From contig NC_080574.1 in assembly GCF_029962835.1 (NCBI RefSeq), positions 23,224,001-23,288,000 on the forward strand: a stretch of 64,000 bases of DNA, written 5' to 3'. The notes beneath the pieces are model-generated. The model was not told the DNA's origin. It did no database searches and saw only the letters and a list, made by a program, of their open reading frames with translations. Position numbers and translations under genes: made by a program. This DNA comes from Magnolia sinica (Eukaryota > Streptophyta > Magnoliopsida > Magnoliales > Magnoliaceae). Positions 1 through 64,000 of this stretch are shown here, in pieces. Numbering within the stretch: the stretch's first letter is position 1; the number at the start of each line of letters is the position of its first letter.

Positions 1-725
1 GATCCATCTAGAAATGAATGTGGGGCCAATTGCTAAGAGAGAAGGCGAAAAACCTTCTTACATATGGAGTCACAAGTTTGCAATGGCCTTCCTGCAAACA
101 GAGAGGAGCTGAAAGGTTTTCTGTATTTAAGACAACCCAAAGGGGTTGAATATATAGAGATTATAGTCATCTATACAAGTAAAATAATAAAATCAGAATC
201 CTCTATCTATGGAAACAAACTATACAAGGTATACTAGCTATACAAGGTATGTGAGCCCGTCTAACATCCCCCCTCAAACTAATGCGGGTCATCGACAAGT
301 AATAGTTTGCCAACTAGAAATGAGTGACGTGTAGAAGTAAGGGACTTGGTGAGAATGTCTGCAATCTGATCATGGGATGCAACATGTGGAAGAGAAATGA
401 GTCCATACTGAAATTTCTCGCGGATAAAGTGACAGTCAACTTCAATATGCTTCGTCCGTTCATGAAAAACCGGGTTAGAGGCAATTTGAATAGCACTTAG
501 ATTATCGACATGGAGTGGAGTAGGATTCTGCAGAGGAATGCTCAAGTCAGAAAGAAGTCCACGTAAACAGACAAGCTCACTACACGCAGCGGAGATCGCC
601 CGATACTCAGCTTCTGTGCTGGATTTGGAAACAGTAGCTACTTCTTATACTTCCAAGAGATAAGAGAAGTGCCGTGAAAAACACAGTAGCCAGGTAGATC
701 TTCGTGTGAGAGCGCAACCAGCCCA
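1..725 (-). mobile_element. Copia LTR retrotransposon, 3' end (RNase H, PPT, partial 3' LTR)
   Basis: On the minus strand the end of a Copia polyprotein is readable. The RNase H segment contains SKSSTEAEYRAISAACSEL (about 550-620), followed by LHVDNLSAIQIASNPVFHER and the C-terminal HVASHDQIADILTKSL, ending at a stop at 279-281. A purine tract (267-280) comes next, and the LTR begins with TGTTAGACGGG at 266 and runs off the left edge. Upstream of the RNase H core the frame is broken at about 640-700, and similarity stops near 725, so the copy is truncated and inactive. The family assignment follows from the conserved Copia RNase H motifs; the exact 725 boundary is approximate. Confidence 0.85.
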
Positions 726-1848
726 CATGCATCATCCTAAAGTGAGGGTCTTCCTGATGCATGTCCAATACATGTGGGGTCTTCAAAATGGCTTGATGGG
801 CCCCATCTGGAACTCATCTCCCATCCATAAAGAAAGTTATGCTAATGTGGGGGGTCGTCTCCGTCTCTGGTACACTTGAGTAGGTCCTTTGATGTCCCCA
901 TCAGCTCCTCTCCTCGAAGCCTCAATGGAAGATCAACTTCTCTCTTTAAGAAGGGCTTAATCTCTCATGGAGAATCTCTCTCGATCTGACTTTATCTCCA
1001 CAACTCTCTCCCTTCAAAGATGAAATCCCCGAGGAATCTCTCGATCTCTCAAACTACCTGGGTTTCTGGCTGGGTTCCTTTCGCTTGGCTTTTAATTACC
1101 TCTCTCTCTCTCTCTAATTTTCTCTCCCTCACTCTCTCGATCAATTGTTTTAGTGATATCATTTGTTTGCAATTACTTCTTATTGAATATAGCCAAGTTT
1201 ATGGTATACCATCATTAAGATGGTTCATTAAATTAGTATATGTTGATGAATCTTCCAATGGTTCTTTTACTTTGTGCTTCCAGACATTTCTTGGAATTTC
1301 TTCCTTGTAATTTTGTATCATAAAAGACTTGTTTCCCTCTACAGTTAGCAAGAAATGCGAGGAGACATTTGTGCCTTTATGCACGCAAGGGTGCTTTTTA
1401 TCAGTTTAGTATTAACCTAGTTACAAATTTTGTGAAATAAACTCTGGTGCCTTAGGCGATTAGAAGTATCACATAGGTTTACAAACATGACTGGAAGTGC
1501 TACATGGCTGTCGTGTTAGCCTTTTGCCAGTCTGGGAATGCCCTTTTGCATAAGACCAATTGCACTCATTCAAAGGGCAAAAGCCTGTGGCTTTTGCCAC
1601 GAGATGAAGCCAAGAAGATTTTTGCGTGAACATTGTTCGCTTGGTTTGAAGGAAAGACTAGCACCTTCCTTTTGATAGAAATACCACCCAACACAAGCCG
1701 CAAGTGCAAATGGGGAATCCGTGTGCAAGTGGCCAGGGCTATGGACCCTTATATTGTGAATTTTCTCACTCAACAGTGATATTACCCGAGATATCTTATT
1801 TAAATATGATTTAACTTCTATACACATGTAACACACCTAAGGGGGGAT
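726..1848. other. Noncoding sequence, no gene recognised
   Basis: No reading frame here resembles a known protein. The stretch 730-960 has short CT-rich runs and wording similar to 26.7-26.9 kb, suggesting a shared repeat. The short open frames at 1020-1310 and 1570-1836 have low-complexity or unremarkable composition and no domain motif. Confidence 0.4.
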
Positions 1849-2002
1849 TGTTAATCTTTAAGGGTTGTGGTAGGAGCAAATCCTTGACTTCTGGAGAGAA
1901 ATGTCTTCTTGTAATGTATGCGATGATCTATCAGCATCTTTCCCCATGCGTTTGATGTAGTTTGTCTCTAAGTTTTCCTTAATAAAATTTGGTTACTTTA
2001 CA
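1849..2002 (+). mobile_element. Possible short LTR remnant
   Basis: A purine tract AAGGGGGGAT (1839-1848) is followed directly by TGTTAATC, and the segment ends with an AATAAA-like motif and CA near 2002. This is the PPT-LTR order expected for a plus-strand LTR element. No convincing pol protein is readable upstream and no second LTR was found, so this is tentative. Confidence 0.3.
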
Positions 2003-2685
2003 AAAAATAAAATTATGCAACACCTAGACTTTATACCCTTAAGCATATACACTGGAAAGAATGTTCAGATATTCGTGTTTTATGCTTAAAAAATTTATGA
2101 ATACTATTATAAAGTTACATGTAAGATGGTTAAATAACTTTCTTTTTGTTTTCCTAACACCTTTTCTCAAATATTTATTTATTTATTTATTTATTTTGGT
2201 ATTGACAAGTTGGCAAGTTGGCAAGTCAAGTCTGCTTGGCTTATTTTGGGTGATTCACGTGCACACATCAAACACTAACACAAGCATCTGTCTCCCTTTA
2301 AATTTGAACTTCTTTCTTATTGTTCTTTTTATTTTTCCTTTCTTTTTTGAAGTGATCAGTTGGTGTTATTGTTTGTTATTTTGTTTAAAGAAAATCATTG
2401 GAATATGTTCCTGATTCAGAAAATCACATTCTAAGCAAAACCACGATATGACATTATGATGGAAACTCTATGTAACAACTGAACTTCAGATTCGGTTTCT
2501 ATCTGCAACCAGATGTGATGCTAAGCTGTTTTGCTTAGATATACTAAATCCGAACATCAATAGTGGAAAACTAAGTACCCAATCACTTCAATTGCCACAT
2601 ATCACAAATATAGGCATAGGATGGGTGAAAAACCAGTGGAAAGAGTAAACAAGATGAAGGGAAGACTAAGGATAATCACGTAGAG

Positions 2686-3290
2686 TAATGCGGGGGCATT
2701 TTCACACCGGGTTTGAGTGGGGTGGCCTGTGGGATGTAGGGGCACACTCGGGGTGGGTGGCCCACATAACCCATGGATTTGGGGCCCGTGTGAGATGGGT
2801 GGCTCGTGTAGGGTGGAACCGATGGATTTGGGGCCCACGAGGAAGGTTCGGCCGAAGACCTAACCCATGGATTTGGGGCCTGGGGTATGAGATAAAGGGA
2901 TTAATTCGCCATGCTATATCAGTTCAAGCTTTTAGAGCAAGTGGTTAATTGTCCTGTATCAAATTGGTATCAGAGCAGGAGGTCTCGTGTTCGAGACTCC
3001 TCAGCAGGGGTTATTAATGTGTGGGCATTTTCACACTAGGTTCGAGTGGGATAGCCTGTGGGATGCAGGGGCACACTTGGGGTGGGTGACCTACATGACC
3101 TATGGATTTGGAGGCCGTGTGAGATGCGTGGCTTGTGTAGGGCAGAATCCATGGATTTGGGGCCCACGAGGAGGGTTCGGCCGAGGACATAACCCATGGA
3201 TTTGGATCTTGGACTATGAGATAAAGGGATTAATTCGCCATGCTATATCAGTTTGAGCTTTTAGAGCAAGTGGTTAATTGTCCTACATCA
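2686..3290 (+). mobile_element. TRIM (terminal-repeat retrotransposon in miniature), complete
   Basis: Two direct repeats of identical length (276 bp; 2686-2961 and 3015-3290), estimated by eye at close to 90% identity, flank only 53 bp. The internal stretch starts with the primer-binding site TGGTATCAGAGC (2965-2976), complementary to the 3' end of initiator tRNA-Met, and ends in a purine-rich CAGCAGGGG. The element is bordered by the 5-bp duplication TAGAG (2681-2685 and 3291-3295). There is no coding capacity, so it must have moved with enzymes from another element. The repeats end in CA and begin TAATG rather than TG; if the true start is the TG three bases in, the target duplication no longer fits. 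The open frames inside the LTRs are artefacts. Confidence 0.85.
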
Positions 3291-3295
3291 TAGAG

Positions 3296-3784
3296 TCTCC
3301 ATAACTGTAGTCCAGCAGAAACTGGTATCTTTTATCCAATCAAATAATGCATCTCCTTAATGTTACCCTTATAACTGTATAAAGGAGAAGACTTTCAACC
3401 ACAGAAGGAAACTAATCTAATGATAAAAAGACCTACCCGAGCTAAAATAACTATCCAATGCAATTAAATGAAGAAATGAACACAAGTCTCTAAACTCAAC
3501 CATATGGCTTTTAGAAGGCTGCAATTTTGACCTTTCTTCAATATCCACACGTGGATCATATGTGGAGCCCACCATTTGACTCTAAGCTATGTTTGCAGGT
3601 ATGGAGCTCAAAAAGTGATCAAACTCTCTAATCATGCCCTGGACAGATGTCCATCATGCAGATGTGGGGTCCACTTGGGCCTTATTTCGATTGCCGGAAG
3701 TTGTCTTGCATCACTTTCCATTTATTTTCAGTTGATCCTCTAGTCCCTGGTTGTGTTATATTACCTAATCTATAATTTTCATTC
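3296..3784. other. Noncoding, between TRIM and duplicated exon
   Basis: No gene recognised. If upstream methyltransferase exons exist beyond the left edge, this would be intron. Confidence 0.4.
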
Positions 3785-4196
3785 CAATTAATTCTCTATG
3801 TTTAAATTATACATTGGAGTGATAAGTGACAATATAATGATGCTTCAATAAATATGGCTGACTGTGGTCTCACAATATGGAAACTTGAAACAAACAAAAA
3901 CTTACTATATTCTGGTAGTTGGAATTTTTGTGAGAGATTGCTGTAGTTCTGTTTGATATTTTCCTATAGAGTTCATGCAAACTTTGTGTGCAATTCAATG
4001 CTTTTCCACAATATGAGAAAACAAAAAAGAAAAAGAAAAGAAACACTGACCTCCACCATTCTCACTATTGCGCATGGATGTTGTTGTATACTTGTATTCC
4101 CGTCAAGGGCTATGACAATTCAGAATGCTTTTCCATTGTTCTCAGTTCTCACCATGGCTGGCTATCATCAATGAACATCTGACCAGGCACTTGCCC
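3785..4196 (+). pseudogene. Decayed tandem copy of a methionine S-methyltransferase exon
   Basis: This segment aligns with 4197-4575, the intron end and exon that follow it. Shared landmarks include ATACATTGGAG, ATATTCTGG, a purine-rich block, GTATTCCCGTCAAGGGCT and CATCTGACCAGGCACTTGCCCA. The upstream copy carries small insertions that shift the frame, for example extra bases before the GTATTCCCG block and about seven bases near 4140. It also stops abruptly where the functional exon continues. Both copies begin with CCAATTAATT, so the duplication junction lies at this short homology. It is a dead exon copy, probably spliced over as intron. Confidence 0.8.
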
Positions 4197-4464
4197 AATT
4201 AATTTCATTATTCTGTGTCCGAGTTATACATTGGAGCTAAGGTCTCTGATAGGTGCCAATAGAATTATCTTTCAACTAATATGACTGATTGTTGTCCCGC
4301 AATGTCAAACAAACAGGAACTTATTATATTCTGGTATTTGGAATTTTTTTTTGGGATTTCCATATTTTCAATGTTTTTTCCGTAATATGAAAAATGGAAA
4401 AAATATAAAATAAAAAGAAGAAGAAAAGAAATCCTGACTTCCTCCATTTTCACTGGTGTGCAAG

Positions 4465-7400
4465 AATGTTGTTGTATTCCCGTCAAGGGCTGTGGCGATT
4501 GAGAATGCTCTTCGACTGTTTTCACCACGGCTGGCTATTGTTGACGAACATCTGACCAGGCACTTGCCCAAGGAGTGGCTAACATCTTTGGCAATTGAGG
4601 TATGGGAACAAGTCATATATACTCCTCTTCTTATTTCCCCTTTTTTTTTCTTTTGGTCTTAAGCACTGCTTGCTTTGCTGAAACAACCAAGCAGTGCTTG
4701 TTTATTTCATTGTGATTCATTTAACCAACCAGTTATTAAACTATGCTTCCTGCTTGTTTGACATTAAATGGAATCTGCTTAATTCAGGGAGGAGAATTAT
4801 ATTGTATGGTAACAACTGTTTTACAGATAACAGAAATCTATTCATCAGGAAATACTAGAGAGCATGCAGAGAATACAGAGTGAAGAGACATAAAACAGCA
4901 GTATCACATCATCCTTAGCCAATGCATCTGCAATCTCATGACCTCCCAATGAGCACGATAAAACAGAATCTCCATGGGACAAAGGGCATTTAATGTCAGC
5001 CACCTCTATGCATTTACTCTTTGGTCAATTGCAGTGATATCTTAATTCCTGAGGAATTGATTGCTCGAGTCATATAACTGCATGGCGCTGGCTTTTGGGG
5101 AAAAATGTCCATCTCAACTCATAATGTTGTTACTGAAGCATGTGTTATTTGTTGTAGTTGCTATGTAAAACTTGTATGGGTTAATTGGGTAAAATTTTCA
5201 TTATGACAAAGTCAGGGTTGGATTATGCCTTTTCATTAATTCGTAATGGCTTTTCTGTGTAGACTTTAGTTATAAGTATATTTTCTCTCTAATGGTGCTT
5301 ACTAGAATGCTTGTGACTTTTCAAAGAAATAAGTGTACACGTTATTTTTATCAGGCGCCATAATCCTCTTTCATTTCCTGTAGCCTAATCATAGACCTGT
5401 TGGGGCACATTGTTACTACAAATATACATGATTTCCTTCTGGAGAACCACCGAAATATTATTTCCATAAATTTGTCAGACATGAGCAAAATATCCATGAG
5501 CTGGAAAGGAATGTATTATTCATGACTTCAATAACAAATGACTTCCCCTTATAATCTATCCATGCCTAACATACTTCGTATGTGGGACTGGATACACATG
5601 ACACCATGCATATTAGAAGAATATTGCTAGTGTCAGCTCCACAAATACTGCCCTTATTCATTAGTTTGTATTTCATATGGTTTCATTTGTGAGTAGAGCC
5701 AAAAAAAAAAAACTATCGCATTAGTAGTAATTATTGTAATTTAGGTAAAATATAACAGGGTTCAAACTCGTTGGTTAAAGAAGAATTCAGCTGAGTTTGA
5801 ATCACTGTGGGCAGGCTTCACATGCCTCGTTGACAGTGGATTCAGAACCTCTTCTATACATTTGAGAAGTGTTTCCTTGACGTGGCCAAAATTTTAAATT
5901 GCAAGACCAGTTTCCATCCTGGCTAATTAATTTTCAAATTTATGTTTTTAGTGTTAAAATCCTCAGCAATGTTCTGTACCATTGCAGCTCTTTTCTTATT
6001 CTTTTACCTTTCAAAGTTGCCATTACTTTTAAAACCTGAAAACATTAAATTTCCTACTTTCTGATGAGATGCTCCTGACACTTCAATCGCCTGTGCCCAT
6101 TGTTTTATTATGTTTCTTCTGCAGGATGACAAGACTGCAGATGATGTCCTTACTGTGATTGAAGCTCCTCGCCAATCAGATCTAATGATTGAGTTGATAA
6201 AGAAGATGAAACCACAAGTTGTCATTACAGGCATGGAACATTTTGAGGCAATCACCAGTTCTGCTTTTGTGCACCTTTTAGACACTACTAGAGACATTGG
6301 TTCGCGACTTTTCTTGGACATATCTGACCATCTTGAGCTATCAAGTTTACCTAGTTCAAATGGGGTACTGAAATATCTTTCTGGGAATGCTCTGCCCTCA
6401 CACGCAGCAATTCTGTGTGGTCTAGTTAAAAATCAGGTGAGTTAAGGGTCTGCAATAGTGCTATATTAAGTTCTTGAAAATTGAAGATCCTCATGGAGCT
6501 CACCTGACTCAACTTGATTTGGCTGATCTCTGATCCAAAATCCTAATTTGTAAAATCAGCGAGGTTTTCATTCACTGGACCAAGTCAAAGCCCTTTTTTT
6601 TTCTTTTTTTTTAAAGGAAAAGATAAAGATATCTTGGTGAATACCTTTTCTTCAAGCTTTAATTTGGCGTGGTTTGCTTACATTGAGATTATTCTTTTAA
6701 CAGTGAATGATAACTTTGGTTTCAGGTGTATTCAGATTTGGAAGTAGCTTTTGTCATTTCTGAAGAAGAGAGCGTATTTAATGCTCTATCCAAGACCGTT
6801 GAGTTACTAGAAGGGCATACTGCTTTGTTTAGTCAGTACTACTATGGTTGCCTCTTCCATGAGCTTCTGGCATTTCAGCTTGCTGACCGTCATCCCCCTT
6901 CGCAGGTTCTTTTCCACCCCTTTTGACAATGGTTATTGATTGCTGAAAGGCCTTCAATTCTCTGGAACAGTGTTTGAAAAGCTCAGTTATAGACACTGAG
7001 TTGACATGGTTTGGCCGGGCAATTAGTAGCAAGTCTTTTATCTGTAAAAAACTCAGCCCAGTTAATGAATGACTCTGATGATTGATGTCTATAATCAGTG
7101 AGCTTTTCATTGATTCAACACAGTTGAACTTGAAAAATCAACAGAATGATTCTAAGTTTAATCTTGAGTTTTTGAACATTGCTCTGAGTTGTGATGAAAT
7201 TTTTGTTGAAACTTTATTCCATTGGCTGTATTGCTGAAATACTGCTTTTTTCCCACTTGTTTTTCTATTCTTAATTGTCTTCTAGCAATTGGAATATTAG
7301 AAGTTCAAGTGATTCTTTTTTTCTTTTCGTTTTTTTGGTTTCCAGAAATATTGATTTAACTGTGTTGATGAATGACTAAATTCAAAAAACCAAAGCAAGG

Positions 7401-9900
7401 TTTTTGTTGGTTTTGCATTTTTTCTGCTGGCTCATATAGATGAGATCATGGATTCTATTATGATGGAAACCTAGGTTTCCTTGCAAACAACCTGAAGCAG
7501 TGGTTTGCAGTCCTGGTCTAATAAGCAGCTTGTGGAAATTTTCCACACACCTGCCTTTGTTCCTCATACAGTCATACTTTCATAACACAAGTATAATATT
7601 GGCCTGAGGGTTTATGCTCCTTGCATTTGGCTAAACTCCTATTAGTTCTGCAGAGGGAATGTGCAAAGACGAAATCTGCTGAGATGATTGGCTTTGCAAG
7701 CTCTGCCATTTCAACCCTCAATGATGCAGAGCTGTCCATTACGGAACCAAAGGATTCATCATTGATTCACATGGATGCAGATCAAAGCTTCCTGCCTGTT
7801 CCTTTAGCCATCAAGGGTGCTGTCTTTGAGAGTTTTTCTAGACAGAACATGGGCGAATCCGAAACTGATGTTAAGAGTGGGATCCAACAGTTTATCAAGA
7901 GCAATTACGGGTTCCCAGCAAATAGTACTTTAGAGTTCATATGTGGGGACTCCCCACTGGCTCTGTTCAACAAGATGGTCCTTTGCTGCATCCAAGAAAG
8001 TGGCACTCTGCTCTTTCCTTCTGGCTCAAATGGAACTTACGTGTCTGCTGCCAAGTTCATGAAAGCTAACATCAGGAATATCCCCACCAGTCCAGAAGAA
8101 GGATTTAAGATTACGGAGAAGACACTTGCAGGTTTGCTTGGGACAGTAAAGAGGCCGTGGGTTTATGTTTCAGGGCCAACAGTTAACCCAACGGGCTTGC
8201 TTTATAGCAAGGAAGAGATCCAAGGAATACTGTCTCTATGCGCCAAGTTTGGAGCAAGGGTGTTGATTGACACTTCATTTTCAGGACTGGAATTCGAAAC
8301 AGATGGTTGGGGCAGATGGAATTTGGAAGACAGTTTATCAAAAATTACAGGCTCAGACTCTGGTTTCTGTGTGTCTTTGCTCGGGGGGCTGTCTTTCGAG
8401 ATGCTGACCGGAGGACTCTCATTCGGGTTTCTGGTTCTAAATCAGCCTCTTCTGATTGAATCATTTTATTCATTTCCCGGCTTGAGCAAGCCGGATAGCA
8501 CTGTTAAGTATGCTATAAAGAAGCTATTGGGTTTGCGAGAGCAGAAAGCAGGGATTCTATCTGAGGCTATTGCTGAGCAGAAAAAGATCCTGAAGAGTAG
8601 ATCTAAACGCTTAAAGGAGGTATATTCCCCTTTTATCCCTTTTCCTCTTTACAGCAGACAATGTTAAAGCTTTAAAGGTCTCGGTTTTGAAATTTTAGTC
8701 ATGCATTTTAGCTGCTAGGGCTTGGACTCCATGTTCTCTGTGTTTCTTCATTCAAGGCATAAAGTATTTTGGGGTGTCAACTGGCTGGGCCTGGGTTGGA
8801 GCCTGGATTTTGAACTGGTTCAACTGGGTCTTTCCCGCCGTCCTATTCAGCATTTTGATTTTTTTTTCCCGGCCCAGCTGAATGCTATTTTAATGGTTCA
8901 TGTGCCCTGTACTTTCTTCCCATTCCAAGGCCCTACAAGCCTCTCGAGCCCATTTTTCAAAATCTTGCTTATTGATTCAGAACTTGACCGAGTTGAGTTG
9001 GTCTGCCAGGCTTAGGATACTGATTCCTAACTTTGATTTTATGAGTCAGTTCTCCTTTCATTGTCCCATTTTAGTTGAAACTCAGAACTGTAAATCCTGA
9101 TTTCTGAGCTTTAGTTTTCAAATGGCGCTTCAACCTTAAAAGTAGCTAATCTTATTTGGAAGACCTCAAAATCATGATATTAAAAAACAGTGGGACTAGC
9201 AATGCAATACAGGGCTCTAATGACCGTTCTGAAAAACATGGTCCATAACAGGCCTGTAATGGCCGTTAGGTCCCCGTAACAGGCTGATACAGTTTCTTTT
9301 AATTAATTTATTTTATTACCGTTATAGGCCCATAATGGCCATAAGCCTGATCATTACAGCACTATTACCGTTATTGAATACCTTGCTCCAACTCCTAGCA
9401 AAACCAAGTGAACTTGACAGAGTTCCAAGTTGATCAGAAAGTTTTTAATGCTGCTTTCTCAGTAAATTGATATTTGGATAGCAATTTCCTACTTGAAAAA
9501 CATTCTGGGATGAGTTGCACTACTTTTCACACGTCTTTTCAGCTGACTCGTCCTTTTTCTTAATGTCCTTGAGAAACAGACGCTGAAGAGCTGTGGTTGG
9601 GATGCAATTGATTGCTGTGGTGGTGTTTCCATGGTTGCAAAGCCATCAGCTTATCTAGGGAAAACCCTCAAGATCAGCCACTCTAAAGGGTTGGACCCAA
9701 GCAGTGGCTCTTATGAAGCCAAGCTCACCGACTCCAATATCCGGGAAGCTGTTCTCTGCGCCACCGGTTTATGCATCAACAGCGGCTCGTGGACTGGCAT
9801 CCCGGGTTTCTGCCGCTTCACAATTGCCCTTGAGGACACTGAATTCGAACGGGCATTGGAATGCATAATCAGCTTCAAGAAGTTGGCTCTTGGCAATTAA
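4465..9900 (+). CDS. MMT: Methionine S-methyltransferase, C-terminal five exons (partial gene)
   Basis: MMT transfers a methyl group from S-adenosylmethionine to methionine, giving S-methylmethionine, a phloem-mobile sulfur compound; the enzyme is cytosolic. Exons read by splice consensus and continuous protein similarity are 4465-4599, 6125-6436, 6726-6905, 7654-8619 and 9580-9900, all phase 0, totalling 637 codons with TAA at 9898-9900. Family landmarks are VFPSRAVAIENALRLF, DEHLTRHLPKEWLTSLAIE, APRQSDLMIELIKKMKPQVV, LPSHAAILCGLVKNQ, HMDADQSFLPVP, GPTVNPTGLLYSKEE and ATGLCINSGSWTGIPGFCRF. This is the aminotransferase-like C-terminal part. Where PLP enzymes usually have their lysine, SLLGGLSFEMLTGG has none, as I recall for this family. 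The family is about 1,080-1,100 residues, so about 450 N-terminal residues, including the SAM-binding methyltransferase domain, are absent: either left of the window or lost. The visible exons have no stops or frameshifts. Family assignment is confident. Confidence 0.93.
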
Positions 9901-9954
9901 GACCTCTACATTTTTTCCAGCCATATTGGTTGTTGCGACTTAGGTGTTGCACAA

Positions 9955-9960
9955 AATAAA
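9955..9960 (+). promoter_or_regulatory. Possible polyadenylation signal AATAAA of MMT
   Basis: A canonical AATAAA lies 55 bp after the MMT stop codon, a plausible place for a plant near-upstream element. Confidence 0.45.
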
Positions 9961-10179
9961 TGGCTTCTGGTTGTGGGAAATCTATGGATAGAATCATACT
10001 TCTTTCTGTTTCTCTTTGTTGGTGGTTTTGATGGGCACCCTGTAAACAAAAATGTCCTAATGGCAAAAAGATATTTTACTACAGGATTCCAAAACCATTT
10101 TGTCCCTTTTTCCTCTTATGCACTGTTTATTCTCACTTTCTAACAATTTGTTTGAATTTTCAGCATTCAAGTTAGTTCG

Positions 10180-10520
10180 AGATTGATATTATGGTTCTAG
10201 CCAATATTTCCGGTATTGTTATCATGCGTAATGTATCATACCCTTGGAATACAGATACATATTGGTCATTGCATGATATATCAGTTGTATCGCGTAATGC
10301 GTGGTCATTATTGAAAAGTTAGTCAAATTTTTCAATGAAACTTCAAGAATTGTTTGAAAAAGACATTAATGCACACTTAAAAACTAATTGAACTAGTGTA
10401 AGTACATTTAAAGTATATTTAAAGTCAATTCATATAATTCACAAAGTAAGAAGGCATGTGGAAATACAAGCAATACATTCAAAAGCAAAAGAAGTGAAAC
10501 TTAAAATATACTTGTGAATG
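10180..10520 (+). repeat. Dispersed repeat, copy A, left of satellite array 1
   Basis: Blocks such as GATATATCAGTTGTATCGCG, TTTCAATGAAACTTCAA and ATACATTCAAAAG recur in the same order and strand at 18700-19060, beyond the array. The two copies are clearly diverged. No coding capacity. Confidence 0.65.
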
Positions 10521-10635
10521 ATGTGTGTTGTTGTGGCTTAGACCTACACGGAGTTACACATGCATTAGAAGTTGAATTCTAGAAAAAAAAAAAAAATTGA
10601 AATGAGCTAGGATGAATTTTATTTTATTTTTTTTT

Positions 10636-13600
10636 AAATGGCTCCAAATTTACTTGGATTTGGCCAAGGACCTCATGCTTTTGGAACATAAACACTCTTG
10701 TGACTATAAATCGGTCCGTAATCGCTCTTGAGGCCCTTAATCGCTCCTGTGAGCGTAATCGCTCCGTTGACTTCTAATCAATCCGTAATTGCTCTTGACA
10801 CCTCCTGGGACCTATAATCAATCTAAGGAACTCTGACGCGCCCGTAATTGGGACCTCTAATGGGAATATAATTGCTCATACGACCTTCAATCGATTAGAA
10901 ATTGCTTCAGACATTATGCCAAAATTGTGAATTTATTATGGAACGTCCATCGCAAAATCAAATTAACGACGGTTTTGGTCCATCGATATTTGCCACGTAG
11001 TAAAAATCAAACGACATATGTAAACTGTCAAAAGTTTGCGATGGATCTACGACGGATTCAGATCCGTCACAAAATTTACGACGGATCCTATCCGTCATAA
11101 AGATAAAAAATACGTGAGATTAATCATGTAAAGTCTAGTAAGGACTCCGAGGATCTGGCTAACCAAGGACCTCCTACTTCTGGAACGTAAACACTCTTGT
11201 GACTATAAATCGGTCCGTAATCGCTCCTGAGGCCCTTAATCGCTCTCGTAAGCGTAATCGCTCCATTAACTTCTAATCAATCCGTAATTGCTCTTGAGAC
11301 CTCCTGGGACCTATAATCAATCTAAGGAACTCCGAGACGCTAGTAATTGCTCTTCGGACCCCTACGACCTCCTATTGATCAGAAATCGCTTCAGACTGTC
11401 AAAATTGTGAATTTACGACGGAACATGTTCATCGCAAAATCAAATTAATAACGGTTTTGGTCCGTTATTATTTGCCACGCAGCAAAAATTAAACAACGGA
11501 TGTGAACCGTTGAAAGTTTGCGATGGATCTGCGATGGATTTAGATCCGTTACAAATTTTACGACGGATCCTATCCGTCATAAAAATAAAAAATACGTAAG
11601 ATTGATCATGTAAAGGGTAGGACTCCGAGGATCAGGCCAAGGACCTACTTTTGAAACGTAAATGCTTGTGACTATAAATTGGTCCGTAATCGCTCATGAG
11701 GCCCTTAATCCCTCCTGTGACCGTATAGCTCCATTAACTTCTAATCAATCCGTAATCACTCTTGAGACCTCCTGGGACCCATAATCAATTTAAGGAACTC
11801 CGTCATGCCCGTAATTGCTCTTCAGACCTCTAATGGGAATATAATCGCTCCTACAACTTCCAATCAATCAGAAATCACTCCAGACAATATGTTAAAATTG
11901 TGTATTTGCGATGGAACATGTCCAAAACCAAATCAGATTAACCATGATTTTGGTTCGTCGATATTTGCCATGCAGCAAAAATTAAACGACGGATGTGAAC
12001 CGTTGAAAGTTTGCAATGGATCTACGATGGATTCAGATCCATCACAAAATTTACGACGGATCCTATCTGTCATAAAATAAAAAATACGTGAGATTGATCA
12101 TGTAAACAATAGAAAGACTCCAAGGATCAGGCCAACCAAGGACCTCCTACTTCTGAAACATAAATGCTCTTGTGACTATAAATCAGTCCGTAATCGCTCC
12201 ATTGACTTCTAATCAATTCGTAATCGCTCTTGAGATCTCCTGGGACCTATAATTAATCTAAGGAACTCCGACATGCTAGTAATTGCTCTTCGGACCTATA
12301 ATGGGAATATAATCGCTCCTACGACCTCCAATCGATCAGAAATCGCTTTAGATATTATGTCAAAATTGTGAATTTACGACAGAACATGTCCATCATAAAA
12401 TCAAATTAACGACGATTTTGTCTGTTGTTATTTGCCACGCAGTAAAAAAAAATGATGAATGTAAACCGTCGAAAGTTTATGATGGATCCATGACAGATTC
12501 AGATCCGTCACAAATTTACGACGGATCCTATCCGTCATTAAAATAAAAAATACGTGAGATTGATCACGTAAAGGCTAGATGGAAGGATCTGGCCAAGGAC
12601 CTCCTACTTCTGGAACGTAAATACTTTGGTGACTATAAATCGGTCTGTAATCGCTCGAGGCCCTTAATCGCTCCCGTGAGAATAATCGTTCCATTGACTT
12701 CTAATCAATCTGTAATTGCTCTTGAGACCTCTTAGGACTTATAATCAAAGGAACTTCGACGCGCCGGTAATTGCTCTTCGGACCGGTAATGAGAATATAA
12801 TCGCTCCTACGACCTTCAATCGATCAGAAATCACTTCAAACATTATGCCAAAATTGTGAATTTGCAATGGAACATGTCCGTCGCAAAATCAAATTAACGA
12901 CGGTTTTGGTCCGTCGATATTTGCCAAGTAGCAAAAATCAAACAACGGATGCGAACTGTCGAAAGTTTGCGATGGATCTGCGATAAATTTAGATTCGTCA
13001 CAAAATTTACAACGGATCCTATCCATCATAAAAATAAAAAATACGTGAGATTGATCATGTAAAGTTTAGGACTTCGAGGATCTGGCTAACCAAGGACCTC
13101 TTACTTCTGGAACGCAAACACTCTTGTGACTATAAATTGATCCATAATCGTTCTTGAGGCCCTTAATCGCTCCTGTGAGTGTAATCGCTCCATTAACTTC
13201 TAATCAATCCGTAATTGCTCTTGAGACCTCCTGGGACCTATAATCAATCTAAGGAACTCTGACGCATCCATAATTACTCTTTGGACCTCTAATAGGAATA
13301 TAATCGCTCACATGACCTCCACTCGATCAGAAATCACCTCAAACAGTATGCTAAAATTATGAATTTGCAACGGAACATGTCCGTCGCGAAATCAAATTAA
13401 CGATAGTTTTGATCTGTCGATATTTGCCACGCAGCAAAAATCAAACGATGGATGTGAACCGTCGAAAGTTTGTGACGGATTCAGATCCATCACAAAATTT
13501 ATGACGGATCCTATCTGTCATAAAAATAAAAAATATGTAAGATTGATCATGTAAAGGCTATAAGGATTCCGAGGATCAGGCCAACCAAGGACCTACTTCT

Positions 13601-16600
13601 GAAACGTAAACGCTCTTGTGACTATAAATCGATCCGTTATCGCTCCCGAAGTACTTAATCTCTCTCGTGACTGTAATCGCTCCATTGACTTCTAATTAAT
13701 CCGTAATCACTTGAGGCCGCCTGGGACCTATAATCAATCTAGGGAAATCGACACGCCAGTAATTGCTCTTTGGACCTCTAATGGGAATATATTGCTCCTA
13801 CGACCTCCAATCGATCAGAAATCGTTTCACTATGTAAAAATTGTGAATCTACGACAGAACATGTCCGTCGCAAAAACAAACGACGAATGTGAACCGTTGA
13901 AAGTTTGCGATGGATTCAGATCCCTCGCAAAATTTACGTCGGATCATATCCGTCATAAAAATAAAAAATACATGAGATTGATCATGTAAAGGCTAGAAGG
14001 ACTCATAGAATCAGGCTAAGGACCTACATCTGGAACGTAAACGCTCTTGTGACTATAAATCGGTCTGTAATCGCTCCCATGACTGTATCGCTCCACTGAC
14101 TTCTAATCAATCCGTAATCGCTCTTGAGATCTCATGGGACCCATAATCAATTTAAGGAACTCCGACGCGCCCGTAATTGCTCTTCGGACCTCTAATGGGA
14201 ATATAATCGCTCCTACAACTTCCAATCGATCAGAAATTACTTCAGACAATATGCCAAAATTGTGAATTTGCGATGGAATATGTCCAACACAAAATCAGAT
14301 TAACCACGATTTTGGTCCGTCGATATTTGCCATGCAGCAAAAATCAAACAATGGATGTGAATCATTGAAAGTTTGCGATGGATCTACGATGGATTTAGAT
14401 TCGTCAAAAAATTTACGACGGATCCTATCTGTCATAAAATAAAAAATACGTGAGATTGATCATATAAACGATAGGACTCCGAGGATCAGGCCAACCAAGG
14501 ACCTCTTACTTCTGGAACATAAATGCTCTTGTGACTATAAATCAGTCCGTAATCACTTCTGAGGCCCTTAATCGCTCACGTGACCGTAATCATTCCATTG
14601 ACTTCTAATCAATCCGTAATCGCTCTTGAGACCTCCTAGGACATATAATCAATCTAAGGAACTCCAACACACTAGTAATTGCTCTCGGACCTTTAATGGA
14701 AATATAATCGCTTCCACGACCTCTAATCGATCAGAAATCGCTTCAGACTCTGAAAATTGTGAATTTATGACGAAACATGTCCGTCGCAAAATCAAATTAA
14801 TGACGATTTTGTCGTTATTTGCCACGCAGCAAAAATAAAAAGACGGATGTGAACCATCAAAAGTTTACGATGGATCTACGACGGATTCAGATCCATCACA
14901 AATTTACAACGAATCCTATCCATCATAAAAATAAAAAATACGTGAGATTGATCATGTAATCTAGGACTCCGAGGATCTGGCCAAGGACCTCCTACTTCTG
15001 GAACTAAACACTCTTGTGGCTATAAATCGATCCGTAATCGCTTTTGAGGCCCTTAATCATTCCTGTGAGCATAATCGATCTATTGACTTCTAATCATTTC
15101 GTAATTGCTCTTGAGACCTCTTGGGAACTATAATCAATCTAAGGAACTCTTACGTGCCCGTAATTGCTCTTCGGACCTCCAATGCGAATATGATCGCTCC
15201 TACGACCTCCAATCGATCAGAAATCGCTTCAGACATTATGCCAAAATTATGAATTTACAACGGAATGTCTGTCGTAAAATCAAATTAACGACAGTTTTGG
15301 TTCATCGATATTTGCCAGACAGCAAAAAACAAACGACGGATGCGAACTGTCGAAAGTTTACGATGGATCTACAACGAATTCAGATCCGTCACAAAATTTA
15401 CGACTGATCATATCTGTCATAAAAATAAAAAATACGTGAGATTGATCATATAAAGTCTAGGACTCCGAGGATCTTGCCAACCAAGGACCTTCTACTTCTG
15501 GAACGTAAATACTCTTGTGACTATAAATCGGTCCGTAATCGCTCTTAAGACCCTTAATCACTCCCGTGAGTTTAATTGCTCCATTGACTTCCAATCCATC
15601 CGTAATTGCTCTTGAGACCTCCTGGGACTTATAATCAATTTAAGGAACTCCGACGTGCCCGTAATTGCTCTTTGGACCTCTACTCCTACGACTTTCAATC
15701 GATCAGAAATCGCTTCAGATAATAAGCTAAAATTGTGAATTTTCAATAGAACATGTCCGTCGCAAAATCAAATTGACGACAGTTTTAGTCCGTCGATATT
15801 TGCTACACAGCAAAAATTAAATTGCGGATGTGAACCGTCGAAAGTGTGCAACGGATTCAGATCCGTCACAAAATTTACAACGGATCCTATCCATCATAAA
15901 AATAAAAAATACGTGAGATTGATCTTTCAAGTGCTAGAATGACTCCGAGGATAAGGCCAACCAAGGACCCCTTCTGGAACGTAAACACTCTTGTGACTAA
16001 AAATCGGTCCGTAATCGCTCTTGAGGCCCTTAATCGATCTCATGAGCGTAATCGCTCTATTGACTTCTAATCAATCCGTAATTGCTCTTGAGACCTCCTG
16101 GGACCTATAATCAATCTAAGGAACTCCGACGCGCCCGTAATTGCTCTTCGGACCTCTAATGTGAATATAATCGCTCTTGCGACCTCCAATCGATCAGAAA
16201 TTGCTTCAGACAATATGTCAAAATTGTGAATTTATGACAGAACATGTCCGTCACAAAATTAAATTAACGACGGTTTTGGTATGTCGGTATTTTTCACGCA
16301 GCAAAAATCAAACGACGGATGTGAATTGTCGAAAGTTTGCGATGGATCTGCGACGATTTCAAATCCATCATAAAATTTATGACGGATTCTATCTGTCATA
16401 AAAATAAAAAATGCATGAGATTGATCATGTAAAGGCTAGGACTCCGAGGATCAGGCCAACCAAGGACCTACTTCCGGAATGTAAACGCTCTTGTGATTAT
16501 AAATCTGTCTGTAATCGCTCATGAGGCCCTTAATCGCTCCTGTGACCGTAATCACTCATGAGGCCCTCAATCGCTCCTGTGACCGTAATCGCTCCATTGA

Positions 16601-17430
16601 CTTCTAATCAATTCGTAATCGCTCTTAAGACCTGGAATTATAATCAATCTAAGGAACTCTGACACGCCCGTAATTGCTCTTTGGACCTCTAATGGGAATG
16701 TAATTGCTCCTACGATCTCCAATCGATCAGAAATCGTTTCAGACTGTCAAAGTAGTAAATTTACGACGGAACATGTTTGTCGTAAAATCAAATTAACGAC
16801 GGTTTTGGTCCGTTGTTATTTGCTATCCAGCAAAAATCAAACGACGGCTGTGAATCGTCAAAAGTTTGCGATGGATCTACGACAGATTCAGATCTATCAC
16901 AAATTTATGACGGATTCTATCTGTCATAAAAATAAAAAAATACATGAGATTGATCATGTAAAGGCTAGGACTCTGAGGATCAGGCCAACCAAGGACCTCC
17001 TACTTCTGGAACGTAAACTCTCTTGTGACTATAAATCGGTCTGTAATCGCTCTTGAGGCCCTTAATCGCTCCCGTGAGCGTAATCGCTCCATTGACTTCT
17101 AAACAATCCGTAATTGCTCTTGAGACCTCCTGGGACCTATAATCAATCTAAGGAACTCCGACGCGCCCGTAATTGCTCTTCGAACCTCTAATGGGAATAT
17201 AATCGCTCTTACGACATCAAATTAATTGGAAATCGCTTTAGACATTATGCCAAAATTGTGAATTTGCAAACGAACATGTCCGTCGCAAAATCAAATTAAC
17301 GAAGGTTTTGGCCCATCGTTATTTGCCACACAACAAAAATCAAATGACGGATGTGAACCGTCGAAAGTTTGCAATAGATCTACGACGGATTCAAATCCGT
17401 TACAAATTTATGATGGATCCTATCCGTCAT
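10636..17430 (+). repeat. Satellite-like array 1: about 14 tandem units of ~487 bp
   Basis: The marker TGACTATAAATCGGTCCGTA recurs at about 10701, 11200, 11669, 12173, 12630, 13127, 13619, 14050, 14532, 15017, 15518, 15994, 16494 and 17026, giving periods of 431-532 bp and a mean near 487. The first half of each unit is made of degenerate ~20-bp subrepeats around TAATCGCTC. The second half has five successive short hairpins with GACGG/CCGTC arms, then AATAAAAAATACGTGAGATT. The hairpin words resemble subterminal repeats of CACTA transposons, but no CACTA terminus was found. Open frames inside the array reach about 100 codons but are not conserved between units, so the array is noncoding. Confidence 0.92.
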
Positions 17431-18515
17431 AAAAAGAAAAAATACAAATATAAATAAATAATAAATAAAAGCCACTTCATAAAGAAGAAAACCAGGGAAA
17501 CGAAATAAGATCATCATGCAGTGTCCTATGATGGCGTGGAATTTATAAAAATAAAAAACTAAAAAAGAAAGGAAGAAAGAAGAAAGAAACAAGATCAGTA
17601 TGCATTCCATATGGACACCTGAGAACCGATGCGCTACAAATCTGATGATGATTGATAGTCTACCCGAGTGTATGGCTCTCATAACTCCTAAGTAACAGAA
17701 AGGACTTCACTAGTTCTTTGCTAATGGCTTTGAGAGGGCTTACTTCCTGTCCTCTGCGCGTCTGGGGAATGGAATCCGGAGCTTGAGACTTTTCCCTTGA
17801 TAACCAACCTGAATCACATCATGAGAAATACCATGCTTTATATTTATTATAATGGGCTTTATTAAACCACTTCAAAAATCAATGCTATAGGGCACATTTT
17901 TGTTTGTTGAATCCATTTCATGGATATGGAAAACCTGTATTCCATAGGGAGATTTGTGTTTGGTTTCAGTGCAGTTTTTCATGGTTCATGTAGAAATGTG
18001 AAGGGTCAACAGTCATATCGTCGCTTTATTTCCTTTCAATAGTTGGAAATCATTCTATCGACATTTTTGGGAGAGATTGATTTCTCTGTTTTTTGCAGAT
18101 TAGCTTGGAAAAGGAAAACGGATCCTGCACCATTTTTTTTTTTTTCACAAGTAGCATCAAAGTAGGATTTTGTGGATATCATTTTCATTTCAACAAAGAC
18201 GCCCCTAGTTTCTTTTGCATAATAAGAGAATTGGGCTCTCTAGTTATCTCCTGAGCTCTAAATGCTAGAGCTTGTATCAGCCATTTCACTGCAACCAGAA
18301 CAATTTTGATGTTTCTGAAACATTCCTGAGGAAGCAACAATATAGGCAATTTTTTGGTCTTCAGAATTCTGGCACTAGTACAGAGACTAATCTGTATGTA
18401 ACTTAGACATTTGTTATTTCCGTCTTTATGTAACCTAGACCTCTTTTGCTGTTTTCTTCTTTTCAGATCCATTGAGTGGTTTTTCATATTTGATTCTTTA
18501 AATTTTTTTAGTTAT
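17431..18515. other. Noncoding, right of array 1
   Basis: AT-rich sequence with homopolymer runs (for example poly-T near 18135). No gene, repeat unit or element terminus recognised. Confidence 0.4.
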
Positions 18516-18524
18516 TATTTTTTG

Positions 18525-18690
18525 AAGACACGGTGTGCCCCCACATCTTTTGAAGAGAGGCTAATCTGCGGATACACACAAACACCCACAACCACGTGTA
18601 TTGGGTAATGCCAAGGAAGGGAATCAAACCCACACGTATAGGGAGCAAACCCACGGTGAAGGCCGCTCGCCCAAACCTCGTTGGGTTATT
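18525..18690 (-). mobile_element. Possible tRNA-derived SINE
   Basis: Read on the minus strand, the segment has an A-box-like TTGGGCGAGCGGCC. About 35 bp downstream lies a B-box-like GGTTTGATTCCC, in the layout of a pol III promoter in a plant SINE. The downstream end is AT-rich. No target duplication could be identified. Confidence 0.35.
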
Positions 18691-18699
18691 TGATTCTTT

Positions 18700-19410
18700 A
18701 ATATTGTAACCAATATTCAAAATATCGGTATCATGTTACGTATCACACCCTTGGGATATGGATACGTATCAGTTGTATCGCGTAATGTATCATTGTTGTT
18801 GGAAACAAGAGGAAGCAGATCAAATATTTCAATGAAACTTCAATGATTGTTAAAAAAGACATCAACACATACTTATAAATCAAAACATTACAAAAAAAAA
18901 AAAAGTGCACATAATAGGCTTTCTTTGTATGGAGTCTTAATCCTTGCGTTGTCCAACTGAATTAATGCAAGTATATTCTAAGTCTATTCATATAATTTAT
19001 AAATGTAAGAAGACGTATGGAAACACAAGTAATACATTCAAAAGAAAAAGAAGAATCACTACATTAGGTTACATAAATGTTTGATTTTATGTTTGGACAC
19101 AAAGATTGTAACTGATTTGCGAGAAATTGAGAAATTTTGATTTTTTTCAATTTTCCGCAACTTGGCCCATCTCCTCCAAATCTCAAAATCAAAGCTCCAA
19201 TCCATGATTTTTCATGCAAAACATAAAAAATCAGGGATTTGTAACAATTGGACACTGATTTAACATGATTTACAAGAAGAAAAAAAAATGCTCACCAAAT
19301 CGAACATGTGAGATATATCCTACTACTTGTGCATTTCGTATTGCATAGGTGGGATAAAAGATATATCGTGGGATATATCAGCCGATATCGTCAATACTTA
19401 AAACACTGAT
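18700..19410 (+). repeat. Dispersed repeat, copy B, right of satellite array 1
   Basis: 18700-19060 matches 10180-10520 on the same strand. The continuation to 19410 contains the GATATATCGTGGGATATATC / CCGATATCG wording that recurs, diverged, near 53170-53340 beside array 2. Confidence 0.55.
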
Positions 19411-19574
19411 TGTAACAATATCCCAAAAGCAGTTGCAATCTCACAATTTTATTAGATTCACCCCCTATGATTTTAGGGGCTATTTGGATGTGTGGAAGTT
19501 CCACTTAATACATAAGGGAGAGGTCTTGTGTTTGGCCACATTATTGTCTAGGAAAAAGGGCTTCTGTTTAGATG

Positions 19575-19728
19575 CAGCTGCCCACAAATTTGAATATTGT
19601 GCTGTCCACGTGGGCGGCTGCAATACAGCTGCCTTCAAAATTGAATATTGTGCTGTCCATGGGGGACGCTGGAATGCAGCTGCCTTCAAAATTGAATATT
19701 GTGCTGTCCAAGGGGGAGGCTGGAATGT
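19575..19728 (+). repeat. Minisatellite, three units of 51 bp
   Basis: GCAGCTGCC...TTGAATATTGTGCTGTCCA repeats at 19575, 19626 and 19677. The period is 17 codons, so an open frame runs through it by chance; no other support for coding. Confidence 0.75.
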
Positions 19729-20010
19729 AGCTGACCGGTAGACAAAAGGCTTCTACAAAAAACACTCTAATCTGCATGCCTACTGCAACTGTACTCTAGA
19801 AGATGCAATCATGCAACCCAACAATACACAGCCCAGATTTCAGGAGAGAGCATACTCACATTTAAGCACCCATTTATTACAAGGCCTGGAACCTGTGCAC
19901 CTATATGCCATACCTCACCTCTTCGATATATGCTCCTGCAGGACACTCTTTAGGAAGGACTTGTGAGGTGTCAATTGTCATCCAAAGGCAAATATCAAGA
20001 TCCATGGATG

Positions 20011-20307
20011 TACGGTGCAACTCGGGCAGGTTGGGTCGGGTTAAGGGTCAACCTGAGCCCAACCCAACCTCAACAAGACCCAATGTGCAACCCAACCCGA
20101 TTTGAATTCCAACAGAAAATACCCAACCCGATCCTAATTACATGTGATTATTCCCGACCCAACCTAGCCTGACCTGAATTCACTCAACTTGAACCCAACC
20201 TGATATCAGATCGGGTTAGAGTTTTCCAACCCTAACCTGGCCCAAGGACCCTGATAACCCAATCCAAACTTGGGTTCGGGTTGACCTGAACCCAATTTGC
20301 AGCCCTA
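20011..20307. mobile_element. Non-autonomous hAT element (297 bp)
   Basis: The right end reads TTTGCAGCCCTA, i.e. TAGGGCTGCAAA inward; the left end is the diverged TACGGTGCAACTCGGG. Flanking 8-mers CATGGATG (20003-20010) and CGTGGATG (20308-20315) match at 7 of 8. The interior is packed with CCCAACCC / GGGTTGGG motifs and has no coding capacity. An 8-bp target duplication with TAGGG-type ends is the hAT pattern. Confidence 0.75.
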
Positions 20308-20556
20308 CGTGGATGCCCCTATCCATGCATCCAAACAAACATCTTGACATCCACGTCCAAGATTTAAATTCTGAAAGTGGACATCTTTGTCAGCTTGCCA
20401 CACATCCAAATGACCCCTTGCGTTTTAGTTTGATTTCCATAACATTGATTGACATGCTTTTCAGTACAGATCAACAATCTATACAGCCACAGTAAATGCT
20501 TGGAGTAAAATACACTAGTGATATACAAAAGATTAAAAAAATTCATATGATACAAG

Positions 20557-21017
20557 GGTGGCAATGGATGGAGTAGCCCACCCGACCCGACAAGCCAGAC
20601 CTTGCTTTGGGCCGGGCTTGGGCCTTGCATGCATGGGTCGATCAACTTTCAGGTTGGGATTGGGCTCAAGTCATCTTAATCTGACCCGACATGAACTGAT
20701 CCGAATTTACATGTGCACGTCTTATAACCTACAAATATGCCATTCTAATCATAGGCAACCATCTATCTTGAATGTAGAACGTTGGTTTCAATCTTCTAAA
20801 ATGTTTTTTTTTTTTTTTTGGTGCGTGGCCCACTTGATGAACAAATAGATTCAGAAAATTCACAGGGAAAATAGGGATTTTATTAAATTTTGGCCAGGTT
20901 GGGTTAGCTCGGGGTGGGACCAGGCCCAACCAATTTTTTTGGGGTCAGGCTTGGGCTTTGGGTCTTAAGTGTTGTGTTGGGCCTGGGCCTAGCTGGTCTG
21001 GCCCATTGCCACCCCTA
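20557..21017. mobile_element. Non-autonomous hAT element (461 bp)
   Basis: Inverted ends GGTGGCAATGG (left) and CCATTGCCACCCCTA (right) lie between perfect 8-bp copies of GATACAAG (20549-20556 and 21018-21025). The left terminus lacks the first four bases (TAGG) seen at the right. The interior is rich in GGGCCTGGG / CCCGACCC motifs. Confidence 0.8.
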
Positions 21018-21025
21018 GATACAAG

Positions 21026-22784
21026 CATGGGAATCACCTTAACGTTTTTTTTTTTTTTTTCAAAAAGTAGGAATCACCTTAACATTGAAACCAAGACTGT
21101 CCAAGTCCAGCATGTGAGCAAAGTCCACCTGAAAAATATACTCAGCAAATCAAGATGTGCAATCATATAGAATTACAATGTCTTGAAGAACATTGATTAT
21201 TTTGAGTCGGCCAGATTTTTGCAACAAGAACATCTTCCCGCAGGAAACTGATCCATAAAGCATGTTTGAACATTTCCACATTGATTCCTTGACAAAACCT
21301 TTTCAATCAGATTTAATTAAGGTTAAAAATCGGCCTATCAGAAATTGTATTATTCACCACTGATATGGCCCCATATCGCCGTGTGTCAGGCTGTTTCAGG
21401 CCGATACAGCAGTATCATTAATGGGCGACACTGGTACTGATTGGGGGATCAGTTTCAGACAATATTTTAAACCTTGGTTTTAATAATGAAATCAATCCTT
21501 CTTGTTTTTGTTTTTTGTAAGATCGATTCTTTTATCATTATTGTTGATGTCGAAAACTGGTTAGCCTTCCGTGGACCTTTGAATGCATGCACGAGGAACG
21601 GACAAAGGAGACCTTGGTTGGAGCAGGGGACCCTCCGATGCCAAAGTCAGGCCAAGGAATCTGGGGCTAGTCGAGAAGAGGGTTTTAGGCTTAGAGTTGT
21701 GTGTACCTTTCTTTGCGGAAGGGGCATGTATATTACAACAACAGGGGGAGTGGAGGAGCCACTTGGCCAGCTAAGGAGGACGTGTACTCCGTCTGCTCCA
21801 TACAATGCAAATTTTGTTTTGCGGGAGCATCCGGGCTAATGTGGTCCTTCAGTGTTAGGGCCCAACCCCTCACTAGGGGCACCATGGAGTTTAATCATCT
21901 CCATTTCCAAAGTTCCCGATCTAACTGAGATAACTAGCCTGCTTTCCCCAATAAAGAGGGGGATACAATAAATAGAGGGAGAAAGATGAGTCTTTATGAT
22001 GAGAATGCTAGTAGAACGGAGAAAGATGACTCTTTGGATGTAGGATTTTGGTGGAGAGGGGAGGGGGAGGAAGATAGAGAGAATGAAGGGCTCCTAGCCT
22101 TAGACCTTCGTCTGGACCTAGCTATGGACATACTCACTGATGTTGTCAGGAGAAAGCCTCTGAGATTGACGAAGGGGATGATTGTCACGGAAATTGGCAT
22201 GGTTGTTTTGGTGGGGGAGACTCAAGAGATCTTCTAAGAGACAGGCTCTAAATTGATATTGACCTCTGACACGGGAGGAGAAGGCAACCCTTATATGGCC
22301 CTTCTTAGAACCTTTCCCAATCCCTTTAGGAGTAAATCCCCTTCCTAGAACTGTTGGTTTCTGAGATCCCTTTACCCATATCCTGTCCTCTACGCCCTAA
22401 AGAAACTTTGTCTAGATCTCTCCCATTTTGGTGAGAGCTCTTAGGGTTGATGATCTCAATGTACTCCATGACTCAAAAGGGTACAAGATTGGTGGATTGG
22501 ATCTGCTACTTGAGGAGATGTTGGAGGCACTCTTCATGAACAAAGAATCATAACAAATTCCAACCCATAAGAAATCATGGAGCCTAATCCTTAATGAACT
22601 GGAAAACATTACAGAGACCCCATTGACTGACCCTTTCTTTTCCTCGAAACAAACGGTTATTCCTCTCTAATCAAATGGCATAAAAAGCAGTGAGTAAAAA
22701 AAAGTTTCCATCTTTTCTTTCCAAGCTTCCCTCCAACCCCTTCGTCCCAAGATTTAATATGCCCTTCAATCGTATAAGGCACCT
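21026..22784. other. Noncoding, repeat-derived
   Basis: 21340-21475 contains the GGCCGATACAGC-type wording of a dispersed repeat also seen inside MMT intron 4 (9180-9400). The open frames at 21474-22237 match no family I recognise. Nothing else can be supported. Confidence 0.4.
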
Positions 22785-22940
22785 ATAAGAGTTCGATTTT
22801 ACGTAAACACGTATGCACATTCATGCACGCACAAACTTACATCACTTAGAACATAACGAACACTTAGATAAACCATGATTTAGAGAAGATTATTTTCACC
22901 CGTATTGTGTGCGCTTGAATTTCGAGGACGAAATTCTTAA
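22785..22940 (+). mobile_element. Gypsy internal 3' end, copy 1
   Basis: This stretch ends with TTGAATTTCGAGGACGAAAT, the sequence at the C-terminus of many plant Gypsy pol genes (LNFEDEI), directly before an LTR. It is repeated at 24355-24510. An internal 3' end before the first LTR implies a tandem or recombined arrangement. Confidence 0.55.
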
Positions 22941-23943
22941 TAACCCGTGGTTTTCTAAACCTTCGTGTACATGTCTATGGGTACATGTGCATTCATTCAT
23001 GCATCCATGCATACATGTATTTATAAATTGTGCTACTTGTAACCATTGATATATGTGATTTATTTATTTAATGTGAATCATTGATCTACTACATAATTAT
23101 AAATTATATGACTGTGTATAGATATACAAGTACATACTCATACACCCTTTCCACATACATTCATAAGACCATATGCTAATTCATAAATTAGCTCAAATAT
23201 AACCATTGATCACCCACTAAATCTATCCAATCGTGACCCATGCGCTGCCTATATAGAAAACCACCTTGTAACTACGTGTTAATAAAATCGATCGTACAAT
23301 AACCTAGACTTGTGACTAGGGCCCTAATTATCCGATTTTCTTACTCCTGGCATGCTATCTAACCATCCATCACACTTGGATCTGTCAAACAGGCCATCCA
23401 AGAGTCGAAGTACACCATTCATTTCAAAGATCGTAGAGTGTATGTCAAAACTACTGGTTAGTTTTTACATTAGATACATACACACCTTATATTAAACTAC
23501 AGATCGAAGTAGACCATCAAAATGCATCATTTTCACCATTGAGAGATCTATGTCGATTCTGGGTCGTTTGATAGAGCTCGTTGAAAAACGGGCCGTGGCC
23601 AAATTCCATTCCGATCGGAGGGTTCAGTGTGTGTCCATGCACGATTCACCATTTAAATGTGAAGTGAGATTTAAGAGGTACCTAGTCTCTAGACGCATCA
23701 TGGTCCAGAGACATTGTTTAGGAAGTTAAAAAGAACCAAAAAAAAGAAGAGTAGATTGGGCATTAGATGTGAGACGAGATTATTGTAAGGACATTTGAGT
23801 TTGGTATTATATTTATTGGTTTGTGGAGGTTAATGTGTGGGTATTCTTGTAATTATGGTTATGAATTGCTTAAAGTATATGTTATGTCTTGGAATGCGGG
23901 TTCGGGTCCGGCCAACCCAAATACCGGATTTCGGGGCGTGATA
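22941..23943 (+). mobile_element. Gypsy 5' LTR
   Basis: The LTR starts TAACCCGTGGTTTTCTAAAC, aligned with TGTAACAACCTGTGGTTTTC at 25227, so its first bases are eroded. It is followed at 23947-23958 by the primer-binding site TGGTATCAGAGC. It aligns with the second LTR over roughly 820 bp with many substitutions, so the insertion is old. Confidence 0.75.
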
Positions 23944-23946
23944 GAT

Positions 23947-23958
23947 TGGTATCAGAGC
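23947..23958 (+). promoter_or_regulatory. Primer-binding site (initiator tRNA-Met) of the Gypsy element
   Basis: TGGTATCAGAGC directly after the 5' LTR is the standard initiator tRNA-Met primer site. The internal region after it is only a few hundred bases, so gag and pol are deleted. Confidence 0.8.
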
Positions 23959-24354
23959 TTAGGAATTTGATTTTATCGAGGGCCTTAGTTATGGGTATAT
24001 TATAATTTAGGTATTTGTCTTAGTGAACCCGAGGCTAGTTGGTTAGTTTGCTTTGATGGAGTTTAAGTGGGATTAATAGAGGAACTTAAGCATAGGTCGT
24101 GGTGGTGCTTAGACATGGTAGGGAGAAACTTAGGGTTAGGCCCTGTCGCACACACTTAGGCACATCAATGATAAGATGCACCTCTATGTCTAATTTTGTA
24201 GTTTATTATTGTTGTTTCTTGTAATGTGATTGCTTGTTCACTTGTGTTGCAAATGTTTGTAGCATACGCTTAAGCACATCATAGTGTGCAGCAGAAACTT
24301 GGTTGAGGGAACGTTTGAATCTCAAGGACAAGAGTCTTCTTAAGAGGGGTAGAT

Positions 24355-24510
24355 TGTAAGAGTCTAATTTTATGTAAACACATGTGCACACTCACACATG
24401 CACAAACTTACATCACTTGGAACATATCGAACGCTTAGATAAACCATGATTTCAAGAAGAGTATTCTCATCCATATTAAGTGCGCTTGAATTTCGAGGAC
24501 GAAATTTTTT
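24355..24510 (+). mobile_element. Gypsy internal 3' end, copy 2
   Basis: Second copy of the 22785-22940 segment, again ending with the GAATTTCGAGGACGAAATT pol-end sequence. A similar junction, TTAAGAGGGGTAGA, precedes it at about 24341. Confidence 0.6.
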
Positions 24511-24511
24511 T

Positions 24512-25220
24512 AGCCGTTTGGATGGAAGTAAACGGGGGTAAATAGAGGTAATTGGCATTTGAGGTGTGTTTGGATGGGAGTAAATGCATGTAAATGAAAT
24601 GAACTGGGTGTAAACGGGCTTGTAAATGAAATCCTCTTTTTAAGAGAGGATTTGGAAGTAAATGGAGTGAAATACCTTTTTGAGCTCCTTGGAGAGTCAC
24701 ACGAGTAAACAAAGATGCTGCTACGCACATGTCCACTATACATGTGGCATGTTAATGATACTCCAAAATAATTCAATTATTAGCTACATCACTAAAATCA
24801 CACTAATAGAATGATCCAAACCGTCCAATGGTTGGTCATCTAAATGGACGGATAAAAAACGTTAGCAAGTTGTTTGTTTGCGAGCTTTATTTTTGTGGCC
24901 CACCTAAGGCTCAAATTTCTTCAATTTTGGATAAAGTATATATTTTAATGAGCTTATTGTACACATTCTGTTAAATATGACATATGTACACTAATTCGTG
25001 TATTAAAGCTAATTTGGGATATCACATTGATTCTTGTAAATATATTGAAAAATTCCAATGCATTCCAATTCCTCCCATTTACTTTCATCCAAACAAAATA
25101 TTTTGATTTCGAATACATTTCATTTACTTCCATCCAAACACAATTATGAAAGAAGCCATTTACTCCCAATTCATTTACCTCCAATTCCATTTCCCATTTA
25201 CAAGCTCCCAAATGATCGGG
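24512..25220. mobile_element. MITE-like insertion between pol end and 3' LTR
   Basis: In the first copy the pol end joins the LTR directly; here about 710 bp intervenes. It starts GCCGTTTGGATGGAAGTAAA and ends with sequence whose complement is similar (GGTAAATGAATTGGG, TTTGGGAGCTTG). Such inverted GTTTGGATGG ends are typical of plant MITEs. The inverted repeat is imperfect and the target duplication unclear. Confidence 0.5.
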
Positions 25221-25226
25221 GTAGAA

Positions 25227-26050
25227 TGTAACAACCTGTGGTTTTCTAAACATTTGTGTACACATGTACAGGTACACGTGCATTCATTCATGCATCCATG
25301 CATACATGTATTTATAAAATATGCAAGTTGTGTATTTATAAAATATGCAAGTTGTAAGCATTGATGTATGGGATTTATTTATTTACTGCGAATCATTGAT
25401 CTACGTAATTATAAATTATATGATCGCGTGTTTAGATATATTAGTACGTACTTGTACACCCTTGCCACTTACACTCACAAGGCCATATGCTAATTCATAA
25501 ATTAGCTCAAATATAACCGTCGATCACCCACTATATCTATCCGATCGTGACCCATGAACCACCTATAAAAAAAACCCACCTCGTAATTACATGTTAATAA
25601 AACCAACCTACAATAACCTATACTTTTGACTAGGGCACTAATTATCCGATTTTCTTACTCCTAGCACACTATCTAACCATCCATCACGCTTGGATCCGTC
25701 AAACGGGCCATCCAAGAGTCAAAATAAACCGTTCATTTCAAAGCTCGTATGGTATATGTCAAAACTACCAGTTACTTTTTACATTAGATATGTACACGCG
25801 TTATATTGAACCATTGATCGAAGCAAGCCATTAAAATGCGTCATTTTCACCGTTGAGAGATCTATCTCGATTTTTGGGTTATTCGATAGAGCTTGTTGAA
25901 AAGTGAGCCATTGCCAAGTTCCATTCCTATCGGACAATTCAATGTGTGTTCATTCACGATTTGCCATTTAAATGTGAAGTGAGATTCAAGAGGTACCTAG
26001 TCTCCAAACACGTCATGGTCCATAGACGCTGTGTAGGAAGTTAAAAAGGA
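25227..26050 (+). mobile_element. Gypsy 3' LTR, truncated
   Basis: It starts TGTAACAACCTGTGGTTTTC and parallels the 5' LTR (22941-23760) until about 26050, where similarity ends. A short internal duplication (GTATTTATAAAATATGCAAG) lies at 25308-25350. Confidence 0.7.
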
Positions 26051-26870
26051 AAAAAAAAAAAAGAAGGAGAAACAGGGCTGGTCGTATGGATTGCCATACG
26101 ATTTCGTTCGTGCGGTCGTACGGGTGTTCGTACAATTGTACGGTTGGGTAGGGTTTAGGTCTAAAGGGTTGTGGAAATGGTGGGGATGTGATTTGGGAGG
26201 AAACAAAAGAAAAGGAAGGAAAGTAGAGAGAAGGAAGAAGAGAAAAATGAGAAGAATACCTTGAAGAGAAGAAAAAAGAAGAGAAAGACAAGATAGGGGG
26301 AATCACTCCATGGCTTTACACCGAACTCCAATCATAGGAAGAATTTTGCTCCAAAACAAATTAAGAAGAAAATTTCATTCAATAGCCAATAATGCCCTAG
26401 GCTTCATATGTCTAAGCCTTATATGCTCTATTTGAGGTGTTTTTACAAGAACACCCTTAATAGTATAAAATGTTTGAAACACCCCTAATATCAACTAAAT
26501 CATAAAATAAACCAAAACAATCAAACTAACTAAACAAAATAATTAAAACTAATGTCTAATATGAGTCCACGATTAAGACAACCCAACGATCAAAAGGTCC
26601 AATGGTCAAGAATCAAGATGGCCCATCGTGCGAAATTCAACGATTTAATATATGTATCCAATCGATCCAATGGTTCGGTACTCTTAACTAAGCAGCCCAA
26701 ATGCATCTTTCCAATGTGGGGTCTTCAGATATGCAAGACCATGCTTGTGGGGTTTTCAACATGGCTATGAATTTGAATTGGGCCCACTAGGCTCCATGTA
26801 ATGATCACTTAGCCATAAAGAAATTGGGGCAACTCTCCTCTAATAAACTCTAAAAGGTGCTCAGATGTCC
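26051..26870. other. Noncoding, no element identified
   Basis: Purine-rich run at 26045-26290, then AT-rich sequence. Some wording (GTGGGGTCTTC, GGGCCC) is shared with 770-960, suggesting an unidentified dispersed repeat. Confidence 0.4.
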
Positions 26871-26879
26871 TCATCATCC

Positions 26880-29291
26880 CGTGTTTCTTCAGGCACCGGC
26901 TCCTGTTCCTGTTGCATTTCCTTGTACCTGTGTTGGTTCTAGTTCTACTACTAGCAGGGCTACTGCATAGACATGGCTTTGAGCTTGTTGTCGTGGAGTT
27001 TAGCCTCCTAATTTTTGTTGTGGTAGAGGCTACGTCTAATGCGGCTTTGGCTGTTGAGATTATTATCTAGGCCATTGATAGGGCTGGTGTGCTTGTCGGT
27101 GAGGTTGGGGTGGCATTTGATATTGTGGGGGTGGACACTGATACTATTGTGTCTGTTGTGCGTTCGATGGAGGCCTTGGGTATGGTTGCTGCTGAGGTCT
27201 TGGGTAGAATTGTTGGGGTGCTTGATACTCTAGTTGATGCGACTAAGGGCAATTGTGAAGAGTATGACCCACTCCTTCGCATTTAAAGCATTTTCCCCAA
27301 AACATCCGCTCGGACGACTAAACTGGTCCTGAGCGATCAGAAACATTCTCTACCTTCTATCAGAATATTGTTGTGAGGTGTCGTGGGTGGCTTTATTGTT
27401 TAGCCCAACCTCCGACTTTCTCTGTTCACACCCCTTTTAGAACTCTTTATAATCTTGTTACGCTATTAGGGTCTTATTATAAGTGGGTAATTCGAAGGTA
27501 ACCACACTACTATGAATGGGTGGCCTTTGACCCCTCTCGAACTTTCAAGCCTTCACTTCCTCCTCCTGCACCATATAATTGGTGAATCTAGATAACTCGG
27601 TAAACTTGGTTTCGTATTGTCTGACCGAGAGCCCTGCTTGTTCCAAGTTAAAAAATTCCAGAACCTCTTGCTCCCAATCAGTTTTAGGGAAATGCCGTTT
27701 ATTGAATTTTTTGCAAAATAAGCCCCCAAGTCCATATGGTTCCTAGTGTGATAGATCTAACCGTGGATTTCCATCAATGATGAGCTTCACTTTCAAACAC
27801 AAAGGCGGCTAACATGACCTTCTCATCGTCTTTGCACCCCAACCCACCAAAAAGCTTTTTATCTCATTATGCCAATTTTCTGCTTCATTTGAGTCGTGGG
27901 ACCCTTTAAATGAGGGAGGCCATATTCATTTAAATTTCTCAAGTAAACTTCCGGTGCAGCCCTAGGCTTGAAGGGTGGTTCCAATATCACTCTTAGTGTT
28001 CTGGCGCTCAATGACGTTCACTATGGTCCCAGGCAATGTTGTTAAATCGCATATGGGATCGCACATGACTATGTGCATATACCATCCCACAATTGCATAT
28101 GCGATCGCACATTTATTTATTTATTTCGAAAAATTAAAAAAAATTGACAAATAGGAGAAAAATGTTTTTTTTTTTTCAAAAAAAGAAATTAGGGGGAACT
28201 TTCTTGAGTTAATAGATATCTAATTTTACATTTTTAAAATACATTTGAGAGAAATAAAATCAATTAAACAATGAATTGAGTATACATCAAGTCATCAACA
28301 TTCAAGAATTAGGTTTATTGTGTATGTGAGAGAGAGAAATGTAGATTGTAGAATGAGAGTGCTTGAATCTTAAAAGTTGAATCTTCCTTGAGAGTGCTTG
28401 AAGCTTGAATCATGATCTTCCAAGAGAGAGGTAAACTTCTCTTCTTAAATGAATAAATGATCTTCTTGCTTTAATCTTGTAAATAAGTAGGAACTAGGAA
28501 CTTAGATGTTGGAAGTTGGATAAGAACTATGTAAGAGAGATATTAATTACAGTTGGAAGTAAGAATGTAAGAAAAAAGAAGAGAGTAAGAGAGTTTTGGA
28601 GTGAGAATGTTGCAAATGGAGGAGATTTGAATGTCTTTTTATAGCAAAAGGTCTTTCTTTTTTTCTTTTTTTTTTGGCAAAAATAAAATAAAATGAATGA
28701 ATGAATAAAATAAAATAAAATAATTTGTGGATGCCAATATGCGATTGCGTACATCGCATCTGCGATCGCATATTCTCGTATTTTTGGCATATGCGATCAC
28801 ATATACACTGCAATCGCATATGCCATCATGGCATATGCGAAATGCATGGGAGAATTTGCATATGCGAATATGCAGTTGCATTTAACAGCAGTGGTCCCAA
28901 GTACCCTCATCATCTCTTGCAAGAGTCGTCCCTATTCAGCTAATCTTGGGATTAGTGTTGCAACATCTTCGACTGTTGGTGGGGCGGAGGGTGCCTCGTT
29001 ACTATCCTCGTGTCCCGTCATGGTTTATCTACACATGCGATCGCATATTCTCGTATTTTTGGCATATGTGATCACATATACACTGCAATCGCATATGCCA
29101 TCATGGCATATGCGAAATGCATGGGAGAATTTGCATATGTGAATATGCAGTTGCATTTAACAACAGTGGTCCCAAGTACCCTCATCATCTCTTGTAAGTC
29201 CCTATTCAACTAATCTTGGGATTAGTGCTGCAACGTCTTCGACTGTTGGTGGGGCGGAGGGTGCCTCGTTACTATCCTTGTGTACCGTCAT
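26880..29291 (-). pseudogene. Gypsy gag remnant with CCHC zinc knuckle
   Basis: On the minus strand a Gypsy gag can be followed in pieces. It has an ATG at 29291 (MTVHKDSNEAPSAPP), a core with FGGLGCKDDEKVMLAAFVFE (about 27880-27790), FFNLEQAGLSVRQYETKF and LSRFTNYMVQEEEVKA (about 27690-27570), then the zinc knuckle CFKCEGVGHTLHNC (27292-27247) and a proline/glutamine-rich tail. In-frame stops (for example after ESEAHH and after EEEVKA) and a large insertion at 28033-28892 inactivate it. The pol region is missing. Gag would package element RNA; this copy cannot. Confidence 0.85.
28033..28892. mobile_element. DNA element inserted in gag (860 bp)
   Basis: Inverted ends GCAATGTTGTTAAAT (left) and ATTTAACAGCAGT (right) lie between near-identical 8-mers GGTCCCAG (28025-28032) and GGTCCCAA (28893-28900). 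The interior carries repeated GCGATCGCATATG palindromes and AT-rich sequence. The 8-bp duplication fits hAT. Removing it rejoins the gag sequence. Confidence 0.7.
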
Positions 29292-29301
29292 GGTTTATCT
29301 A
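28768..29301. repeat. Two ~270-bp tandem copies: element end plus gag start
   Basis: The block from ATCGCATATTCTCGTATTTT through the gag ATG and TGGTTTATCT occurs at about 28768-29030 and 29041-29301. It spans the right end of the inserted DNA element and the gag N-terminus, so it duplicated after that insertion. Confidence 0.8.
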
Positions 29302-29406
29302 TGAATTGAGAACAACGATTATTAATATCTAGGAACGCTAAACACACAGAGTATTTATTCCCTAGGTGAAGTCCACAAGCCTAGGCCCTAATTGATGCTA
29401 AAACAT

Positions 29407-29418
29407 GCTCTGATACCA
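29407..29418 (-). promoter_or_regulatory. Primer-binding site of the minus-strand Gypsy element
   Basis: The complement of GCTCTGATACCA (TGGTATCAGAGC) lies between the LTR end (GGGACGTGACA) and gag, in the correct order on the minus strand. Confidence 0.8.
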
Positions 29419-29421
29419 ATA

Positions 29422-29620
29422 TGTCACGTCCCAAAATTTGGAACCCGAACACCATGACCCAAATCTCGAGTTTCAGTGTGTGTATTAAATTCGAGCACAC
29501 ATTCTTGCAATTCCATTCCACACATCACATATTTAACTAAACTTAAATACTTCATTAAAGTATAACTTAATTCAAACTTAAATTTAAAATTCAAATTTCA
29601 AATTGATGGGGACATCTCGT
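29422..29620 (-). mobile_element. Partial 5' LTR of the minus-strand Gypsy element
   Basis: The LTR's 3' end is GGGACGTGACA next to the primer site. Its outer end is not identifiable; sequence character changes at a C homopolymer (about 29632-29646). Confidence 0.5.
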
Positions 29621-29769
29621 GCACATGCCCGCCCCCCCCCCCCCCCAACGTACGTAAGGAGGAGGACCCCACCATCGATCTGGATCAATGACGATGTCCA
29701 AGGAGGACCCCCTAGTTAGAGGACTGTTTTGGTTCCTTGGAGTGAACCCGATCGTTACGTGAATCCCAC

Positions 29770-30060
29770 CATGGGTTCTCATGATCGTGGCCCTCTATTC
29801 CAAACGATCTAGTACTTTGAGTTTGGCTTATTATTGTTATTAAGAATATCATGGATGGTTTAGATTACTTTGATTAGTTGTTATTTTTTATTACTTTGTC
29901 TCCATGTATTAGGGTACGTACATGGCACGAGTTTTGGAGTATAGGATTTTATTATAAATAAGCACCCCTTGTAGATTTTTTTTCATTGAAGATTGAATAA
30001 AATTTCTGCGTTTTCATACTCTCTAAGTTGTAAAGCCTAATTGGGTGCGAAACTCTCCCT
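29770..30060 (+). mobile_element. Possible LTR or promoter fragment
   Basis: A TATA-like TTATAAATAAGCACC, then GAATAAAATTT about 45 bp on and a CT-rich stretch, resemble the U3-R-U5 organisation of a plant LTR. No paired copy or primer site was found. Confidence 0.25.
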
Positions 30061-31377
30061 TCTTTGAAGGGCTAACTACCGTGGTGCGAAGCTACATCCA
30101 TCCCGAATCGCCCCCATCTCCTACCATCCATATTCCTCATCTCCTACAGCCATCCCCTCATCAAATCCACCCACGTTTGCAGCTAATATTTTCCCTATAG
30201 CAGATTTTCATAATCTGACCCTGCAAGAGAGCTGAAACTTCGGCGGAGCACCGTGCACAAACCAGACATCTAATCAGCGTGAAACTTGCCGTGAAGGTGG
30301 ACCTCTCCTGGTCGACCAGCGACTAGTTGGCTGATTTCAGATTCGTGGGCCCCACACGTGCGGGTAGGATCCCATGCACATGCGTCAGGCCCGGGCCGCT
30401 GTCCACACGTGTGGATCATCTTGGGTTTATTTCTCTCTTCTATTTTACTCCTCTCTTGCCTTATTTCCCTAACCCTAATCCTAGATAATCCTAAATCCGA
30501 AATCCTATTCCACTTTTGCAAACCCTAAGTTTTCCTGATTTGAAACATGTGAATCCCTTGGATTGGGAAGTAATCCTTTGCATGTGTGGATGAATTTACT
30601 CTCTTTTAAACATTGTTTAATCTATAATTTTTAATTGATCCAGCCCTAACATGTGTAGGATTGGATCCGCATAGATTCCCCTTGTTGAATGCTTGACTTT
30701 TATGTGGGATGTGGAATTTTTTTGTGAATGTTTTAAAATTAGTGTGATCTAAAGCCTGAAATCTTGCATATCATATTTAATTTTCATATCCTGCATCACA
30801 AACTCTTTAATTCATTTCTACTTCCTACTAAAAGAAAATTTCACTAATGTCTTAATACATCAAGTTACAATGAACTAAAAATAAAACCGAAATTACGGAG
30901 GGCGTCTTAGTAAAAATAACTGTCCAAGTACTTGGCTTCCCCTGTGAACTCTTCTTCCTGAAAAAACTGCATGTTGTTGGATTGGGTTAGCTGGAAGCCA
31001 ATGAGATTTTATTCGTCCTAATTGAATGCCACAGGAGGTAGAGATAGTTCAATAAAGGTGGAAGCTGAATAGAGTACTAATGGAATAAAAACGTACTAAT
31101 AATTTAAATAGGATCCAATGCACGACTACATGATTTCAATGCCATGAATGCATGATTATTTCACCTTGGATAATTAAGTATTGCGACTTTTCATGAATCG
31201 CATGATGCTGACAGCAATCTCGACATACTCACCTGAGCGGTCCAGCGAGGCATGTACTTTTATTCAAGATCTCAACATCAGAAACATTAGGATTGAAATC
31301 CTAACATGCTCACCCAACTGGTTCGGTGTTGTGGCAATCTTGACATGCACGTAAATAAGCTACACCAACATGCTCAC
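30061..31377. other. Noncoding, interrupted on the right by the nested hAT elements
   Basis: Contains a degenerate repeated phrase (GACATGCTCACCCAACTGG and variants) that continues after the hAT elements at 37431-37600. No gene recognised. Confidence 0.4.
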
Positions 31378-32344
31378 TTCAGCTAGGCACGGGACGATTC
31401 AACAAACTCAACTCGTCTGACTCGTTTAGATCCAACTCAATTCAAACCGAGCGGGTGAATCGATCCAAATTGAGTTGACTTCGTCCAATCCGAACTCAAA
31501 TCGAGTCGAGTTTAAGTCACCTAATAACTCGACTCGACCCGAAATCCAACTCGGTACTGACTCGACTCGATCCAAAACTTGACTCATACATATATGTTAA
31601 AAAAAAACTCAGATTTGACGTTTTAGATCTGAGATGCCGTATAGCTAATGGAGAGGCTGTAATTCTGGCAAGTGAATCTAGGTTTTGAGTTGTGATTTCA
31701 GACCGTGGATACTCGTTGCCCCTGACCCGACTCGATGCTGACTCGACTTGACTCGGTACTTGTGACCAGGTCAGACTCAATTTGGATTAGTCCAGGCCAG
31801 ACCCAAACTCAGATCGGGTTAGGCATGTTGGACTTGGTACCGAGTCGGGTAGAGCTGTACACGAGCAGGCTAAACTCGAGTACTCGATCGACTCCACTCG
31901 TCTGAGTTAGAGCAGAGTACGAGCGGGTTTCATCTACTCATTTAGATTATGAGTAGAGTATGAGTCTAGAGGTACTCGACTTAGTAATCGACTCGTACCC
32001 GAGTCACTCACCCAATCGCCCGTCATTTTCAAGCACCCGCTCGAAACCCTTCTTCCCTCCAGCGGCCGTTTGAACCTCCCCCTCCCCCTCTCTCTCTCTC
32101 AGCGCCGTCCAGCCGTCCCTCTTCTTCCATTTCTCTCTCTCACACTCGCCCGTCCCCTATCCGGCGGTGCTAGACCCCTAGACCCTGCCGCTCGTCCCTA
32201 CGGATAGTCCGGTGCCCCTGTCCAGTAACAGAGCTCCTCCCTGCCACTCGTCCGGTGCCGTAGCTCGTCCCTGCCAGGCTGCCACTCGTCCAGTCGTCCG
32301 TCATCGCCCTGCCCTGCACGCAGCTGTTGGTTGTTCCTGCCCAG

Positions 32345-32960
32345 CTCGCCCGGTAATGTGTAGGTTTGATTTTTGATTTTTAGAAATTGTTTAATATAGA
32401 TTTGGGATTAACCTGATATTTGTGTTTTCCCTAAATATTTCAAAATCAGAAAGAAACTTGAGGACGAGCAAGCTGGGCAGGAATGACTTGGGATTAACCT
32501 GATATTTAGAATTGGGATTAACCTGATATTTGTGTTTTCCCTAAATATTTCAAAATTAGAAAGAAACTCGAAGACGGGCGAGCTGGGCAGGAACGACTTG
32601 GGATTAACCTGATATTTGGGATTAACCTAATATTTATGTTTTCCCTAAATATTTCAAAATCAGAAAGTGATTTTTAGAAGCATGGTGTTGTCAGATTTAA
32701 TTGTTCAAAGCTTCACCAGTAACTCATTTTTTAGTCATTTTATGTCACCCATAATTACAGAAAATTGAATTTAAATACCAAATCAACTTTAATATCTCAA
32801 ATTAAAAATCAGAAAGTGATTTTTAGAAGCATGGTGCTGTCAGATTTAATGGTTCAAAGCTTTATCAGTAACACATTTTTTAGTCATTTTATGTCACCTA
32901 TAATTATAAAAATTTGAATTTGAATACCAAATCAACTTTAATATCTCAAATTAGTGTACA
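32345..32960 (+). repeat. Tandem repeats in the hAT leader
   Basis: Three units of about 105-110 bp built on GGGATTAACCTGATATTTG start near 32401, 32511 and 32616. Two units of about 149 bp built on AGAAAGTGATTTTTAGAAGC start near 32662 and 32811. They lie between the CT-rich leader and the transposase frame. Confidence 0.75.
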
Positions 32961-33918
32961 TATAGTTTTGGGATGAGAGTCAGGTGTAACAAAAGTATAG
33001 AAGTTATTGAAATACAAAGTTCCTCGAGTTTCTTTCTGATTTTGAAATATAGAAATATAGTTTTGGGATTAACCTAAATACAAATTGTTAATATAGAAAT
33101 ATGTTACTATAGAAATATGTTAATATAGAAATTATTAATATGTTAATTATTGTCCTGTACTATTCAAGTCCCATGCCCTAATAGTTATGTTTTCCATGTT
33201 TCTTAATTTACTTTATAAATGACAGTCTACTTGTTACTTTGTTAGTGTTGAATGTTACCACTTTAAAATGCCTTTGGTTTTTCATTTGACATTTTGTTAT
33301 TTATTAGCTAGATGATGAATGTCAATTTCAGCATGCTCATTTGTTTGCATAGATATGAATTATTTGTATTGTTCTAGTTGTAGACTTGTAGTATAGGATA
33401 ATCAGTTGCCCATTTGAGAATTTCTATGTTGCCGGACATAGATTCAGTGTGTTCTTGGATGCATAGAAATTGCTCAAATTATCCCTTTTTGGACAGTTCA
33501 GGGTTAGATTGTAATGTCTTCATTTATTCAAATTTAAATGCATGTCTGTTCTGGTTTCGTCTCTCCTTTTTCTCTCTGGATATATTTCATTTATTTATTT
33601 CCGTCATCAAATGTCCACACTTTGTGTTGATAATTGACATGGGAATCAAATTTAAGATTAATATATTCTGGAAAGATAAGGGGAGATGCTACGGGAATTT
33701 CGGCGTAGCATTTAAATTGAAAAATGAAGCATTACAATCCATCTAACTTTGAATGGGTGACTAATTTAGACAGTTAAGTAATTATGCCCGTCTAGCGTCT
33801 AGGACCCTAGGTATAGCCGTATAACATATCGAGAACTTTATTTTATAGATAACTTGTCAAGACGAAAGCCTAAATACCCCTGGAATGGGTGCATCGGCCA
33901 CATCTCCTCTAACCGTAG

Positions 33919-35855
33919 AGGATAGACACATCAACTGTATGTAAAGGGAAGAAGAAGAGATCAATAGTGTGGGATAATTTCAAAGACGTGACAGTTAACG
34001 GTATACAGAAGATAAAGTGTAATCACTGTAAAGGGTTATTCAGCAATATTTCAGGAGGATCTACGACACATCTAATTAGACATTTGATAACGTGTCCTAA
34101 GAAAGCAAGACTCCCTCCTCCCGGCCAACAGATGTTGTCATTTACAAAGTCAGAAGAAGACGACTCCCAAGGCATAGTGTCCACTCATAAGTTTGACAAG
34201 GAGAAGCTGAATGAGTGGTATGTTAGATTAGTGATTCTGGAAGAAAAACCTTTCAGAATGATAGAAAGTAAAGGGTTTACGACTTTCTGTTAATTCCTTA
34301 ACCCTCGGGCCAAGAATGTCTCCCGCGTCACAGTGCAGAGAGAGTGCTTGAAGATATACGCTAAGGAGAAGATGAAATTGAAAGAAGTTTTAGCTTCAGT
34401 GACCAGAATAACTTTGACTTCTGATTTATGGACGGCGTCCAATCAAAGAAAAAGATACATTTCATTAACCACTCACTATGTCGATAAGGATTGGAAACTA
34501 TGCAAGAGAATTTTGAACTTCTGCAACCTTCCTCCTCCACATATTGGTTTACTTATTTCAGATTGCATCTACAGTCGTCTAGAAGGATGGGGCATTGAGA
34601 AGAAAATTTCTACAATAACTTTAGACAATGCTTCAGCAAATGACAGTGTCATTTCATGCTTACGTAACCAGTTCAGGGCTACAGGAAATTTATTTTTTGA
34701 AGGAAAAATATTCCAGGTCAGATGTTGTGCCCATATTGTAAATTTGATTGTATAAGAAGGGCTGAAAGCAATCAACGACACTATAGAGAACATAAGAGAA
34801 AGTGTGAAATATATAAGGGGGTCGCCATCGAGACTAAGTGTATGGAATGACATCATCCAATATTTGCATGTGCCATCTAAAAAAACGTTGAAGTTGGATG
34901 TCTGTACACGTTGGAACTCGACCTATGAAATGTTAGATACGGTAATGGAATTACAGCTTGCATTTTCTGAATACGCGGCACGTGACAGAACGTATTCTTA
35001 GTTGCCGAGCACAGATGATTGGCCAAAGCACAACAAGTTCACACATTTCTCAAAGTTTTCTACGATTGCACAAATATTTTTTCTAAGAATCAGTATTCAA
35101 CCGCGAATCTGTTTCTTCCGTCTCTTTGGAAGATTAAGGATGCTTTACAGAAAAATGTCAGTGCGGGTCCAGATTTCATACGCCAGATGACAGTTGGTAT
35201 GAAGACGAAGTTCGATAAATATTGGGACGAATGTCATCTGTTAATGTCCTTGGCAGTTGTTCTTGATCTCCGTTGCAATATGGGATTAGTTAACTTTATT
35301 TTCATGAAGCTTTATCCTACTGAAAGAGCGGCAGCAGAGACGTCTATGGTTCGTCAAGCCCTTGAAGATTTATACAAATCGTATGTTATTACTTTAACTG
35401 CAGCGGGTGTTGATGAAAGTAGAGATGCCGATATTTCTGTACCTGGTAATCCGGATGTGCTAAATGAATACATATTATACTTGGCACAAGCATGAATGAG
35501 AGTTGATACTAAGGAATCATAGTTAGAAATGTACCTCAAGGAGCCAATCATAGTGCGATCTAAATTTGATGTGTTGGAATGGTGGAAGATGAAGGTTAGT
35601 GAATCAAAATACCCTACATTATCTGTGATGGCATGGGACATATTATCAATACCAATTTCAACAGTGGCATCAGAATCTGCATTCAGCATAAGGAGCAGGG
35701 TTGTGAGCAAGTATCGAAGCTCACTTTCGCCAAACACAGTTGAAGCGTTGATTTGTATGCAAGATTGGTTGCACCCGATATGGGGAGGAGATATGAATGA
35801 TGATGATGAAGAAGAGATTGAGATTCGTGACGAGTCTCTACCTGTAGATCAGTAA
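33919..35855 (+). pseudogene. hAT transposase, broken
   Basis: It would cut and paste the element in the nucleus. Domains in order: BED zinc finger (VWDNFKDV, then IKCNHCKGLFSN and THLIRHLITC; about 33967-34110); the DDE core with LTSDLWTA and ITLDNASAND supplying two catalytic aspartates; CCAHIVNLI; TRWNSTYEML; and the C-terminal dimerisation domain (EWWKMKVSESKYPTL, then STVASESAFSIRSRVVSKYR and VEALICMQDWL; about 35575-35780). Damage includes in-frame stops ending at 34293, 34755, 35001 and 35495 and a frameshift near 35020-35100. There is no ATG in frame before the finger; an upstream ATG at about 33884 is in another frame. The assignment to plant BED/hAT transposases is secure. Confidence 0.9.
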
Positions 35856-36131
35856 TTATTTTCGGTTTTTCGATTCTTTTTGGTTGAATGTTGAATGATC
35901 TGTAATATTATTTCACTGCAACTGCAGTCTGCAAACATGAAAGTGTTGGTCCTTTTGGAATGTGGTTTGGAAGACTTTGAATCTTTGATATTTATTTATA
36001 TATGCGATATGCCTGTTCATTTGCTTTTATTTTTGAATTTTGATACATTTATATTGCTTTCTTTTGTTCCTATATCAAGTTCAAATTATTTATTAATATT
36101 CTGATTTTTTTATTAAAAATTGAGTGTAGAT

Positions 36132-36848
36132 ATGTCGTCATCGCCATCGGACCCATCGACAAATATTTGGGACTATGCTTCCCTAGTTGAATCGCCACCA
36201 AGGTCTAGAAAAATAAAGATTAAGTGTGGTTTGTGTGGTGCAAAGTTTGTGAACAAGACTAATCGCTTTCGCTTACACTTGTCATGTCGAGGTGGTGATG
36301 CAAAACCATGCCCCAATGCCCCTAAGGATGTCCAAATTCTTTTTCAAGCTATGTTAGATTCGAATAGAAAACCTTCCACTCCATCCAAAACTTTTGCTGC
36401 TTCTGAATCTAGTACACGGATGACATCCACAAAAGATGCAGAGGAGGAAGCCAGATTAAAAGCTTTGGAGGAAGAACAATTCCAACTCGCCTTAAAACGC
36501 AGTATGGAAGATGTTTCTAGACTTTAGCGATACTTGAGTCAAAGACAACACGATGTTGAAGCAGGGTCGAGTTACTCGAGTACAACAAACAAAAAGAAGA
36601 AAAAGAGTAATAAATTCAAATTCTTGACTCGTCTCAGTGAATTTTATAAGGCATTGGCTACTACACTCAATTTTTCACATAAAGCAAGTTTGAAAATTTT
36701 GGTTCAAAGTGTAAAAGAGCACGAAGGAAATATCTCTTCGCCTTCTGACTCAGAGGAAGTAAACCAATTTGTATATGAAAAAATAGATAGCAGTTCCGAT
36801 GGATCAGATGTCAATGCAGGAAGACACTCCTCTTATGGAGGTTATTAG
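36132..36848 (+). pseudogene. Second hAT-encoded ORF: BED-like zinc finger plus UIM-like segment
   Basis: The ATG at 36132 opens a 131-codon frame to a TAG at 36525-36527. The same frame then continues open to TAG at 36846-36848, so a single nonsense change would separate an original frame of about 238 residues. Visible: NIWDYASLVESPP, then KIKCGLCGAKFVN with C32 and C35, FRLHLSCRGG with H49 and C52, and C60, a layout like BED fingers of plant DUF659-type hAT proteins. Residues 113-127 (EEEQFQLALKRSMED) fit the ubiquitin-interacting-motif pattern of an acidic run, Ala, then Ser four residues on and an acidic end. After the stop come a lysine-rich tract and an acidic-serine tail. It has no transposase core. 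It starts about 276 bp after the transposase stop and lies inside the termini. Function unknown; a DNA-binding accessory protein is one possibility, a fragment of another hAT another. Confidence 0.65.
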
Positions 36849-37430
36849 TTATAAATTGTCATTTTGAACAATGTAATGTAATTATGTGAATATGTTAATG
36901 TAATTATCGAAGTTTTTTAATCATAAATTATGTGCATTTTATGTATTTTATTGTTTCGTTTAACTTCGAATTCCAATTGACAATCGAATTGAAATTCAAA
37001 TTAATCGCAATTTATAACTCGAACTCGGCTCAAAGCTCGAACTCGTTACTCGAAAACCCTACTCGAATTGGACTCATATTCAGACTCAGACTCGAACTCG
37101 CCTCGAAAACTCGCACTCGACTCAACTCGATTTCTGCTCGTACTCGAACTCGCCAAGAAAACTCGGACTCGACTCGACTCATTTACTACTCGTACTTGGC
37201 TCATACTCGGGTGAGTAGACTACGAGCAGGGAGTCCATACTCGTTGGCCGAGTAGAGCCGAGTACGAGCAGCACTCTGGCATTAAGAGCCGAGTACAAGT
37301 AGGGCAATACTCGACTCGACTTGACTCGTGTACAACTCTAGAGTCGAGTCATGCCTATTTCAAAATTGGATCGAGTCGGGTTAGCCGTAACTTGGTTTGA
37401 ATCGACTTGATGCCCAGCTCTAGTGCTCAT

Positions 37431-38015
37431 AGATCAGGGCACCTGGATCTCACATGGCATAGACATTAGGAACCTTCTACAATCTCGACGTGCTCACTTA
37501 ACTAGTTCAGCGAAGCGACAATTCTAATATGCACTCAGATGAGCAATCCGGACATGCTCACCGATCTGTCACCCAAAAGGAAAATTAAGCCAATTTCAAT
37601 TTTCCTTATCTACAGCATAGTTATGTATTTCATCCATTCCTCAAGCAATCATAATGCGAGTCAATAACACAATTTCAAGCATACAAAGCTTGTAATGCAT
37701 ATAATGTTCGCAAATGGGCAATTCATCTAGTAAGCTATGGTAAGACTCTATCTATGATGTACATCCTAACATTAAACAAAATTATAAACTAGATTATTGC
37801 CCAAGGATATGGCACAAGCTAAGGGTTTTCCCAACCATCGGAGGTTGGTTATAAACGCTAGGAGAAATGAGCAAGGAGAGCACTGGAGTTTTTCTAAAGA
37901 GGAAAATTCTCTCACTCTCTTAAGATTTCTCTTCCTCTGGCTTCCTCACCGGGACAGGCTTCTAAAAAAGCCTAAGCTTTCGAACTGTTGACTCAACGTC
38001 GAGTTGATGCAACTC
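37431..38015. other. Noncoding, right of the hAT elements
   Basis: Continues the degenerate GTGCTCACTTAACTAGTTC phrase seen left of the hAT elements. A 64-codon open frame at 37797-37991 matches nothing I recognise. Confidence 0.4.
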
Positions 38016-38017
38016 GT

Positions 38018-39263
38018 TCATGTGTGGTTTTTACGCAGATCTTTGGATCTGTTTTGGAATCCTTTCCGACGACGGCTCTTCGTAAGATTATGGGGATTAA
38101 ACAATCTCTATGTGGTTCACCTCGTGATCGTTTTAGATCTTGGAATCGTGCTCTAACGAGTTTGTACAGTCAATGTCCAAACAAAGAAGATAAGTCGACC
38201 TTTAATGGCGAAATCACACCGGGGATTTATTTCTTCAAACTCTTTGCATTAGACGGTCCATATGGGACCCATGGAGCTTGTGGGGCCCACTTTTTGAAGG
38301 TTAAAGATTGAAAACCCAGTGGGTTTGAAGCTAGAAGCTTCCTGCTTCCGTCAACTCGTGTGACTGGAAATCTTGGCGCCAGATGCGCTTGTGCGATTCC
38401 TTTCAGTTGCTTGCATCCTAAGGCACATGGATGAATGGCTGAGATCAATTTGGATCGAGGTTTCACGAATTTGCAATTTACGAAAAGAAAAATGTCAAGT
38501 TTGGTCAAGATTTCTTGGTTGTCTTCACTACACCACAATCTGTGTGCTTGTCTTTTGAACGGTTGGGATACTCTCCTATAAACAGTCCGTATTTGCGAGG
38601 AAACCCTTCTTGGATTTGAGAGGAATCCAATTCCGACAAAGAGAGGAGAAAATAGAGTTTCGGTTTTGAATAAAATTGTTTGTGCGCATTCCCTGCAATC
38701 GGTTTCTGCACTAGGTTTTCTGTTGCTGCGCGGTGCTTTGCCTTGTGGCTTTTGATCACTTTTACAAAGCCAATTGGCTGGTTTGACTTATCCAGTTCTG
38801 AGATGTGTAGTGGCCCTCCAACGATCAGTTTCGATCGCTACATGTCGATCTAAATTGTGTAACATGACTGTTTTTTGAAGTTTTAATGGCTGATCTTAAA
38901 ATCTGACGGTCCGATCTTCTTAAAAATGGAAATTACTTGTCTTACAGGGTTTTTATGGATGTTTAGGTATGAGCAATCTTCCAAACCAACTGTCGGATTG
39001 TGTTTTAAGGTGTGAAGATGTATGGTATGGAATACTTGCACGACTACTGTACTACTTAAGTGTGGGGAGCTGCAGAACTCTTTCCTAGTATCTATGAATT
39101 CTAAAAATAATCATAGACTTGTCCCGAGGGGACTTGTAAACCGATAAGGTCGCCAGGAATCTTTATAAGCTACAGTTATTGCTTATGGGCAGGTGTGTTT
39201 CATCACTAGTTTCCAACCTAGTTCTTTAGTTCCCATGTCTTTCAGAGAGCTGTTTTCTTCATA

Positions 39264-39270
<7 letters not shown>
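38018..39270 (+). repeat. 1.25-kb direct repeat, copy 1
   Basis: From TTCATGTGTGGTTTTTACGC to CTTCATATTTCTAATATA, nearly every line is matched at 41095-42353, with only scattered substitutions and small indels (by eye above 90%). It ends at a (TA)n run (39270-39306). Not obviously LTRs: no TG...CA ends, primer site or purine tract at the inner edges. Confidence 0.85.

Positions 39271-39306
<36 letters not shown>
39270..39306. repeat. (TA)n microsatellite
   Basis: Uninterrupted TA dinucleotides at the end of repeat copy 1. Confidence 0.95.
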
Positions 39307-39308
<2 letters not shown>

Positions 39309-39569
39309 CTGTGTGTGTGGGAAATGGTTACTATGAGGTCGACCTCATGAGAACTTCTCATGAGGTCGAGCTGTGTGGGCCCCACCGTGATATTGGAAAC
39401 TTTGAACTATGCTTATCGTGCTTGCAACATTCAAAATAAAGCAATCGTAAGTCGACTTATATAATGAGAAGTTGTTTTCTTTTTCTTGTAAAATATTGAG
39501 TCTTTGTTGCAATCCTGTGTTTGTAGAGAAATCGTGATCCCATGGTAGCAAAGAGGCAGAAAAGGGAGA

Positions 39570-40020
39570 GCCAAATGGAGCAATTGCGAAAGGAAAAATC
39601 TTTTTGTTAGGCTTTTTTTTTGGGGTGGGGGGTTTACCCTTAATAAAATTCTTTGCCTTTCTAGAAAAACAAATAATCCCCCCTCAACACATCTTGTGAT
39701 CCCTTTCATCACCCAAAAGATCAGCCCCTTCCTGAAGATAGCCTGAATTTTAGACAACATTATATCCTTCTCCAAAGCATGGCCCCAGAAAAATTCCCCA
39801 TTCCAATTCGAGATTTTTCCCTTCAACATCCTTAGTTTCTGAAACAAAATAAAACCCGTATGACCCATTTGAAACCTAACACCCTATCAGACAACAAGAT
39901 ATTCAAAAAGAAATCCCCACCCACGCATCATCTTTCAGCCACAATGACGAATTGCAAATGATAAGAGTGACCCCAGCAGCTCCAACTGCATCTTGGCTAC
40001 TCAATCTTTAGAGTTTCCCC
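39570..40020 (-). pseudogene. LINE (L1-type) ORF2 fragment
   Basis: On the minus strand, FQKLRMLKGKISNWNGEFFW followed by ALEKDIMLSKIQAI resembles the KLK-LK--LKEWN---FG segment that precedes the reverse transcriptase core in plant L1 elements. An upstream SSLWLKDDAWVG piece would fit the preceding region. The frames are disrupted and the core itself is absent. Confidence 0.5.
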
Positions 40021-40107
40021 TCCACAAGTCGTCGAACCCTCTTTAGAGATGTCACGAAGTGCTGCTTAGTATATGGATACAAAACTCATGAACAAATTCT
40101 TTATCAG

Positions 40108-40239
40108 GAAATAGAGGCTGAATTGCATCTAAAAGATTTAAAGATAAAAGAGCTGGAAGAGAATTTGGTATGTCTTAATGATGAGTTTAAGCAATTGAAA
40201 GAACAAACGGGCGAAATGCTTTCACAGGAGGAGATTCAG
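40108..40239 (+). pseudogene. Coiled-coil exon-like segment, copy 1
   Basis: Preceded by an acceptor-like CTTTATCAG and followed by CAG|GTTAGT, the segment is open for 44 codons with a heptad-like pattern (LKIKELEENLVCLNDEFKQL, then EQTGEMLSQEEIQ). It lies in a ~190-bp unit duplicated in tandem (about 40088-40278 and 40280-40460). I do not recognise the parent gene. It could be an exon of a coiled-coil gene or a captured fragment. Confidence 0.45.
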
Positions 40240-40301
40240 GTTAGTTCATTTTAACCTCACTTTGTAAACTGATTTTGCCTCATGAACAAATTCTTTATCA
40301 G

Positions 40302-40421
40302 CAAATAGCGGCTGAATTGTTAAAGATAAAAGAGCTGGAAGAGAAGTTGGTACGTCTTAATGATGAGTTTCAGCAATTGAAAGAACAAACAGGCAAAATG
40401 CTTTCACAGGAGGAGATTCAG
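40302..40421 (+). pseudogene. Coiled-coil exon-like segment, copy 2
   Basis: Tandem duplicate of 40108-40239, 40 codons (LKIKELEEKLVRLNDEFQQL), with the same CTTTATCAG acceptor-like start and CAG|GTTAGT donor-like end; 12 bp shorter in its first part. Both copies keep an open, in-phase frame. A possible further exon (LKLVGVSRDDELSCSDIG) follows TTTTCAG at 40756. Confidence 0.45.
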
Positions 40422-41094
40422 GTTAGTTCATTTTAACCTCACTTTGTAAACTGATTTTGCCATCACTTATTTTCAATTTGCTCATTTGTACTCTACTTTT
40501 TGTAAGGGCCCATGGAGCACCCAAATTTCCAGCCCTGAGGTCATCGTCAATCATCGTACCCACTCAAGAAGTGTCCGCATCTTGTTCCTGTACAACACCA
40601 CGGCATGAAGCGTAAATGTGATGGTATTCCTATTAATTAACATTTTAATTTGGTTTTTATTTGATGCATTTTGTTGTTGTAGTTTTCATTTATGATCTTG
40701 TATTCATGATTTATTAGCATGTCGTTTACTGTTCTAGTTTCATCCATTTATTTTCAGTTGAAGCTAGTGGGAGTTTCCAGGGACGATGAGCTTTCTTGCA
40801 GTGATATTGGTACGCCACTTATTGTTTCTCATCCAAGGCCGCTTTCTCGGAGTTTCATCCATTTGTGCAGGTTAAGCTGGACATGGGCTAGATTATTTTT
40901 TTTTTGCTGTAGATCTTGTGTTTAGGTTGAGGGGTTGTTTGATGTATTTTGTAGAGTTGCTATTGTTGAGGCATATGATTGGCGTGAACCGGTGTGGCCC
41001 GGTCCTTTTTGTGGTGCAGCCTGGAAAAAAATCGTTACTGATAATTCGTTGACCCCCTTTTTTAAACGTGGCCATTGGATATATATGTGTGTGT

Positions 41095-42353
41095 GTTTTT
41101 TCATGCGTGGTTTTTACGCCGATCGTTGGATCTGTTTTGGAATCCTTTCTGACGACGGATCTTCGTAAGATTATGGGGATTAAATAACCTCTATGTGGCC
41201 CACCTGGTGATCGTTTTAGATCTCGGAATCGTGCTCTAACGAGTTTGTACAGTCAATGTCCAAACAAAGAAGATAAGTCCACCTTTAATGGCGAAATCAC
41301 ACTGGGGATTTATTTCTTCAAATTCTTTGCATTAGACGGTCCATATGGGACCCATGGAGCTTGTGGGGCCCACTTTTTGAAGGTTCAAGATTGAAAACCC
41401 AGTGGGTTTGAAGGTAGAAGCTTCCTGCTTCCCTCAACTCGTGCGACCGGAAATCTTGGCGCCAGATGCGCTTGTGTGATTCCTTTCAGTTGCTTGCATC
41501 CCAAGGCACATGGATGAATGGCTGAGATCAATTTGGATCGAGGTTTCGCGAATTTGCAATTTACGAAAAGAAAATTGTCAAGTTTGGTCAAGATTTCTTG
41601 GTTGTCTTCACTACACCACAATCTGTGTGCTTGTCTTTTGAACGGTTGGGATACTCTCCTATAAACAGTCCGGATTTGCGAGGAAACCCTTCTTGGATCT
41701 GAGAGGAATCCAATTCCGACAAAGAGAGGAGAAAATAGAGTTTCTGTTTTGAATAAAATTGTTTGTGCGCATTCCCTGCAATCGGTTTCTGCACTAGGTC
41801 TTCTGTTGGTGTGGTGTGCTTTGCATTGTTGCTTCTGATCACTTGTACAAAACCAATTGGCTGGTTTGACTTATCTAGTTCCGAGATGTGTAGTGGCCCT
41901 CCAACGATCGGTTTCAATCGCTACATTCGATCTAAATCGTGTAACATGAATGTTTTTTGAAGTTTTAATGGCTCATCTTAAAATCTGACGGTCCGATCTT
42001 CTTTAAAATGGAAATTACTTGTCTTATTGGGTATTTTTTTTAATGGATGTTTAGGTACGACACGAGTAATCTTCCAAACCAGCGTTTAGATTGTGTTTTA
42101 AGGTGTGAAGATGTATGGTATGGAATACTTGCACGACTACTGTACTACTTAAGTGTGGGGAGCTGCTAGATTCTTTCCTAGTATCTATGAATTCTGAAAA
42201 TGATCATAGACTTGTCGAGGGGACTTGTACACCGATAAGGTCCCCAGGAATCTCTATAAGCTACAGTTATTGCCTATTGGCAATTGTGTTTCATTTCTAA
42301 CCTAGTTCTTTAGTTCCCATATCTTTCATAGAGCTGTTTTCTTCGTATTTCTA
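41095..42353 (+). repeat. 1.25-kb direct repeat, copy 2
   Basis: Second copy of 38018-39270. It ends at a compound (TA)n(GA)n run (42353-42400), where copy 1 ends at (TA)n. The copies are about 3.08 kb apart start to start. Confidence 0.85.

Positions 42354-42400
<47 letters not shown>
42353..42400. repeat. (TA)n(GA)n compound microsatellite
   Basis: TA repeats to 42366 followed by GA repeats to 42400. Confidence 0.95.
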
Positions 42401-42401
<1 letters not shown>

Positions 42402-42478
42402 GCTCGGTTCGCATGTAAACCTTCTATCAACGGTCGGATAACTCTGGTTCACGTGAAGTTCTTTCTATGAAGGCTAAG

Positions 42479-45121
42479 GTGGGTCCCACCAAGATGTTAG
42501 TGATAAATTCATGCTGTCCATACATTTTTTAAAAAAAATTTATGATATGAACCTAAAACTGAGGTAGATCAAAATCTCAAGTGGGCCACACTGTGTTGAT
42601 TGAACTCTTACCATTAAAAACTTCCTCGGGCTACCAAATTTTTGGATCAAGCTGACATTTATTTTTTGCCATCATCCAGGTCTGTATGACCTAATCTACA
42701 GGTTGGATGTCAAATAAACATCACGGTGGGACCAACATTTGGAACAACTTGGATGTTGTGCAAACTTGACACGTGGACACTTTGGATGTGATAACTATTA
42801 TAATAAAGTTAAAGAGCATGGATCCTAGTAGGAATGATGTTATGGATGTTATGAACGGTGTGGATGGCATGTAAACATCACTGTCGACGCCACGCCAGAA
42901 AGGTTTCAACAGTAGGAATTTTTTTTACCAACTTTACCTCCAGTGAGGCCCACTTGAGTATTGTATACTGCTTATTTTTGGTCTCTAAGTCCTAAAATCA
43001 GTTCAAAAATTGATGAAGGGGTAGATTTTTTACAAACATTATGGTGGGCCACCTATGTTTACAAGGCCGTAACTTGCTGCGAAAGACAGGGAGCAGATTG
43101 CGTCTTGAGTCAAACCCCTGCCCGTCTCCTGCTGGAAATCAGATTGCGTACTGAGTTACTGCGCTATTATCGTACTGACTAAACTCTGTTGGGCCCACCA
43201 TGAATGTATGTGTTTAATCCACACCGTCCGTCCGTTTTTCCAGATCATTTAAGGGTTGAAACCAAAATTGAATCATATAAAAAGCTCAACTGAACCATAC
43301 CACAGGAAACAGTGGGAATAATGATTTCCACCGTTGAAACCTTGCAAGTGGGCCACATTGAAGTTTATTTGTCATCCAAACTGTTCATAAGATATTAAAA
43401 AACATGGATGAAGGGAAAACACAAATATAAGCTTGATTCAAAACTTTAGTGGCCCTCAAGAAAATTTCAACGGTAGACGTCAATTCACACTTTTTCCCGT
43501 GGTGTGGTCCATTTGAGATTTGAATATGCTTCATTTTTGGATTAAAACCCTAAAATTATCGATAAAATGGATGGAAGGAATGGATAAAATATATAAATCA
43601 TGGTGGACCCCACAGAGTTTACTCAGTACGCAATCAGCTTCCCTCGTGCTGGGAACGGTCAGGAGCTTTGAGTGGCCACCGTGATGTATTGGTCTTATCC
43701 ACACCGTTTGTCCAACTTTTTTGTATCATTTTAGGATATATGGCCTAAAATGAAGCAGATCAAAGACAGATGAGGACTACACAACGGAGATTAAACTCTT
43801 ACTGTTGAAAACTTCGTAGGGGCGACAAAAGTTATGGATGGAGCACATATTTGTGTTTTTTCCTCATCGAGGTCTTTTGTAACTTTATGAGTAGATTCGA
43901 TCGACACATAAAGATAACGGTGTGCCCTAGGAAAGTTTCAACGGTGAGAATCATTACCACCACTGCTTCCTGTGGTGTGGTCCACTTGAGCCTTGGATCT
44001 GACCTAAGTTTCGCCTCTAAAATGATACGAAAAAAATGTATGGACGGTGTGGATAAACCCATACATGACGGTGGCCACTCAAAGCTCTTGCCCGTTCCCA
44101 GCTGGAGACGGGAGAGGGTAGGACGCAATCCCCGTTCGTTCAGAAAGGATGAAGATTTCGGACGCGGAAGTAACTGGGCAAGGATGCTGGGTGGGGGCAC
44201 AGTCATGTTTGTGAGAAATCTACCCTGTTCATCAGTTTTTCGAGCTCATTTTAGGATGTTATAAAAAAAACGAGGAGGATCCAAAATTCAAGTGGGCCAC
44301 ACGAGAGGAAACAGCCGGGATTCAGTGAGAACCGTTGAAACATTCTTGTGGCCATAAAAGCTCTATGTCAAGCTAACTTTTTTGTATTTTCAGTTGATTC
44401 CAGTGGTAAAGACCTCATAAACGGTTTGGATAGCATATAAACATAAAGGTGGAGCTAGAAAGGTTTCAACGGTGAATATTTCTTTCCCCAATTTTCCTCT
44501 CGTGTGGATCACTTGAGTTTTGGATCCACCTTATTTTTCCACCATTGTCCTAAAATGAGCTCTGAAAACGGATGAACGGAGTAGATTTCTCACAAACATG
44601 GCAGTAGGCCCCATCCAACATCCATGCGCAGGAACTTCACGTTGAAGGCTTTTCAGGAAATCCACGTCCCCTGCCCCCAGCTAGGAAATGGCGGGAGCTT
44701 TGAGTGGCCAGCGTGATTTATGGGTTTTATCCCACCGTCCATCCATTTTTACTTATCAATTGAGGGCATTATCACGCAACCGAGGTGGATCCAAAGCTCA
44801 AGTGGACCACACCACATGAAGTAGCTGTGATAATGATTCTCACTGTTGAAACTCTTTTAGGTCCCACTGTGATGTTTATTTTCCATTCAACCCATTCATA
44901 AAGTTACATGGACCTGGATTAAGAGAGTAAAAATATCGGCTTGATTCAAAACTTTTTGCGGGGAAGAAGTTTACAATGGTAAGAGTTTAATACCCATTGT
45001 GTGGTCCAACTTTTTCTTGTATTTGACTAATTTTTTGGATTATATCCTGAAATGACATGGAAAAATGTATGAATGGTGTAGATATAACCCATATATCACG
45101 GTCGCCACTCAAATCTCATGG
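42479..45121. mobile_element. Cluster of five foldback (long inverted-repeat) elements
   Basis: Five adjacent elements of about 430-575 bp each begin and end with mutually complementary sequence. They are 42479-43053 (GGTGGGTCCCACC / GGTGGGCCACC), about 43141-43636 (AGATTGCGTACTGAGTTA / CTCAGTACGCAATC), 43651-44100 (GAGCTTTGAGTGGCCACCGT), 44182-44623 (GGATGCTGGGTGGGG / CCCCATCCAACATCC) and about 44689-45121 (GAGCTTTGAGTGGCC / GGTCGCCACTC). All share inner words such as CACACCGTCCATCC, GGGAAACAGTG-like and GTGGTCCACTTGAG. They have no coding capacity. The long complementary arms suggest MULE-type or foldback MITEs; target duplications were not resolved. Confidence 0.75.
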
Positions 45122-45215
45122 GCAGGGTAGGACACAATCCACTTTCAGCCGGAGAATCGGAGTGGATCGCGTACTAACAACACATGTAGCAAGTGGCCAT
45201 TGGGATGCTATTCAG

Positions 45216-48200
45216 GGTCCTTGGTTGGACTGATCCTCGGAATCCTTCTAGCCTTTACATGATCAATCTCACATATTTTTTTATTTTTATGACGGATAAG
45301 ATCCGTCGTTAATTTGTGGCGGATCTGAATCCGTCCCGGAACCATCACAAATTTTCAACAGTTCACATCCGTTGTTTGATTTTTGCTGCGTGACAAATAG
45401 TGACGGACCAAAACTGTCATTAATTTGATTTTGCGGCGGACAGGTTCCGTCAAAAATTTACAATTTTAGCATATTGTTTGAAGCGATTTCTGATCAATTA
45501 GAGGTCGTAGGAGCGATTATATTTCCATTAAAGGTCCACAAGCAATTATAGGTGCGTCATTGTTCCTTAGATTAATTATAGGTCCCAAGAGATATCAAGT
45601 GCGATTACGGACTGATTACAAGTCAATGGAGTGATTACGGTCAAGGGAGCGATTAAGGGCCTCAGGAGCAATTACGGACCGATTTATAGTCACCAGAGCG
45701 TTTACGTTCTAGAAGTAGGATGTCCTTAGTTGGCCTGATCCTCGGAGTCCTAGCATTTACATGATCAATCTCACGCATTTTTTATTTTTATGAGAAATAA
45801 GATCCATCATAAATTTGTGGTGGATCTGAATCTGTCGCAGATACATTGCAAATTTTCGACGGTTCACATCCGTCCTTTGATTTTTACTGCGTTGCAAATA
45901 GCGACGCACCAAAACCGTCGTTAATTTAATTTTGCTACGTACATGTTCCATCGCAAATTCACAATTTTGGCATATTGTCTGAAGTAATTTTTGATCGATT
46001 GAAGGTCGTAGGAGCATTTATATTCCCATTAGTGGTCCAAAGAGTAATTATGGGCACATCGGATTTCCTCAGATTGATTATAGGTCTCAGGTCTCAAGAG
46101 CGATTACGGATTAATTAGAAGTTAATGGAATAATTACGGTCACGGGAGCGATTAAGGGCCTCAGAAGCGATTACAAACTAATTTATAGTTGAAAGAGCAT
46201 TTACATTCCAGAAGTAGGAGGTCCTTGGTTGGCCTGATCCCCAGAGTCCTAGCCTTTACATGATCAATCTCACTTATTTTTTATTTTTATGATGGATAAG
46301 ATCCATCGTAAATTCATGGCAGATTTGAATCCGTCCCAAATCCATTGCAAATTTTCGACGGTTCACATTCGTCGTTTGATTTTTGCTGCGTGGCAAATAT
46401 CGACGGACCAAAGCCGTCGTTAATTTGATTTTGCGATGGATATGTTTCGTCGTAAATTCACAAATTTAGCATATTGTCTTTAGTGATTTCTGATCGATTA
46501 GAGGTCTTAAGAGCGATCATATTCTCATTAGAGGTCCAAAGAGCAATTACGGGTGCGTCGGAGTTCTTTAGATTGATTATTGGTCCCAGGTGGTCTAAAG
46601 AGCGATTACAGATTGATTAAAAGTCAATGGAGCGATTACGGTCATGGGAGCGATTAAGGGCCTCAGGAGTGATTACGGACAGATTTATAGTTGCAAGAGC
46701 ATTTACGTTCCAGAAGTAGGTCCTTGTTTGGCCCGATCCTCAAGAGTCTTATCCTTTACATGATCAATCTCATGTATTTTTTATTTTTATGATGGATAAG
46801 ATCCACCGTAAATTTATGGCGGATCTGAATCCATCCCGGATCCATCGTAAATTTTCAACGGTTCACATCCGTCATTTAATTTTTGATGCGTGGCAAATAT
46901 CGACGGACCAAAATCGCTGTTAATTTGATTTTGCGATGGACATGTTCTGTCGTAAATTCACAATTTTGGCATATTGTCTTGAAGCAATTTCTGATCGATT
47001 GCAGGTCGTTGGAGCGACTATATTCCATTAGAGGTCCGAAGAGCAATTATGGGTGTGTCGGAGTTCCTTATATTAGTTATAAGTCCCAGGAGGTCTTAAG
47101 AGCGATTACGGCTTGATTAGAAGTCAATGAAGCGATTACGGTCACGGGAGCGATTAAGGACCTTAGGAGCAATTACTTACCGATTTATAGTCACAAGATT
47201 CCAGAAGTAGGTCCTTGGTTGGCTAGATCCTCAAGTCATTCTAGCCTTTACATGATCAATCTCACGTATTTTTTATATTTTTGATGGATAGGATCCATCG
47301 TAAATTTGTGATGGATCTGAATCCGTTACATATCAATGACAAATTTTCGACGGTTCACATTTGTCGTTTTATTTTTGCTCCGTGGAAAATATCTATGGAC
47401 CAAAACCGTCATTAATTTGATTTTGCGACAGACATGTTCCGTCGCAAATTCACAATTTTGGCATAGTCTAAAGCGATTTCTGATAGATTGAAGGTTGTAG
47501 GAGAGATTATATTCCCATTAGAGGTCCAAAGAGCAATTACGGGTGCGTTGGACTTCCTTACATTATTATGGGTCCTAGGAGGTCTCAAGTGCGATTACGG
47601 ACTGATTAGAAGTCAATGGAGCGATTACGGTCACGGGAACGATTAAGGGCCTCAAGAGCAATTACGGGCCGAAATATAGTCACAAGATTCAAAAAGTAGG
47701 ATGTCCTTGGTTGGCCTGATCCTCAAAGTCCTAGTCTTTACATGATCAATCTCATGTATTTTTTATTTTTATGATGGATAGGATCCGTCATAAATTTGTG
47801 ACGGATCTGAATCCATCGCAAATTTTTGACGATTCATATTCGTCATTTTATTTTTGCTGCGTGGAAAATATAGACGGACCAAAACTGTTGTTAATTTGAT
47901 TTTGCAACTGATATGTTCCGTCACAAATTCATAATTTTGGCATATTGTCTGAAGCGATTTCTGATCGATTGGAGGTCATAGGAGTGTTTATATTCCTAGT
48001 AGAGGTCCAAAGAGCAATTACGGGTGCGTCGGAGATCCTTAGATTAATAATAGGTCCCAAGAGGTCTCAAGTGCGATTACAAACAGATTAGAAGTCAATG
48101 GAGCGACTATGGTCATGGGAGCGATTAAGGGCTTCAGGAGCAATTACGGAGTGATTTATAGTCACAAGAGCATTTACGTTTCAGAAGTAGGGGGTCCTTA

Positions 48201-48812
48201 GTCGGCCTGATCCTCAGCCCTAATATTTACATGATCAAGCTCACGCATTTTTTATTTTTATGACGAATAGGATCCATCGTAAATTTGTGGCGGATCTGAA
48301 TCCGTCGCAGATACATCACAAATTTTCGACGGTTCACATCCGTCGTTTGATTTTTGCTATGTGGCAAATAGCGACGCACCAAAACTGTCGTTAATTTGAT
48401 TTTGTGACGTACATGTTCCGTCGCAAATTCACAAATTTAGCATATTGTCTTAAGCGATTTCTGATTAATTGGAGGTCATACGAGTGTTTATATTCCCATT
48501 AGTGGTCCAAAGAGCAATTATAGGCGCATCGGATTTCCTCAGATTGATTATAGGTCCCAGGAGGTCTCAAGAGCGATTACGGATTGATTAGAAGTCAGTG
48601 GAGTGATTACGGTCAGGGGAGCAATTAAGTACCTCAGGAGCGATTATGGACCGATTTATAATCGCAAGAGTGTTTACGTTCCAGAAGTAGGTCCTTGGTT
48701 GGACTGATCCTCGGAGTCTTAGCCTTTACATGATCAATCTCATGTATTTTTTATTTTTATGATGGATAAGATCCGTCGTTATTTTGTGGCGGATCTAAAT
48801 CTGTCTCGAAAC
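45216..48812 (-). repeat. Satellite-like array 2, left part (about 7.3 units, inverted relative to array 1)
   Basis: The reverse complement of the array-1 unit, with GGTCCTTGGTTGGCCTGATC-type starts near 45216, 45721, 46222, 46720, 47211, 47701, 48191 and 48689 (periods 490-505 bp). The same hairpin words (GACGG/CCGTC) and TAATCGCTC subrepeats occur in complement. The eighth unit is broken at 48812 by a hAT insertion and resumes at 51308. A 47-bp unrelated junction separates it from the foldback cluster. Confidence 0.9.
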
Positions 48813-49588
48813 TAGAGCTGGGCATTCTTAACCCGATCCGGTGGATCCGACCTGGTCAGAACCGAACCGACGGCCTGGATCGGTGCGGATCGAGTAGGAT
48901 CAATCAAATCCGACCATCTTTTGGATCAATGCCGGATCGTGGTCCATCCAGACCAACCCGAAACCTGAACCGAATGGATCCGAACCGAACCGATCCGATC
49001 CTACCTGATCCGGAATGGGTACTTCCTATATATATAACTTTTAAGTTTTCTACCCTGATACTTTTACCGATCCTACCCGTTGAACGATCCTCTCTTCTTC
49101 TAACCCCAGAGTAATAAGTCCGGCCGTCCCTCGATCCTTTCTTCTTCTAACCCCACAGCAACGAGTCCGGCAGTCCCTGATTCGAAGAAGACAGGTATGC
49201 TTTCTTTTTTTAAAAAAAAAAAATTTCTTTTCCCTAAGTCCATAGCCGAACGATTCCAAATCCTAACCTAAGTCAGATAATCAAATCTACTAGGTTGGAA
49301 GTTAGAACCATCATGGGGTTCATCTGGCGTAGAAATCAACCCTATCTGCTCCTCAGGTGGGCCACACATGAGAACAATGTGTAACCATTGATGAATAAAA
49401 AAATGTAAATGTGGTCCACCTGATGATTCGATATGGAATATTTACTTATAAGGTGACCATCATGTTGGTGCCAACCTATTGGATTGTTTGGATGCTGTAC
49501 AAACATGAAAGGTTGAAAGTTATCTACTAGTTGTACCGTAACTTACGGTCCAACCCGCTGGACTTAAGACCTGCTGTATATGTAATTA

Positions 49589-50093
49589 TCAGAAATCGGA
49601 TTGCGTATTGAGTTACACCTGTACGCTTTTATCGTACTGAGTAAACTCAGTTGGGCCCACTGTGAATGTATGTGGTTTATCCACACCGTCCATCAATTTT
49701 TCCTGCTAATTTTAAGGGTTGATCCCAAATTTGAAGTAAATCCAAAGCTCAAGTGGACCATACCACAAGAAACAGTGTGGAATAATGATTTCCACACCTT
49801 CCGAAGGCCCACAGTAATGTTTATTTGTCATCCAACACGTTGGTAAGATTACAAAAACATGGATAAAGAGAAACCACAAACATCAGCTTGATCCAAAACT
49901 TCCGTGGCCTCCAAGAAATTTTCAATGGTAGAGGTTCAATCACACTGTTTCCTATAGTGTGGTCCACTTGAGATTTTTATATGCTCCCGTTTTGGGCTCA
50001 AGTCCTAAAATTATCTGTTAATATGGATGAATGGAGTGAATAAAATACATAAATAACGGTGGACCCCACAGAGGTTACTCAGTACGCAATCCG
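49589..50093. mobile_element. Foldback element nested in the hAT insertion
   Basis: Ends GGATTGCGTATTGAGTTAC and TACTCAGTACGCAATCC are complementary; inner words match the copy at about 43141-43636. A further partial foldback copy lies at about 49300-49510. Confidence 0.7.
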
Positions 50094-50149
50094 CTTTCAA
50101 CCTGTCAGTAGCTAATCCGCGTCCCTCACGCCAGCTGCACAAGTGACAG

Positions 50150-50757
50150 GCTGTACGTGTCGTGTGAAGACGAGCGCGTACGCGCCTCGAGCTCTTAGTT
50201 GTTCGAACGGCTTAAATGAGATCAAAGGTACATGGCCCCACCATGATGTATGTTTTGTATCCACGCCGCCCATCCATTTGGAGATATCACTTTAGGGCAA
50301 GATCCAAAGAATGAGTTAAATCCAAAGCTCCAGTGGACCCCAGCAGAGAAAACAGTGGGGCAGTGACGCCCACCATTAAAAACTTCTAAAAGCCACAAGA
50401 GTGTTAGATCAACCTGATATTTGTGTTTTCCCTTCTTTCATGTCCTTTTTAACTCTTGAACAGGTTGGATTTCAAATAAATATTATGGTGGGCCGTAGGA
50501 TAGTTTCAACGGTGGGAATCACTCTCCCCACTGTTTTCTGTGGTGGGGTCCACTACAAATTTTTATCTGCTTCATTCTATGGTTCATATTCTAAAATGAT
50601 ATCTCAAAATGGATGGACGGTGTGGATACAACACATACATCATAGTGGGCCCACATAACTTGGTGACATCACTTCAGTAGCCTAATCCGCGGCCCACCGG
50701 TTCGTACAACTCAGAGCTCGAGGAGCGTCAGTGCTCGTCTTCGCACGACACGTACCT
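50150..50757. mobile_element. Foldback element with long inverted arms, nested in the hAT insertion
   Basis: The left arm GTACGTGTCGTGTGAAGACG and the right arm TCTTCGCACGACACGTAC are complementary, as are the following CTCGAGCTC and GTGGGCCCAC-type blocks, so most of the element could fold back on itself. No coding capacity. Confidence 0.7.
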
Positions 50758-51307
50758 AGAGCTGCTTATAGCTGGTGTCAGCTAAGCAGTACGTTTTTTT
50801 ATTTTTTTTTCTTTTCTTTGCTTGTTAGTACACCCGATTGATAGCATTGTACTTGAACTTGAAGCTTCTTCCGGAAGCTATGAGACGTGGTCACGTGAAG
50901 CTTCTTCAGGAAGCTATAAGTGGAGCTTCTTTAGGAAGCTGGTGTGAGCTTGTGTGGGGGTCATCTTGAATTTTTTGGTTCATCCACACCGTCCATTAGT
51001 TTTTTCATATCATTTTAGGGGTTGATACTAAATTTTAAGTACATCGCACCATAGGAAACAATGAGAATAATGATTCTCATACCATTGAAAAAATGAATGA
51101 TCCGAACTTTTCCCAATCCGATCCGACTCGGGTTTCCTAACTTGGTCGGACGCAGATCGGTTCTACGTCAGCAGAGTTCGGATCTGTTCGAGTCTGATGA
51201 CTCGGATCCGGTACCGGTTCTGATCGAGTTCGGGTCATACCCTGCAAATTTCGAATCAAGTCAAGTTGGACCAAATCCGATCTGACTCGATTCGATGCCC
51301 AGCTCTA

Positions 51308-53165
51308 CCCGGAACCATCGCAAATTTTCGATGGTTCACATCCGTCATTTGATTTTTGTTGCGTGGCAAATAGCGACGGACCAAAACCGTCATTAATTTG
51401 ATTTTACGACGGACAGGTTCCGTCATAAATTCATAATTTCAGCATATTGTCTAAAGTAATTTTTGATCGATTGGAAGTCGTAGGAGCAATTATATTTCCA
51501 TTAGAGGTTCACAGAGCAATTACGGGCACGTCGGAGTTCCTTAGATTAATTATAGGTCCCAGGAGGTGTCAAGTGCGATTACGTCTTATTAGAAGTCAAT
51601 GGAGTGATTACGGTCATGGGAGCGATTAAAGGCCTCGGGAGCAATTACGGACCGATTTAGAGTCACCAGAGTGTTTACGTTCTAGTTATATGAGGTCCTT
51701 AGTTGGCCCTCCTAACATTTACATGATCAATCTCATTGTTTATTCTTATGACGAATAGTATCCATCATAAATTTGTGGTGGATCTGAATCTGTCGTAGAT
51801 ACATTGCAAATTTTTGACAGTTCACATCCGTCCTTTGATTTTTGTTGCATGGCAAATAGCGATGCACCAAAACCATTATTAATTTGATTTCGCCACGTAC
51901 ATGTTCCGTCACAAATTCACAAATTTGGCATAATGTTTGAAGCGATTTCTGATCGATTGGAGGTCGTAAGAGCATTTACATTCCCATTTAGTGGTCCAAA
52001 GAGGAATTATGGGCGCATCGGATTTCCTTAGATTGATTATAGGTCCGAGGTCTCAAGAGCGATTACAGATTGATTAGAAGTAAATGGAGCGATTATGGTT
52101 AGGGGAGCGATTAAAGGCCTTAGGAGCGATTACGGACCAATTTATAATCGCGAGTGTTTACGTTCCAGAAGTAAGTCTTTGATTGGCCTGATCCTTGAAG
52201 TCCTTCTAGCCTTTACATGATCAATCTCACGTATTTTTTATTTTTATGACGGATAAGATCCGTCATAAATTTGTGGTGGATCTGAATCCATCCTGAAACC
52301 ATCGCAAATTTTTGACAGTTCACATCTGTCGTTTGATTTTTATTACATGGCAAATAGCGACGGACCAAAACCGTCGTTAATTTGATTTTGCGGCAGACAA
52401 GTTTTGTCAAAAATTCATAGTTTTGGCATATTATCTGAAGCGATTTCTGATCGATTGGAAGTCATAGGAGTGATTATATTTCCATTAAAGGTCCACAATG
52501 CAATTACGGGCGCGTCAGTGTTCCTTAGATTAATTATAGGTACCAGGAGGTGTCAAGTGTAATTACGGACTGATTACAAGTCAATAGAGTGATTACGATC
52601 ATGGGAGCGATTAAGGGCCTCAGGATAAATTACGGACTGATTTATAGTTACCAGAGCGTTTACATTCCAGAAGTAGAAGGTCCTTAGTTGGCCTAATCCT
52701 CGGAATCCGTCTAGCATTTACATGATCAATCTCACGCATTTTTTATTCTTATGATGAATAGGATCCATCATAAATTTGTGGTGGATCTGAATCCGTCGCA
52801 GATACATTACAAATTTTCGACGGTTCACATCCGTCCTTTGATTTTTGCTGCATTACAAATAGCGACGCACCAAAACCGTCATTAATTTGATTTTGCTGCG
52901 TACATGTTCCGTCGCAAATTCACAATTTTGGTATATTGTCTGAAGCGATTTCTGATCGATTGGAGGTCGTAGGAGAGTTTATATTCCCAATAGTGGTCCA
53001 AAGAGCAATTATGGGCGCATTGGATTTCCTCATATTGATTATAGGTCCCAGCAAGTCTCAAGAGCGATTACAGATTGATTAGAAGTCAATGGAGCAGTTA
53101 CGGTCACGGGAGCAATTAAGGGCCTCAGAAATGATTACGGACCGATTTATAATCGTAAGAGCGAA
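51308..53165 (-). repeat. Satellite-like array 2, right part (about 3.7 units)
   Basis: Continues the unit interrupted at 48812 and then three more, with starts near 51693, 52176 and 52678. The array ends abruptly at about 53165, next to sequence with the GATATTATGCGATG / ATATTGGTTGATATTG wording of the repeat flanking array 1. Confidence 0.9.
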
Positions 53166-54438
53166 TTAGTCATGGCAACTTGAGGTATCTGTGATATTAT
53201 GCGATGTATTGTGATATCATATGATATTTTCTCTGATACTAAAAATTCTAGATACTGTCTTGGGGTTCCATATCACCCACATGGAATACACGACATACCG
53301 TGGAATATATTGGTTGATATTGTTAATATTAGAAATACTAATTCTATCTCATCAAGAGAAACCCATCTTACAGCCTTCCAACATGTGTCGGAACCCCAAG
53401 ACATGATGTTTGGATGATCCAAATGTTCCATTACATGGTACAAGACGGGGTTGGTGGGCGCTAGTTCCTCAAATGTCTAATACACCATGGTTAGGACCAT
53501 GCAGGTGGCTCTAGTTCATGCACTATATACATACAAGATAGTTTTATATATGAATCGATATGCATGATATTGTCTACATGCTTGTTTTGCCTAAATCAGA
53601 GTATAGATCTCTACTTTTAAATATGGATTATTGGTCCATAATCTGGATTGCGGGATTCAAAATGGAAAACCTGTCAACGGAAGGATCACCTAAGATGATC
53701 ATCTCATGACCATGGACAACGAATCAAATCACATGGTTGTATTTCTCTATTTCAGAGGGAAGCAAGGTCAAAAAGAGTTAGCAAGTCAATAGGAGGTTGT
53801 GAGTTTAGATAACATTGGACTGTGCATCTTAATCCATTGAACTTTTCAGTTAGATGCAGATGGGTAGTTTTATTCGAGCATCCATTAGAATTCCATGAAC
53901 AGATGACTGAATTGGAAATTCAGATCATAGCCTGTCCAAGGTAGAATACACATCATCCCAGCATGCAGGGATGTCAGCCCCATCCAGTCCAGCAATACAA
54001 GCTGGATGGGTTGGTGACATCTCGAGGAGGGACTTATTCAACAAGTTGGACCATGCAACGAAAAGCTGGGTGTGGCCCCACTTCCTGCAATAAACTGGTT
54101 TAGGGAGCCCATGCAACGAAAAGCTGGGTGTGACCCCCACTCCGTCCATCTATGTGTGCCAGCTCATGAAGACAAGGCCATCCAAAACTCAAGTCGGCCA
54201 CATCACGGGGGAAAGTGGGAATGGGGATGCCTACAATTGAAATCTTCTTGGGGGCCAACGAAGTTTTCAGTGAGACTGAAATTGGCTTTTTCCCTTCATC
54301 CTTGTGGGGGCCACCATATGAACGGATTGGATGTCATCTAAACATCCCAGGAGACCCAAGAAGGTTTCAATGGTGTTACTTGTTATGTAACCCACTTGAC
54401 TCTTAGATCAACTGGATGTTTACGTCCCAATATTAGCA
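53166..54438. other. Noncoding, dispersed repeat and partial foldback copy
   Basis: 53166-53345 resembles the dispersed repeat near array 1. A ~59-bp tandem duplication carries GCAACGAAAAGCTGGGTGTG (54055 and about 54114). 54110-54420 resembles half of a foldback element (GGGAAAGTGGGAATGGGGAT, AAGGTTTCAATGG). No gene seen. Confidence 0.5.
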
Positions 54439-54446
54439 TTTAGCAG

Positions 54447-55277
54447 TAGGGCTAGAAGTCGGCGGGTTGGGTTGGTGGTCAACCCTAGTCCAACTCAAGG
54501 TTCCTATACTCAACCCTCATCCAACCCAACTCAACTTTGGGCTGGAAATTCTCAACCCAACCCAACTCAAGCGGGCTCAGTTGGGTGGATGCAAACTAAT
54601 ATTTTCATTATTATTATATTTCAAAACACGTCTTATTTTTATACCTATGCATGATTTTATTAATTACATATGTAGTTATTTATCGTAAAGAATTTCACTT
54701 TTTTTCTAAACAAAGAAGCTAAAATATAAGACAAGTCCTGTTTTGTAAGATGCAATCTATTTGGGAGAGAGAAATCCAGCATATCTTATTAGCTTGAGTC
54801 ATCAGAAATGACGACACTAGAATTTCTGGTGCCTTTAAAACAGATGATCCACGTTCAACTATAATTTACAAGTACCATATATATTGGAAATGACATGGAC
54901 CAATGAGACCCGACAACACTGGAATTTCTTGTGCCTTCAAAATAGATCCACACTCAATTATAGTTTTATATGTAACATATATATTAAAATTGACGTGGAC
55001 CAATGAGACTTGACAGCACTGGAATTTCTTGTGCATTCAAAACAAGTGATCCACACTTATTTATAATATATAAGTAACATATATATTGATCGGTTCAGGT
55101 TGTGTCGGGCAACCCAAGACCTCAATCCAAGCTTGACCCAAGTTTTAACGGTTGGTGTTTGTATGGCCCAGGCTGAGACTGAACCCGATGCATTCTACCC
55201 GAGCCCAACCCGAGCCCAACCCGATGTTGGGTCTATCATGGGTCGGTCGGGTTGAACCCGCCCAACTTTCAGCCCTA
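54447..55277. mobile_element. Non-autonomous hAT element upstream of the heat-shock gene (831 bp)
   Basis: Ends TAGGGCTAGAAGTCGGCGGG and CCGCCCAACTTTCAGCCCTA are inverted repeats, flanked by TTTAGCAG (54439-54446) and ATTAGCGG (55278-55285), 6 of 8 matching. Subterminal CCCAACCC/GGGTTGGG motifs resemble those at 20011-20307. Its right end is 220 bp before the heat-shock element of the next gene. Confidence 0.75.
54808..55088. repeat. Three ~100-bp tandem units inside the hAT element
   Basis: Units built on CACTGGAATTTCTTGTGCC, TGATCCACACT and GACATGGACCAATGAGAC start near 54815, 54917 and 55017. Confidence 0.75.
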
Positions 55278-55496
55278 ATTAGCGGGATGATGGACGGAGT
55301 GGATGTCACACGCGAAGGACGGTGGGCCGCACAGAGCCTTTTGTTGGTATAGTCGAGTTTGTTGAGCAACTGGGCCCGCTCAACCCGGCCCGCTTAGATG
55401 GAGATCGCCTGAAGTGTCTGGAATCCTCCTCTTTTGATGACTTCCCACGTCATAAAAAAAGCGGGAACCTTCCCTTCATCCCTCCCCAACTCAGGA

Positions 55497-55509
55497 GAAC
55501 TTTCAAGAA
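55497..55509 (+). promoter_or_regulatory. Heat-shock element, perfect three-module
   Basis: GAACTTTCAAGAA is the alternating GAA-nn-TTC-nn-GAA pattern bound by trimeric heat-shock factor. It sits 37 bp before the TATA box. A second, two-module match (GAACCTTC) lies at 55465-55472. Confidence 0.85.
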
Positions 55510-55523
55510 ACGACTCTCAATGC

Positions 55524-55529
55524 CACGTG
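55524..55529 (+). promoter_or_regulatory. G-box CACGTG
   Basis: A CACGTG core in CCACGTGTC, between the heat-shock element and the TATA box; this is also an ABRE-like context and suggests bZIP or bHLH input. Confidence 0.55.
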
Positions 55530-55546
55530 TCAACAGTCCGCACCGT

Positions 55547-55553
55547 TATAAAA
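55547..55553 (+). promoter_or_regulatory. TATA box of the sHSP gene
   Basis: TATAAAA 85 bp before the ATG, predicting transcription start near 55580 and a short 5' leader. Confidence 0.75.
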
Positions 55554-55637
55554 TCCTCCTCCCGCTCGTCGTTGTCCAAAGATCTCGAATCTCGGCATCA
55601 AACTTCCTTCTGGAAACGTAAACGCTCAGCAACGAAG

Positions 55638-56979
55638 ATGCAGACATTCGTTATATGCGCCGTTACTCTCCTGCTTCTCGCCTTCACGTCGCCGCTAGAG
55701 GGGTCGCTGATTCCGTTACTGGACCGTCCGGGGAATGTCCTGTCGGAGCTGTGGCAGGACAGGTTCCCCGATCCGTTCCGTGTTCTCGAGCAAATCCCGT
55801 TAGGCATCGAAAAGGAAGAGCTGGCAGCCTTGCCCGCCAGGGTCGACTGGAAAGAGACACCCGAGGCGCACGTTATCATGCTCGATGTACCTGGTAAGTT
55901 TGTTGGGGCTTCCATTTGTATATATGAAATCCACTCCGTCCATCAGCTTCTATCATTGATTCTAACACTTTTGAGGCAAAAAATCAGCAAGATACACAAC
56001 TCAGGTGGACCACACCACGGGAAACAGTGGGAATGAGATGCTAACCATAGGTTCGTACGTCTGTGGGCTACCAAGGTGTGTATCTTTCCAAATCGGATTC
56101 GGCAGTGACCCCTGCCGTGGGCCCCACTATGATGTATGTGTTTTATCCATGCCTTTCTCATTTTAGAGCATGAAGTAGAAAATTAGGCATATTAAGATCT
56201 AAGGTGGACCACACGACATGAAACTGTGGTGATTGAATGCTCACCATTAAAATTTTCTTAAGGCCTGTAGTAATGTTTATTTGCCATCCAACTTGTTGAT
56301 TATGTCTGGTAGGCCTGAATGAAGGGAAAGCACAAATAACAGTTTGATCCAGAAGTTAGGTGGCTGGCAAGAAGTTTTTAATGGTGGCTGGCCGTTCAAT
56401 CATCACTCGTTCTTGTGGTGTGGTCCACCTGAGATTTGGATCTACCTCATTTTTGGGCTATTGCCCTAAAGTAAGCTAGCAAAATGGATGGACAGATGGA
56501 GGAGGGGTCACTACCGAAATATTTCATCAAAGCCGTTAACAGGTGTAATCCCACCCGAACGAAGTGAAAATACAAAAATAACCAGAACATCGGGCGGGCG
56601 ACAGCATGTGAATCTTGCAGGTGTGAAGATCGCGCGTGTTTTCCATGTGTATGTTGCAGGTGTGAAGAAAGAGGAAGTGAAGATCGAGGTGGATGAGAAT
56701 CGGGTGCTGCGTATAAGTGGAGAGAGAAAGAGAGAGGTGGAGAAGAAGGACGGGCACTGGCATCGAGTGGAGCGTTCTTATGGAAAGTTTTGGCGCCAAT
56801 TCCGATTGCCTGAGAATGTAAATTTGGAGAATGTGAAGGCTAGATTGGAAGATGGAGTGCTGACTGTTACCTTGGCCAAGCTGTCACCTGACCAGATCAA
56901 GGGTCCCAAGCTTATTAGCATTGAAGCCGAGGAGAAGGAGAAGCTTGGGGATGGTAGCCATAAGAAGGTTGAGCTTTGA
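55638..56979 (+). CDS. HSP22-ER-like: ER-localised small heat-shock protein (HSP22 class)
   Basis: ATP-independent chaperone of the alpha-crystallin family, holding unfolded proteins in the ER lumen under heat stress. Exons are 55638-55893 and 56660-56979 (GT-AG, phase 1), giving 191 residues. [20 protein letters not shown] is a signal peptide, followed by the N-terminal arm ([18 protein letters not shown]). The alpha-crystallin domain runs from about residue 69 to 165, with [54 protein letters not shown] and the typical GVLTVTL. The protein ends in KVEL, a KDEL-like retention signal. The 766-bp intron splits the domain at VPG/VKKEE and is mostly foldback-element sequence. A second acceptor at 56620 would add 13 in-frame residues. 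The promoter has a perfect heat-shock element, a G-box and a TATA box. No stops or frameshifts; the gene looks functional. Confidence 0.93.
55920..56515. mobile_element. Foldback element sequence forming most of the sHSP intron
   Basis: The intron contains a partial foldback copy (about 55925-56070; CCACTCCGTCCATC, GTGGACCACACCAC) and a fuller one (about 56096-56515). The fuller copy's ends TTCGGCAGTGACCCCT and AGGGGTCACTACCGAA are complementary. Inner words (CACATACATCATAGTGGGGC on the complement, GGTGTGGTCCACCTGAG) match the copies at 42-45 and 49-51 kb. Confidence 0.75.
56621..56659 (+). promoter_or_regulatory. Duplicated 3' splice site (alternative 39-nt exon extension)
   Basis: CTTGCAGGTGTGAAGA (acceptor ending at 56620) and GTTGCAGGTGTGAAGA (acceptor ending at 56659) lie in a 39-bp tandem duplication. 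Use of the first acceptor keeps the frame and inserts 13 residues ([13 protein letters not shown]) into the alpha-crystallin domain. The second gives the family-typical protein. Confidence 0.6.
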
Positions 56980-58312
56980 TTTCACACGGGTGTAATGTAG
57001 GCACGTGTAGTGTAAGGTTGTAGGCTTGGAGAGGATGGAGTTTGGGACGTCTATGCATAAATGATGTAATGAAGTAATAAGAGAGGAAATGTCTTTTTGA
57101 GTTGTGAATTAGGATCCTTTCTAGGTTCTCTGAGCAGGTATGGTTTTAAGTCCAGCCAGTTGGACCACAGGTCAGCGGATAACTTGCATCCACCATGTGC
57201 TAACACTACTCTGAGGCCTCTGATGGGCCGATTAATCTTAAGTGGTAGGAGACCGCTATCATTTGGCATTATTTGCTAAATGGTCAAGAATATATTCTTT
57301 ATTAGTATGAAATGTGGACATAAGAAAGTATTAAACTCTAGTTTTAATACTAGAGTTCTATTAAAATAAGTGGATTATCTTATTCCTCTCTGTCTATATC
57401 TACGAACCGCTCCTGTCTTTCGATATCTAGGAACGGACAGATCTGTATGAAGGCCCGTTGTGATGTATCTGTCTATTCATGCCATCCATTCTTTTTTTTC
57501 TATAATCATTTTGAAGGTATGAGCTAAAAAATAGGAAGATCCAATGCTCAAGTGGACTATACCATAGATGACTCTTGCATTTAATGCAACACAAGATGAT
57601 GACTCTTGCATTTAAACCTAAGATTACTATTGGTGTGGTCCATTTAGGGTTTCATTTGTTTCATTTTTTTTGTTTATACTTTAAAATGATAGTACGAGGA
57701 AAGATATTGGATAAACATATATATCACGATGGGCCCCATACAAATATGCCCCTTATGCCCAATATGCCCCTTTGGGGATGACACAATTTGCTTCCATGCC
57801 AAAATTATTTTATACAAGCAAGAACGTTATTAAAGCAAGTCTCTCTCTTTGCTTTAAGTGAAAATCTTATCAAAGCATTTTTTTTAATCCAACATTAAAT
57901 GCATTTTTTAATATGAGAATGCAATGATGTGAGGACTCCCTATACACAAAGCCATGTACATGGGAGTCCATTTCTAATTAATATACATGTGTACGTGATA
58001 GACTATGCTGGTGGTGAAAGAATTAATGAGATTTTCATAGTCGATTGTTCAAATTCTAGTCTCACACAATTACAACCAAAATTAGCTTTTATGCTGTCTG
58101 TTCATCATAGGCATTTATCTTTTTATTTTAATTTTAACCATTATCACTCTTGAGAGCATAGGACCCCAATGTATAATACTTTGTTTATCTATCCACAATA
58201 TCCCACTAAATCATAAGGAATATTGCTAACTTTATAATGAAAGGCCATGGGACTTTTCTTATGATGTATTAGGTAATTCCATTAGCTATCTTGACACGAA
58301 CTTTGGTCATAC
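56980..58312. other. Noncoding, downstream of sHSP
   Basis: Includes the sHSP 3' untranslated region (no canonical AATAAA; ATAAGAGAGG near 57077) and a short foldback remnant at about 57440-57760 (GTTGTGATGTATCTGTC ... ATATATCACGATGGGCCCC). Otherwise AT-rich with nothing recognisable. Confidence 0.45.
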
Positions 58313-58804
58313 CAAATGACTAGAGGTGGACATCGAGTCAAACCGAATCGAGCTTGGCACAGTTTGGCTCAGCTCAACCAATAGACTACCCAAGCTCGAG
58401 TTTAGCTCGACTTGGTCCTCGAGTTAGGCAACCTGACTTGGCTCGGTTTGGTCACACTGATCTAACAACCTTGAGTTCAAGCATAGTTCGAGCTTGAGCT
58501 TTCTGAGCCAAGTTCGAGGTCGAGATTTCAAGTTTGTGCGTAAAAAGAAATTCATAAATATATTAATCAATTCACTAAGGTGATTAGACAGTGGCAAACT
58601 AGAGTTACCATGTTTTGCTTGAAAAAGGTGACCGAATTGTGGCAGACTGAACAGTTGAGACCGAGTTCGTGCAGAGACGGACGACCGGATGTCTGGAGTG
58701 AGGGTGGACTGTAGTCTAGTCCTCTTTTTTCCTTGATATAATTGTGAAATTATTCTTGTATATAGGCCTGAATTTTCTTCTTAAAGTGAGGGGCGCTGGC
58801 AAGA

Positions 58805-58813
<9 letters not shown>

Positions 58814-58848
<35 letters not shown>

Positions 58849-58931
58849 AGACTCGAGAGTAGGCAATAGGCGCGGCAGATGAGCGATTGTGCAAGACGCT
58901 AGATGGGCGAGAGAGTGAGTGAGAGAGAGAT

Positions 58932-58971
<40 letters not shown>
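58814..58971. repeat. Two (GA)n microsatellites
   Basis: GA runs at 58814-58845 and 58936-58971 inside the hAT element. Confidence 0.95.
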
Positions 58972-58973
<2 letters not shown>

Positions 58974-59131
58974 CTAAATGCGAGGCAGACGGGCAAGGTG
59001 ATTCATTAGGTCAAGAGGGGTTGGTTGTTGAGACTCAGCGAGCAAGGATGTGGGGAAAAGAATTCAGAAATTAGAATAGGCAAAATTTTAGGGCTAGGTC
59101 AAATATAAAATGGGCGCCCATCTCTTAAGGC

Positions 59132-59133
<2 letters not shown>

Positions 59134-59222
<89 letters not shown>
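59134..59222. repeat. (CT)n(TA)n compound microsatellite
   Basis: CT repeats to about 59198, then TA repeats to 59222, inside the hAT element. Confidence 0.95.
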
Positions 59223-59517
59223 AAGAAATGAGCAAAATTGAAGCCAAACTGAGTCGAACCGATTTGAACTTCGAATCGAGTTGAATCGAGCCAGGGTCAA
59301 TTCGAGCTCAGCTCGAAAATCTTTTAATCTTAAAATAATGTCTCAACTTGGTTTGAACCCAACGTTTGAGCCGAGTTGAACTAGTTTAAGCCGAGTCGAG
59401 CGAGCCAAACAAGCTAGCTCGAGTCGTGTCCATCTCTACAGATGACGAATGGATAGTCAATTCATGATAATCTTGCGCACGTGCTTGGTTCCACCAAGAC
59501 CTCGAATAGGCTGTCAC

Positions 59518-61493
59518 TGTCACATCCTGAAATTCGAGTACAGAGTGTGCACCCTCAGACTCAAGTTTCGGCCCATGACACGTACACTGAGTGTACTAAT
59601 TTCATTTAATTATACAATTATTCATTTACCTACTAGCTCTACCGTAGATTTACATTCCATTCATACTCAACAACATCTCAAAAATAAGAAACGATCATTT
59701 ATTCCAATAATTAATCATAAACATAACTAAGGACCCTCTCAATTGGGATCTTATAAAATGAAATAAACATGTCCAACAACTTGAAAGAATTAATTTACAA
59801 TCTCAGAAAATTAAATATAATTAAAGTAAAAATATCATGACTAGTCTAAGGCTGCAACTTCTTCTTTTGTCAAGTAGAGTCACGTGTCCCTTAAGTCCTT
59901 TCTGGCTTGACCACATATTCCTATTTTTGAGCCACCGGCCCACCCTCATTCACATCTGTACGATTTTTTCATCAATAAAAAATATAAGCTGGCCAGGCTT
60001 AGTGATATAACCCAGCATGGTTCATAATCATCTCAATTAAAATAATACAAAAATACATGTACAATGATGTAAAATGGGGTATGAATGCATCAGATGAGGG
60101 GATCGTCCATCTACTTGGGTTGGAAGTTGCCAACCCGCATCCACCCATTGGGTAGGCTTCCACCTTTCGATAGGCTTGGGCATAGCCCGCATCTGGTAAC
60201 GCTCTACCAGGATCGACATTTCTTCTAGGGAGGGCCCCTAAGATCGACCATGCATTATGCAATGCAATGAATGAGGGATGATATGTAAATGCATATTTTT
60301 CATATTTAGCATAGTTGTCTCGATTAAAATATTCACATATAAATTTATCATACAATTATCATATCAAAATATTCAAACCAGTAAATCAATCAAACAATCA
60401 CAATGATTTGTTTTAATTTTAATAAATTATGAGACAAGTTGGGTTACTCACCTGAGTCTGATAGTGTAGAATCCACAGGGTAATTATGTTGGTTTGAATT
60501 CAGAAATTCTATCAGTTATATCAACAATATTATTATTCATATGTTTTTATTACATGGTGGAGCTCACCTCTTATTAACATTTTAGGTGGTCAGATCCAAA
60601 ATAATCAAATAATTAAAATTTTTATTCTATTTTTTTCTCCTTTTTAAGATTATAAAATTGAATGATAATTACTTGATCGAGGTGGTCCATCGGATGGTCA
60701 GATCATTCAGATTCTTGAGGTATTATCATGTTTTGCCTCTACACATTAGATGGATGGTGTGGATCTAACCACACATACACCAATGGCCCATCTTGACCTT
60801 CTACGCCAAGTGATACCAACACTTGCGCAAAAATCTAAGATTCCTTTATTAAACATTTTAGATCTGACTAATGTCGCTTATCTGACTGTTAGATTGATCT
60901 AAAAATTACGGCCATTGTATATTTTGCCCAAAAGAATCATATGATCTGTACAGATCTATCTTAGCACAATCAGATTCCATCCATTTAATTTATTCTTAAA
61001 ATATTACTAATTAGACCAAAATCATAAAAACATCACTTTATTAAAATTGACTCTACACACCTATATAATGATGGTGTGGATGATCCACGCCATCCATTGT
61101 ATAGATCAAGAAGAAATTAACAACATAATAAAAAATTAAAAAGATCTAACGATTAGAACTTACCTGATCGAGGCTTCTTAGAATTTTCTCTTCCTTTTAC
61201 TTTAGGCTTCCTATCTCCTTTTTTTTAATACAGAAACCTTTCCGTATCCCTTTTAAAGAAAATTCTATAGGATTAGCACATCCTCCCTTATCTTGAATTT
61301 GAATTTTTTTTATGATATTTAATAAAAAAAATTATTATTACCACTTCAAGAATCGATCCCTAATCCTCTCTCTCAACTAAGAATTTCACTACCAACTCAA
61401 CTATTGACTTGTTTTTATTTTTTATTTAAAAATAAAATCTTTAAATATTTAATTTAATTTTTTAATAATGTACCAAAATTTAGGGTTGTTACA
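59518..61493 (-). mobile_element. Gypsy LTR (about 2 kb), probably 3' LTR
   Basis: On the minus strand the segment starts TGTAACAACCCTAAATTTTG at 61493 and ends GGATGTGACA at 59518, the TG...CA form and end sequence of a plant Gypsy LTR (compare GGGACGTGACA at 29422). It is preceded by a purine tract AGGAGGGGTAAAA and pol-end sequence. No primer site follows at the inner side, so the paired LTR should lie right of the window. The open frame at 59999-60355 is not conserved with anything I know. Confidence 0.55.
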
Positions 61494-61533
61494 TTTTACC
61501 CCTCCTAAAATAAAATCTCGTCCTCGAGATTTA
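61494..61533 (-). mobile_element. PPT and pol C-terminus of the Gypsy element
   Basis: Minus strand: CTCGAGGACGAGATTTTATT (LEDEILF, then stop), then AGGAGGGGTAAAA next to the LTR. This is the standard end of plant Gypsy pol genes. The rest of pol is not visible to its right. Confidence 0.6.
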
Positions 61534-61829
61534 GAAACTAACATTTCAATTTTTTTTTCTTTTTTTTATTCTTTTTGTTTTTATTGGCATTGGTCACACT
61601 TATATTATGGATGGTTTTATATACCGGATTGGTCTTTTAGTTTTTGTAATAGTGAATTTATAAATATGTAAAATTTTGTCAAAAACTATGGTTTATAGAA
61701 GATTCAAAAATTCAGACAGTGAGGGTTATCTAAAAATAAACATTTTTTTTCCAGTTAAAAATAAAATTTAGTTTTTAAAAAAATTTTAAAATTTTATTTT
61801 CTTAATTATTTTCTTTTGAACTCGATTTA

Positions 61830-64000
61830 TTAATCTACGATGTAGCCTTTGAATCACCTTAATTGGACTCGTACTTAATTAGTTATGAGTTTCTCAAATC
61901 AGGTGATTTTCATTATTTAACAAAATATAAGGAGTAAATTTTTTTTCTTTTTTATATTATGGGCTCTTAGGTTGGGTTTCTAAGTTTCAGATACCATAAC
62001 AATCAATGATCTTATGTATTGCATCACTCAAATAACCAACGAAATATTTTAAATTTTGACTCACAGACACAATGTTATTTACAGAATTTTAACATTCGAA
62101 TCACAAGTCAAAATGACTTGAAATTTGAAAAAAAAAAATGTTATTAACTATATGATAAAAAAAGAAAAAAAAATCATATTAAAATTATTACTTTTACTAG
62201 GGTTTTTATCGCTGCTAAGGGTGAAAAATCCTGCTGTCCAACAGTCGTTTCTATTGTTTACAGCCTAGTGCTTAAATGTTTATAATTTCTTTACAATTCG
62301 AATCATCATAAAATTTTATGGAGTTGTCTAAGGGTATTTATATGACTAAAAAAAATATTCAGGAATTATTTTGAACGATAATTTTATCTGGTTTGATCAG
62401 GGATACTAAACTGATCTAGATTTTCACTTTATAATGTTGAAATTTATTAGAAAATTAGAAATAATTTAACCATACCTTGAAATTTAGGGAAGACATTATC
62501 CTATACTTGAAAAAAATTCTAGTGAGTTTGATATTTATTTATTTATTTATTTATTTCTTTTTTTTTTCTTTAAATATTTTTTTTTCCACCAAATATGGAC
62601 TTATGATCCTATAAGAAGGAATTTTTAAAATTTAGTAGAGATTATGGTTTTTTTTTTTTTAATACTTAATATATTTTTTTCTTTAAATGAAGTACTTCAA
62701 ATAAAAAAATATTTATTTAACCAAAGGTAATTATCAAAATGAAAAATTCTATTAACTCAAATCTATAGAAAGTCAGTATGGACAAATTGATTTTCGGTTT
62801 AATGACTGTTGTTTATATTACATTTTATTATACTATAAAATTTCAGATTATGTTAAAAATTTATATGGAGATCTTATTATAAGTTTACTGTCTCTATAAA
62901 ATCTTAGCTCAAAATTCGAACTGTAAAAATTTTTAGAATTCCTGCAGTCAGTCCTGTCCAGAATTTGATAATTTATGACCAGCCCGTACTAATTCACTGG
63001 ATCAGTATATTTACTATAAGATTCAAATTTTATTATTATTTTTATCTTAATATAGACTTGTCTATCTTCGATCAGGCTTTTGAATCGCCTCAATCGGAGT
63101 AGTACTTTTATAGCTATGAATTTTATAAGTTGGGTAATTCTTGCTGCCCATTGCTGTCCAGCAGAATTTTGTGAATTAAAATATTTTTAAAATTCATTTT
63201 CATTATATTAATCCATCTTAATCTAAATTATATTCAAATAAAAGTATAGAGAATTTAAATTCTTATTTCTACGTTCAGCAAAAATTAATAGGAACTTAGT
63301 TTTTTTTTTTTTTTTTTGGCAGATTTAATTTCTTTTTAATGGATGTGGTCATAATCACTATTTAAATACTTAGGAACATCAAATTATATTTTATTTTTAT
63401 TTTAATTAATTAATTAATTATTTATTTATTTATTTTGGGATTCCATGACAAGTATACAGTCATTTTATAAAATTTTAGCTTAGTCAGCAATTCACATGAA
63501 TTTCTAAAATTCCCGCAGTATGACCTATCCAAAATTTGACGAATTTTTGACAAGTCTACACTAAGTCCCTAAATCAGTATAATGACCATCTGATTTCGAT
63601 TTTCTAATTATTTTTATTTTAATTTAAACTTGTCTATCATCGATCAGGATTTTGAATCGCATCGATCGGAGTTATACTTTTATAGTTATGAATGTTACAA
63701 GTTGTGGATGATTCATACTGTCCAACGCAACTTGTCGACTAAATATCTTTAAAATTTATATTTGATTCAGAATAACTCATTTCAATGTAAAACACATTTA
63801 ATTTGAGTGCAGGGAATCTAGATTTTTTTTTTCTTTATAATAAATTTTAATCCAAACTTTACAACCTACAATTAAGTTTTTTTTTTTTTTTTGAATCACC
63901 ACCATTAGAATTATATATATTTTTTTATAGTTACGATTTTTACAATCAGAGTCACTACTGTTGTCCATTTCTGTATAGCAGGATTTTGGAAATTTTAATG
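61830..64000. repeat. Degenerate AT-rich tandem repeat, about 565-bp period
   Basis: CTTGTCTATC(T/A)TCGATCAGG followed by TTTTGAATCGC and CGGAGT recurs at about 63056 and 63620, with a weaker match near 61826-61900 and a partial one at 63890. The companion phrase CTGCTGTCCA / TTGCTGTCCAGCAG recurs at about 62230, 63150 and 63960. No protein is visible. Probably internal or LTR sequence of the adjacent Gypsy element. Confidence 0.5.

Follow-up and report, generated by a model that had tools for sequence, protein, structure and literature searches.

Ac and Tam3, the textbook plant hATs, encode one protein each. A decayed Ac-like hAT element in a 64,000-nucleotide stretch of the Magnolia sinica genome (the window) seemed to hold two. 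The initial annotation had described, downstream of the transposase, a second plus-strand frame coding for a BED-like finger joined to a ubiquitin-interacting pattern. We asked whether this frame, ORF2, is a gene of the transposon, and what its product might do for the element.

The window element and its second frame

The element occupies 31850-37340 and has 16-bp termini. Its left terminal inverted repeat, TAGAGCTGTACACGAG (31850-31865, plus strand), and its right one, TAGAGTTGTACACGAG (37325-37340, minus strand), both fit TAGAG(C/T)TGTACACGAG exactly and are the sole exact matches to it within the window, so that the clean termini of the initial annotation hold. An 8-bp target duplication is likewise present but is not perfect: the left copy, GAGTCGGG (31842-31849), and the right copy, GAGTCGAG (37341-37348), agree at 7 of 8 positions, in a GAGTC-rich flank. 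Both flanks (31700-31849 and 37341-37420) are rich in GAGTC/ACTCG, and the right one includes an end resembling TAGAGCTGGGCAT; the element may have landed inside another element with similar subterminal repeats. Flanks with repeats of this kind make the window's own target-duplication evidence weaker.

Behind the left terminus lies a 5' non-coding region of about 2 kb (31866-33918, plus strand) that includes tandem arrays with repeat units of 110 and 149 nt; one of five other copies checked (L009) has the same arrays. The subterminal 3' stretch (36941-37324) is rich in ACTCG/CTCG. The last 400 bp of the window copy contain 24 CTCG, against 2.66 per kb mid-element, and a CTCG/CGAG-rich subterminal trend also appears in all five other copies checked.

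The transposase frame (33919-35855, plus strand) is Ac-like and decayed. Pfam searches with separate pieces of the frame identify a zf-BED domain (26.3 bits), the hAT-like RNase-H domain PF14372 (35082-35384, plus strand; 90.4 bits, E 9.2e-26) and the C-terminal dimerisation domain PF05699, Dimer_Tnp_hAT (35523-35771, plus strand; 104.9 bits, E 1.9e-30). The RNase-H-like and dimerisation domains and the short, 16-bp terminal inverted repeats are those of a hAT. Four stops and one frameshift had been counted in this frame; there are in fact five stops (34291, 34753, 34999, 35493 and 35520) and at least one frameshift near 35001-35019, and an alignment-based count gives five stops and two frame-breaking gaps.

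ORF2 (36132-36848, plus strand) spans 238 codons, from its initial Met to a terminal GGY and stop, and has full-length homologues in other copies. It is interrupted, as described initially, by a single internal stop, a premature TAG at 36525-36527; 11 of the 20 copies that we fetched are open past this site to the end. The remaining two plus frames over 36132-36848 contain 13 and 19 stops. None of 2000 dinucleotide shuffles of 36117-36848 gave a plus frame with two stops or fewer, and an open run of 136 codons was reached in 7 of the 2000. When the whole element was shuffled and read in six frames, open runs of at least 136 codons arose in 38 of 300 shuffles; since such runs are common there, the length of ORF2 is by itself weak proof. 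The case for ORF2 is carried by homology and selection, not by length, and on these grounds ORF2 is a real gene belonging to the transposon. A chance frame is ruled out by the homologues in the genome, the shuffles of the stretch and dN/dS.

Residues 11-53 of ORF2 (36162-36290, plus strand) form a BED-type zinc finger. Cys32, Cys35, His49 and Cys52 are all in place, and what had been called BED-like passes the Pfam cut-off in the window copy (PF02892, 23.9 bits against 20.6). The scores of L035 (24.6) and L015 (21.6) are also above this cut-off, those of L030 of family B (20.1) and L068 of group C (16.5) below it; zf-BED is listed in 8 of 10 ORF2 members at E up to 10. An extra cysteine, Cys60 in CPNAP (36309-36311), is kept in L068, where Cys52 is replaced by Tyr, and is His in L035; Cys60 rather than Cys52 may provide the fourth zinc ligand. 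The ORF2 finger and the transposase finger share nearly no sequence (BLASTP 15.8 bits, E 0.092). ORF2 as a recent duplicate of the element's own transposase N-terminus was rejected on that same alignment.

AlphaFold models of the ORF2 protein are poor, with a mean pLDDT of 47 from one sequence and 41 from ten. A PDB sequence search with ORF2 alone returned weak matches only, some of them finger proteins, and an ORF2-profile search of the PDB reached the 26S proteasome subunit 4 at E 1.5 only, behind spurious-looking matches. Pfam gave no match to a Myb/SANT domain in ten ORF2 members and none to TET/JBP in the window copy or the same number of members. Viral contigs scanned with ORF2 and with the transposase C-terminus yielded no relative.

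ORF2 across the hAT families of one genome

We searched a single genome, the window's own (1.84 Gb, 127 contigs), with the first 131 ORF2 residues as query, and scored the best 150 of 1972 first-look candidates. Many of these best 150 matches sit in open frames of about 240 codons. Twenty copies, chosen by ORF2 similarity (rows 2-22 minus one small contig), were fetched with 8.5 kb around them. All 20 have the transposase on the strand of ORF2 and about 270 nt upstream of it. Likewise, when the best 150 transposase C-termini were set beside the best 150 ORF2 rows, two independent lists, at least 92 of 150 were linked, with a median gap of 269 nt.

A terminus pair with three mismatches or fewer bounds 18 of the 20 fetched copies, and the elements are about 5.5-6.3 kb long. 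With the best-matching pair of candidate termini taken for each of 21 copies (window included), the target duplications agree at 8 of 8 positions in 14 copies, at 7 of 8 in four, the window among these, and at 5 of 8 in one; a terminus pair was not found in two of the 21. Across copies, then, the target duplications have the 8-bp length of the hAT superfamily. ORF2 runs for at least 235 residues before its first stop in 11 of the 20, with an ATG found in 10 of these 11. Both the transposase and ORF2 are open in one copy of the 20, which is the reference of the stop and gap alignment used below. Among 14 more diverged ORF2 copies, available as short stretches (L035-L048), seven run for 210 residues or more before a stop, three of these seven with no ATG found.

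The frame also recurs where ORF2 did not guide the choice. Six hATs picked by transposase similarity, and less alike in the transposase C-terminus (L029-L034), all carry ORF2 downstream. Thus two of the outcomes that the initial annotation had named as fatal to its proposal did not occur: the other copies do not lack the frame, which is present in 20/20 ORF2-chosen and 6/6 transposase-chosen elements, and it is no remnant of a different hAT transposase inserted at this locus, as it recurs across copies and groups. A one-off insertion of a foreign transposase fragment is excluded by the same placement in many copies and in families B and C.

Five of these six elements (L029-L032 and L034), together with the longer L057, make up family B. 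ORF2 is present in all six fetched, runs for more than 200 residues before a stop in five, and is 56-58% identical by tblastn. Eight loci encode a 210-residue ORF2 product that does not differ from the query, which points to recent movement; family B has probably been active very recently. Its 3' end, where L032, L034 and L057 diverge, is CCCGTGTACACCCCTA, close to the terminus of family A; read in reverse, the family B terminus is TAGGGGTGTACACGGG, near that of family A. A 5' end with duplication was not found for L057.

Group C was reached via L053, and 12 of its loci were fetched by ORF2 (L058-L069, with L058 the L053 locus again). The transposase C-terminus lies upstream of ORF2 in 11 of the 12, and frames of 290-340 codons are many among the matches listed in a later genome search. 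First-look candidates for the ORF2-bearing families number 1972, 2642 and 2646, overlapping sets that are mostly unscored. Together the results show that ORF2 has been carried with the transposase, at a fixed downstream place, while at least three groups (A, B and C) diverged. L033 is a decayed third type, with an ORF2 42% identical. L033 and L053 both represent diverged, decayed ORF2 types, 42% identical overall and about 50% in the finger, a hint that the history of ORF2 is deeper than the groups analysed.

Not every hAT of this genome has the gene beside its transposase. We inspected about 2.4 kb downstream of the transposase in eight other hATs, drawn from two or more related families and a distant one. 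ORF2 was absent from this span in seven (L049-L052, L054, L055 and L056) and present in L053 alone. L049-L052, L054 and L056 belong to related hAT families, several of them with transposase frames of 590-700 codons, and form a natural comparison set for the role of ORF2. In a tree of the dimerisation domain, built from 93 columns and weakly supported, carriers and non-carriers are intermixed, and the supported branches force at least two changes, which suggests loss, gain or relocation of ORF2 in some lineages. The tree took 22 distinct rows; stops or short matches excluded 20 further loci, so that group C is represented by the L053 locus alone. Since some close relatives showed no ORF2 next to their transposase, the gene appears to be accessory, one that helps rather than one indispensable for every such hAT. 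Gene-bearing families and families where ORF2 was not found share one genome, which makes the purpose of the gene directly testable.

Selection on ORF2 and the UIM-like segment

The dN/dS comparison that the initial annotation had proposed was made between families A and B, the sole between-family comparison, with group C outside it. For L015 against L029 (208 codons), ORF2 has a dN of 0.254, a dS of 1.063 and an omega of 0.24; three further A copies against B give 0.245-0.278. The two proteins differ by 73 amino-acid changes in the 208 codons (65% identity), and the differences fall 50/40/92 by codon position. Within family A, the median omega is 0.376 (105 pairs from 15 rows, broken frames excluded except the window), as is expected because much of the change there is post-insertion decay. 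The transposase has an A-B omega of 0.153 at 67% identity over 626 codons (the B copy, L057, shifts frame near its end). ORF2 and transposase have thus diverged together.

The A-B changes are unevenly spread over ORF2. Out of 192 spans of 17 codons, 21 have two amino-acid changes or fewer; 16 of these lie in the finger and 5 over the UIM-like segment, with none elsewhere. The 16 codons of the segment hold a single change and the other 192 hold 72 (nominal Fisher p 0.012). Purifying selection thus acts on ORF2 between A and B, and most strongly on the finger and the UIM-like segment.

Stop counts add nothing to this. Stops are less dense in ORF2 than in the transposase (1.42 against 4.79 per 1000 codons; 7/4927 and 66/13791), a biased comparison in copies picked by ORF2. 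Frame-breaking gaps do not differ in density between the two (1.22 and 1.23 per 1000 codons; 6 and 17 gaps). The ORF2-based choice of copies and the equal gap density make the lower stop density unusable as evidence of selection. The initial annotation had pointed to the smaller number of stops in ORF2 than in the transposase of the window; a single copy gives no such evidence, which comes instead from the comparison of families.

UIM motifs consist of an acidic run followed by Ala and Ser four residues apart, within a helix. In ORF2, the UIM-like segment is EEEQFQLALKRSMED, residues 113-127 (36468-36512, plus strand). The fit to the ubiquitin-interacting pattern claimed for it stands in part: the segment reads as it had been given and lies in a conserved island, but it stays below the Pfam cut-off for UIM (PF02809, 21 bits). 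An insignificant profile score, which had been named as a ground for dropping the claim, is partly what we find, with 14.5-15.1 bits in the window and 20.3 in the best other copy. That copy, L035, scores 15.5 as a whole protein and 20.3 as a 24-mer (E 0.00044), and family B scores 15.0. In Pfam, the short segment of the window matches UIM or RAP80_UIM only; a scan of the first 131 residues of window ORF2 did not report UIM.

Among 13 natural 24-mer segments, four match the Pfam UIM model and nine do not, and UIM is reported in one of ten whole ORF2 proteins; no match was obtained with any of 100 shuffles of two UIM-like segments (E up to 10). Three group C segments scanned singly gave no UIM match, despite a sequence of the type EEHDYKEAVKESLK in which Ala and Ser keep their register. 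Likewise, the A-type segment of L036 gave no match. The Ala of the motif is replaced by Ser or Thr in 2 of the 13 segments. The UIM-type spacing of acidic run, Ala and Ser is found in A and B and, by eye, in C. A helix is predicted over residues 100-143 (block pLDDT 68-80) in the first AlphaFold model only, that with the mean pLDDT of 47 and not the second with 41. A PDB profile search with the UIM segments found no UIM chain. Together the data indicate, at the level of sequence, that the segment is UIM-like and under selection.

Possible roles of ORF2 and its place among two-gene transposons

ORF2 is the second gene of a two-gene hAT lineage, and we consider it reasonably probable that it encodes a non-catalytic, DNA-binding helper that acts on the DNA of the element while docking ubiquitinated partners. 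The product of ORF2 would be a nuclear accessory protein without catalytic function, 210-240 residues long, or longer where group C frames are open. Its BED finger would attach to the element that encodes it, at repeats in non-coding or subterminal DNA; in hAT proteins, such fingers are described as taking part in the binding of terminal and subterminal repeats (PMC8097297, in excerpt). The helical UIM would then dock a ubiquitinated partner at those repeats, most likely chromatin or silencing machinery. As a result, the element would stay expressible, or its transposase would work better.

A more specific form of this reading makes ORF2 an anti-silencing factor, by analogy with the VANC proteins of VANDAL elements, which attach to non-coding DNA with tandem repeats in their own family and cause silent marks to be lost (PMC10398659, in excerpt). 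CG methylation of plant transposons uses MET1, for which ubiquitinated H3 is reported as a potential activator (PMC12474915, in excerpt). With its finger on the element's own repeats, the UIM of ORF2 might mask ubiquitinated H3, written by VIM-type ligases and activating the plant CG methyltransferase MET1, and family-specific loss of methylation would follow. We regard this form as improbable. If it were true, hATs would have arrived independently at a strategy comparable to that of VANC, one that works via ubiquitin.

The protein may instead serve transposition itself, as the Myb-like protein of PIF/Harbinger does, by bringing the transposase to the element ends or into the nucleus, with a UIM-like helix that is charged or coiled and binds no ubiquitin. 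The BED finger, the CTCG/CGAG-rich subterminal stretches in 5/5 copies besides the window, the co-divergence of ORF2 and transposase, the UIM score under the cut-off and the unmatched group C segments all suit such a role. A helix that is merely charged does not explain why UIM-type spacing is kept in B and, by eye, in C, or why segments match the UIM model when 0/100 shuffles do, and the related hATs that appear to have no ORF2 beside their transposase argue against a general need for a cofactor. We judge it unlikely, while giving it more credit than any other alternative. ORF2 could also limit its own element, by competing with the transposase for subterminal sites or by lowering transposase level via ubiquitin binding, and it would be equipped for this, being non-catalytic and sharing with the transposase a type of DNA-binding domain, the BED finger. 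However, with almost no sequence shared between the two fingers (15.8 bits, E 0.092) the same target is not implied, and the high copy number of ORF2-bearing families, estimated from overlapping and mostly unscored candidates, speaks against strong self-repression; we think such a repressor doubtful, on a par with the masking of H3.

Least credible of all is that ORF2 is mere cargo of the elements, either a captured piece of a host gene or what is left of another hAT transposase. In favour of such cargo, the ORF2 finger resembles, as we take it, the N-terminal fingers of other plant hAT transposases, and transduplication of genes by hATs is known in grapevine (PMC2528002, in excerpt). Against it stand the same place in three diverged groups, the omega of 0.24, the co-divergence with the transposase and the complete frames in many copies, which make it very improbable as the present status of ORF2. 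Capture may nevertheless be the ultimate origin of the gene.

That hAT elements normally encode one protein, as the initial annotation put it, needs qualifying, since hAT7 families of rust fungi contain an extra TET/JBP gene (PMC12730594, in excerpt). Like the present lineage, hAT7 is a hAT carrying an additional gene; unlike it, hAT7 is described with a TET/JBP-related enzyme and 7-bp duplications, where we find a non-enzymatic finger protein and 8-bp duplications. Compared with plant hATs such as Ac and Tam3, the elements have the same 8-bp duplications, short termini starting with TAGAG, RNase-H-like and dimerisation domains and transposase BED finger, but differ in the conserved second gene downstream. 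They are also longer, at about 5.5-6.3 kb, than the less than 5 kb given as typical of hAT elements (PMC10741241, in excerpt). In limited open-access literature (titles and abstract starts, with Repbase outside the search) we found no published hAT with a conserved BED/UIM second gene. Second genes in hATs are thus already known, and what appears new is a hAT lineage with two genes, the second for a new accessory protein.

Outside the superfamily, mudrB and the second proteins of CACTA elements are, like ORF2, non-catalytic partners in two-gene DNA transposons. PIF/Harbinger elements with their Myb-like second protein are two-gene transposons with a non-catalytic partner as well (PMC10741241, in excerpt), whereas ORF2 combines a BED finger with a UIM-like helix and has no Myb/SANT match in Pfam. 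With VANC, ORF2 may share the logic of an element-coded DNA-binding protein acting on tandem-repeated non-coding DNA of its own family (PMC10398659, in excerpt); VANDAL elements are Mutator-like rather than hAT, the UIM-like segment is found here, and the likeness is one of description, with anti-silencing by ORF2 hypothetical. CGGBP-type host proteins derived from hATs are similarly small, with a hAT-type BED finger and no catalytic core, but they are encoded by host genes, whereas ORF2 sits in mobile elements and multiplies with them (PMC8097297, in excerpt). A UIM for ubiquitinated histone H3 is reported in MET1/DNMT1 (PMC12474915, in excerpt), there beside a methyltransferase domain and here, as a UIM-like motif, in a transposon finger protein; a link between ORF2 and MET1 is a hypothesis.

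A large hAT lineage that looks in part recently active and has a selected second gene means that the two-gene design arose not only in Mutator, CACTA and Harbinger but in hAT as well. Should the UIM prove functional, a plant transposon would count ubiquitin reading among its tools for dealing with the host.

The window holds further frames outside the element. Two long open frames on the minus strand, 38227-38787 and 41385-41870, lie about 3 kb apart and have nearly the same translation, the first with no Pfam match; they represent a local duplication or another repeat family. On the plus strand, 7597-8667 encodes an aminotransferase class I/II domain (PF00155, 41.8 bits), which we take to be perhaps that of a methionine S-methyltransferase. 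The plus-strand frame at 56470-56979 encodes an HSP20 small heat-shock protein (PF00011, 94.8 bits) and is probably a host gene.
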